Virus record (IMG/VR): IMGVR_UViG_3300037041_001506
Coordinates: 1 to 34,572 of that record
DNA: 34,572 bases
Source: a virus
Strand: one strand, 5' to 3'
Position numbers and translations under genes: made by a program. Below are positions 1 to 34,572 of the stretch, piece after piece. The stretch's first letter is position 1, and every line of letters begins with the position of its first letter. The notes beneath the pieces were generated by a model. That model had not been told where the DNA came from. It saw only the letters and a list, made by a program, of their open reading frames with translations, and searched no databases.

Positions 1-127
1 AAGTAGCTATTAATACGAAGGTAAATGCAGATAGGGTACCAACGGTACCGTCTATATTCCCTGTACTTACACCACCGTATGCTACTGCTAATGCTCCTGG
101 CGTGGTTGTTACTATAGTAAGAACAAC
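1..127. repeat. Terminal direct repeat, left copy
   Basis: These 127 bases are identical to 34446-34572. The length equals a common assembler k-mer, and a fibre gene reads in frame through the join. The repeat is therefore best read as the overlap of a circular assembly, not as a physical phage end. The unique genome is 34,445 bp. Confidence 0.95.
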
Positions 128-1120
128 TTTGTAAGTATTTCCAATAGTCGCGGCATACCCTGCCAATGTTGCTGCGTTAGCTCCTGCCGTATGGGTATAA
201 ACGCCACTTCCCACAGTCCAGTCGGTACCACTCCAGTTGTTTGCGCCTGACATATCCCTGTCTGCTGTTACGGTTATTAACTCAGATCCGATTGAGGCAT
301 TCACTAACCCACTTGATGTGATAGGAGAGGTGAATGTCTTAACCCCTGCTAATGTTTGGTCATTTGGTGTGATAACCCCTGTTAAGGTAGCACTGGCGGG
401 TTCTATATATATATCTGCTTGCGCGAAGTTATCGAACAATTTAACGATGTAATAAACACCCACATTTTGGGGGCGGGTTTCGTTGTCCCCTGAAATAGCT
501 TGTGCTGCCGATGTTAATGAATGACCATGACCATGGCCTGAATTGGTTGATTGCACGTTGGGATTTGATCCCGCGCCTCTATCAAGAGAATCATCATCCC
601 AATATTGTGAAGACGCCCCCAAAGAAGACCCTGTTCCAGAACCATTATACGCCATTGTGTGGGTGTGAGTTCCATCTGATCCGCCTACAGTACCAGAAAC
701 ACTAGAAGTAGCGTTACTCAATCCATTTTTAGCGGTCTTTTGCGCTTGTAGGCCCGCGAGACTAACCACATCTAATCCGCTCGGAGAACCAACACCTCTT
801 AAAAATGTTCCCATTAAATTAGGCAGTCTAAAATATCCACTTGTCGGCGCCGCTTGCGCGGAACCGGTTAGTGGATTTGCCGCCGTATTCCAAGCCGATC
901 CGATCTTTGCAAATAACTCTGCATACGCCGTTTGGCTTAAGCTTGCGCCGTTTGCTAGCGCGTATCCGTCTTTTACATAAACAGTTGTGCCGTCACTTGT
1001 AACTTGCGGCCATGCGGAAACATCCTCGCTTGTTGCGAGAATAGTCCCTGCTCTTGTTACGCTTAATGCGTTGTATGGAATTATGAGATTGCCCGGTTTT
1101 ACACCTAATGTATGTGCCAT
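1..1120 (-). CDS. Tail fibre with collar domain and S74 chaperone, N-terminal part (continues at 34445)
   Basis: This is the 5' part of an 824-residue gene that starts at 1120, runs to base 1, and continues from 34445 down to 33091. The combined length is 2475 nt, divisible by three, and I translated the junction without meeting a stop. The start has a good site, AAAGGAG, overlapping the end of the upstream fibre gene. Residues about 96-110 read FRLPNLMGTFLRG, and residues about 215-230 contain ETRPQNVGVYYIVK. Both are hallmarks of the phage tail-collar fibre family. A His-Gly stretch (GHGHGHS) near residue 200 is typical of metal-binding trimeric fibres. Residues about 290-395 look like a beta-sandwich carbohydrate-binding domain (NNWSGTDW, then AWAGTIDNVSI). 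The likely role is host-surface recognition at the tail tip. Confidence 0.9.
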   Translation of the reverse strand, partial: MAHTLGVKPGNLIIPYNALSVTRAGTILATSEDVSAWPQVTSDGTTVYVKDGYALANGASLSQTAYAELFAKIGSAWNTAANPLTGSAQAAPTSGYFRLPNLMGTFLRGVGSPSGLDVVSLAGLQAQKTAKNGLSNATSSVSGTVGGSDGTHTHTMAYNGSGTGSSLGASSQYWDDDSLDRGAGSNPNVQSTNSGHGHGHSLTSAAQAISGDNETRPQNVGVYYIVKLFDNFAQADIYIEPASATLTGVITPNDQTLAGVKTFTSPITSSGLVNASIGSELITVTADRDMSGANNWSGTDWTVGSGVYTHTAGANAATLAGYAATIGNTYKVVLTIVTTTPGALAVAYGGVSTGNIDGTVGTLSAFTFVLIAT

Positions 1121-1132
1121 TGTTTTACTCCT

Positions 1133-3949
1133 TTAGACTATTCTTATTGCGGACATTTCGCTAGATGAACTGCTAATTGAACCTGCATCCACTTTTGAAT
1201 AAATCGCTACTTTTGTATTGTCCGCAGTTATCCTCACCGCATAAAACAACGACACACAACCAAACAATCCTGCAATAATGGACGTATTAAATTCATCGGT
1301 AACTTGTGATCCGCCTATATGTATCTGCGCTTTTATGTTGGCATTAGCATTAGATATAGCTCTAGTAGCTCCACCAACCCAATAATTACCTTTATCTAAT
1401 TCAATAGACGCTACTTCAGCAAAAGACGATGTATGAGCAGTGTAAGACTGTGCTGAATAAAGACTTCCGCCTGTACCCGCCCTAGCAACAGGTAGCATTT
1501 CTCCAACGTGTCCAGTCGCAGACGCTACACCCGATGTCTTCCCGACAATACCCCCGCTTGGAGTAAGCGTCCCCGTTATCGCCATATCCCCAGACCAAGT
1601 GCCACTAACCGGGGTGGTTGCGTCTTCTGCGGACCAACCTGTTCCATTCCAACAAAACTCAACCCATGATTCACAGCCAGCGGGAATATCTAAAGTAGTT
1701 GCTGTTGTTCCGCCATAGGTAATTGCTTCAGAACCATTACAAGTAATCGTTAATTTATAAAGAGAACTTGGCCGAATTACAGAAACTTTTATGTTCGATT
1801 CTGTTACGCCAGCGGATAATGCTGTCGTTTTATCTGCGTTAGCTCCATACATATCGAAGATGTAGTGTTTTCCAACCGCAAGAGGCGTAGTTGCTGCTCC
1901 AGTTGTTATTGAAGAAGGTGTTACAACCAGCCCGCCGCCACCCAAAGAAGCCCATGCCGCTCCGTATCCTTCAAATGCCCCGATAGATGAGTTGAAACGG
2001 ATATCCCCTACTTCTCCACTGGTTCTTTCTGCAGTAGTCCCAGAAGGAATCTTGAGTTGTGACGTAGCCGCTTTTCCGACGGTTTGAACCCCGGTTAGAT
2101 TGTTTGAATCATCAACCGTTATCCCGGTTTGTTCGAGTGTGTTCCCAACCGTCCCATAGGTTTTGACAAGCCGGTTATCAACCACCGTACCAAGTCCCGG
2201 AATTCTTCCATCCACATCGGTTTGTAGTTCATCCAATGCCCCTTGTACGTCCGTTGCTGCCAAGTTCCCGCTTGGGGTGTTAGTTATCGCACTACCTGGG
2301 TGAGCGCCCGCGTCCGATCTTCCCGAAAGCACGTTATGCACGTTTGGGGCAGATATCGAAAGGCTTCCCGTCGTAAACTGTGTGCTGACAAGGTAGTTTC
2401 CGCCCGCCGATGTCTGGACTACTTTAGCCCTTCCAGAGTTCGAATAGGCAGAAGATGTCTGAAATAGGACAGATCCAAGGTAAACAAATTCTTTAATCGG
2501 AAGGTTCCCCACCGCAACGATCGCGGTTACTTCCGCAGCGCCGCCCGCCGTTGCCAATGCCACACTTGCATACTGCGCGGTTCCAATGATCCCGATGATC
2601 GGGTTTGTTCTGTCGTTAGTCTGGAAAAGATGGGTAAGAACCACGTTTCCATTACTCGTAGCTTCGACAAAATGGTCAGATCCCGTCGTAGGTACTAGCT
2701 TATTGTAGGGGATTCGGTTTGAAGAAGCGGTATACCCGGCCCTTCCATTGTTTATGAAATTGATGAAGTTTGTAGTGTCCGCATTCGATCGCCGATAAAC
2801 CACACTTCCATCCACAAGCTGACGATAGAAAAGCGCGTATCCTTTTGCGCTGGTTTCGGCATTCACTGAATGAAACAAATCTTCATCCCAGATAGAACCC
2901 CCCAAATTGTAAAACTGGACAGATGTATAGTCCGTTGGTGTCGCCCCGGTTATCGTAAACCCCGTGAATGTCGTTAGGGATTGCGCGGAAGCACCCCTAG
3001 TTAAATGCAGATACGCATGGGTTTTTCCATCCATGATCGTACCGTGTCTTTCATCGGCGTCAATAATCCAAAGTGAATTAGTCTTATCCCAGTATCCGAA
3101 AGCAACGATCGCATAGTCTTGGACAAGCGCTGCGGTGAATGTCTGCGTAGCTAAAAGCGCTTCTGCCGCGTTGAAATAGAAGAACCAAACCCCTTCGGTG
3201 TCGGTTACCTGGCATTCTTTTGCCGTTGAAATCGTGTGTTTTACGCCCTTGATCCAATAGACATAGGACGTAGCTGTAGTAACTTCCAGTTTCCTGTCTG
3301 TAGAACCTGTAAGCGTGAGCGTGCTATCAACCAAGTTTACAAACCCTGTGGGTTCACTTGAAGCCGTAAGAACACTACTCAAATACGCAGCGAGAGAATC
3401 AGTGTAGGCTTTAGCTGCCTTTTGGGTAGCTAGTCTAACGTCGCTATTCGCTGCCAGGGTTACATCCGTATCGATCACACCCGTTTTGAAATTGTCGGTT
3501 TCAAGGTTTGTGATCGTGTTGGTGTCGGCATCGATCGATTTCCCGGACAGGATATCTGTCGAATCGGCGCTTGGGATAAGAACCCCATTGAAGCTTAACC
3601 TGTTCGCCGGGGTTGTGTCCGGGACTACTGGCGTCGGCGTAACCTTTAAGATGAGATCCCCGGTGTTTGTCGCGTTCCGCCATCCGATCCCCTCGTTATT
3701 GGCAAACCGCACAATCCCAGTTGTAGAAATGTTTGCCGAAACGGATTTTAGATAAGCCGAAACAATACCGTAGGTAGGGCCAAACGATAACTCTGCAGTT
3801 AGAGTATTAAGCCCGCCCGTTTTCGGGATCGCTTGATCTGCAATCGCAATGAGAAAGTTAGATACTTCGCTTCCCCAGTTACTCGATTTTGGTTCACGGT
3901 TGAGCGGCAGATTAAATGACAACCCCGCCCACGATTTTGTTATGGCCAT
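1133..3949 (-). CDS. Large tail fibre / tail appendage protein
   Basis: This 938-residue protein lies immediately upstream of the collar-type fibre, in the same direction and 12 bases from it. The N-terminus (MAITKSWAGLSFNLPLNREP) has the look of a virion-attachment segment, and the body is low-complexity Ser/Thr/Gly/Ala beta-structure. Around residues 555-585 is a segment containing GNLAATDVQGALDELQ, a recurrent motif of phage fibres that usually precedes a coiled or trimerising section. The last 110 residues (YTAHTSSFAEVASIELDKGN onward) resemble a compact C1q/TNF-like beta head ending in a Ser-rich tail. I see no depolymerase catalytic motif. It probably forms part of the receptor-binding apparatus with the next gene. 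The fibre assignment is strong from composition, motif and position; the exact receptor role is inference. Confidence 0.8.
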   Translation of the reverse strand: MAITKSWAGLSFNLPLNREPKSSNWGSEVSNFLIAIADQAIPKTGGLNTLTAELSFGPTYGIVSAYLKSVSANISTTGIVRFANNEGIGWRNATNTGDLILKVTPTPVVPDTTPANRLSFNGVLIPSADSTDILSGKSIDADTNTITNLETDNFKTGVIDTDVTLAANSDVRLATQKAAKAYTDSLAAYLSSVLTASSEPTGFVNLVDSTLTLTGSTDRKLEVTTATSYVYWIKGVKHTISTAKECQVTDTEGVWFFYFNAAEALLATQTFTAALVQDYAIVAFGYWDKTNSLWIIDADERHGTIMDGKTHAYLHLTRGASAQSLTTFTGFTITGATPTDYTSVQFYNLGGSIWDEDLFHSVNAETSAKGYALFYRQLVDGSVVYRRSNADTTNFINFINNGRAGYTASSNRIPYNKLVPTTGSDHFVEATSNGNVVLTHLFQTNDRTNPIIGIIGTAQYASVALATAGGAAEVTAIVAVGNLPIKEFVYLGSVLFQTSSAYSNSGRAKVVQTSAGGNYLVSTQFTTGSLSISAPNVHNVLSGRSDAGAHPGSAITNTPSGNLAATDVQGALDELQTDVDGRIPGLGTVVDNRLVKTYGTVGNTLEQTGITVDDSNNLTGVQTVGKAATSQLKIPSGTTAERTSGEVGDIRFNSSIGAFEGYGAAWASLGGGGLVVTPSSITTGAATTPLAVGKHYIFDMYGANADKTTALSAGVTESNIKVSVIRPSSLYKLTITCNGSEAITYGGTTATTLDIPAGCESWVEFCWNGTGWSAEDATTPVSGTWSGDMAITGTLTPSGGIVGKTSGVASATGHVGEMLPVARAGTGGSLYSAQSYTAHTSSFAEVASIELDKGNYWVGGATRAISNANANIKAQIHIGGSQVTDEFNTSIIAGLFGCVSLFYAVRITADNTKVAIYSKVDAGSISSSSSEMSAIRIV

Positions 3950-3958
3950 ATTCTCGCC

Positions 3959-4561
3959 CTACGAAACAAGGTTTACAAAAGTTTCCAAATTAACCTGACC
4001 AGCCGATGGTGTGTAAAGTAGCTTCAAATACCGATACGATGGGCTTGCTACTTCAAACATTGTGGAAGATGTAGATGTAGCGATTGTAACCGTCGCGGAA
4101 CTTACATCGATCCAGTTTGATTGATCTAAACTCTTTTGAAGCTTAAATACGTTAGAACCCGAAGCTACCGGCGTCAGCGTATGAGTTCCCACTCCCGCGT
4201 CCGTGATATCAACGGCAGTCCCGGCAACGGCATTTGCAAGCGATGTCGCCAAACTAACAACCCCCGCAGATACTTTTATAATCCAGTAATCTGTCGCAGA
4301 TGTTCCGCCCGGCAAGGTTGTTGTTGTCGTGAGCGCTACCTTTGTGCCTGTGATATACCCATGTGCGGCAATCGGCAAAGTGTTTGCTGTTATGTTCGCC
4401 GCAAGTATCGCCGTTGCTGCAACGGTTTTTGCTGCAGGGGCGACATCTGAATAATTGACCTGGACAGATACGCTTTGGTATCCGTTCATATCGACTATTG
4501 CGCTTTGAATCGTTGCAATAACAGCATTAAGCGCTGTAGGCTTTCCAGTTGAATGATTCAT
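3959..4561 (-). CDS. Small beta-rich virion protein (possible fibre or capsid accessory)
   Basis: This 200-residue protein lies between the capsid gene and the fibres. Residues 1-75 include an Ala/Thr-rich stretch. Residues about 75-135 form a repeat-like beta unit (HGYITGTKVALTTTT, then DYWIIKVSAGVVSLATS), a pattern often found in tail and fibre proteins. The C-terminal 60 residues (KLQKSLDQSNWIDV, then SYRYLKLLYTPSAG) resemble the small beta-sandwich modules that decorate virions or join fibres. There is no signal peptide or membrane segment. Codon composition matches the neighbours, and it sits 9 bases upstream of the large fibre gene, so the two are probably co-translated. No specific family is recognised; a structural role is inferred from position and composition. 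Confidence 0.6.
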   Translation of the reverse strand: MNHSTGKPTALNAVIATIQSAIVDMNGYQSVSVQVNYSDVAPAAKTVAATAILAANITANTLPIAAHGYITGTKVALTTTTTLPGGTSATDYWIIKVSAGVVSLATSLANAVAGTAVDITDAGVGTHTLTPVASGSNVFKLQKSLDQSNWIDVSSATVTIATSTSSTMFEVASPSYRYLKLLYTPSAGQVNLETFVNLVS

Positions 4562-4574
4562 AGTATCCCCTTTG

Positions 4575-5102
4575 TTATCTTACCTGAATAGCCGTACCTT
4601 CTGGCCCACCCGCGCCCGATGCAAGAGTAGCGGCGCTCGCCACAACCCCAGTACTTCCAACGAGTGTGATCAGATTGCCCCAGCTGCCCTTCTGATTTGC
4701 TGTAACCGTTACGACGCCAGCTGCGGAACTTGCGATCATGTACTTGGCAAGAGTCGCGTTTGCATTGATACAGTTTTTCAGATTGGTCGCCGTTGCCGTT
4801 GCGTCGGTTACTTTAACCCATGTATTGGCTACCGTACCCGAAGTTTTACAGGTTAAAGTTTGGCCAGCAATAACTACGGTATCATCTGCGCTTATGTTGC
4901 CGTATGTAAGGGTTAGGGTTCCAGAAGCAGCAACGGGAGAAGTTGAGCTAGTCGCAACAAAAACTTCTGCCCCTTCTTCTGTCCCTGACATCTGCGCTTT
5001 GAGAAGTTCTATAATGTTAACCAGGTTTTCTGTTTTTTGCCCTGGCTTTTTAAACTTTGTATGATCTTTATTAGTTTTGATAGATATATTTATCGTTGCC
5101 AT
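4575..5102 (-). CDS. Small structural protein next to the capsid gene
   Basis: The chosen start is the ATG at 5102 (MATINISIKTNKD), because AAAGGA lies at the right distance. An in-frame ATG at 5147 has no such site and would add an unlikely leader. The product is 175 residues. The first 50 are charged and may be helical. Residues about 55-170 form the beta domain seen in many phage capsid, tail and neck proteins: a TLTLTYGNISADDTVVIAG strand pair, an ATATATNLKNCINANATLA helix, then VVTVTANQKGSWGNLITL. It lies directly downstream of the major capsid gene, so a decoration or head-completion role is plausible. This is a fold-level guess and no named family is assigned. Confidence 0.65.
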   Translation of the reverse strand: MATINISIKTNKDHTKFKKPGQKTENLVNIIELLKAQMSGTEEGAEVFVATSSTSPVAASGTLTLTYGNISADDTVVIAGQTLTCKTSGTVANTWVKVTDATATATNLKNCINANATLAKYMIASSAAGVVTVTANQKGSWGNLITLVGSTGVVASAATLASGAGGPEGTAIQVR

Positions 5103-5173
5103 AATTATTCCTTTAGTAAAAAAGGCATGACACAGATTGTATGCCATGCCCTTGGAGATGAGTACTTATGAAA

Positions 5174-6400
5174 TTAGGTGTGAAGTGCTAGACCATCGCT
5201 TCTAGTCATTCTTACCATGTAGCCGGGTTTCTCACAGAACACAGTCCAATCAGAGAAGAAACGCATCTGCTTGGAAGATGTCGATTCAAGATCGAAATAG
5301 ATGTCGCCTGATTGACCAATTTGGTTAGTCATTTCCTCAGAACCGATAAGGTATGAGTATCGCTCTGGGAACATTAAGGCTTCACCCTCTTTGATGAACA
5401 TGTAAGGAAGAACTTCGATTGCGCCCGTTGCGCCATGGAAAACGATACTTTCCGCGCCGTTTTCAAACTTGGCAGGGTTGTAGCTTGCGCCATATTCCCT
5501 AAGTGAAGATTGGTCATTCACCATGCTCTGGAAAGCTTTGTTGGGGACAAGGCAACAAAGTTTTTCTGCACAACCCTTGTCAGCTGCCATTGCAGAAGCC
5601 AAGGAAATCTTGCCAAGAGTAATGGCAGAAGTACCAACGTCGTATGCATTGGCTTTCCATAGCTCGTAGGTAGCGGCGTCAATGTTGTAAAGAGTCGTTG
5701 CATTGACCGCGATATCCATAAGCCCGTATGGGCCAGCGGATCGTTGATGTTTCAAGAAAAGAATGTCGCCGGTAACTAAGGCAGAACAGGTTCCAACTAC
5801 TGTAACGGTTTTGTTTGCGATCGACATCGCGCCTACGGTTAAATCCCCGTCATGCTGAGACCCTGATCCCGCAACGGCAGTCCAAGCTTCGATCGTTGCG
5901 CCTTTCAGTGTTAAAAGAAGCGCAGAACACCATGTTCCAGCGCTGATCGTGAGTACCTGGCCAGCGGCATTGCCGGAAAGTGTACCAAGCCCCTGTCGTC
6001 CGTACATCGCGATGATTTCCTGCCGTGTCCTGAAAGACTCTGCAGAGGGGATGTACTTAGAGTTATTGAACTGGGCAAAAGACTGTTTGCTGGTTTTAGC
6101 TCTACTGATCGCATCGTAAGATACGTTAGTTTGAAGAATGATTGAATAACCGGTTACTTCGCATTTAGCAGAAGTTTGAGCTATCGCGCCTAGTAGGGTT
6201 ACTTCCCCAGATCCCATCGAAAAGCCTTGTTCGCCAGCTAACTGAACATCGAACCGGACTAACTCGCCCTGGACAAGATCTTTTCTAAACTTCAATTTTC
6301 CACCGACTAAAACGTTAGAAGATGGAACTAACTGAGTTATACCTTCGGGATAAACTTCCTTTAATCGGGACGCGATCGTTGTAGGTGTATTTGTAGACAT
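5174..6400 (-). CDS. Major capsid protein (HK97-type fold, P22-like position)
   Basis: This 408-residue protein follows the scaffold gene in the order portal, scaffold, capsid. The N-terminal arm and the region to residue 135 (KLKFRKDLVQGELVRFDVQL, then RTRQEIIAMYGRQGLG) look like the extended arm and spine helix of HK97-fold capsid proteins of podoviruses. Residues about 140-220 form a Thr/Val/Gly-rich beta insertion (ATIEAWTAVAGSGS, then SALVTGDILFLK), comparable in place to the extra domain of P22-type capsids. The remainder includes a spine/A-domain region (CCLVPNKAFQSMVNDQSSLR) and a beta-rich end. AAAAGGA lies before the start. A predicted promoter and a structured leader of about 120 nt precede it, suggesting its own strong expression. 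Identification rests on gene order, length and fold pattern. Confidence 0.8.
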   Translation of the reverse strand: MSTNTPTTIASRLKEVYPEGITQLVPSSNVLVGGKLKFRKDLVQGELVRFDVQLAGEQGFSMGSGEVTLLGAIAQTSAKCEVTGYSIILQTNVSYDAISRAKTSKQSFAQFNNSKYIPSAESFRTRQEIIAMYGRQGLGTLSGNAAGQVLTISAGTWCSALLLTLKGATIEAWTAVAGSGSQHDGDLTVGAMSIANKTVTVVGTCSALVTGDILFLKHQRSAGPYGLMDIAVNATTLYNIDAATYELWKANAYDVGTSAITLGKISLASAMAADKGCAEKLCCLVPNKAFQSMVNDQSSLREYGASYNPAKFENGAESIVFHGATGAIEVLPYMFIKEGEALMFPERYSYLIGSEEMTNQIGQSGDIYFDLESTSSKQMRFFSDWTVFCEKPGYMVRMTRSDGLALHT

Positions 6401-6470
6401 ATTTAATCCTTTTGATTTTTATTTATTTAAGAGACACCAAACTTGTCGTGTCGCGGCATCCTTTCGGGTA

Positions 6471-6497
6471 GGCGCAACGTATTTGAAACGTAGCGCC
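6471..6497 (-). other. Hairpin in the capsid-gene leader
   Basis: A 10-bp inverted repeat with one mismatch (arms 6471-6480 and 6488-6497, loop of 7) lies between the predicted promoter and the capsid start. A second short stem (GACAC/GTGTC) is nearer the gene. No T-run follows, so it is not a terminator. It may stabilise the 5' end of the capsid message or mark a processing site. Confidence 0.5.
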
Positions 6498-6530
6498 CTG
6501 ACGGGTAGGTACGTTTTTGTTTACCTATAG

Positions 6531-6560
6531 ATTATGACATAGCAAAATGGGGAGTGTCAC
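6531..6560 (-). promoter_or_regulatory. Predicted sigma70-type promoter for the capsid gene
   Basis: On the minus strand, GTGACA (6555-6560) and CATAAT (6531-6536) are separated by 18 bases. Each matches the consensus at 5 of 6 positions. It lies in the only sizeable intergenic gap of the virion block, just after the scaffold stop. Transcription would begin near 6524, giving a leader of about 125 nt. Confidence 0.5.
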
Positions 6561-6566
6561 TTATTT

Positions 6567-7505
6567 TTATTTGCCGAATAAAATCTTGTTCGCGTGTTCT
6601 CTTGCGTCGAGTCCGCTCATCCGTTTTTTGGGTTTTTCGGCATCGGGCGCGGCCCAACTTTCATTCCTGTGGCTTTGGCTTTGTCCCTCGCCCCGGCTTG
6701 TTCTAAGCCTTGCCAGGTCTGCCTTTCGCATCTTGTTCAAGATTTTATCCCCAAAGAATTCTAGCAATTCTTCCCCCTCAAATTTGTCTGCCAGGTTATA
6801 GAATTGCCTGAACCTTTGGTTGTGGATATGTTCCACAAGTTCATCGGGGGTTACTGACTCACCCCTCTCTCTTGCTGCCCTCGTATAGATCGCCATTTCT
6901 CTTAAGACTGCGGCTGCCGATTCGGGATCTTGGGAAAGATGGGTAGCTTGCATTGCCTTGGATAGGACATTGGATATCTCAGTTTTGCGCTGTTCTTTTA
7001 CGGATTCATATTCTTTTTCGGCCTTGGTTTTGGCTTCTTCTTCTTCCCTGTCCTGATATGCTTTTAGTTTCTTTTCGGCTTCGGAAAGTTTTTCATCCCT
7101 TGGATCCACAGGGTTTAACTCCCTGTCGAGCTCATCCATAAGCCATTTTTCGGCAAGCTTTCTTTTGTCGATGGGGATTCGATGATCATTTAAGATTTTC
7201 TCGGGGTCTTCCTTCAAAGCCTTCATGAAATCTTCTGTCGCCTTTCTCGCTTCCGAAGCTTCCCGAAATGCCTTGTCCGACCCCTTCCATTTGGAGTAAT
7301 CCCTGGAAATATCTTCATCCGAAAGGGATATTTCTTCATTGCCGATTTTGTATTTTCGATAGCTCGGTTTCTTGGGCTTCGGCGTTGTTTCTTCTGTCCC
7401 TTCTTTGGGGGATGAAGTTTCGGGAGCGGATGTCCCTTCAAATGACTGTCCACCTTCACTTGCCCCTGCAGCTGGGGCTGCGCTTACTACTGATCCTTCA
7501 CTCAT
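6567..7505 (-). CDS. Capsid scaffolding protein
   Basis: This 312-residue protein lies between portal and major capsid genes, the usual place for a scaffold. Residues 1-50 are a disordered Ser/Pro/Glu/Gly segment. From about 50 to 280 the protein is almost entirely charged helix, with strong coiled-coil character (EKLSEAEKKLKAYQDREEEE, then KTKAEKEYESVKEQRKTEIS). The C-terminus is basic (KPKKRMSGLDAREHANKILF), as expected of the capsid-binding helix of P22-type scaffolds. There are no cysteines and no enzyme motif. AAGGA precedes the start. The protein would fill the procapsid and leave before or during DNA packaging. The call rests on position, composition and helix pattern. Confidence 0.8.
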   Translation of the reverse strand: MSEGSVVSAAPAAGASEGGQSFEGTSAPETSSPKEGTEETTPKPKKPSYRKYKIGNEEISLSDEDISRDYSKWKGSDKAFREASEARKATEDFMKALKEDPEKILNDHRIPIDKRKLAEKWLMDELDRELNPVDPRDEKLSEAEKKLKAYQDREEEEAKTKAEKEYESVKEQRKTEISNVLSKAMQATHLSQDPESAAAVLREMAIYTRAARERGESVTPDELVEHIHNQRFRQFYNLADKFEGEELLEFFGDKILNKMRKADLARLRTSRGEGQSQSHRNESWAAPDAEKPKKRMSGLDAREHANKILFGK

Positions 7506-7515
7506 ATTCTAATCC

Positions 7516-9462
7516 TTACATTGATTGGTCCATTGTCATTTGTTCTTGCGGCATCGTGTCCAGTTGATCTTCATAGCCTTGTGTCATTTCCGGGGGTGTT
7601 CCTTCCGGGGGCGACGGCATCCTTGCTGTATCTATTGTTGGGTTTGGTCCCTGTCCCGGCGCTGGGGGCATGCCTGGGGGCGGGGGTGGTGGCATCGGTT
7701 GGCCAGATAAAACCGCTGCAAGTTCGGGGGGAACCGCCTTCATCATATTGATATGATCCATCATGTGGGCAAGCCCGATCGCCGCAAGCTGCGGGTTTTC
7801 CCTTTCGATGGGATCCGAATAGATCTTGTTGTGCCCTACGATATGTTCGGCGTGAAGGTCCGTAAGCATAATAACCGGCGTTTGGCCTTTTCTTAGCATT
7901 TCATTTTCAGATTTGATCAGAACCGAGTTCGAGAAATCCGATTCGATTTCTTGATCAAGGTTACCGGTCGCCAGGAATGAAATAACCTGTTTTGGGTTAG
8001 TGATAACCCCGTATTGCTGCCAAGATTGCATGAGCTCATGGCGTCCAGATACGGTTTGCGTCATGGGATTTCCAAGATCCACCGAAACCCTTTCGACATC
8101 CATCAAATCCGCCGCTTTAAACGTTTTGATCTGTCCCTTCTTACTGTCCCCCACGATATAAGCAGTCATTTCTTCTGGGCAGAACTTTTTGATGTTATCG
8201 ATTAGACATGTCCCTACATCCCCGGCAAGCTTTGCATAGGATTTCTGCAGATGAGAGACATATTGTATTGCCTGGGCAATGTATAAAGCCTGTCCGCCCG
8301 ATGTCTTTATATTTGGATTTCCTGCCCCTCTTGCAATGTCATTCACGCCCGATAAAAGCTGTTGATCTGCTTTCATGAGTTCAAGCATTTTGAAGTTTTC
8401 GGCAGCGCTACCCGTTAGATTAAGCGCCTGGGGCGGGGAAGCGGAAGTAACCAAGGTTTGCCCATCCGATAGCTTGCGGGTTGTCAGGTTTGGATCTGCC
8501 GACCATATAAGTTGAACCGAGTTATTCAGGTTGTTTGTTACTGTCCCAGAGTAAAGCGAGTTAATTGCTTCTTGCAAGGGAACAAGTTCCACCGTCGGAC
8601 TATCGCCGTACACGGTTTGAAGGAAATCCCCGGCAGTAATGCGAAACAAGGGAACCTTCGCGTATTTCATCGTTTGGTCTAACAATACCTGACCGGCGCA
8701 TATTTCGACAAGCCGCCCCTCGGGTAGGGATGGGGTTCGCCTATGCATGAAAGTATATTTATAGGTGAAATCTTCTTCATCGTCTGACGTGATTATTGTT
8801 TGAATGTCGTTTGGATCTTCATCAATACCGGAAGCTTGGATTTCAAACGCGAAATCTGGGTATTGTGAAGCTAGATCAAACTTGTTTACCTTCTCTCTTA
8901 CGATATGCCATGGGCTTTCCTTCGATATTGTGCATTTCGCCACATCAAACGGCGAAAAGGTGATAAATCGTTGATCCCCCGTTTTAACCACCTGGCTACC
9001 ATCAACCCCGAGCTCAAACCCTTCCGAATAACTCCAAGGACAATAGACATAATATTCAAGCATGATGAGCGCCCCAAGAACCGATTCTGATAGGGTTTCA
9101 TTCATGCATTTTTCATCGTTGTAGTATTCCACAATCCCTTTTGCTAAATCAGATTCGATCGATGATTTCGAGTCCGAGTTCCGGCTACGGGCAGTAAAAG
9201 AGAGTTTGCTTTCGGTGACAAGGATATGAAGCCGACGGACAAGCGATTTGAAATGGTTCACACGGATTCGCGCTACTTCCTCGTCGTCCCTTGTGATCGT
9301 TAGCGTTCCATCTTCATTAAAGCCATAAAAAGTATCGTATGTAATTTTAATGCGCCCGCCATACCCGGACGTAACAAGCCATTTTTTGTATTCATCAAAC
9401 TTCGCTTCGATTTCATCGGCGATTTCTTCAATTGGGGCCGCCGCCCAAAAACGATTATCCAT
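7516..9462 (-). CDS. Portal protein
   Basis: This 648-residue protein lies directly downstream of the large terminase and overlaps it by 8 bases (AAAGGG is the ribosome site), so it is probably translationally coupled. The length fits podovirus portals. The first 130 residues are helical and charged (EIEAKFDEYKKWLVTSGYGG). The middle contains the stem/wing region, with FSPFDVAKCTISKESPWHIV and then LFRITAGDFLQTVYGDSPTV. A long helix follows around residues 375-450 (GGQALYIAQAIQYVSHLQKS). The C-terminal 70 residues are Pro/Met/Gln-rich (PPPPPPGMPPAPGQGP) and probably disordered. Twelve copies would form the DNA channel at one capsid vertex and bind both terminase and neck adaptor. Identification rests on gene order, size and the characteristic mixed helical pattern. 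Confidence 0.85.
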   Translation of the reverse strand: MDNRFWAAAPIEEIADEIEAKFDEYKKWLVTSGYGGRIKITYDTFYGFNEDGTLTITRDDEEVARIRVNHFKSLVRRLHILVTESKLSFTARSRNSDSKSSIESDLAKGIVEYYNDEKCMNETLSESVLGALIMLEYYVYCPWSYSEGFELGVDGSQVVKTGDQRFITFSPFDVAKCTISKESPWHIVREKVNKFDLASQYPDFAFEIQASGIDEDPNDIQTIITSDDEEDFTYKYTFMHRRTPSLPEGRLVEICAGQVLLDQTMKYAKVPLFRITAGDFLQTVYGDSPTVELVPLQEAINSLYSGTVTNNLNNSVQLIWSADPNLTTRKLSDGQTLVTSASPPQALNLTGSAAENFKMLELMKADQQLLSGVNDIARGAGNPNIKTSGGQALYIAQAIQYVSHLQKSYAKLAGDVGTCLIDNIKKFCPEEMTAYIVGDSKKGQIKTFKAADLMDVERVSVDLGNPMTQTVSGRHELMQSWQQYGVITNPKQVISFLATGNLDQEIESDFSNSVLIKSENEMLRKGQTPVIMLTDLHAEHIVGHNKIYSDPIERENPQLAAIGLAHMMDHINMMKAVPPELAAVLSGQPMPPPPPPGMPPAPGQGPNPTIDTARMPSPPEGTPPEMTQGYEDQLDTMPQEQMTMDQSM

Positions 9463-10789
9463 AAGCTAACCCTTTTATTTGTTTAATATGTTCAGGATCT
9501 TTTGGGATAAAAAATATGTTTTCACGTTTTGGTTTTGGTCTTAAATCGGTGACTCGATCCACACAACGAAGCGCATATATCGCAGCTGCCGCGGCATCGC
9601 AATGTCCCAGCGCTTGGCTTCTTTCGTAGTCTGTCCGTTGTTTGTTCAATAGACCACCTTCAATAGTTCTTATAAGTAATTCGCATTCTGGGTTAATAAT
9701 AGCATGATTGTTATAAAAAGCGTTATTAAACAATAAAAGCCCTGCCCCGAAATCGTCCTTCGCGGGCAAAGCTGCAGGCAAACCCAATGATGAGTAGTCT
9801 ATCAATAGCTGACCTGTGGCGTCGAGTATTAGAGTAAGATGATCCGGCCATTTTTCTTTTACCTTGGCTACGATTACAGATGTTGGCGTGTTGTTGTTAA
9901 ACCATAGCTCGGATCTGAAGATTACCCGCCCGCTTCTATGACACCACCCGGCTTCCAGGAAAACGGACAAATCTTGCACACCGCCCGAATCCCCGAATAA
10001 CATCCATTTGATATCCGAAGGGACAAGCGCCTGGACATGAATATCTTTATTAAACGATGGGGCAATACATCGGTTAGTATCGACAAGTATCTTGCAAAAG
10101 AACTCCCTCTGCGCTGTTATCGAAAATTCCCCGCCCACTTCATCTAGTAGCCGTTGCCGCTCACTTGCTGGCAAATCTGATATCGCATCGATCGTGAGCT
10201 CAACGTAAGAGTTCTTTGCCTTTGCTTTTGGGATAAGTTCTTTACTCCAAAAATGTTCCGGTGATTCTGGGGGCGTCGATGGGAAAATGAGTTTGAATTT
10301 TCTTTTCATCGTAGCCGGGACAATGATGGACCGATAAAGATATTCTAGATTTTTGATAAATGCCGCTTCATCGACTATCAAAAGATCTATATTGTTTCCC
10401 CTAAGCGCGTTTGCATTCTTATCAAGCCCTACGAGTTTGATCACCGACCCGTTGCGAAAATGATACTCTTTTTTGCTCGCCTTCCAGATGGGCCTAAGAT
10501 CATCAGGGCAATCGGTAAGAACCCATTCAAATATGGGGCAGATAAAGTTCTCAAGATCCGATAAAAAGGCAGTCGAGTATAGGATCTTTTGCTTTTTTCT
10601 TAACGCCTGCTCAACGGAATAAGTAGCGCAGGTTGTCGATTTTCCAAGCCGCCTAGAAATATTAAACACGGCTAGGTCTACAGCTATCGAATCGATCAAT
10701 TTAAGAAGGGTTTTCTGTTCGGGCCGTAGCTTCCATATAAGGACACCCCGCCGCCATAACTTCGCAATTGTGCTAGCTCTTTCGTTCAT
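9455..10789 (-). CDS. terL: Terminase large subunit (packaging ATPase and nuclease)
   Basis: This 444-residue protein powers DNA packaging and cuts the genome concatemer. The ATPase half shows a Walker A variant SRRLGKST (residues 45-52, Lys50) and a Walker B NIDLLIVDEA (Asp140, catalytic Glu141). A coupling motif STPPESPEHF follows near 171. The nuclease half has the three acidic positions of the RNase H-like fold: LFGDSGG (Asp267), LILDATG (Asp323) and ALGHCDAAAAA (Asp398). The length is typical. It overlaps the small subunit by 4 bases (ATGA) upstream and the portal by 8 bases downstream, so the three are translated together. The packaging style (pac or cos) cannot be told from the sequence. 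Confidence 0.95.
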   Translation of the reverse strand: MNERASTIAKLWRRGVLIWKLRPEQKTLLKLIDSIAVDLAVFNISRRLGKSTTCATYSVEQALRKKQKILYSTAFLSDLENFICPIFEWVLTDCPDDLRPIWKASKKEYHFRNGSVIKLVGLDKNANALRGNNIDLLIVDEAAFIKNLEYLYRSIIVPATMKRKFKLIFPSTPPESPEHFWSKELIPKAKAKNSYVELTIDAISDLPASERQRLLDEVGGEFSITAQREFFCKILVDTNRCIAPSFNKDIHVQALVPSDIKWMLFGDSGGVQDLSVFLEAGWCHRSGRVIFRSELWFNNNTPTSVIVAKVKEKWPDHLTLILDATGQLLIDYSSLGLPAALPAKDDFGAGLLLFNNAFYNNHAIINPECELLIRTIEGGLLNKQRTDYERSQALGHCDAAAAAIYALRCVDRVTDLRPKPKRENIFFIPKDPEHIKQIKGLAYG

Positions 10790-11088
10790 TTAAGCGATTC
10801 TAAAAGCGAGTCGGTTGATGAATCATCGTCCTTTTCGGATACTTCCGGGGGCAGGGGATCGGCGTCCTTAAACTTGGGCTGAATGTAGGGGTATAGGGAT
10901 TGAATTGCTTTCACCATTTCATGATTTCCCTGCCGGATCACCTTCAAGAGTTCTTCGTCGATATTACAGCCAAGATCCATAAGCCGTTCATGTAAACATC
11001 GTTTAAATTTATATGCGTCAACGGTTCGTTTGTTTGGCGTCCCTGCTTTTCTCCCTGCTACTTTTGGCCCACCTTTAACAAATGTCAT
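10786..11088 (-). CDS. terS: Terminase small subunit (DNA recognition)
   Basis: This 100-residue protein lies immediately before the large terminase, overlapping it by 4 bases. The N-terminus contains GGPKVAGRKAGTPNKRT, a basic motif common at the start of short small-terminase proteins. A helical section follows (KFKRCLHERLMDLGC, then EELLKVIRQGNHEMVKAIQ), consistent with an oligomerisation core. The C-terminal 25 residues are acidic and disordered (SEKDDDSSTDSLLESLK), as expected for a tail that contacts the large subunit. The length is at the short end for the family. It would bind the packaging site, which may lie in or near its own gene. Confidence 0.75.
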   Translation of the reverse strand: MTFVKGGPKVAGRKAGTPNKRTVDAYKFKRCLHERLMDLGCNIDEELLKVIRQGNHEMVKAIQSLYPYIQPKFKDADPLPPEVSEKDDDSSTDSLLESLK

Positions 11089-11110
11089 GGTTTCACCTGC
11101 TACCTGTGTG

Positions 11111-11368
11111 CTACTTGTGCAGATTTTTGAAATGAAGCGCTAAATTCACCTGCTGTAATTCGGTTTCAATAGCGTCAATTCTTTTAAGTTCCGATAGCTT
11201 GCCATCGTTTTTAAAATATAGAAGGATTTCATCAAGCGATCTATTCACAGATATAATTGCCAACACGGCAATCGCATACGGTGATTTAAAAATCGCCGCC
11301 GCAAGAGTCGCATAGCAAACTACCGCATAGATAAACGCATTGTCTAAAATCCGCCTACATTTATGCAT
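11111..11368 (-). CDS. Small membrane protein
   Basis: This 85-residue protein has hydrophobic segments around residues 10-27 (DNAFIYAVVCYATLAAAIF) and 30-40 (YAIAVLAIISV). It probably forms a helical hairpin in the inner membrane. Its charged C-terminal tail (KLSELKRIDAIETELQQVNL) looks like a short coiled coil. It overlaps the gene upstream by 8 bases and lies 22 bases before the small terminase. Size and topology would allow a holin, but the endolysin is over 5 kb away and a second coiled-coil/membrane candidate exists at 32702-32911. No family is recognised. Confidence 0.65.
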   Translation of the reverse strand: MHKCRRILDNAFIYAVVCYATLAAAIFKSPYAIAVLAIISVNRSLDEILLYFKNDGKLSELKRIDAIETELQQVNLALHFKNLHK

Positions 11369-11639
11369 CGTATTCCCCTTCTGGAAGCATGCCCGATATT
11401 TCTTGGTTTCTGAGCGCCGCCCAGATCCCTCGTGAACAATGCCCTACAGAACTTGCGGCAAGATCCCCCGCTTTTTGGAGTAGCTTCACGCCAACCACAA
11501 TGCCTTTGTAAACTTCGATTTCTACCGCGACATATAAAAGATGATTCACTTTTGCCGTTGAAAAGAACTTGCCCGACACCTGAATGGGAAGCGCTGGGGC
11601 TTCGGGCTTATCCTCAGTCTTTTTGATGATCTTGCTCAT
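11361..11639 (-). CDS. Hypothetical protein, 92 residues
   Basis: This small protein is of unknown family. The first 20 residues are charged and Pro-rich (KKTEDKPEAPALPIQ). A beta-like core follows (GKFFSTAKVNHLLYVAVEIE, then YKGIVVGVKLLQKAGDLAAS), and the end contains CSRGIWAALRNQEISGMLPE. There is no membrane segment or signal peptide. It overlaps the upstream gene by 26 bases and the downstream gene by 8, so the three small genes between the zinc ribbon and the terminase form one tightly packed operon segment. Coding potential is supported by the overlaps and by the uninterrupted minus-strand order; function is unknown. Confidence 0.65.
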   Translation of the reverse strand: MSKIIKKTEDKPEAPALPIQVSGKFFSTAKVNHLLYVAVEIEVYKGIVVGVKLLQKAGDLAASSVGHCSRGIWAALRNQEISGMLPEGEYDA

Positions 11640-11910
11640 TCGTTGTCTCGCTTGTGCTATAGATATTATTTAGCTCTAGGGCCAGGGATTGCAATACTGT
11701 GTCCACAGAATTTTTCAACTCTGGGTGATCACCGATAAGTTTGTCGAGTGTGGTTCCACATATGGACAGAGCGTTTCCTGCGGCCCGGAGTATATTCCCA
11801 GTGGGCTTTTTTCCCACTAGGTTATCGAGAAGCAGGTATGTAACAAGTGTGGCTTCCATAAACTGCAGCGCGTGTTCTTTTCGGTTTAATCGGACAACTT
11901 TTCCGCTCAT
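11614..11910 (-). CDS. Hypothetical helical protein, 98 residues
   Basis: No family is recognised. The protein is largely helical, with an amphipathic or semi-hydrophobic stretch (FMEATLVTYLLLDNLVGKK) at residues about 17-35, then ILRAAGNALSICGTTLDKLI and a Leu-rich segment. It ends in a polar tail (TSETTNEQDHQKD). CTTGAGGA lies upstream of the start. It overlaps the next gene by 26 bases, an unusually long overlap in this genome, and both frames appear to be used. It is the first of a trio of short genes between the multi-enzyme protein and the terminase. A DNA-packaging or regulatory helper role is possible from position only. Confidence 0.65.
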   Translation of the reverse strand: MSGKVVRLNRKEHALQFMEATLVTYLLLDNLVGKKPTGNILRAAGNALSICGTTLDKLIGDHPELKNSVDTVLQSLALELNNIYSTSETTNEQDHQKD

Positions 11911-11951
11911 ATAACATCCTCAAGGGGGTGAGTAGATCCCCCTATGGTATG

Positions 11952-12044
11952 TCATTTTTTCGGATTAGGGTACAATATTTCGCCACATAGGGGGCAGATA
12001 TCGCCTTTTGTGACCGCACCGCATTTCAAGCAAAGTACAAACAT
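11952..12044 (-). CDS. Tiny zinc-ribbon protein, 30 residues
   Basis: A 31-codon frame encodes two Cys-x-x-Cys knuckles: CLKCGAVTKGDICPLCGE. This is a complete minimal zinc ribbon, followed by ILYPNPKK. A purine-rich AGAAAGGGCGG precedes the ATG, and the gene starts only 12 bases after the multi-enzyme stop. Such stand-alone ribbons usually bind zinc and then protein or nucleic acid. The spacing of the four cysteines makes chance unlikely, but the length is below what most gene finders report. Confidence 0.6.
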   Translation of the reverse strand: MFVLCLKCGAVTKGDICPLCGEILYPNPKK

Positions 12045-12055
12045 ACCGCCCTTTC

Positions 12056-15040
12056 TTAAAAACATGCGCTTTTTACCGACGTATTTTTCACACTACTGGG
12101 ATCTGTCACCATTACTTCTAGTCCCCATCCCGATAGGGTTGAAAACGATTGTCCGCTATCTGTCGTCATTGCGTGCTTCATGCAAGCCGATGCATTGTCC
12201 CAAGACCAAGGAAGATACCCGACACCATTCTTTTGCGCCTGGGTGATGATCTCTTTATATAGTATGGGGGTTTTGCAATCCACCGCGCTTTCCGCAAATT
12301 CAGAAACGACAAACGGGATTTTAAGATCGGCCATCGCTTTATAGGTTTTCTGGATCCGCTCTAAACTCTGATCTGTCCACCACATATGTAGCCCAAACAA
12401 TACATTCGCGTCGAGTTTCATAAGTTCCGGCGCAGCGGCAGCAATCGATAGCTCATCTTGTCCGCAACTACTGGCATCTATGAGAATCGGAACCTTGATA
12501 CCCGCTGTTCTTAGTGCAGTAATTGCCCGTTTATATTCTGATATGTATTCAGAGTAGGGAAGCCCTGAATATCCCATTTCGTTTGCAAAATTAACGATCA
12601 AATACTTTTGGTGTTTCTTGATCAAAGCCACAACATCGGGCTGCGTCCACCAAGCGATCACTTCGCTTACGTCTTTAGCTGACCACATACAAGTTTTATC
12701 CCACAATCCCACGATAGGGATCATTTTGTTATCAACTGCGGTTTTGATTGCGGCATCTAGCTGGGAAACGGTGACCGCCGGAACATCCTTATTCGCATCT
12801 TTAACAACCCAAGATATCCTGACCGAGTTTGCTCCAGTTTTGGCGATTTCACCAAACATTGGAGCCCCATCTCTTGGCGTCCCCGTCCAATCTGTCCAAA
12901 CTGTCATTTGGTTCACGCCCCGAAGTATCAAATCTTTTCCACATGCGTCCTGCAGTCCTGTCCCTTTTACACGAATCGTATCATTTGGAGTCGGAGTCGG
13001 CGGAATGGGCACGGGCGATAACTCTTTGATCTTGGCAAAAATCAGAGCGCCAATTTTGTTATTTCCATCCGTTGAGGGATGAATCCCATCTACCAAATCG
13101 GTTTTTCCCAGCGCTGAAAAGACATCTACAACCTGGATCTTTTCGCCCCGGTTTTGTCTGATTTTGACTAGATCTTTTATGCCTTGATTATAGATGGAAA
13201 CTACAGAGTCCCGGTTTCTGCCGTCAGGTGGGATCGTAACGCCAACTTTGGAAGCGTCGGCGTTCGGTCCCCCTTCGGGTGGAATCGTAGCGACAAATAT
13301 CATGCCATCTGGGGAATTTGCTTTTACGCGATCCAAAATCGTACTTAAGCGAGTTACAACGTCAGTTTCTTTTTCGGCGATCCACCAAGCAACATCATTG
13401 GTTCCGATCATTACAATTGTAAGTTCTGATTTTGGGATCTTAGCAAGCCAGCCCACGATTTCATCTAGCGTATTTACCGTAGTATAGAAGCTATGTCCAT
13501 CATGTTTTGGTTGTGGAGTCTGTGGATATTCATCTGTTAAGGATCCGATGAAATCGGGTTTAAGGTTTGCTGACACCATCTCGTGATAGATAAACGCCCG
13601 CCATCCTGGGTTGTTCGTAATCGAATCGCCCACGGTGTGGATCTGCAGCGCCCCATCTTTGCCGTAGTCAAGCCCCGCCGTGGGAGTCGGTTCTGGGGGC
13701 GGGGGGCATGGAGTCGGTGGACAGGGTTTTGGTTCCGGACATGGCTTGGGATCGGGGCATTTACATTTGCAGGTACATGTCGCAATCCCAGCAGTTTCAC
13801 CTAATATTTTTTTTTTTGCTGATTCTAGCTCTTTTATTTTAACCTTGTAGCCGTCAAATGCCATGACAGCTACCTGAGTTGTGGCTTGCGCGGTTCCGCA
13901 TTTGTTTTGCGCCGTGATCGTAAGAGTTTTGGTTGATGTCGGAGAAAATCTAATGATCGATTCTTTCGGAGTCGCGCCGCCATTAAATGCCGGGTTTGCT
14001 ATCCACTTGTAGGACGTCCCATTGATCGCCTTGGTCCCCATCATGAGAGTTGATCCGGCGCGGATCGATACTGTAGGACCATAGCCGGTTTTTGCGATAG
14101 GCATTGGATCACATGGTGGGGGTGGATCGGGCGTGGGATCTGGAGTAGGATCTGGATCGGGGGTGGGATCTGGATCGGGCGTGGGATCTGGATCGGGCGT
14201 GGGATCTGGAGTAGGGTCTGGATCGGGGGAAGGATTTCCATAGACAACATAGTTCGATTGGGCGCCGATTTTATTCGCACCGAATTTGATTCGCATGTAT
14301 CCCTGTTCGCCCCACTGGGTTCCCCAAGAGTTCCGCATGATCCAATAGCCGTCGCCCCAGCCTACAACGTTCGTTGCATGGTTTAACTCTGTGGATCCAT
14401 CCCCCGACCATATGCCGCCTGTGTAATTCGACATCCCCTGAGAAGCTGCGACACCCACAGAAATAGGACCATGGGCATAGATCGCTTCTTTCATGCTCTC
14501 TACGGATGGGTTATCACCGCCGGGAAGGTAAGCCCATGAAGAAATCTTCTCATGATAAGTAAGCCCACTTTTGCAATTGTCATCTCGTCCGGTATAAGCG
14601 TAGTCGGTTTCGTTTATGCCGCCCCAAGATCCCATGTGCATTTTATGGGCATCGAAAAAGCCGCCCTGGCATCCAAAATCTGTCCCGATGTAGCTTTTGT
14701 TGCAATCCACTAAATATTGCGCCGATAGCGGGCGATTGATCTTAGCAATCGCAAGAGAATCGGAGAATGTCGCTACGATACTCTGCGCCCAACAGGATCC
14801 GCAGTTACCTTGGTTTTTTATTGGAGAAAGCGTAACTTTCTGCCGCCAATCGAATGTTGCTGGAACCTTCATCCCCCTCGGAAGATCGCCTTTCGCGGAT
14901 CTGACAGTGTGAGGAACAAAGTTCTTTGGAACGATTAACCCGGTATAATACTTTTTTCCAGTCTTAGATGTTAATACCGTGACACCATACGCGGGAAGCG
15001 AGACAACCCAAAGCAATACCAAAAATTTGATGATAGACAT
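12056..15040 (-). CDS. Secreted four-domain enzyme: C1 peptidase, Ig-like, SGNH esterase, GH5 glycosidase
   Basis: This 994-residue protein starts with a Sec-type signal peptide (residues 1-19, ending SLPAYG). Residues 55-268 are a papain-family peptidase: Gln77, catalytic Cys83 in NQGNCGSCWAQS, His221 in LNHATN, Asn237 in RNSWGTQWGEQGY. No long inhibitory propeptide is seen. Residues 271-307 are Pro-Asp/Thr repeats. About 315-395 is an Ig/PKD-like domain, and 421-448 a Cys-Lys-Pro linker. About 455-675 is an SGNH hydrolase resembling CE3 acetyl-xylan esterases: GDSIT (Ser473), GTND (Asn548), DGIHPS (Asp651, His654), with HDGHS in between. About 685-990 is a GH5 hydrolase: LRGVN, FANEMG (acid/base Glu821), LHMWW (His885), VVSEFAE (nucleophile Glu914). 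It would hydrolyse proteins, ester groups and beta-glycans outside the cytoplasm. Whether it is a virion part, a matrix degrader or a lysis aid is unknown. AAGGGGA precedes the start. Confidence 0.92.
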   Translation of the reverse strand: MSIIKFLVLLWVVSLPAYGVTVLTSKTGKKYYTGLIVPKNFVPHTVRSAKGDLPRGMKVPATFDWRQKVTLSPIKNQGNCGSCWAQSIVATFSDSLAIAKINRPLSAQYLVDCNKSYIGTDFGCQGGFFDAHKMHMGSWGGINETDYAYTGRDDNCKSGLTYHEKISSWAYLPGGDNPSVESMKEAIYAHGPISVGVAASQGMSNYTGGIWSGDGSTELNHATNVVGWGDGYWIMRNSWGTQWGEQGYMRIKFGANKIGAQSNYVVYGNPSPDPDPTPDPTPDPDPTPDPDPTPDPDPTPDPTPDPPPPCDPMPIAKTGYGPTVSIRAGSTLMMGTKAINGTSYKWIANPAFNGGATPKESIIRFSPTSTKTLTITAQNKCGTAQATTQVAVMAFDGYKVKIKELESAKKKILGETAGIATCTCKCKCPDPKPCPEPKPCPPTPCPPPPEPTPTAGLDYGKDGALQIHTVGDSITNNPGWRAFIYHEMVSANLKPDFIGSLTDEYPQTPQPKHDGHSFYTTVNTLDEIVGWLAKIPKSELTIVMIGTNDVAWWIAEKETDVVTRLSTILDRVKANSPDGMIFVATIPPEGGPNADASKVGVTIPPDGRNRDSVVSIYNQGIKDLVKIRQNRGEKIQVVDVFSALGKTDLVDGIHPSTDGNNKIGALIFAKIKELSPVPIPPTPTPNDTIRVKGTGLQDACGKDLILRGVNQMTVWTDWTGTPRDGAPMFGEIAKTGANSVRISWVVKDANKDVPAVTVSQLDAAIKTAVDNKMIPIVGLWDKTCMWSAKDVSEVIAWWTQPDVVALIKKHQKYLIVNFANEMGYSGLPYSEYISEYKRAITALRTAGIKVPILIDASSCGQDELSIAAAAPELMKLDANVLFGLHMWWTDQSLERIQKTYKAMADLKIPFVVSEFAESAVDCKTPILYKEIITQAQKNGVGYLPWSWDNASACMKHAMTTDSGQSFSTLSGWGLEVMVTDPSSVKNTSVKSACF
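14120..14230 (-). repeat. Pro-Asp coding minisatellite
   Basis: These are tandem imperfect units of about 12-18 bp, read on the plus strand as GGATCTGGATCGGGCGTG, encoding PDPDPT/PDPT repeats in the linker after the peptidase domain. Copy number is likely to vary by slippage or recombination. The linker would be extended and flexible and would tether the catalytic domains apart. Confidence 0.85.
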
Positions 15041-15089
15041 AAATCCCCTTCAAGAAAAATGTAAGGATTTATCTTATCAGGGGTAAGGA

Positions 15090-15275
15090 TTACCGTCTAT
15101 ATTTTGCGTATTCTGGCGGGCCATAAAAGATGAGTATATTATAAGCAAAAGAGTTATTAACGGTTTGGAAAATCATGTCATAAATCGTTGCGAGGTTCAT
15201 TCCTTCGAGAAATTCGTTTACTTTTTCCTCAAGTTCCCACGATGAAGCTGCCGCGATTATTTTAACTTTTAACAT
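15090..15275 (-). CDS. Small protein resembling the Cse60 family
   Basis: This 61-residue protein begins MLKVKIIAAASSWELEEKVN, followed by EFLEGM and a second half built of beta strands (YDMIFQTVNNSFAYNILIFY). The opening strand, acidic helix (LEEKVNEFL) and closing strand pair recall short proteins annotated as sporulation protein Cse60-like, which are widespread in phages and have no known activity there. It overlaps the upstream gene by 7 bases. A pair of GTAAGGAT direct repeats (15061-15068 and 15083-15090) straddles its stop. The family resemblance is from memory of the pattern and is moderate. Confidence 0.6.
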   Translation of the reverse strand: MLKVKIIAAASSWELEEKVNEFLEGMNLATIYDMIFQTVNNSFAYNILIFYGPPEYAKYRR

Positions 15276-15553
15276 TTCATTTTTCCTTTATACGGGGGAA
15301 TAAACCTTTGTCCGTACCTGTGATCTTTGATCGAATCGATTAGATTGAATACCATTTGATGGTTTCGATTTTCGCCTTCGATGAACACCCGAATGATCAT
15401 GTCTTCGATTTCCGGGTATTGATCAAAACAGCTACTACAAACGCCATACCATTCTCTCGCGTCGTCCCTCACGCTTTGCCTAAACGCCAAAACCTTTTTG
15501 CTTTTTGTGCAAGCCGTGAAACAAATACAACACACTCTCTCTAAATTTCTCAT
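15269..15553 (-). CDS. Cysteine-containing hypothetical protein, possible zinc binder
   Basis: This 94-residue protein has CCICFTAC near residues 8-15 and CSSCFDQYP near 39-47. Together these could bind one zinc ion in a ribbon- or treble-clef-like unit. The remainder is charged and helical (EIEDMIIRVFIEGENRNHQM), with a basic C-terminus (PPYKGKMKC). It overlaps the HTH gene upstream by 4 bases (ATGA) and the following gene by 7, so all three are translated as a unit. There is no specific family match. A regulatory or nucleic-acid-binding role is suggested only by the metal-binding pattern and the neighbouring HTH gene. Confidence 0.65.
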   Translation of the reverse strand: MRNLERVCCICFTACTKSKKVLAFRQSVRDDAREWYGVCSSCFDQYPEIEDMIIRVFIEGENRNHQMVFNLIDSIKDHRYGQRFIPPYKGKMKC

Positions 15554-15798
15554 TTTGTTTTCCCTTTTTTCGGTCTGCCCATTGGTCTGGGTTCGGGGAC
15601 GATGTATCCCTCGATCTCATACCGGGCTATTCTCTGAAGGATTGTCCTTCTACACACTTTGATTGCTTTCCCCGTATCGGTCCTATTCCCATCATGCCTA
15701 TGAAGCATTGCGATCAAATAGCAAGCTTCCACCTGATCGGCGCTAATCCCATTTGGTATTTTCGACATGATCTTTATAACGTCGTCTAGTTTTCCCAT
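15550..15798 (-). CDS. Fis-type helix-turn-helix DNA-binding protein
   Basis: This 82-residue protein contains a clear helix-turn-helix of the Fis/NtrC C-terminal type: YLIAMLHRHDGNRTDTGKAI then KVCRRTILQRIARYEIEGY (residues about 27-65). The glycine-asparagine-arginine-threonine corner and the Arg-Arg-Thr-(I/L) recognition helix are typical. The C-terminus is basic with an AT-hook-like GRPKKGK, which would add minor-groove contacts. AGGTG precedes the ATG. It sits between the glycosyltransferase and structural genes in the late-strand operon, so it may switch on late transcription or act on the host. The target is unknown. Confidence 0.75.
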   Translation of the reverse strand: MGKLDDVIKIMSKIPNGISADQVEACYLIAMLHRHDGNRTDTGKAIKVCRRTILQRIARYEIEGYIVPEPRPMGRPKKGKTK

Positions 15799-15834
15799 TT
15801 AATCACCTAAAATAAGATTTTGGCGCATTATCCG

Positions 15835-16587
15835 TCAGTTTTTTTTTTCATTCGATAATGGTACTACAAAATCTTCTAAGTTTAAATTTTTACCAAATGG
15901 GGCCGTTTTTCTTCCAGACCAGTTATCCCCAAACTTGGATCCACCCGATTCTAAGTGATACGTGTAAAATTCTGGCAGTAACACCCGTCTTTCTCGGGGC
16001 CATTGAACCGAGAAAAGGACGTCCGAATGCTCGGCGTTGCCCGCAATGATTGGATACGTCCGCCGCTGAGATGAATGGAACAACTGAAAAAACCCTAGTG
16101 GAACCCAGCCATATTCCTTATGAACAATCCTTGATCCTAAAGGGAACTCCGATTGTGGAGTGACAAGAAACCGCCATGCGTGTTGCGGGCAAATCTTGTG
16201 CTTGTTCTTCTCCCAGTTTTCGAATGACACACTATTTAGCCGATCACAGCCATAGATGTTCTTCTTGTCCAGTTTTGCCGCGTCAAGGCATCGGCGAAAC
16301 CTATGCGGCAAAAGAATGTCCGCGTCCATATGAAGTACCCAATCATCATGCCTAAGATGCGATAGTCCCAAATTTATTGCGCGCCCTTTATTAAAGCGAT
16401 CCCCATCATCATGAAATATATCGGTTTTTATACAATCAACCGAGTATTTATCGCATAGTTTCCCGGTCCTTTTGTCGTCTGGGTGTGTCACTACGACAAG
16501 CCTGTCGAGTAGCTCTATGTTTTCCGGGAGTGTGTGTTCTAAGAAATCACTATAATTGTAGCAAACTACTACAGCCTCAATTTTCAT
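15835..16587 (-). CDS. Glycosyltransferase, GT-A fold (family 2-like)
   Basis: This 250-residue protein begins IEAVVVCYNYSDFLEHTLPE, the nucleotide-binding first strand and loop of family 2 transferases. It has the metal-binding Asp-x-Asp motif in VLHMDADILLP near residue 90, preceded by NKGRAINLGLSHL, the usual acceptor-side helix. The family moves a sugar from a nucleotide-sugar donor to an acceptor. In phages such enzymes modify the host surface antigen, phage DNA or virion proteins. It overlaps the amidase gene by 4 bases. The last codons contain an A10 run (15839-15848); a +1 slip would add about a dozen residues and end just before the next gene. Acceptor and donor are unknown. Confidence 0.85.
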   Translation of the reverse strand: MKIEAVVVCYNYSDFLEHTLPENIELLDRLVVVTHPDDKRTGKLCDKYSVDCIKTDIFHDDGDRFNKGRAINLGLSHLRHDDWVLHMDADILLPHRFRRCLDAAKLDKKNIYGCDRLNSVSFENWEKNKHKICPQHAWRFLVTPQSEFPLGSRIVHKEYGWVPLGFFQLFHSSQRRTYPIIAGNAEHSDVLFSVQWPRERRVLLPEFYTYHLESGGSKFGDNWSGRKTAPFGKNLNLEDFVVPLSNEKKN

Positions 16588-17027
16588 CCGTCCGCCTTGA
16601 TTAATTTTTTAAACAAATCCATGTCGATCCCTGGACACGATTTATTCGGGTTAAAATGATTGTGAGCATACCAATTTTTCACACTAAAATTAAACATTAA
16701 ATTTATCTGTCGGTACAACGTCGATAGGGATTCGATCTGGAACCGAGAAGGTGATTTCATTCCCACGTAGCACACTCCAATTGACCTGTGGTTCTCGTGT
16801 GCGCAATGCGCCCCCATCTCAACGAAATCCTTAAGACAATCGCGGCCAGATTGGATTAGGCCCGCTCTTGTTACGACGAAATGATAGCCTACTTTTCTAA
16901 AACCTCTCTCTTTATGCCATTTTTCTATATCCAAAATTGTGAATTTATCAAATCCGCTATCGGTTTCTACAAAATCGGGTGTGGCAGAACAGTGAAGGAT
17001 CACAATTTCCGGTTTGATAAGAGACAT
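16584..17027 (-). CDS. N-acetylmuramoyl-L-alanine amidase (T7 lysozyme-like endolysin)
   Basis: This 147-residue protein has the complete Amidase_2/PGRP pattern. Zinc ligands are predicted as His12 (ILHCSAT), His122 (YAHNHFNP) and Cys131 (NKSCPG). Tyr48 (GYHFVV) and Lys129 correspond to the catalytic Tyr and Lys of T7 lysozyme. GAHCAHEN and SIGVCYVG are further family signatures. The length is close to T7 lysozyme (about 150). It cuts the bond between muramic acid and L-alanine in peptidoglycan. There is no signal peptide or membrane segment, so a holin would be needed for release. GAGGA precedes the start. It follows the replication gene, and whether it also binds an RNA polymerase, as the T7 protein does, is unlikely because no phage polymerase is present. 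Confidence 0.93.
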   Translation of the reverse strand: MSLIKPEIVILHCSATPDFVETDSGFDKFTILDIEKWHKERGFRKVGYHFVVTRAGLIQSGRDCLKDFVEMGAHCAHENHRSIGVCYVGMKSPSRFQIESLSTLYRQINLMFNFSVKNWYAHNHFNPNKSCPGIDMDLFKKLIKADG

Positions 17028-17039
17028 AGCTATCCTCGT

Positions 17040-17942
17040 TTAGGTTTTATTGGTTTCTTTTATTACTTTGAACTTACTAAGAAAATTCGGCTTTGGTTTT
17101 TTTTCTTCTCGGGGATTTTCCTTCGGACTATCAGATCCAGATTGCCAGTGCAATAACTCAACTTTTATTTCCTCCGGAGGCGTGATTTTCTCGTTACCTA
17201 CAAACCGTCTAAGAAGCCCCTCAAACCGTTCGATGTTATCGGGCTTATCTTCTATGTCCCCATTTGCAAAAGCCCTCTCAATAGCCAAGAATGGTTCTAA
17301 ACCGTATTTTTGATGGAATGTCTCAAAGTGAGCGTTCTTTATATCTTGATGCATCGGGGTTTTATCGTTCCAATTGATACTGACCATTCCAATTCTCTTT
17401 GCATTTTTGATTTCAGAAAAAAGAGAGGGGGGTTTAGGGGGGTTTCCCCCCTTTTCTTCCCTGACCGGAATCTTTTTTTCTTTTTCTTTTTTTATTAGGG
17501 ACGGAACTGAGGGTACGGAACTTGGGTGCACGCCATGCCCCCGGGGGGGTGCACCGCATGCACCCGGGGGGGGTGTCTGTGAGACACCGGGGGGGGGTGC
17601 ACCGCATGCACCCCCTACTTGGTACTCATCGAATAACTTTTCCCCAAGTTTAAAGTAGGATGCGCTATCGGCCCCGGACGCCCTTACTTCCCTCTCTTTC
17701 TCAAGGTAGCCTTTCGCCACTAATTTATCCAATATCCCCATTACACCCCTTTTGCTAAGCCCGGTTTCTTCCATAAACCCCGATATCGCCATGAATCGCC
17801 ATTCCCGGAAATCACTCCCTTTGGAATACGTCAGATTGGATGCAAAAACTGCTAACACCCATTTTTCTAATGGCTTTAGATTAGGATTAAACTTGATTGC
17901 GTTGAGAAGCCGCCCGCCCGATGTTTTGACTGGTTTTGTCAT
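17040..17942 (-). CDS. Replication initiator, lambda O-like, with internal origin
   Basis: This 300-residue protein has an N-terminal winged-helix domain (residues 1-95), with LKPLEKWVLAVFASN and ETGLSKRGVMGILDKLVAKG as the DNA-reading part. This resembles the N-terminus of phage replication protein O. Residues 111-142 are four eight-residue Gly/Pro repeats (GACGAPPP, GVSQTPPP, GACGAPPR, GHGVHPSS), encoded by the iteron array described separately. A Lys/Glu-rich linker follows (KKEKEKK). The C-terminal domain (about 165-300) ends in a basic tail and may recruit the host helicase or its loader. It is the first gene after the divergent control region. No phage helicase or polymerase is present, so it probably opens the origin for the host replisome. 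The O-like call rests on domain order and the embedded repeats. Confidence 0.7.
   Translation of the reverse strand: MTKPVKTSGGRLLNAIKFNPNLKPLEKWVLAVFASNLTYSKGSDFREWRFMAISGFMEETGLSKRGVMGILDKLVAKGYLEKEREVRASGADSASYFKLGEKLFDEYQVGGACGAPPPGVSQTPPPGACGAPPRGHGVHPSSVPSVPSLIKKEKEKKIPVREEKGGNPPKPPSLFSEIKNAKRIGMVSINWNDKTPMHQDIKNAHFETFHQKYGLEPFLAIERAFANGDIEDKPDNIERFEGLLRRFVGNEKITPPEEIKVELLHWQSGSDSPKENPREEKKPKPNFLSKFKVIKETNKT
17470..17612. other. Candidate replication origin: four dyad iterons plus A/T-rich region
   Basis: Four 17-bp units, each an inverted repeat, lie at 17525-17541, 17548-17564, 17572-17588 and 17596-17612, starting every 23-24 bp. Units 2 and 4 are identical (GGTGCACCGCATGCACC). Unit 3 is GGTGTCTGTGAGACACC, and unit 1 is a degenerate copy. 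C/G runs separate the units. Beside them, on the C-terminal coding side, 17470-17505 is nearly all T with some C. This matches the lambda origin inside gene O: four dyad iterons followed by an A+T-rich unwinding region. Confidence 0.65.
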
Positions 17943-17968
17943 TGCAAAAGCTTTCTTTTTACTCTTGC

Positions 17969-18038
17969 TCGCATGACCAAAAACGGTTATGTTGTTTTTG
18001 GAATTTGGTGTGACTAACTTACCGTTATTGTCATGCGA
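17969..18038. promoter_or_regulatory. Long inverted repeat in divergent control region
   Basis: The arms are TCGCATGACCAAAAACGGT (17969-17987) and ACCGTTATTGTCATGCGA (18021-18038). The second is the reverse complement of the first apart from a short central difference. The arms flank 33 bases midway between the initiator gene (minus) and the plus-strand operon. They look like a pair of operator sites for one regulator controlling both directions. Confidence 0.6.
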
Positions 18039-18057
18039 ACATTATGGTCAGTTTAAA
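18028..18057 (+). promoter_or_regulatory. Predicted promoter for plus-strand operon 18095-19179
   Basis: TTGTCA (18028-18033, 5 of 6 matches) is followed after 18 bases by TTTAAA (18052-18057, 4 of 6). The -35 lies inside the right arm of the long inverted repeat and the -10 lies in the loop of the palindrome at 18044-18067, so binding at either dyad would block it. Confidence 0.4.
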
Positions 18058-18067
18058 AGCTGACCAT
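18044..18067. promoter_or_regulatory. Palindromic site ATGGTCAG/CTGACCAT, probable operator
   Basis: A perfect 8-bp inverted repeat is separated by 8 A/T-rich bases. A T-rich stretch follows on the plus strand, so it could also act as an intrinsic terminator or leader attenuator. GGTCA half-sites recur nearby at 18083 and, inverted, in the arm at 17973, which favours an operator family. Confidence 0.45.
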
Positions 18068-18094
18068 TTTTGTTTTATCAAAGGTCAAAAGTGA

Positions 18095-18445
18095 ATGCGT
18101 AAAAACAATTACCTCTTACATGATTTTATGTCAACCACAGATGCGTCAAAACAGATCATATACCGCGCTATAAGAAGATACCCGGATTTGACCGATTCAC
18201 AGAAAGATACACTGATTACGCTACATAAGAGCATTGAGCGCTTCGGCCCCAAAATGACGGTTCTAACGATCTCAAAGCAGCTACCATACACCAAAGAGAC
18301 CGTCCAAAAATGTCTTACCAGAAGCAAGCGGGCGGGCCTTATCACTTCCGAATCCTGCGGACACCAAAACCCGTTTAACATTTTTGGTTTTACTACCAAG
18401 ATTGCAGATTTCATCAATTTTACAGATTGCCAAGACACCGAATAA
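18095..18445 (+). CDS. Putative winged-helix regulatory protein
   Basis: This 116-residue protein is the first gene of the plus-strand operon, transcribed away from the initiator. After a short lead, ASKQIIYRAIRRYPDLTDSQ and DTLITLHKSIERFGPKMTVL form helices. TISKQLPYTKETVQKCLTRS with KRAGLITSESCG has the layout of a winged-helix DNA reader: a recognition helix starting at YTKETVQ and a wing around GLITSE. Its place beside the dyad-rich control region fits an autoregulator of the divergent promoters. The ribosome site is weak (AAAGG, long spacing). It is the best candidate for the phage's early regulator, but no named repressor family is recognised. Confidence 0.6.
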   Translation: MRKNNYLLHDFMSTTDASKQIIYRAIRRYPDLTDSQKDTLITLHKSIERFGPKMTVLTISKQLPYTKETVQKCLTRSKRAGLITSESCGHQNPFNIFGFTTKIADFINFTDCQDTE

Positions 18446-18486
18446 ACCCGACTATGGATGGATAACTCCCATTCATAGGACCACGC

Positions 18487-18690
18487 ATGGAAAAAGAACC
18501 CGTCATACGGCTAAATTCGATCGAAACAAACCACATCAAGGAAGTTAATATCTGCCGGGCAAACCTGGACCTGCCCCTGCTTAAGATAAAAACCCGGCGT
18601 TGCCTACGTTGTGGCATACTATTCGAATCAACGGGGGCAAGGTATTGTGGATGCCCCGTGATCATTAACGAATACACCCCGGAATGGTGA
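18487..18690 (+). CDS. Small zinc-finger-like protein
   Basis: This 67-residue protein is the second gene of the plus-strand operon. Residues 39-54 hold CLRCG...YCGC (Cys39, Cys42, Cys54 and Cys56), a likely one-zinc knuckle. The first half is polar helix (EPVIRLNSIETNHIKEVNIC). AGGA lies 8 bases before the ATG, and a near-palindrome spans the gap after the previous gene. It ends 3 bases before the resolvase start, so the two are translated together. A nucleic-acid-binding accessory role is possible but unproven. Confidence 0.65.
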   Translation: MEKEPVIRLNSIETNHIKEVNICRANLDLPLLKIKTRRCLRCGILFESTGARYCGCPVIINEYTPEW

Positions 18691-18693
18691 CAT

Positions 18694-19179
18694 ATGCAGG
18701 TTATAGGGATTGATCCAGGGAAGCATGGATGCATTGTAGCGCTTGATAGCGACACCCATGAAGCCCATTGGCTTAACATGCCATTTCGAGAAGATGGGAT
18801 TCTTGACCTGGGTATCATAAACACCAAAGTGAAGCCCTATTGGTCTGGGATGATCTATCTGGAAAAGGTACACGGTAGATCTGGCTGGGGCGCTACCCAA
18901 GTGTTTGGGTTCGGCGTGAACTATGGTCAGGTACTTGGCTGGCTACACGACAAACCGCACACTCTAATCACCCCAAAGAAATGGCAATCAATAGCCCATG
19001 TCGGAACATTTGGTGAAAATCCCAAACTTAGGTCACACCAATCATTCATTCGGCTTAACCCATCGACAACGATCCGTAAGAAGGACAATGGGCTTATCGA
19101 TGCGTTCCATATAGCGCGGTTTGGTCTGTTTTTTAACGGGGTTCAATTCCGCGATGATTGGGAATTTATCGGGCTTTAA
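18694..19179 (+). CDS. RuvC-like Holliday junction resolvase
   Basis: This 161-residue protein opens with VIGIDPGKHGCIVAL (Asp7), the first strand of the RuvC/RNase H fold. It continues with IYLEKVHGRSGWGATQVFGF (Glu57), VNYGQVLGWL, HTLITPKKWQ and NGLIDAFHIARFG (Asp136, His139). These are the motifs of phage RuvC-like resolvases, and the acidic residues hold the catalytic metal ions. The enzyme cuts four-way or branched DNA, which clears recombination and replication intermediates before packaging. It complements the exonuclease and ERF protein encoded on the other strand. It ends the plus operon, with a strong terminator about 90 bases downstream. Confidence 0.9.
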   Translation: MQVIGIDPGKHGCIVALDSDTHEAHWLNMPFREDGILDLGIINTKVKPYWSGMIYLEKVHGRSGWGATQVFGFGVNYGQVLGWLHDKPHTLITPKKWQSIAHVGTFGENPKLRSHQSFIRLNPSTTIRKKDNGLIDAFHIARFGLFFNGVQFRDDWEFIGL

Positions 19180-19265
19180 AAAAAGAGTTGCGCCTACACC
19201 GAACATAAGCCAAACTTATATACGTTTTCCTTATATCGGATTGTTATTAAGTAGCACACTCTCAT

Positions 19266-19293
19266 TGCCGGTCTCTCCATGACCGGCATTTTT
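19266..19293 (+). terminator. Rho-independent terminator after the resolvase gene
   Basis: The stem TGCCGGTC/GACCGGCA (19266-19273 and 19281-19288) has a 7-base loop and is followed by TTTTTAT. It would end the 18095-19179 transcript. Its last bases overlap the stop of the convergent minus-strand gene. The minus-strand copy has no T-run after the stem. Confidence 0.85.
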
Positions 19294-19471
19294 ATACCCC
19301 AAACTTAGAATGCAGAAACGGCAATAATCCGACAAACCACTGAATAATCGTTATGGTTCCAAAGAAAGCAGTAATGGTCAAATACGCAATAAGCGCTATC
19401 TGAATTACAAAATCAAGTTTGCTATAGCTGCAATCTTGTTTGAAACGCAATCTATCATCTTTTTTCCACAT
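19292..19471 (-). CDS. Small membrane protein at the end of the recombination operon
   Basis: The ATG at 19471 is chosen because GAGGG lies 5 bases before it and it begins just after the ERF stop; an upstream in-frame ATG at 19522 lies inside that gene. The 59-residue product has a charged start (MWKKDDRLRFKQD), then one long or two short hydrophobic segments (FVIQIALIAYLTITAFFGTI, IIQWFVGLLPF). It is an inner-membrane protein of holin-like size, but it lies in an early-type operon, so an anti-host or superinfection role is equally possible. No family is recognised. Confidence 0.65.
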   Translation of the reverse strand: MWKKDDRLRFKQDCSYSKLDFVIQIALIAYLTITAFFGTITIIQWFVGLLPFLHSKFGV

Positions 19472-19478
19472 GGTTCCC

Positions 19479-20153
19479 TCACATGTTTTCGATCTTAGAT
19501 CTTGCCGAAACCTTAGCCGCATTTATCACTTCAGAAGGTTTCGCGCCCATCTTGATTTCTGTCGCAAGCGATCTTAGAAGCGCAAAATCTTGATCTGTCA
19601 TCGTATCAAGCGGTTTTTTTACGTAAAGTTCGAGTTCTCTTGGACTAACTCCCAAACCTGAAAAATACCTAACCGTATCATTAACCTTTTCTTCTAGTTC
19701 GCTTGGTATTTCTTTTGCGTTCTTCTGCTTTACATCATGGCTTATTGTGTCGGGATCTTCAATATCATCTGTCGGGATCGTGAATATTTGCAGCAATGCA
19801 TATTTATGCGCTATCGACATGCATTTATTGATACATTTATCGCCATAGTCTATTCCTTCCCCCCATGTAGAAGCTGTTACCGAGCTACCATCGGGGGCGA
19901 AAAAGGCATATTCCATTTCTAAGACTATATGAAGCCCGGATCCGCCTTTTGCCGTTGTAATTTCCTTTTCTTTGATGATCCGTACGACTCGCGGGACGCA
20001 GAAGATGTCGTTACTTGCCAGCGCTTCATGTACGCCGTTATAGATCGCGTCAATGCCCCTAAACTTGAAGTTCTGAGCGCGGTTATGATCGTCTTTAGCG
20101 ATAGCGCGGATTTGCTTCGATGCGTCCGCCATTCTTTTATAGATTTCCATCAT
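19479..20153 (-). CDS. erf: ERF-family single-strand DNA annealing protein
   Basis: This 224-residue protein matches the ERF family. NFKFRGIDAIYNGVHEAL at residues 28-45 corresponds to the conserved N-(Y/F)-K-(F/Y)-(R/V)-x-(I/V)-x-x-(V/I) start, and GEGIDYGDKCINKCMSIAHK followed by YALLQIFTIPTDD at about 98-130 is the second hallmark. These proteins pair complementary single strands during recombination and genome circularisation. The C-terminal 90 residues are helical and variable, as usual. GGGGAG lies before the ATG, and the start overlaps the stop of a 20-codon ORF. With the upstream exonuclease it forms a classical exonuclease-annealase pair. Confidence 0.92.
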   Translation of the reverse strand: MMEIYKRMADASKQIRAIAKDDHNRAQNFKFRGIDAIYNGVHEALASNDIFCVPRVVRIIKEKEITTAKGGSGLHIVLEMEYAFFAPDGSSVTASTWGEGIDYGDKCINKCMSIAHKYALLQIFTIPTDDIEDPDTISHDVKQKNAKEIPSELEEKVNDTVRYFSGLGVSPRELELYVKKPLDTMTDQDFALLRSLATEIKMGAKPSEVINAAKVSARSKIENM

Positions 20154-20212
20154 TTGTACTCCCCTGATTTAAGCTTACCTAAGATATACTGAATAGCTTC
20201 TGTTATATTCAT
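20150..20212 (-). CDS. 20-residue ORF coupled to neighbours on both sides
   Basis: The frame encodes MNITEAIQYILGKLKSGEYK. Its ATG overlaps the stop of the DUF7694-like gene (ATGA) and its own TGA overlaps the ATG of the ERF gene. AAGGTG precedes it at good spacing. It exactly fills the gap between two real genes. It may be a genuine microprotein (a short amphipathic helix) or a coupling leader for the annealase. Confidence 0.5.
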   Translation of the reverse strand: MNITEAIQYILGKLKSGEYK

Positions 20213-20565
20213 ACCATCACCTTATTTGGCATTTCAAAATCATTTCCGATCTTTCTCCAGAGATGTAAGCAGTATTCATGAATATTAACGTAATCAGATT
20301 TTGGCGGGTGAATTTGGACCACGGTGTCATCTTCCGACCAAAAAAGGTTTTTAATAAAACACATCTCGTTCCAGTTTGGACAACGATTTCTTAACGATAC
20401 TGATACATGTTCCCATCCAGTTAACTCACCATCGTCACAAATAACAAATATGGTATTTGATTGATATGGAACAACAAAAGACCCGCGAGTACAACCAGGG
20501 GGCGTTCCCATAACCCCTTCCTTTGTTTTAATTCTATATTGCTCAACTTCTTTTTTTAATTTCAT
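20209..20565 (-). CDS. DUF7694-like conserved phage protein
   Basis: This 118-residue protein starts at the ATG at 20565 (GGAG 7 bases before it), not at 20583, which lies inside the exonuclease gene. Conserved-looking blocks are GWEHVSVSLRNRCPNWNEMC, FIKNLFWSEDDTVVQIHPPK and NIHEYCLHLWRK. This Trp-x-His-Val-Ser to His-Pro-Pro to Cys-Leu-His-Leu-Trp pattern recurs in many phage proteins, and I believe the family is called DUF7694. Its function is unknown. It lies between the exonuclease and the annealase, so a DNA-metabolism role is possible. Confidence 0.7.
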   Translation of the reverse strand: MKLKKEVEQYRIKTKEGVMGTPPGCTRGSFVVPYQSNTIFVICDDGELTGWEHVSVSLRNRCPNWNEMCFIKNLFWSEDDTVVQIHPPKSDYVNIHEYCLHLWRKIGNDFEMPNKVMV

Positions 20566-20567
20566 AC

Positions 20568-21374
20568 TTATTCTCCAATCCAAGTAGGGGCGTTTAGTAT
20601 CATAATTTCTTCTTTCACAGATGGGTAGCTTTGGTTTTCTTTACACTCTTTGTAAAGGTCCATTGCTGCGGTTATCAGTTTGTGTCCCTCGATTAACCAG
20701 CGTGTGTCGGGTTCATATAGATAGATCTTGTATGGGGCCGATGATTCTACCGTGATCCATATGAAATCCGACCAAGCTTCCCCTGTGATTTCTGCCATTG
20801 CTGTCAAATAAAACGCCGCCTGGGAATGATAACAGAAATCTAATACAGAATTTTTAAAAGCCCTTTCATGTCCACACTTTGTCGTCTTTAGATCGAGAAT
20901 AATCTTCTGATCGGGCAACGTGAAATCTGTCCGAAACTTGCATGGGACGCCCAGAAAATCAAAGAACCCGCTCACTTCATACTTACGATTTTCCGCCCTT
21001 AAAAGCTTGCCCAGTATATTGTGGTTTTGCGCGGCATCTAGTATATACTTACAGGCTTCGTATTCATCTGGGGTGATCACCGTTTTTCCTGCCGCGCCTG
21101 CTAAAAATTCAGCATACTGCTCTTTTCCTGCTTTAGTCCGCCTATCAAATTCGGGGATCACCACAACACTGTCGGCAAATTTCTCGTGTTCAAATACAGC
21201 CGCGTGAACTGCAGTTCCGAATTCCATTGCTGCCGATTTTTTCCGGGGATGATTCTCCGACCACCAATAGTCAAGCGGGGTGTTTGGGGGAAATAGGTTT
21301 TTAAGGGAACTATGGTTAAGTTCCGGACGCGCCTGATATTCATCAAAAGGCAGACCATAAATTAGCTCGTTCAT
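20568..21374 (-). CDS. PD-(D/E)XK exonuclease, RecE/exodeoxyribonuclease VIII-like
   Basis: This 268-residue protein has the motifs of the PDDEXK-like phage exonuclease family. FGTAVHAAVFE (about 52-62) is the first helix with the His/Glu region, KFRTDFTLPDQKI (Asp149) and ILDLKTTKCG (Asp160, Lys162) form the nuclease core, and YHSQAAFYL is the conserved Gln helix. Such enzymes resect double-stranded ends 5' to 3' and hand the 3' strand to an annealing protein, here the ERF protein two genes downstream. AAGGAG lies 5 bases before the start, with a strong promoter upstream. It is the first gene of the recombination operon. Confidence 0.9.
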   Translation of the reverse strand: MNELIYGLPFDEYQARPELNHSSLKNLFPPNTPLDYWWSENHPRKKSAAMEFGTAVHAAVFEHEKFADSVVVIPEFDRRTKAGKEQYAEFLAGAAGKTVITPDEYEACKYILDAAQNHNILGKLLRAENRKYEVSGFFDFLGVPCKFRTDFTLPDQKIILDLKTTKCGHERAFKNSVLDFCYHSQAAFYLTAMAEITGEAWSDFIWITVESSAPYKIYLYEPDTRWLIEGHKLITAAMDLYKECKENQSYPSVKEEIMILNAPTWIGE

Positions 21375-21417
21375 GTAACTCCTTATAATATCTGATTATT
21401 AACACACTGTGACAAAT

Positions 21418-21446
21418 ACTTTAGTGTGAAATTTATGTATTGTCAA
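21418..21446 (-). promoter_or_regulatory. Promoter of the recombination operon
   Basis: On the minus strand, TTGACA (21441-21446, perfect consensus) and TAAAGT (21418-21423, 4 of 6) are 17 bases apart. Transcription would start near 21411, about 37 bases before the exonuclease ATG. A short inverted repeat (CACACT/AGTGTG) spans the -10 and could be an operator. Confidence 0.65.
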
Positions 21447-21468
21447 ACTGTCGTTTATGGGGTACTTT
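21440..21468 (+). promoter_or_regulatory. Predicted divergent promoter for 21498-22138
   Basis: TTGTCA (21440-21445) and TACTTT (21463-21468) are 17 bases apart. The -35 is nearly superimposed on that of the opposite promoter, so the two should compete for RNA polymerase. The -10 matches poorly (3 of 6), so the call is tentative. Confidence 0.35.
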
Positions 21469-21497
21469 CGGACATCAATAATATAGGGAGTTAACCG

Positions 21498-21887
21498 ATG
21501 GCATCTAATGACGTAAAACGCGATTTAACGATAATGAATCAGCTACACCAAAAACTTTCACAACTAGATGAAGAAAGCGCAAGGAAGGTATTAAACGATC
21601 TCCTCATGATCTTCACTAAAGATAGCGACAACTCTATAGGGGAAAATCTTAAAGCGCTTGGCTACTGCATTACGAAGCTTGAGAAGCTAGAAAGGCATGA
21701 GGGGGAAGCTATTGTTCAATTCTTAGTGGATAGGTATTTCCTGATTTCCGCCCACAAGCAAACTGTGTATACGCTATCAGACAACCCCTTAACCGGTAAA
21801 GAATTCGACCCATTTAGCGAGCTAACCCAGACAGAAGAACCCGCGATAGAAGGGAAAGATCTGGAAGCCATGGAAGCGGTATTCTAA
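21498..21887 (+). CDS. Hypothetical helical protein, 129 residues
   Basis: This is the first gene of a two-gene plus-strand unit. The product is mostly charged helix: NQLHQKLSQLDEESARKVLN, DLLMIFTKDSDN, LGYCITKLEKLERHEGEAIV and FLVDRYFLISAHK. It ends in an acidic tail (ELTQTEEPAIEGKDLEAMEA). AGGGAG lies about 8 bases before the ATG. There is no DNA-binding motif, cysteine cluster or membrane segment. The stop overlaps the next ATG (TAATG), so both products are made together and may form a complex. The family is not recognised; the acidic tail would allow DNA mimicry or partner binding. Confidence 0.65.
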   Translation: MASNDVKRDLTIMNQLHQKLSQLDEESARKVLNDLLMIFTKDSDNSIGENLKALGYCITKLEKLERHEGEAIVQFLVDRYFLISAHKQTVYTLSDNPLTGKEFDPFSELTQTEEPAIEGKDLEAMEAVF

Positions 21888-22138
21888 TGGATACACCACT
21901 TAAAGATCGACTAAATAACGTCCTATGCGACAAGCTTTTTGATTTCGATCCAAGCTATTTTGTTGGGCATGCTGCGGTATCTGTCGCAGTATCGCCGTAT
22001 GGGATCAATAGCACTATCCGGCTTGCGGGGCTTAAGAAATATCTGAAGGACGTTTACGGCGTTGAAGTAAAGCGCAAAACCGTAAACGGGCATAAATCCA
22101 CTTACTACATCGGGATACGGTTAAAGGTAGCGATTTAA
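21887..22138 (+). CDS. Small putative winged-helix protein, 83 residues
   Basis: The product contains STIRLAGLKKYLKDVYGVEV followed by KRKTVNGHKSTYYIGIRLK. This helix, turn and beta-hairpin ending in a Tyr-x-Gly-Ile/Val-x-Leu strand recalls the winged-helix domain at the C-terminus of some phage primases and primase-like proteins, here free-standing. The start overlaps the preceding stop by one base. It may be a DNA-binding partner of the 129-residue protein. The resemblance is weak, and I do not assign a function. Confidence 0.6.
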   Translation: MDTPLKDRLNNVLCDKLFDFDPSYFVGHAAVSVAVSPYGINSTIRLAGLKKYLKDVYGVEVKRKTVNGHKSTYYIGIRLKVAI

Positions 22139-22198
22139 TCACTCGTCAAAATTGTCGAGAATATCGAGCGCCTTTCGTTCCAAATCTTCTATTTGCAT
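22139..22198 (-). CDS. Possible 19-residue ORF
   Basis: The frame encodes MQIEDLERKALDILDNFDE, an acidic amphipathic helix, right after the large ejection-type gene and tail-to-tail with the plus-strand pair. No ribosome site is visible and it may be chance. It is recorded because it otherwise fills the gap. Confidence 0.2.
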   Translation of the reverse strand: MQIEDLERKALDILDNFDE

Positions 22199-22206
22199 AT
22201 CAAATT

Positions 22207-24927
22207 TTAACGATTTTGCGGCGTCTTTGGTTTCTGCTTGCGCTGTTTTCTTTCTGGGACGTTTTGTTTCTTAACCTTCTCCATGTATCGCGCCCTATGC
22301 TCGGGATCGCTCATAGCCAGATACATTTCATCATTATTAACCGCCTGTATCGGCGCTTTAAACTTCTTTTGCAGCATGGCAAAAAGCTTCTCTTGCTGTT
22401 CTGTTAGTTCCTTCCCCTGTTCTTTCATTTTCGATAAGCTGGCAAAGATTTTCTGTAACCCTTCCCCCTCGCTTGCTAACTTTTTAGCTTCGGCCAATAG
22501 TTTTTTTGAAGCTTTACCAACCCCAGTAGGGCCGGGCATGGATGGATAAGGCATGTCACTTGGGGATCCATCTTCATTTCCAATGCGATCGGTTAATGTG
22601 AGTTCATCCACCATATCCCCGAATTGGTCACCAATGGATTTTTGCTTGGGTTGTGGGATCGGAACCCAATCGCTACGATCATCTTTCTCTTTCTCGCTTC
22701 CGCCCATTAGCGCCATTGGGGGGATCACGCCAAGCCCTGGCCCCATTCCACCACTGCCGCCGCCCTTGGGATTGGATGATTTCATAAACGAATCGTATAT
22801 GTCCTTCATCGCCGTAGGTGTCATGAATTTACCGTCGTCAGCTTCTTTTTTGTATCTTACCCAAGTTTTTATGAGCGCGGTTTTTTCGATGTCACTCATT
22901 TCTTTGTAGGCTTTACCGGCAAGCCCCGGCGCGTTGCTTTTAACAAATTCATCGGCCCCGTTTACAAAGCTTGCGGGGTTTCTGATCGCATCCTGGACAA
23001 TCGTATTCTTATTGATACTGCTACTTGCTCGCTCTACAGCTGGGGATGTCGGCCCCTGCTTATAGCGTAGGGATCCAAGCGCCCTAGATCTATCAGCAAG
23101 GTTGTAAAGCGTTTGGAACCTATTCACAAGCGCCATTGCTGCGTCCCTGGCTTCCTGGGCATACTGTGGATCATTCGCCCATTCTTCCAAATCCTTCAGG
23201 TTTTGGCGAAAACGGCCCCCCTCATCTGTGTTATTTAGTAGCCGGTTGATCTTAAACTCATCCACACCACCCTTTAACTCTGTTCGCTTGAACACAGAGT
23301 CGCGGATTTCCTTCCCAAGTTTGTAAACTGCGTCGGCCTGGGTTTTTGCCGGGGAAGCTTTTAGGATTTTATCAACGTCACCCCTTAAACGGGCCAGGAT
23401 TTGTTCACCTTCATCAAGCGGGCGTTTCCCCGTTTTAACGGCGTCCCAATCGATACCGGCGTCAAGGGTTTCTCTCATTTTTTGTAGGCGATTAAACTGT
23501 TCGGTGTTTGGAACATCGAAATATGGCGCATCTTTCGTTAATCCGTAGTGGGATGGGGCTTTACCCATTGCCAGCAAATCCGTTGCATCGGCTAACCGAG
23601 TATGGACAGTCTGGGGGATTGTTTTCATAGAAGTAGAATCTTCTAGCGCCGTTTTGGTCTTTTCGAGAAGGTCCATAATATTGCCATCAAATTTTCCACC
23701 GGCTTCTGTCGATAACTCGCTTACCCTGTCTTTGATCGCGCCCTTCATTTTTACATTAACATCGGCTACCTGGGGGGTTAAATCCTTGGCGATACCCCGC
23801 TTATCCACAGTAAATTGCCGCGCTTCACTTCTTGCTTCCGGCCCCATGGCGAGTATCTTTTGGTATTCCCCTGAATCGATCTGTCCAGGGTGATAACCAG
23901 CTGATTTTGCGATCCATGCTTTTACTTCGTTGTCGCCCTCATCCATAAGGGATCTGATTATAAATTCATCCGGTTCCATGTCGTCGAGCGCTTTTCTTAC
24001 TTCGATTGGATCGTTGCCGGTTATCTGCGGCGCTTCTTTTGGTGATTGGCCTGGGGGAAGTAGCTTCTGTTCTTCCGGAATGATATGAATGATTTCATCC
24101 CCATCTTTGGGAGAAGATAGCTTCTGAACAATCCTCGCTTTCTCCCTTTCGATCATTGCGTTAAATTCCTGCCTTGCTGCCGCGCTTTCTGTGGTTTCTG
24201 TAACCCCCGCCTTTAATCTTAATGCAGCTGGCCCCACAATCGGTATTTCTTTGGTAATCCCCTCGGGCACATCTTTAGACATTCCCCTACGAAATGCTCC
24301 CCACTCATCTTTAAGCCCTTGCCTACCGGCTTTGGTAAAAGATCTTCCTATTGCATTACCAGCGCCGCCCAGAACACCACCCGCGACACCCCCGGTAGCT
24401 GCCCCAAAAGCGCCCGCGCCTGCCATCCCTGCCGCATCTTCTCGCTTGGTTCCACCAACCCCAGCAATGCCGCCTGTAATCGCCCCAGTTACAGCGCCGC
24501 GAGCGACACCCTGGGCTATTGTCGCGCCTTTGATACCAGCGCCGAACGGTATTATTCCACCACCGACAAACTCACCACCCCTAAAGGACCAAGGATTCGC
24601 TTTGTATGCCGCGTCGTCTTTTGCCCGCTCGGAGTCGCGCCCTTCCCGATAAGCCTGACTGATATCTTCATATGGGCTTTCATATGGCAGAACTTTAGAT
24701 CCGGCATGTAAAGCGCCGCTTAATCCCCCAGCGATTTCATCCGAGAAGCCAAGCGTTGCACCTTGAATGAACCCACGGCCCGCTGAATCTAGTTTCGTAG
24801 GTTCATCCAAAAACTGGGCATCATCGCCTTTACTAAGGGTTGATAGTTTTAACGGCTCGTTTTTGGCGGGAACCTTATCTTTGAAAACAACACTGTCTCG
24901 ATCTGTCAAATCACTTAGTTTAGGCAT
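22207..24927 (-). CDS. Large ejection-type internal virion protein
   Basis: This 906-residue protein is the last and largest gene of the ejection block. Residues about 50-200 contain a Gly/Ala-rich membrane-active region (GFIQGATLGFSDEIAGGLSG, GRGGEFVGGG-type stretches, GAVTGAITGGIAGVGG, FGAATGGVAGGVLGG), with glycine-zipper character suited to inserting into the host envelope. Residues about 230-680 are charged helix. The C-terminal 200 residues are Lys/Gln/Glu-rich (KKLASEGEGLQKIFASLSKM) with a basic tail. I found no lytic transglycosylase motif. Proteins of this kind leave the capsid with the DNA and form a channel across the cell wall. The role is inferred from position, size and composition. 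Confidence 0.7.
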   Translation of the reverse strand: MPKLSDLTDRDSVVFKDKVPAKNEPLKLSTLSKGDDAQFLDEPTKLDSAGRGFIQGATLGFSDEIAGGLSGALHAGSKVLPYESPYEDISQAYREGRDSERAKDDAAYKANPWSFRGGEFVGGGIIPFGAGIKGATIAQGVARGAVTGAITGGIAGVGGTKREDAAGMAGAGAFGAATGGVAGGVLGGAGNAIGRSFTKAGRQGLKDEWGAFRRGMSKDVPEGITKEIPIVGPAALRLKAGVTETTESAAARQEFNAMIEREKARIVQKLSSPKDGDEIIHIIPEEQKLLPPGQSPKEAPQITGNDPIEVRKALDDMEPDEFIIRSLMDEGDNEVKAWIAKSAGYHPGQIDSGEYQKILAMGPEARSEARQFTVDKRGIAKDLTPQVADVNVKMKGAIKDRVSELSTEAGGKFDGNIMDLLEKTKTALEDSTSMKTIPQTVHTRLADATDLLAMGKAPSHYGLTKDAPYFDVPNTEQFNRLQKMRETLDAGIDWDAVKTGKRPLDEGEQILARLRGDVDKILKASPAKTQADAVYKLGKEIRDSVFKRTELKGGVDEFKINRLLNNTDEGGRFRQNLKDLEEWANDPQYAQEARDAAMALVNRFQTLYNLADRSRALGSLRYKQGPTSPAVERASSSINKNTIVQDAIRNPASFVNGADEFVKSNAPGLAGKAYKEMSDIEKTALIKTWVRYKKEADDGKFMTPTAMKDIYDSFMKSSNPKGGGSGGMGPGLGVIPPMALMGGSEKEKDDRSDWVPIPQPKQKSIGDQFGDMVDELTLTDRIGNEDGSPSDMPYPSMPGPTGVGKASKKLLAEAKKLASEGEGLQKIFASLSKMKEQGKELTEQQEKLFAMLQKKFKAPIQAVNNDEMYLAMSDPEHRARYMEKVKKQNVPERKQRKQKPKTPQNR

Positions 24928-24939
24928 AGCTTCACTCTC

Positions 24940-26142
24940 TTATTTAAGTGGAATTAATGTATCCCCGTCCTCGCCTACTTCATAGTCAATGCCGTTGACG
25001 TTTACTTGTCGCCCTGTGTGTCCGCTTTGTTTATTTTTGTTACTGCCGCCCCCGGGCGACGGGCCAAAAGCCCTACCGGCATCTAGACCATACCCAGCTG
25101 CCGTATTAGAAAATTGTTGATGGATTTCTGCTTGTCGCCCCATTTGAGCTTCATAGATATTCCCGGCTTGGTTGATAAAATCCTGCCTTTGCGCGGGGGC
25201 GAGTCGTTCGCCGTTTAATGCTCGATTGTACATATTTAGGGCTTGCGTTGGGACACCCGCCGCATTTTGCGCCGTTGCAAATTCCCCTTCTCTAACCGTC
25301 GAACCTGGATCGAGCATTTTCATGTATCCAAAGATAAGCGATAGATCCCCCGCCGCCGATGGGGTAGCTGCCGCCCTTTTGATTTTCTCATATGCTGAAG
25401 AAACGACATTTGTTTCTTTTGTTACAGGATGGTCCTTGTAGTTTTTGGCTAGATCCATTTCATCTTTAATGGTGACCTGCGGGCCTTTTTCCTTCTGGGT
25501 AAGCGCCATTCTTTTGATCTTGTTTTCTTCATCGTCTGCATATCTTTTATACAGTCCTGGGGCCATTTTATCGAGTTGCGCCGCGCTCATATTGTCGATA
25601 TTGGGGATATCTTTTGCGGTAGGGACAATGGATTTTAGGTACTCCCTTGCGTTTGACGAGTCGGTAGATCTGGGATCCGCCATCCTTCCGGCCAAATCAC
25701 TTTTTTGTTGGTAATCTTGCATACCAATGTCATTTTTAAACCGGTTATCAACGCCTTCTCTTTCCATCAAAGCAGAGTTAACCGCGTCCTTTGCCATGCT
25801 ATCGGATCGACTTGAATCATACTTGGGCCGATCGGCTTCAATGATCGAAGGTTTGTTACCCAGCGCTGACATCTTGTTTATTAAAACAACGTCGCGCTTT
25901 TGAGAGTTATTAAAATCATTCAAAATGTTGCCGGCTACGTTTACATAGCCAACCATCTCCTGCCGCTTTTTGGCTTCATCAACGTCCGCTTGTTTTTGTT
26001 CCATCTGTCTGCGGTAACTTTCAAGTAAGCCCGGAACCTTTGTCGGCATCGGGGTCACTTGTTGTTGCTGCATTTCAAGCGGTTGATCCCCGAGAAGGTA
26101 GCCTTGTTCTTCATCTTCATTTGTCCAGTTATCAAACCGCAT
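24940..26142 (-). CDS. Ejection-type virion protein with conserved internal motif
   Basis: The ATG at 26142 is chosen. A G-rich site (GGGGGG) lies just before it and the previous gene stops at 26144, while the longer frame to 26202 lies within that gene. The product is 400 residues: a Gln-rich lead, a helical middle, then SSAYEKIKRAAATPSAAGDL followed by LIFGYMKMLDPGSTVREGEF and ATAQNAAGVP at about 245-295. That block, with ALNGERLAPAQRQDF after it, recurs in internal virion proteins of many podoviruses and siphoviruses and is the best clue to function. The C-terminus has a Gly/Ser/Asn linker and a short beta unit (RQVNVNGIDYEVGEDGDTLI). Confidence 0.75.
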   Translation of the reverse strand: MRFDNWTNEDEEQGYLLGDQPLEMQQQQVTPMPTKVPGLLESYRRQMEQKQADVDEAKKRQEMVGYVNVAGNILNDFNNSQKRDVVLINKMSALGNKPSIIEADRPKYDSSRSDSMAKDAVNSALMEREGVDNRFKNDIGMQDYQQKSDLAGRMADPRSTDSSNAREYLKSIVPTAKDIPNIDNMSAAQLDKMAPGLYKRYADDEENKIKRMALTQKEKGPQVTIKDEMDLAKNYKDHPVTKETNVVSSAYEKIKRAAATPSAAGDLSLIFGYMKMLDPGSTVREGEFATAQNAAGVPTQALNMYNRALNGERLAPAQRQDFINQAGNIYEAQMGRQAEIHQQFSNTAAGYGLDAGRAFGPSPGGGSNKNKQSGHTGRQVNVNGIDYEVGEDGDTLIPLK

Positions 26143-26143
26143 A

Positions 26144-27493
26144 TCAACCCCCCATTTTCTTGTTGAGATGCGAAACTGCCTCGAATAGGGCCGCAATCGC
26201 ATCCGGCATACTCACGTTTTTCATCCCTGATTCATCTTCTACGACAATCCCGCGTCCGATACTCGATTTCTCAAGATCCTGGGCGATCACCCCGTGTTTA
26301 CCTTTTTCACCGCCCTTGTAGTCAAAGCTTTTTGGCGAAAGTGACTGAAGAAAGGCTTCGATTTCTAGGGGATGTTCTTCCGCAATGTTTTCTTTGCAAG
26401 CTTTGTCACTTGGATAGCGATTGTTTCGATATGCAGTTGATCCAATCATATTCCCAGCGCCGGATCCAGCTGTATAGCCGGCTTGCGCTCCCTGTGGACC
26501 CCCTTTCATGCCGCCAAATACCGCGCCCGCCGTTCCCATTATCGCGCCCGTATTTCCTGCCTGTCTTTGTTCGGCTTCTTGGTCAGCTTTCATCATGCGA
26601 TTTTGTTTATCCGCAGAGTAATCATAGTTTTGCTGTGCCTGGCCCTGCTTTGCAGATAAGACATTCCCTCGAAAATTTGTCCCAGCTGCAACGTTCCTGT
26701 CCGCCGTTGAATTGCCTCGGTTCCAGTTTGCTTCTGCCGTGCTATTTGCCAGTTGGTTATTAAATCTCGCAAACGCATCCGCTGCTTGAGCCTTTTGCGC
26801 TTCTTGGTTAAAATCCCGGCCCTGCAGCTGACTAGATAAATCGCCCAATTTTGCCGTTGCCGATTGCTTGCGATCTTGCATCATGCCTTCACGTTCTAAT
26901 GCTCGTAGGGCTGCAATTTCTTGAGAGTCTTGAGCGCTTTGCATTTGTGCCACAAGATCCATCCCAGACCCGCCCATCCCTCGCGACTGCATATTTTGTT
27001 GAATCGCCCCGAGTCGCCCCCGGTTTGCGCGATTCACTTCCATTTCGGTTTTTGCCATGTCGGCACGATCGCTCGCAGTAAAACCGTTTTTTGACTGATC
27101 TTCCAAATCTTTCAGCGCGGCAAGTTCGGCTTCTTGGTATCTCGAATTGGTTTTAATACCGTCCATCCTAGAATTGCCAAGCCCAGAAGTAACCAGGTTA
27201 TCCCCAGCGCTGTAAATACCAGGTCCGCCCGCAACGAATTCATCTGTAGCCGCCCCCTGTTCCGCCATGGCTTGCGCTCGCGCCGCTTCTTCAGCGGAAT
27301 AACCGGACCCATCTTGAGCGCCGAATATCTTATCGCTTATACTCCCTGGGACAATCCCCGCTGGATCGAATACTGTTCTTGCTGCCCCTCTTTGCTCTTT
27401 GGGTATTTTATACCTGTCGTCGGGGACCATCATGCTGATACCCGTAGGATCCAATAGCTTGCCAGGTTTTTTCCGTAAATTAGGTGTTTTCAT
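26144..27493 (-). CDS. Ejection-block virion protein with C-terminal S74 chaperone domain
   Basis: This 449-residue protein lies between two ejection-type genes. Residues 1-60 are basic and Pro-rich. Residues about 60-290 are Ala/Gln/Met-rich helix (LGDLSSQLQGRDFNQEAQKA). Residues 310-355 are Gly-rich (GTAGAVFGGMKGGPQGAQAG). The last 88 residues form a peptidase S74-type intramolecular chaperone: SDKACKENI with Ser362 and Lys367 at the spacing of the self-cleaving pair, then FLQSLSPKSFDYKGG, GKHGVIAQDLEKS and an end helix. In spikes this domain trimerises the protein and then cuts itself off. Its presence on an internal-type protein is odd and is discussed as a finding. The stop overlaps the region of the next start. 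Confidence 0.8.
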   Translation of the reverse strand: MKTPNLRKKPGKLLDPTGISMMVPDDRYKIPKEQRGAARTVFDPAGIVPGSISDKIFGAQDGSGYSAEEAARAQAMAEQGAATDEFVAGGPGIYSAGDNLVTSGLGNSRMDGIKTNSRYQEAELAALKDLEDQSKNGFTASDRADMAKTEMEVNRANRGRLGAIQQNMQSRGMGGSGMDLVAQMQSAQDSQEIAALRALEREGMMQDRKQSATAKLGDLSSQLQGRDFNQEAQKAQAADAFARFNNQLANSTAEANWNRGNSTADRNVAAGTNFRGNVLSAKQGQAQQNYDYSADKQNRMMKADQEAEQRQAGNTGAIMGTAGAVFGGMKGGPQGAQAGYTAGSGAGNMIGSTAYRNNRYPSDKACKENIAEEHPLEIEAFLQSLSPKSFDYKGGEKGKHGVIAQDLEKSSIGRGIVVEDESGMKNVSMPDAIAALFEAVSHLNKKMGG

Positions 27494-27503
27494 CGTGTTC
27501 CCC

Positions 27504-28739
27504 TTATCGAAATTTTGGCTTTTTGAGTTTAGGCACCGATACTTTAAACCTGTTTTGATCCAGCCCAGTTTGTTTTGCCGCTTCTTCCGCTATTGAACTA
27601 TTGCCGAATAATAGGTTCGAAGCTTGATCTATCGTTGTCCCTACGGCATTAAACGGATTCGCCATATCAAGCCCAGAGTTAACCGTTGTTTGAATCGCTT
27701 TTGCCGTATTGATACCTTTTTGCGCTGTGTCCTGCATGTTTTGGGTTGTCTCGTTTTTCACCGTCGGCGCTACCGGGGGTGTCGCGGGTGGCGGGGCCAC
27801 ATACTTCTTTGTCCCTTCGTTAAAGGTTTTAGTATATGTTGATCTCGGCGCTCCCCCAATATCAGACAGCGCGTCCAGATAGGCATTCTGTCCACCGCTC
27901 ATTACATCCCCGATACTTGCCCCTATCACGTTTTCATTGTCGCCCGCAGTCGCGTTTCTGGCCCTGATCGCTTCCCCGAAACTTCCCTCGATTGCGCCTT
28001 TACGGTTTTTAGCCGCACCGCGGATTGTGCCTTTTGCGGCAGCAAGCCTATCTTGCGCCGCTTTTTCTGCCACACCAAGATCCGTTGCCGCCCCAGTGTA
28101 GGCATTGGTGATACCTGTGGACCTGCCTTTTATTTCAGCAAGTTTATCGCGTCCACCCTGATCCCCCGTCATTAGGAAGCGATCCAACCCGGCAAACCCA
28201 GAACCATAATCACCGTTTTGTTTTGAAAACTTATTTTTTAAGGCCTCTTGCTGGTAAGCCTTATCTTCCACCTGGCCAAGATCGGTATTTATCGCCGTAC
28301 CTGTGTCGGTTAGACTCTTGATCCCCGTCGCAATCGAAGGGTCACTACTATACTTCGAAGCGATGAAATTGCTTGCGGCACTGACATCCCCGGTATCCCT
28401 TGCGTTTAGATCGCCCACAATCCCGGTAGCGGCGGTATCGTACCCCGCACCCTTGTTCTGGATCCCCGTTGTCAGATCTTTTTTGGTTTTGTCCGTAGTT
28501 GTCAGAAACGCGTCGGCTTTGTCCGTAGTTTCTTTATTCAGATCTGAAGCCAGCTGACTACCAACGCCTTTGTTGACATCAAGGTATTGCTGCAGGTTAA
28601 CAAACCCACTGGATGGGTTCACGTTTGTAGCAATCGATCCCGGCGTTGTCGTTGTTGTCCCGGTGGATCCTGAAGTATTAATCCCCATCGGATCGTTTGG
28701 ATCTTTTTTTCTATACCGCGTTTCTTCTGTATAAGCCAT
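27504..28739 (-). CDS. Ejection-block virion protein, Ala/Thr/Gly-rich
   Basis: The ATG at 28739 (MAYTEETRYRKKDPNDP) is chosen because AAAGGA precedes it; a further in-frame ATG at 28763 lies inside the upstream gene. The product is 411 residues. Residues 25-50 are a Ser/Thr/Gly run. About 60-310 is repetitive helix with many Thr, Asp, Ala and Lys (KADAFLTTTDKTKKDLTTGI, AAKGTIRGAAKNRKGAIEGS). About 320-340 is a Pro-rich linker (APPPATPPVAP), and the C-terminus is very basic (VSVPKLKKPKFR), suited to DNA or membrane contact. There are no catalytic motifs. It is the first of four long proteins between the neck/nozzle genes and the early region, matching the ejection-protein cluster of podoviruses. 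Confidence 0.7.
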   Translation of the reverse strand: MAYTEETRYRKKDPNDPMGINTSGSTGTTTTTPGSIATNVNPSSGFVNLQQYLDVNKGVGSQLASDLNKETTDKADAFLTTTDKTKKDLTTGIQNKGAGYDTAATGIVGDLNARDTGDVSAASNFIASKYSSDPSIATGIKSLTDTGTAINTDLGQVEDKAYQQEALKNKFSKQNGDYGSGFAGLDRFLMTGDQGGRDKLAEIKGRSTGITNAYTGAATDLGVAEKAAQDRLAAAKGTIRGAAKNRKGAIEGSFGEAIRARNATAGDNENVIGASIGDVMSGGQNAYLDALSDIGGAPRSTYTKTFNEGTKKYVAPPPATPPVAPTVKNETTQNMQDTAQKGINTAKAIQTTVNSGLDMANPFNAVGTTIDQASNLLFGNSSIAEEAAKQTGLDQNRFKVSVPKLKKPKFR

Positions 28740-28749
28740 GGCGTCCTTT

Positions 28750-29136
28750 CTAAACGATCGCAATAATGGTTACATCATGGGGCGTTGCTGCAGGTAACCC
28801 GATAAATGATATTTCGATTTTTCCATCAACATATAACCAAGAAATCGAATACACCTGCGTAACTTTTTCTTTGTTATTTTTGGTGATTTGACCAATAAAA
28901 ACCGCCGTTGGTTTTTCATTCATGTCCCACGGAAGTTTAAGCGCATAGGTATCTACGGCCAGCTTCGATTCGATCACCTTACATTTAAGGTTATCTTTAA
29001 GGGTCACGGAATTGGTTAACGCCTGTGTGATTTGATCCAAAAACGGGTTAATCACCTGGCTAATGCGCTTGATGAGTTCCCGCCCCTCGGGGGGAAAATC
29101 TTCGGGAATAATCTTTTTGCTGGGAACTATCTTCAT
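28750..29136 (-). CDS. Small virion-block protein, 128 residues
   Basis: The start overlaps the stop of the nozzle gene (ATGA), so the two are coupled. The first 45 residues are helical (PPEGRELIKRISQVINPFLD, QITQALTNSVTLKDNLKCKV). The rest is beta-rich (VDTYALKLPWDMNEKPTAVF, VTQVYSISWLYVDGKIEISF, IGLPAATPHDVTIIAIV). Such a helix-then-beta-barrel layout is common in small podovirus proteins encoded beside the tail nozzle. No family is named. A tail-fibre anchor or nozzle-plug role is possible from location. Confidence 0.65.
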   Translation of the reverse strand: MKIVPSKKIIPEDFPPEGRELIKRISQVINPFLDQITQALTNSVTLKDNLKCKVIESKLAVDTYALKLPWDMNEKPTAVFIGQITKNNKEKVTQVYSISWLYVDGKIEISFIGLPAATPHDVTIIAIV

Positions 29137-31622
29137 CGGGCTGTCCTCGTACTTGTTACATTAAATGATAAGGCAAGCCCCTCAATCTGAAAATCACTAT
29201 AGGCTACTTTATTTTCAAACCTGACAGATAGAGCGCTACAACGGGCGTGGGTGCGTGGGATACCTATCCGCTTGGGGCTTGAGCTCTGATCACCACCAAA
29301 AACTTCATCCCCAAAGATAAACTGGCCAAACGCGCCGTTTCCAGATGGGCTTGTGATTTCGATGTAGCTCTCACTTGGGTTTATGTCCGTCGTGAAATAC
29401 ATCGTTGCGTCTTTTTGGAAGTTTGCCTTACTGATCAAAGAACATTCATAATACTGCTTAAGCGCCGCCGCGTTTCCCCCGACGTCTGGGTTCCACTGGA
29501 TCTTGCAATCTATCGCCTTCATATGGATAACATCGGCGGTATTTAGTACCCAAGTTTGTGCCGAATCGATCACAATACTTCCCGTTGCATTCGAAACGCT
29601 TTCAATGTAGGCAAGCGCTGTAATCCCCTGATATAGGATATCGCCCTTTGCCATCCCGGAAGTGTTGTTAATGTATACTGTCGTGCCGTTGAAAGATGTA
29701 ACCGTACAAGTAGCTTCATAGTCAGCGAAATCGGTGTATTCCGAAGCCTTTCTTTCCACCAAAACCGCTTCGTTATTGTACCTTGCTGCGTACATCAAGC
29801 TATCTGCCGGGTTTATGTCCCCGCAAGCAAACGGCAAGCTCCAATTAGTGAATGTCCGTCCAAAGGTATCGAACACGATCTGTTTATTGGTCGCCGTGTC
29901 TGTATATAAAATAGGCACTGAGAGAATGTATTTTCCGTCGATGTTGTTGCCGATCCCAAACGCATAGCTTTTGACTGTCGCGATCATATTTGCACTAAAA
30001 AGCGGCAGGATTTGGTCTTTTATCGGATTTGAAATGATTGTAGCCCCGGTGTCGGTTAATTCCATGATCCCGGATTCGAACAACCCATAGACAAGGTTAT
30101 TTACCACGACCACACTACGAGCACTTACAAGCTTTGCCGTATTGTCAAGAAGCTGCAGGTTCCAGTCGGCTTCTGTGTTGCCCCTGAGAATAAATGCGCC
30201 ATCTTTTTCCTTAAGGACAAACATCCCTTCTCTAACTGGGACAATCTTTAAAATCCTATCTTCAGATCCCCCGGCTTTTAGGATGTTTTTTATAGGAACC
30301 GCTTCTTGCTGATTAAGTTTTGACCACATAAGCCCGTTTTTAAACGTGTCCGCCGTGGATGTACTGCTTATTGTTGCCGTTGCTGGTAACTGTGGCTGGA
30401 AAGCTGCGGGGCGCGTCGATACTGCCGTGAAAACAACGTCAGAAATCGTCTTGGACTCGAGCATTACTTTGCCCGGTAGGTCTTCTTCTTTGGTGACCAT
30501 TGAGTAAGCGGTTACGATCGCCGAAGCAAGGTTGACACACTTTATGAATGATTTAATTGTGCTATCTATGTTCGAAGCCGGGGATGCCCCCGTGAAAACC
30601 TGAAAGCGCTTATTGGTGTGATCAAATGAAGCGTATCCCGTGTAAACTTCTGTCACCGCCCCGCGTGTTATCGTGATCGTATCGCTTGCGACAAACCCTG
30701 TCCCAGATACCGAGACAAGGGAAAACGTCAAACGCTGGGGGCTTTCGATGTCGGCATACCACAGGCAGCCTTTGTATTCAGCAATGTCCCTGGCAAGCGG
30801 GGGAACCGCGTTGTCACTTGTCGCGCCTTGCTGAGAAGCTGCAGTATAGATCGTAGCGCCCACAAGATCACTTGGAACGATGTCTTTAATGGTTATGCTC
30901 GTAGCCGTCGTTAATGGCGACTCATAACAAAGCTGAAGTTCATCGCTTGTTGCGGATACAGTTGATGTAATTTTATACAGCTGAATGAAGTATGTCGCAT
31001 CGAGTCCGCTTGGCAAATAACAAGTGACATTGACATCTTGTTTGGAAGATGTCCCTTGGATCGTTGCCCGCGCTGACACACCGCCGTATTGGAAGTTTGA
31101 GTTAGCGTCTTTTCTTCCAATAAGATAGCGATAGGTAACATATTCGTTGATTTCAAGCGCCGTTCCCGCCCCGGCAAGCGCAAGATCCATCGTCAATCCT
31201 TTTGGGATCCCCGCAGAATACAATGAAGTTCCAATTGCATCGGTTTTCTTTAGCCCCGTACTTGCCGCTATATATAGATTTTTGTTTTGGCTGTTTACTA
31301 CCGATAGATGATTGGCGCTTGTTGGTCTACTGAGAGTTCCCCGGCTTTTAAATCCGCCCGTTACCAGAGTCGGATCGTAATAGGCGAACGTCGTCCCATA
31401 GTGGGCGAACAGCTGAGAATTCCAGAACACAAGATCTGCTACCCTGTCGGTGGATAGCGGCAGGCGATAGGCTAGGAAATCAAACCCGCGCCTGGGTTCA
31501 ATGATGTTTTCCCTGTTTATGTTCACATTTTGAGCAACAGCCAGGGATCCAGATGGAACCCCAGAAATCGGGGAAGCGTAGGTATAAAGCCCGCGTTGAT
31601 CTAAGATTAAACTTTGCGCCAT
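29133..31622 (-). CDS. Tail nozzle-like protein (T7 gp12 / P22 gp10-like)
   Basis: This 829-residue protein follows the neck adaptor. Its opening is characteristic of podovirus tail nozzles: LDQRGLYTYASPISGVPSGS, LAVAQNVNINRENIIEPRRG and FDFLAY, a first-residue pattern shared by tail tubular B-type proteins. Repeated beta blades follow (VADLVFWNSQLFAHYGTTFA, NKNLYIAASTGLKKTD, GCLWYADIESPQRLTFSL), consistent with a beta-propeller hub. Residues about 470-530 (ILKIVPVREGMFVLKEKDGA, FILRGNT) continue the propeller. The last 130 residues include SYIEITSPSGNGAFGQFIFG and HARCSALSVRFENKVAYSDF, often seen at the distal end of such proteins. It forms the tail tube end through which DNA leaves. AAGGGG precedes the start. 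Confidence 0.82.
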   Translation of the reverse strand: MAQSLILDQRGLYTYASPISGVPSGSLAVAQNVNINRENIIEPRRGFDFLAYRLPLSTDRVADLVFWNSQLFAHYGTTFAYYDPTLVTGGFKSRGTLSRPTSANHLSVVNSQNKNLYIAASTGLKKTDAIGTSLYSAGIPKGLTMDLALAGAGTALEINEYVTYRYLIGRKDANSNFQYGGVSARATIQGTSSKQDVNVTCYLPSGLDATYFIQLYKITSTVSATSDELQLCYESPLTTATSITIKDIVPSDLVGATIYTAASQQGATSDNAVPPLARDIAEYKGCLWYADIESPQRLTFSLVSVSGTGFVASDTITITRGAVTEVYTGYASFDHTNKRFQVFTGASPASNIDSTIKSFIKCVNLASAIVTAYSMVTKEEDLPGKVMLESKTISDVVFTAVSTRPAAFQPQLPATATISSTSTADTFKNGLMWSKLNQQEAVPIKNILKAGGSEDRILKIVPVREGMFVLKEKDGAFILRGNTEADWNLQLLDNTAKLVSARSVVVVNNLVYGLFESGIMELTDTGATIISNPIKDQILPLFSANMIATVKSYAFGIGNNIDGKYILSVPILYTDTATNKQIVFDTFGRTFTNWSLPFACGDINPADSLMYAARYNNEAVLVERKASEYTDFADYEATCTVTSFNGTTVYINNTSGMAKGDILYQGITALAYIESVSNATGSIVIDSAQTWVLNTADVIHMKAIDCKIQWNPDVGGNAAALKQYYECSLISKANFQKDATMYFTTDINPSESYIEITSPSGNGAFGQFIFGDEVFGGDQSSSPKRIGIPRTHARCSALSVRFENKVAYSDFQIEGLALSFNVTSTRTAR

Positions 31623-31631
31623 GGCATCCCC

Positions 31632-32483
31632 TTAAAGTAGCCTTGTACCCAGATTGCATTCACCTTGAACCCTTAACTTCATAACCGACGTTACTTTTTC
31701 CATAAGCATCTGTGTTTTTGCCGCCGCGTTTGCTGCAGCGGGATCGCCCATCGACTCAAGACATGCGGTAACCGTTGCCTGGATAAGAGCTATATGGGCT
31801 TCCGGGGGCAGAAACGGGAAACATGTCTCATCGGTGAGCGTGATGTAATCACCTACCACAAGCGATGTAGGTACGTTTGTTGTCATTGAAATAATGCCCC
31901 CAGCTACGGAACTCGCCACCATGTCGGACGCGAGAACATCGAAATGAGCGCGGCCCCGAACTAGATCAAACACTGAAGCCGTTGTCCAGGTAGCGGGGAT
32001 CGTCACCGATAGATCGTTTAATGTGATACCAGTAATACGAGCGCATTCAATCGTGGGAACTAGCTTACTTGGGCGCGTGAAATAGTACATTCTCAGCGTT
32101 TCACCCGCAGATCCCGGAGCTGGGTATAGGTTAACGTCATTTCCTGAGATATAAAAGCTTGTAGGGCTTCCCACAGAAAGATCTTTGATATCATCGATGA
32201 TTTTTTTAGTCAGGTTTTTGACCTGGGTTCCCGCGATGATCTTTACCTCTCTTAAAACGCCATTTAGCGCTTTAGATGGGATCGGATAAGCCGCTTGATT
32301 GGCTACTATCGGAACATCGACGTATGTTGCCAAGAAATCTTCGCGGCATAGCAAAACAATAGGCACAATTTCAGACAGTAGACAATCATAAGCGATGTCT
32401 AAGATTTCCTGATCGATAAACCGCCCAGCTGGAAGCGATCCCTTGATGTTTACTTGGTCAACAAAGCGGGTTGAATCAAACAT
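31632..32483 (-). CDS. Head-tail adaptor (neck) protein
   Basis: This 283-residue protein lies directly before the nozzle gene. The N-terminal helices (FIDQEILDIAYDCLLSEIVP) and the long C-terminal helix (HIALIQATVTACLESMGDPA, AKTQMLMEKVTSVMKLRVQG) bracket a beta insertion. This insertion carries VDVPIVANQAAYPIPSKALN, GSPTSFYISGNDVNLYPAPG and LRMYYFTRPSKLVP. That central block is typical of podovirus adaptor (tail tubular A / SU10 adaptor-like) proteins, which form a twelve-fold ring between portal and nozzle. An additional beta segment at about 140-215 is extra. AAAGGGG precedes the start. The assignment rests on the conserved order and on the YP...NDVNLYP.P...LRMYY pattern. Confidence 0.78.
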   Translation of the reverse strand: MFDSTRFVDQVNIKGSLPAGRFIDQEILDIAYDCLLSEIVPIVLLCREDFLATYVDVPIVANQAAYPIPSKALNGVLREVKIIAGTQVKNLTKKIIDDIKDLSVGSPTSFYISGNDVNLYPAPGSAGETLRMYYFTRPSKLVPTIECARITGITLNDLSVTIPATWTTASVFDLVRGRAHFDVLASDMVASSVAGGIISMTTNVPTSLVVGDYITLTDETCFPFLPPEAHIALIQATVTACLESMGDPAAANAAAKTQMLMEKVTSVMKLRVQGECNLGTRLL

Positions 32484-32485
32484 CG

Positions 32486-32701
32486 CTATTCCCCTTTAAT
32501 ATTCTGGTACATTTCAAGTAGCGCGTCCTTATCCATGTCCGATATATCAGATTTTTCTTCCGTTTCTTCCATTTCTTCAGGTTCTTCCACTTCTTTTTCT
32601 TCTATTTTTGGCGCTTTCTTTTTAAACGGCGAAACCATTTTATCTTCACACATAGAAATGAGCTCATCCAAGTTTTCTATGTCCATTTTCTGCGTATCCA
32701 T
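32486..32701 (-). CDS. Small highly acidic protein
   Basis: This 71-residue protein is mainly Glu/Asp/Lys: EEKEVEEPEEMEETEEKSD in the middle, flanked by helical ends (ENLDELISMCEDK, ISDMDKDALLEMYQNIKGE). It is probably disordered until bound. It starts directly after the stop of the holin-like gene and ends 3 bases before the adaptor gene; AAGGGAG precedes it. Acidic linkers of this kind in virion blocks can be scaffold-like or bind basic partners, but no family is recognised. Confidence 0.65.
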   Translation of the reverse strand: MDTQKMDIENLDELISMCEDKMVSPFKKKAPKIEEKEVEEPEEMEETEEKSDISDMDKDALLEMYQNIKGE

Positions 32702-32911
32702 TTAGCTCCCTTTTAAATTAGTAATAAGATAGATGATCAATCCTACAATAATCGGACCCACTACCACGATAAACCCGGTCTTTATAACCCCGATTTGGGT
32801 TTCGTTTACTACCGTTTTTTGATTATACCTATCAAGCTTTTCATCGATAGAATCTATCTTAGTTTCTATACGTAAAATCGTGGGTTCTTGTCTGCATTCT
32901 ATATGATCCAT
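32702..32911 (-). CDS. Coiled-coil plus single-membrane-segment protein, possible holin or XhlA-like
   Basis: This 69-residue protein has a charged N-terminal coiled coil (LRIETKIDSIDEKLDRYNQK) and one C-terminal membrane segment (TGFIVVVGPIIVGLIIYLIT) ending in NLKGS. This is the layout of small lysis-associated XhlA-like proteins and of class III-like holins. The amidase lacks a signal peptide and would need such a partner. The gene overlaps the stop of the upstream 55-residue gene (TAATG) and abuts the acidic-protein start. It lies in the late strand, after the fibre genes, where many podoviruses keep lysis genes. The holin call is from topology only. Confidence 0.6.
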   Translation of the reverse strand: MDHIECRQEPTILRIETKIDSIDEKLDRYNQKTVVNETQIGVIKTGFIVVVGPIIVGLIIYLITNLKGS

Positions 32912-33078
32912 TAGATTTCCCTTAACCGTTTTATGATCGGATCGAGAAATTTATCATCGATTTTAGTTTCTGTGTGTTCTTTAATTACTTCCAGAGTTAC
33001 CGCCGCAAGTTCGCAAACAAGTTTTTCAGACGCCAAGCCAATTACAATGTTGTAAAGGATTTTTAGAAAAAACTGCAT
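32911..33078 (-). CDS. Short protein downstream of the tail fibre, 55 residues
   Basis: This frame was found by reading the gap between the fibre stop (33091) and the holin-like gene. It encodes MQFFLKILYNIVIGLASEKL followed by VCELAAVTLEVIKEHTETKI and a basic end (DPIIKRLREI). GGAG lies 6 bases before the ATG, and its TAA overlaps the next ATG. The first 15 residues are hydrophobic, so it may touch the membrane. Overlap and ribosome site make it a likely real gene. Placement next to the coiled-coil membrane protein hints at a lysis-cassette component; no family is recognised. Confidence 0.65.
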   Translation of the reverse strand: MQFFLKILYNIVIGLASEKLVCELAAVTLEVIKEHTETKIDDKFLDPIIKRLREI

Positions 33079-33090
33079 TTTTCACTCCAA

Positions 33091-34572
33091 TTATCTTATT
33101 GCATTTTGCAAGGCTTCAATTTGCGCCTGTTGTTCTTGTATAGCTTTAATGAGAGGGGCAATAAGCTCACTGTAGCCAATACTTAATACGTCTTCACCGC
33201 CATTTATAGCGTGGTTCTGAAATCCCCCGAAATCCACACCATCTGCAGCTATGATAGATTGTACTTCCTGCGCTATTAATCCGTGATGGTATCTAGTTCT
33301 TTTTTTAGATCCATCATGAACTAGACCGCCCATTTCGTTGGCTTCAGACCATGCCGATACGGCTGCCTTATAAGCTTGTAATTCTTCTTCTGTCGGTTCG
33401 CCCGCAGGAACTTGTGGTTTAGGCGATTTATATTCCTCTCTAATATCCCATTTATAATCTACAGGTCTCAACTTACAGATAAAATCCAAACCTAATACAG
33501 TATCTCTGATATCCGCTTTATCCCTAATATCTGACCTAGACTGTACTGTTCCATAGACATATACCGTTGTTGCAGAGTCCCCTAATTGGACCTGATTGTC
33601 CCCTGTAATCTGTGCGTTGTATCCAATGCCGGAGCAATTTGAGTAAGTTACGTTGTCGTCCAGGGATTGATACCCCAAGGCTGTATTATATCCACCTGTA
33701 GTATTTAGGTTTAACGCTTCTTTGCCTACCGCTACGTTATAAGCGCCAGATGTATTAGCCGTCATAACGTTATGACCAACCCCTGTGTTATAACTGGCGG
33801 TATTGTTATACATACCGAAGTATCCAATACATACGTTGCCATTACCTGTAGTATTTAAATAACAGGTACTAGACCCAAGGAGACAGTTTTCATATACAGA
33901 AGTTCCAGTATATCCAGCTTGGTTTCCGAAGGCTGTGTTATGGTATCCGGTGGTTAGACCTAAAAGGGATGCTTTTCCGTTAGCTGAGTTAGAGTATCCA
34001 GTAGTACAGTTATTAAGAGCTGCATGACCAAAAGCCGTTTGGTTAGATCCTGTGATGTTCAATTTTAATGCGTCTTTACCTAAGGCTGCGTTGTTAATTC
34101 CAAATATATTAGCGGACATTGCATACGATCCTACAGCGGTATTTTGAATCCCATTGGTAGCTGATAATGCCTTATACCCAACTGCAGTATTATCCCTTGA
34201 GACTACGTTATATTTTAATGCCTCTACCCCGAATGCAGTGCAATCTATACCAGATACGTTGTTTTTCTGAGCGTCTATACCCATTGCTGTACATGTAGCG
34301 CCAGTAGATCTAATTTCTATACCTAAAGCAGCGGAAGCATTGTTAATATTTAGTGCCGGAGTGGTGGCAGTTATCTGGGTTATACTGACGTTATCAATAG
34401 TTCCAGCCCATGCAGAATCAGGTGTTAGTGTAAGACCCGCTGTAGAAGTAGCTATTAATACGAAGGTAAATGCAGATAGGGTACCAACGGTACCGTCTAT
34501 ATTCCCTGTACTTACACCACCGTATGCTACTGCTAATGCTCCTGGCGTGGTTGTTACTATAGTAAGAACAAC
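33091..34572 (-). CDS. Tail fibre with collar domain and S74 chaperone, C-terminal part (continues from base 1)
   Basis: This is the rest of the 824-residue fibre whose N-terminus is at 1-1120; bases 34446-34572 duplicate 1-127. Residues about 428-675 consist of 21-25-residue repeats of the type NTAVGYKAL, NTAVGSYAM, QTAFGHAAL, NTALGYQSL, an Asn-Thr-Ala-x-Gly unit that builds a trimeric beta-solenoid or beta-roll like adhesin heads. From about 676 it is an S74 intramolecular chaperone: SDIRDK (Ser678, Lys683, the spacing of the self-cleaving pair), LDFICKLRPVDYKW, HHGLIAQEVQSI and a final coiled coil (APLIKAIQEQQAQIEALQNA). The chaperone should drive trimer folding and then be cut off. The repeats probably form the receptor-contact shaft. 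Confidence 0.9.
   Translation of the reverse strand, partial: VVLTIVTTTPGALAVAYGGVSTGNIDGTVGTLSAFTFVLIATSTAGLTLTPDSAWAGTIDNVSITQITATTPALNINNASAALGIEIRSTGATCTAMGIDAQKNNVSGIDCTAFGVEALKYNVVSRDNTAVGYKALSATNGIQNTAVGSYAMSANIFGINNAALGKDALKLNITGSNQTAFGHAALNNCTTGYSNSANGKASLLGLTTGYHNTAFGNQAGYTGTSVYENCLLGSSTCYLNTTGNGNVCIGYFGMYNNTASYNTGVGHNVMTANTSGAYNVAVGKEALNLNTTGGYNTALGYQSLDDNVTYSNCSGIGYNAQITGDNQVQLGDSATTVYVYGTVQSRSDIRDKADIRDTVLGLDFICKLRPVDYKWDIREEYKSPKPQVPAGEPTEEELQAYKAAVSAWSEANEMGGLVHDGSKKRTRYHHGLIAQEVQSIIAADGVDFGGFQNHAINGGEDVLSIGYSELIAPLIKAIQEQQAQIEALQNAIR
34446..34572. repeat. Terminal direct repeat, right copy
   Basis: Exact copy of bases 1-127. It shows that the contig closes into a circle, and the bases should be removed when the genome is circularised. 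Confidence 0.95.

Follow-up and report, generated by a model that had tools for sequence, protein, structure and literature searches.

The DNA analysed here, referred to as the window, is the whole 34,572-nucleotide viral record IMGVR_UViG_3300037041_001506 of IMG/VR, and exact copies of a terminal repeat of 127 bp stand at both of its ends. It looks like the entire genome of a tailed phage whose portal and adaptor are P22/SU10-like, and codes for terminase, portal-like, major head, amidase, replication-initiation-like, resolvase and exonuclease proteins. A preliminary description of this DNA had reported a single reading frame of 994 residues combining a signal peptide, a papain-family peptidase, an Ig/PKD-like domain, an SGNH esterase and a GH5 glycosidase. 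The frame exists on the minus strand, a strand which that description had not given, and opens with an ATG a few bases 3′ of an AAGGGG-type ribosome site; all of the catalytic residues named for the three enzymes lie at the numbers assigned to them, and Peptidase_C1, Lipase_GDSL_2 and Cellulase each score above their curated Pfam cut-offs (Table 1). The gene had also been said to lie on the late strand, with lysis-type genes on one side and packaging genes on the other; its position holds, amidase and terminase both being encoded on the minus strand, while ‘late’ is only inferred. The GT2 gene and three small genes lie between the amidase and the fusion gene.

Table 1. Features of the window and of the fusion protein encoded in it.
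Feature	Position	Strand	Basis or remark
Direct terminal repeat	1..127	.	identical to 34446-34572
Terminase large subunit	9455..10789	-	downstream of fusion gene
P0001, secreted C1-Ig-SGNH-GH5 protein, 994 aa	12056..15040	-	whole reading frame; Pfam and translation
GH5 domain, mannanase-like, residues 681-994; E821, E914	12059..13000	-	Pfam; closest solved structures
SGNH/GDSL esterase, residues 461-680; S473, G515, N548, D651, H654	13001..13660	-	Pfam
Predicted helix 399-418, then Cys/Pro-rich linker, residues 396-460	13661..13855	-	translation; model
Ig/PKD-like beta domain, residues 310-395	13856..14113	-	six strands, pLDDT ~83-94
Pro-Thr-Asp linker, repeated units, residues 269-309	14114..14236	-	tandem repeats 14123-14227
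Peptidase_C1 domain, residues 59-268; Q77, C83, H221, N237	14237..14866	-	Pfam; sequence and fold
Short pro-segment, residues 20-58	14867..14983	-	ordered in model; aligned with C-terminal part of procathepsin/pro-papain propeptide
Signal peptide, residues 1-19	14984..15040	-	hydrophobic FLVLLWVVSLP then AYG/VTV; by eye
Family-2 glycosyltransferase (GT2)	15835..16587	-	71% identical gene adjoins cassette in phage G006
N-acetylmuramoyl-L-alanine amidase (endolysin)	16584..17027	-	upstream of fusion gene
RuvC-like resolvase	18694..19179	+	adjoins cassette in relatives too
S74 tail-spike-like protein, separate from fusion	33091-34284		gene annotation

The putative signal peptide was recognised by inspection of the hydrophobic N-terminus, which forms a helix (residues 3-11) in the structure model, and hydrophobic N-terminal segments are also found in relatives that share the peptidase and Ig-like part of the protein (C1-Ig proteins). 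The full-length AlphaFold model is weak (pLDDT 60, with the SGNH domain unresolved), and a model of residues 1-396 built with 33 sequences reaches a mean pLDDT of 87.5. The Peptidase_C1 profile (PF00112) matches residues 59-263 over profile positions 1-215 of 220 with E=1.9e-49 and 169 bits against a cut-off of 20.7, and C83, H221 and N237 are invariant in our alignment A5. Ficin, ervatamin and the cathepsins are relatives by both sequence and fold, and the C1 region of the model, mostly above pLDDT 90, adopts a papain fold (TM 0.91 to ervatamin-C; VIA Z ~29). Profile, active-site residues and modelled fold thus place the domain in peptidase family C1, with a predicted peptidase activity.

The lack of an obvious propeptide had raised the question of how such a peptidase is kept inactive. 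A conserved pro-like segment is nevertheless present: residues 21-58, 38 residues modelled at pLDDT 92-95 with strands at 21-24 and 30-33, carry the pattern G-x-x-Y-x-T-G-L-x-V-P-x-x-F in the phage relatives and align structurally with the propeptide ends of procathepsin K and pro-papain. In VIA-align the model range 24-267 superimposes on 62P-215 of procathepsin K (Z 30.8, 233 residues); the match to procathepsin K and pro-papain reaches back to residue 24, and the aligned length of 233 and 232 residues respectively, against ~201 for mature papains, includes ~30 residues extra. The structural counterpart is confined to the C-terminal part of the propeptide, and a Pfam search for the I29 inhibitor profile in the pro-region returned no match at E up to 1. 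In known zymogens this part of the propeptide lies along the active-site cleft. From its order in the model and its match to the propeptide part that runs through the cleft, it is probable that this short pro-segment makes the newly formed peptidase a zymogen and would hold back its activity.

The Ig/PKD-like domain, for which Pfam gives sub-threshold matches only (PKD_6, E=0.015), is nonetheless upheld by its six-strand beta model, and is homologous among the phage and Oligoflexales C1-Ig proteins. In the fold searches, where the Ig-like part was queried together with other domains, the matches listed are C1 and GH5 structures only. For the esterase, Lipase_GDSL_2 (PF13472) matches residues 470-660 with E=2e-12 and 48.4 bits against a cut-off of 32.9, and this profile together with the Ser, Gly, Asn and Asp/His blocks assigns the domain by sequence to the SGNH/GDSL hydrolases. 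Its best solved relatives, of moderate to weak similarity, are the acetyl esterase 5b5s (E=3e-13) and the lipolytic enzyme 2vpt (E=6e-8), which we take to belong to family CE3. They have the motifs GDSIT, GHS, GTND and DGxHP in common with the window domain, but occur in contexts other than this fusion. Among 15 phage records the SGNH domain is present in the window only.

The Cellulase/GH5 profile (PF00150) matches residues 701-951 with E=3.9e-13 and 49.9 bits against a cut-off of 23.5, and with the catalytic pair of glutamates, E821 in an NE and E914 in an SEF motif, assigns the third enzyme to GH5. The earlier label of beta-glycan hydrolase can be sharpened to mannanase-like, as the nearest characterised enzymes are beta-mannanases by sequence as well as by fold; the window domain is a candidate member of the mannanase subgroup GH5_8. 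The PDB sequence matches are mannanases, two of them deposited under other names (an endoglucanase, and a cellulose-binding family II entry whose title names a Streptomyces mannanase), and mannanases come first in the fold search (1wky, 3jug, 2whl). These three Bacillus enzymes share with the window the fold, the catalytic glutamate pair and ~23-25% identity across the whole domain; they are free secreted enzymes of known substrate, while the activity of the window domain is predicted only. A 31% identical GH5 match in a phage database, MT835572, was discarded because its neighbours are genes of housekeeping type and it resembles a piece of bacterial DNA.

A protein of this composition could in principle be a chimera of the assembly or a dead gene fusion, a view which the uniqueness of the fusion and the repetitive linkers at the domain joints would favour. 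The terminal repeats at both ends and a single open frame that retains every catalytic residue argue against it. The GC3 and codon usage of the SGNH and GH5 parts do not depart from the values spanned by the remaining genes of the phage, and for codon usage this holds domain by domain. The genes on both sides match those of a relative, phage G001 (TerL 73%, MCP 83%, the small genes at 11111-11910, amidase and resolvase), and residues 19-402 of the fusion are 55% identical to the C1-Ig protein of that phage. Given the terminal repeats, syntenic flanks, codon usage and the co-occurrence of unfused C1-Ig and GH5 genes in other phages, chimeric assembly is unlikely, and we regard an artefactual or dead fusion as the least probable account of this gene, close to negligible.

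Two successive scans of IMG/VR with C1-Ig alignments found C1 relatives at 17 and 40 loci, so that the earlier statement that C1 peptidases are rare in phages was too strong; xylellain-type C1A genes are also reported from Myoviridae and Siphoviridae (PMC10380794). The full form of C1 domain, Pro-rich linker and Ig domain occurs in about a dozen distinct IMG/VR phage contigs besides the window, and in 11 of these an amidase ends at most ~50 bases from the start of the C1-Ig gene or overlaps it. A secreted HExxH protein comes next in 10 of the 11, a Staphylococcal-nuclease-like gene is found in nearly all of them, and a RuvC-like resolvase usually precedes the cassette. One copy of the HExxH protein gives a Pfam M48 match just below the cut-off (20.1 against 20.3 bits), and relatives of the HExxH protein occur in two of the Oligoflexales/Bdellovibrionota genomes that hold the nearest cellular C1-Ig genes (G041, G033). 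The window itself lacks the HExxH gene, and no Staphylococcal-nuclease-like gene of the cassette type was seen in it. Contigs G006, G007 and G008, which represent two phages, have near C1-Ig an unfused GH5 gene with 48-50% identity to the GH5 domain of the window; in G007 and G008 the product of this gene has a hydrophobic start of its own and, at the N-terminus, a region outside the recognised families that resembles a carbohydrate-binding domain. G006 also shares the GT2 gene with the window.

No other record examined holds the three-enzyme fusion, and SGNH and GH5 are joined onto C1-Ig in the window alone, in keeping with the initial remark that no phage protein was known to combine all three. 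Scans of viral contigs with the whole protein, GH5 alone or SGNH alone as single sequences gave no relative, a scan with a GH5 alignment returned only G006, G007 and G008 again, and in a plasmid search no record matched the greater part of the protein. Phage C1A and phage GH5 genes are already known singly (PMC10380794; PMC6786970). Neither the fusion of three enzymes nor a C1-Ig cassette behind an endolysin was found in the records searched or in the titles and abstracts listed by searches of the open-licence literature. Xylellain and similar short C1A enzymes of bacteria, copies of which are reported in tailed phages (PMC10380794), resemble the window peptidase, which is likewise of a bacterial papain type gained by a tailed phage; by description the window protein is set apart from them by its Ig domain, its Pro-rich linker, its two glycan-active domains and, through its relatives, the cassette behind the endolysin.

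Given this fusion, and the protease gene that relatives keep next to their cell-wall-cutting gene, these viruses probably produce a set of enzymes for breaking down the protein and sugar matter that surrounds host cells as they die. For the window we propose, with a probability of roughly one half, that the fusion is an exoenzyme, encoded close to the lysis genes, that dissolves a matrix of protein and acetylated mannan around the host at release. Points against this reading are that the HExxH gene of the cassette is missing from the window, that no nuclease gene of the cassette type was seen there, that GT2 and three small genes stand between its amidase and the fusion gene, and that the SGNH domain had no relative among the phage records compared. 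The neighbourhood could also be read as that of a lysis helper, in which the C1 peptidase (and the HExxH protein of relatives) would take the place of a spanin and attack envelope proteins of the host at the final lysis step, whether outer-membrane proteins, a surface layer or lipoproteins, with the sugar enzymes of the window directed at host surface glycans. The C1-Ig gene does directly follow the amidase in 11 phage contigs, and in several relatives the signal-peptide region contains a Cys, a possible lipoprotein site. These sites fit a lipobox poorly, however, and the polymers attacked by GH5 mannanases and CE3-like esterases are not known from Gram-negative envelopes, which leaves this role rather doubtful. 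Matrix degradation to free the progeny gains in likelihood from the neighbourhood of endolysin, C1-Ig, HExxH and nuclease genes, which is conserved in many phages and joined in some by GH5.

Most depolymerases known from phages are enzymes for polysaccharides that are bound to the tail, and the sugar hydrolases of soil phages are usually read as metabolic helpers. The first of these patterns would make the fusion a virion-associated depolymerase acting at entry; the presence of a signal peptide, the location of the gene outside the tail cluster, the lack of a recognisable tail-attachment domain and the separate S74 tail-spike-like protein of this phage make that very improbable. The second would make it an auxiliary metabolic enzyme, secreted during infection so that peptides and mannose oligomers become food for the infected cell. 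Cellular C1-Ig homologues in Oligoflexales are in line with such a role, and a virus GH5 endomannanase (PMC6786970) and a chitosanase (PMC9485262) have been described as soil-virus auxiliary genes. The gene is linked to an endolysin and not to metabolic genes, however, and no uptake or catabolic gene was recognised in the window, so that we consider a feeding role unlikely. The soil-virus endomannanase, whose activity is proven (PMC6786970), is a case of a GH5 gene in a phage that encodes a working enzyme. By description it resembles the window in being a mannanase-like GH5 enzyme on a phage contig, and differs in being a single enzyme that was treated as an auxiliary metabolic gene (Emerson et al. 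2018).

For matrix degradation, the course of events that we infer, including the export, timing, activation, substrates, benefit and host of the protein, is as follows. The pro-protein, in which a CE3-like acetyl-esterase and a mannanase-like GH5 domain are joined through Pro-rich linkers behind a C1-Ig core, would be exported by the Sec route to the periplasm or the outside late in infection, and would lose the pro-segment predicted to run through the active-site cleft. The core belongs to the recurrent cassette of amidase endolysin and C1-Ig, usually with the HExxH and Staphylococcal-nuclease-like proteins and in some phages with a separate GH5. Once the amidase opens the cell, the enzyme would be freed together with the virions and would dissolve protein and acetylated (gluco)mannan-type material around the host, which may be matrix, sheath, prey or plant debris; the esterase would strip the acetyl groups that block the mannanase while the peptidase opens the protein part, and the dissolved surroundings would let the progeny spread. 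The nearest known way of working, by analogy, is that of baculovirus V-CATH and chitinase, which promote liquefaction of the host and help spread (PMC9965964, PMC3783443). In principle both cases set a viral papain-type protease and a glycosidase to break down the host for spread, although the baculovirus enzymes are products of two separate genes of an insect virus and the systems are unrelated. A papain-type peptidase with a pro-segment directly behind the endolysin of many phages, joined in one case to an esterase and a mannanase-like enzyme, suggests that exported multi-enzyme kits may serve a post-lysis step. Whether such phage enzymes act in spread or in feeding becomes a testable question, and the fusion offers a ready-made enzyme of three predicted activities for assay.

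The phages that carry C1-Ig have terminases of at least three unrelated or distant kinds. TerL identity to the window is 73% in G001, 70% in L188 and 27% in L192, and G007, L184 and L187 possess another TerL family, while the C1 domains of these carriers are all ~45-57% identical to that of the window. Because C1 similarity does not follow terminase type, exchange of the cassette among phages with common hosts is probable. The likely host group, judged from sequence comparison, is the Oligoflexia/Silvanigrellia (Bdellovibrionota). Distant counterparts of TerL and MCP are found in a Silvanigrella prophage (CP017838) and in a prophage of the same phylum (G078), and TerL searches yielded a few matches in the genomes scanned, 58 from the Oligoflexales phylum and 369 from that of Bdellovibrionota, the best at 29-32%, which are only distant and therefore do not pin down the host; searches for the host with amidase and MCP gave nothing useful. 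Tentatively, and with less confidence than for the release enzyme itself, the cassette may be seen as a conserved, horizontally exchanged ‘dissolution cassette’ of phages of Bdellovibrionota-type, possibly predatory, bacteria, which would degrade the protein, DNA and polysaccharide that surround a cell undergoing lysis, for example the prey remains enclosing an infected predator, and of which the window would carry the most compact form, as one multi-enzyme protein. It would offer a possible link of phages to the poorly known Oligoflexia/Silvanigrellia.

Chromosomal C1-Ig proteins of Oligoflexales/Bdellovibrionota (L025, L146, L147) share with the window the signal peptide, pro-segment, C1 and Ig-like domain, with 46-49% identity over the C1 region, but are cellular genes that lack the Pro-Thr linker, SGNH and GH5. 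The nearest cellular C1-Ig genes sit, as judged by eye, among housekeeping-like neighbours. In a 50-row C1 tree, a careful run whose bootstrap had not settled, the 12 cassette C1 domains fall together in a single branch (97/91), which lies in a larger group (83/97) that also takes in all five Oligoflexales/Bdellovibrionota rows. A quick run with 99 rows placed six phage rows in a branch at 99, within a similar Oligoflexales/Bdellovibrionota group. In the 50-row tree a single bacterial row, the long L051, is placed within the phage branch, probably as an artefact.

Across the phage loci L166-L171 and L184-L196, a RuvC-like gene, an amidase, the papain-type peptidase with its Ig/PKD-like domain (C1-Ig), a secreted HExxH protein and an SNase follow one another on one strand in conserved order. 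The terminases of the phages sharing this order differ. The cassette HExxH protein had no PHROG match and its Pfam matches were all sub-threshold. Near the cassette, two phages whose structural genes are unrelated encode a protein of ~291-295 aa; its copies resemble each other by eye, and one copy was tested against PHROG and gave no match.

Contig 3300037041_001257 retains only the half of the GH5 protein that resembles a carbohydrate-binding domain (CBM-like), beside a C1-Ig cassette which carries two HExxH genes. In phage G006 the split CBM-like/GH5 frames and the truncated HExxH protein may both be decaying. In phage G007 the TnpB/IS605-type neighbour is a possible vehicle for gain of the GH5 gene.

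Features in the window and in related phage loci
Feature	Location	Strand	Source	Remark
Truncated HExxH protein	L109:9157-9735		phage G006	HQIGH replaces HEIGH
CBM-like and GH5 halves	L109:4862-6291		phage G006	two separate frames
TnpB/IS605-type gene	L112:6189-7220		phage G007	adjoins GH5 gene
CBM-like half of GH5 protein	L187:3089-3631	(-)	phage contig 3300037041_001257	
Unknown protein, ~291-295 aa	L116:1377-2264 and L109:11340-12215 (-)			near cassette
Small protein, one or two hydrophobic segments	11111-11368	(-)	window	holin candidate by eye
Small protein, one or two hydrophobic segments	32702-32911	(-)	window	holin candidate by eye
Ig-SGNH linker of fusion protein	13661-13855	(-)	window	predicted helix and Cys-X/Cys-Pro repeat run

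The Cys-X/Cys-Pro repeats of the window linker read CTCKCKC...PCPEPKPCPPTPC and could form disulfide links between chains. Separately, one of the Bdellovibrionota genomes (L161, G289) has a terminase-like frame that reads through five TAG codons, which suggests either a prophage in which TAG has been reassigned or a copy that has decayed.
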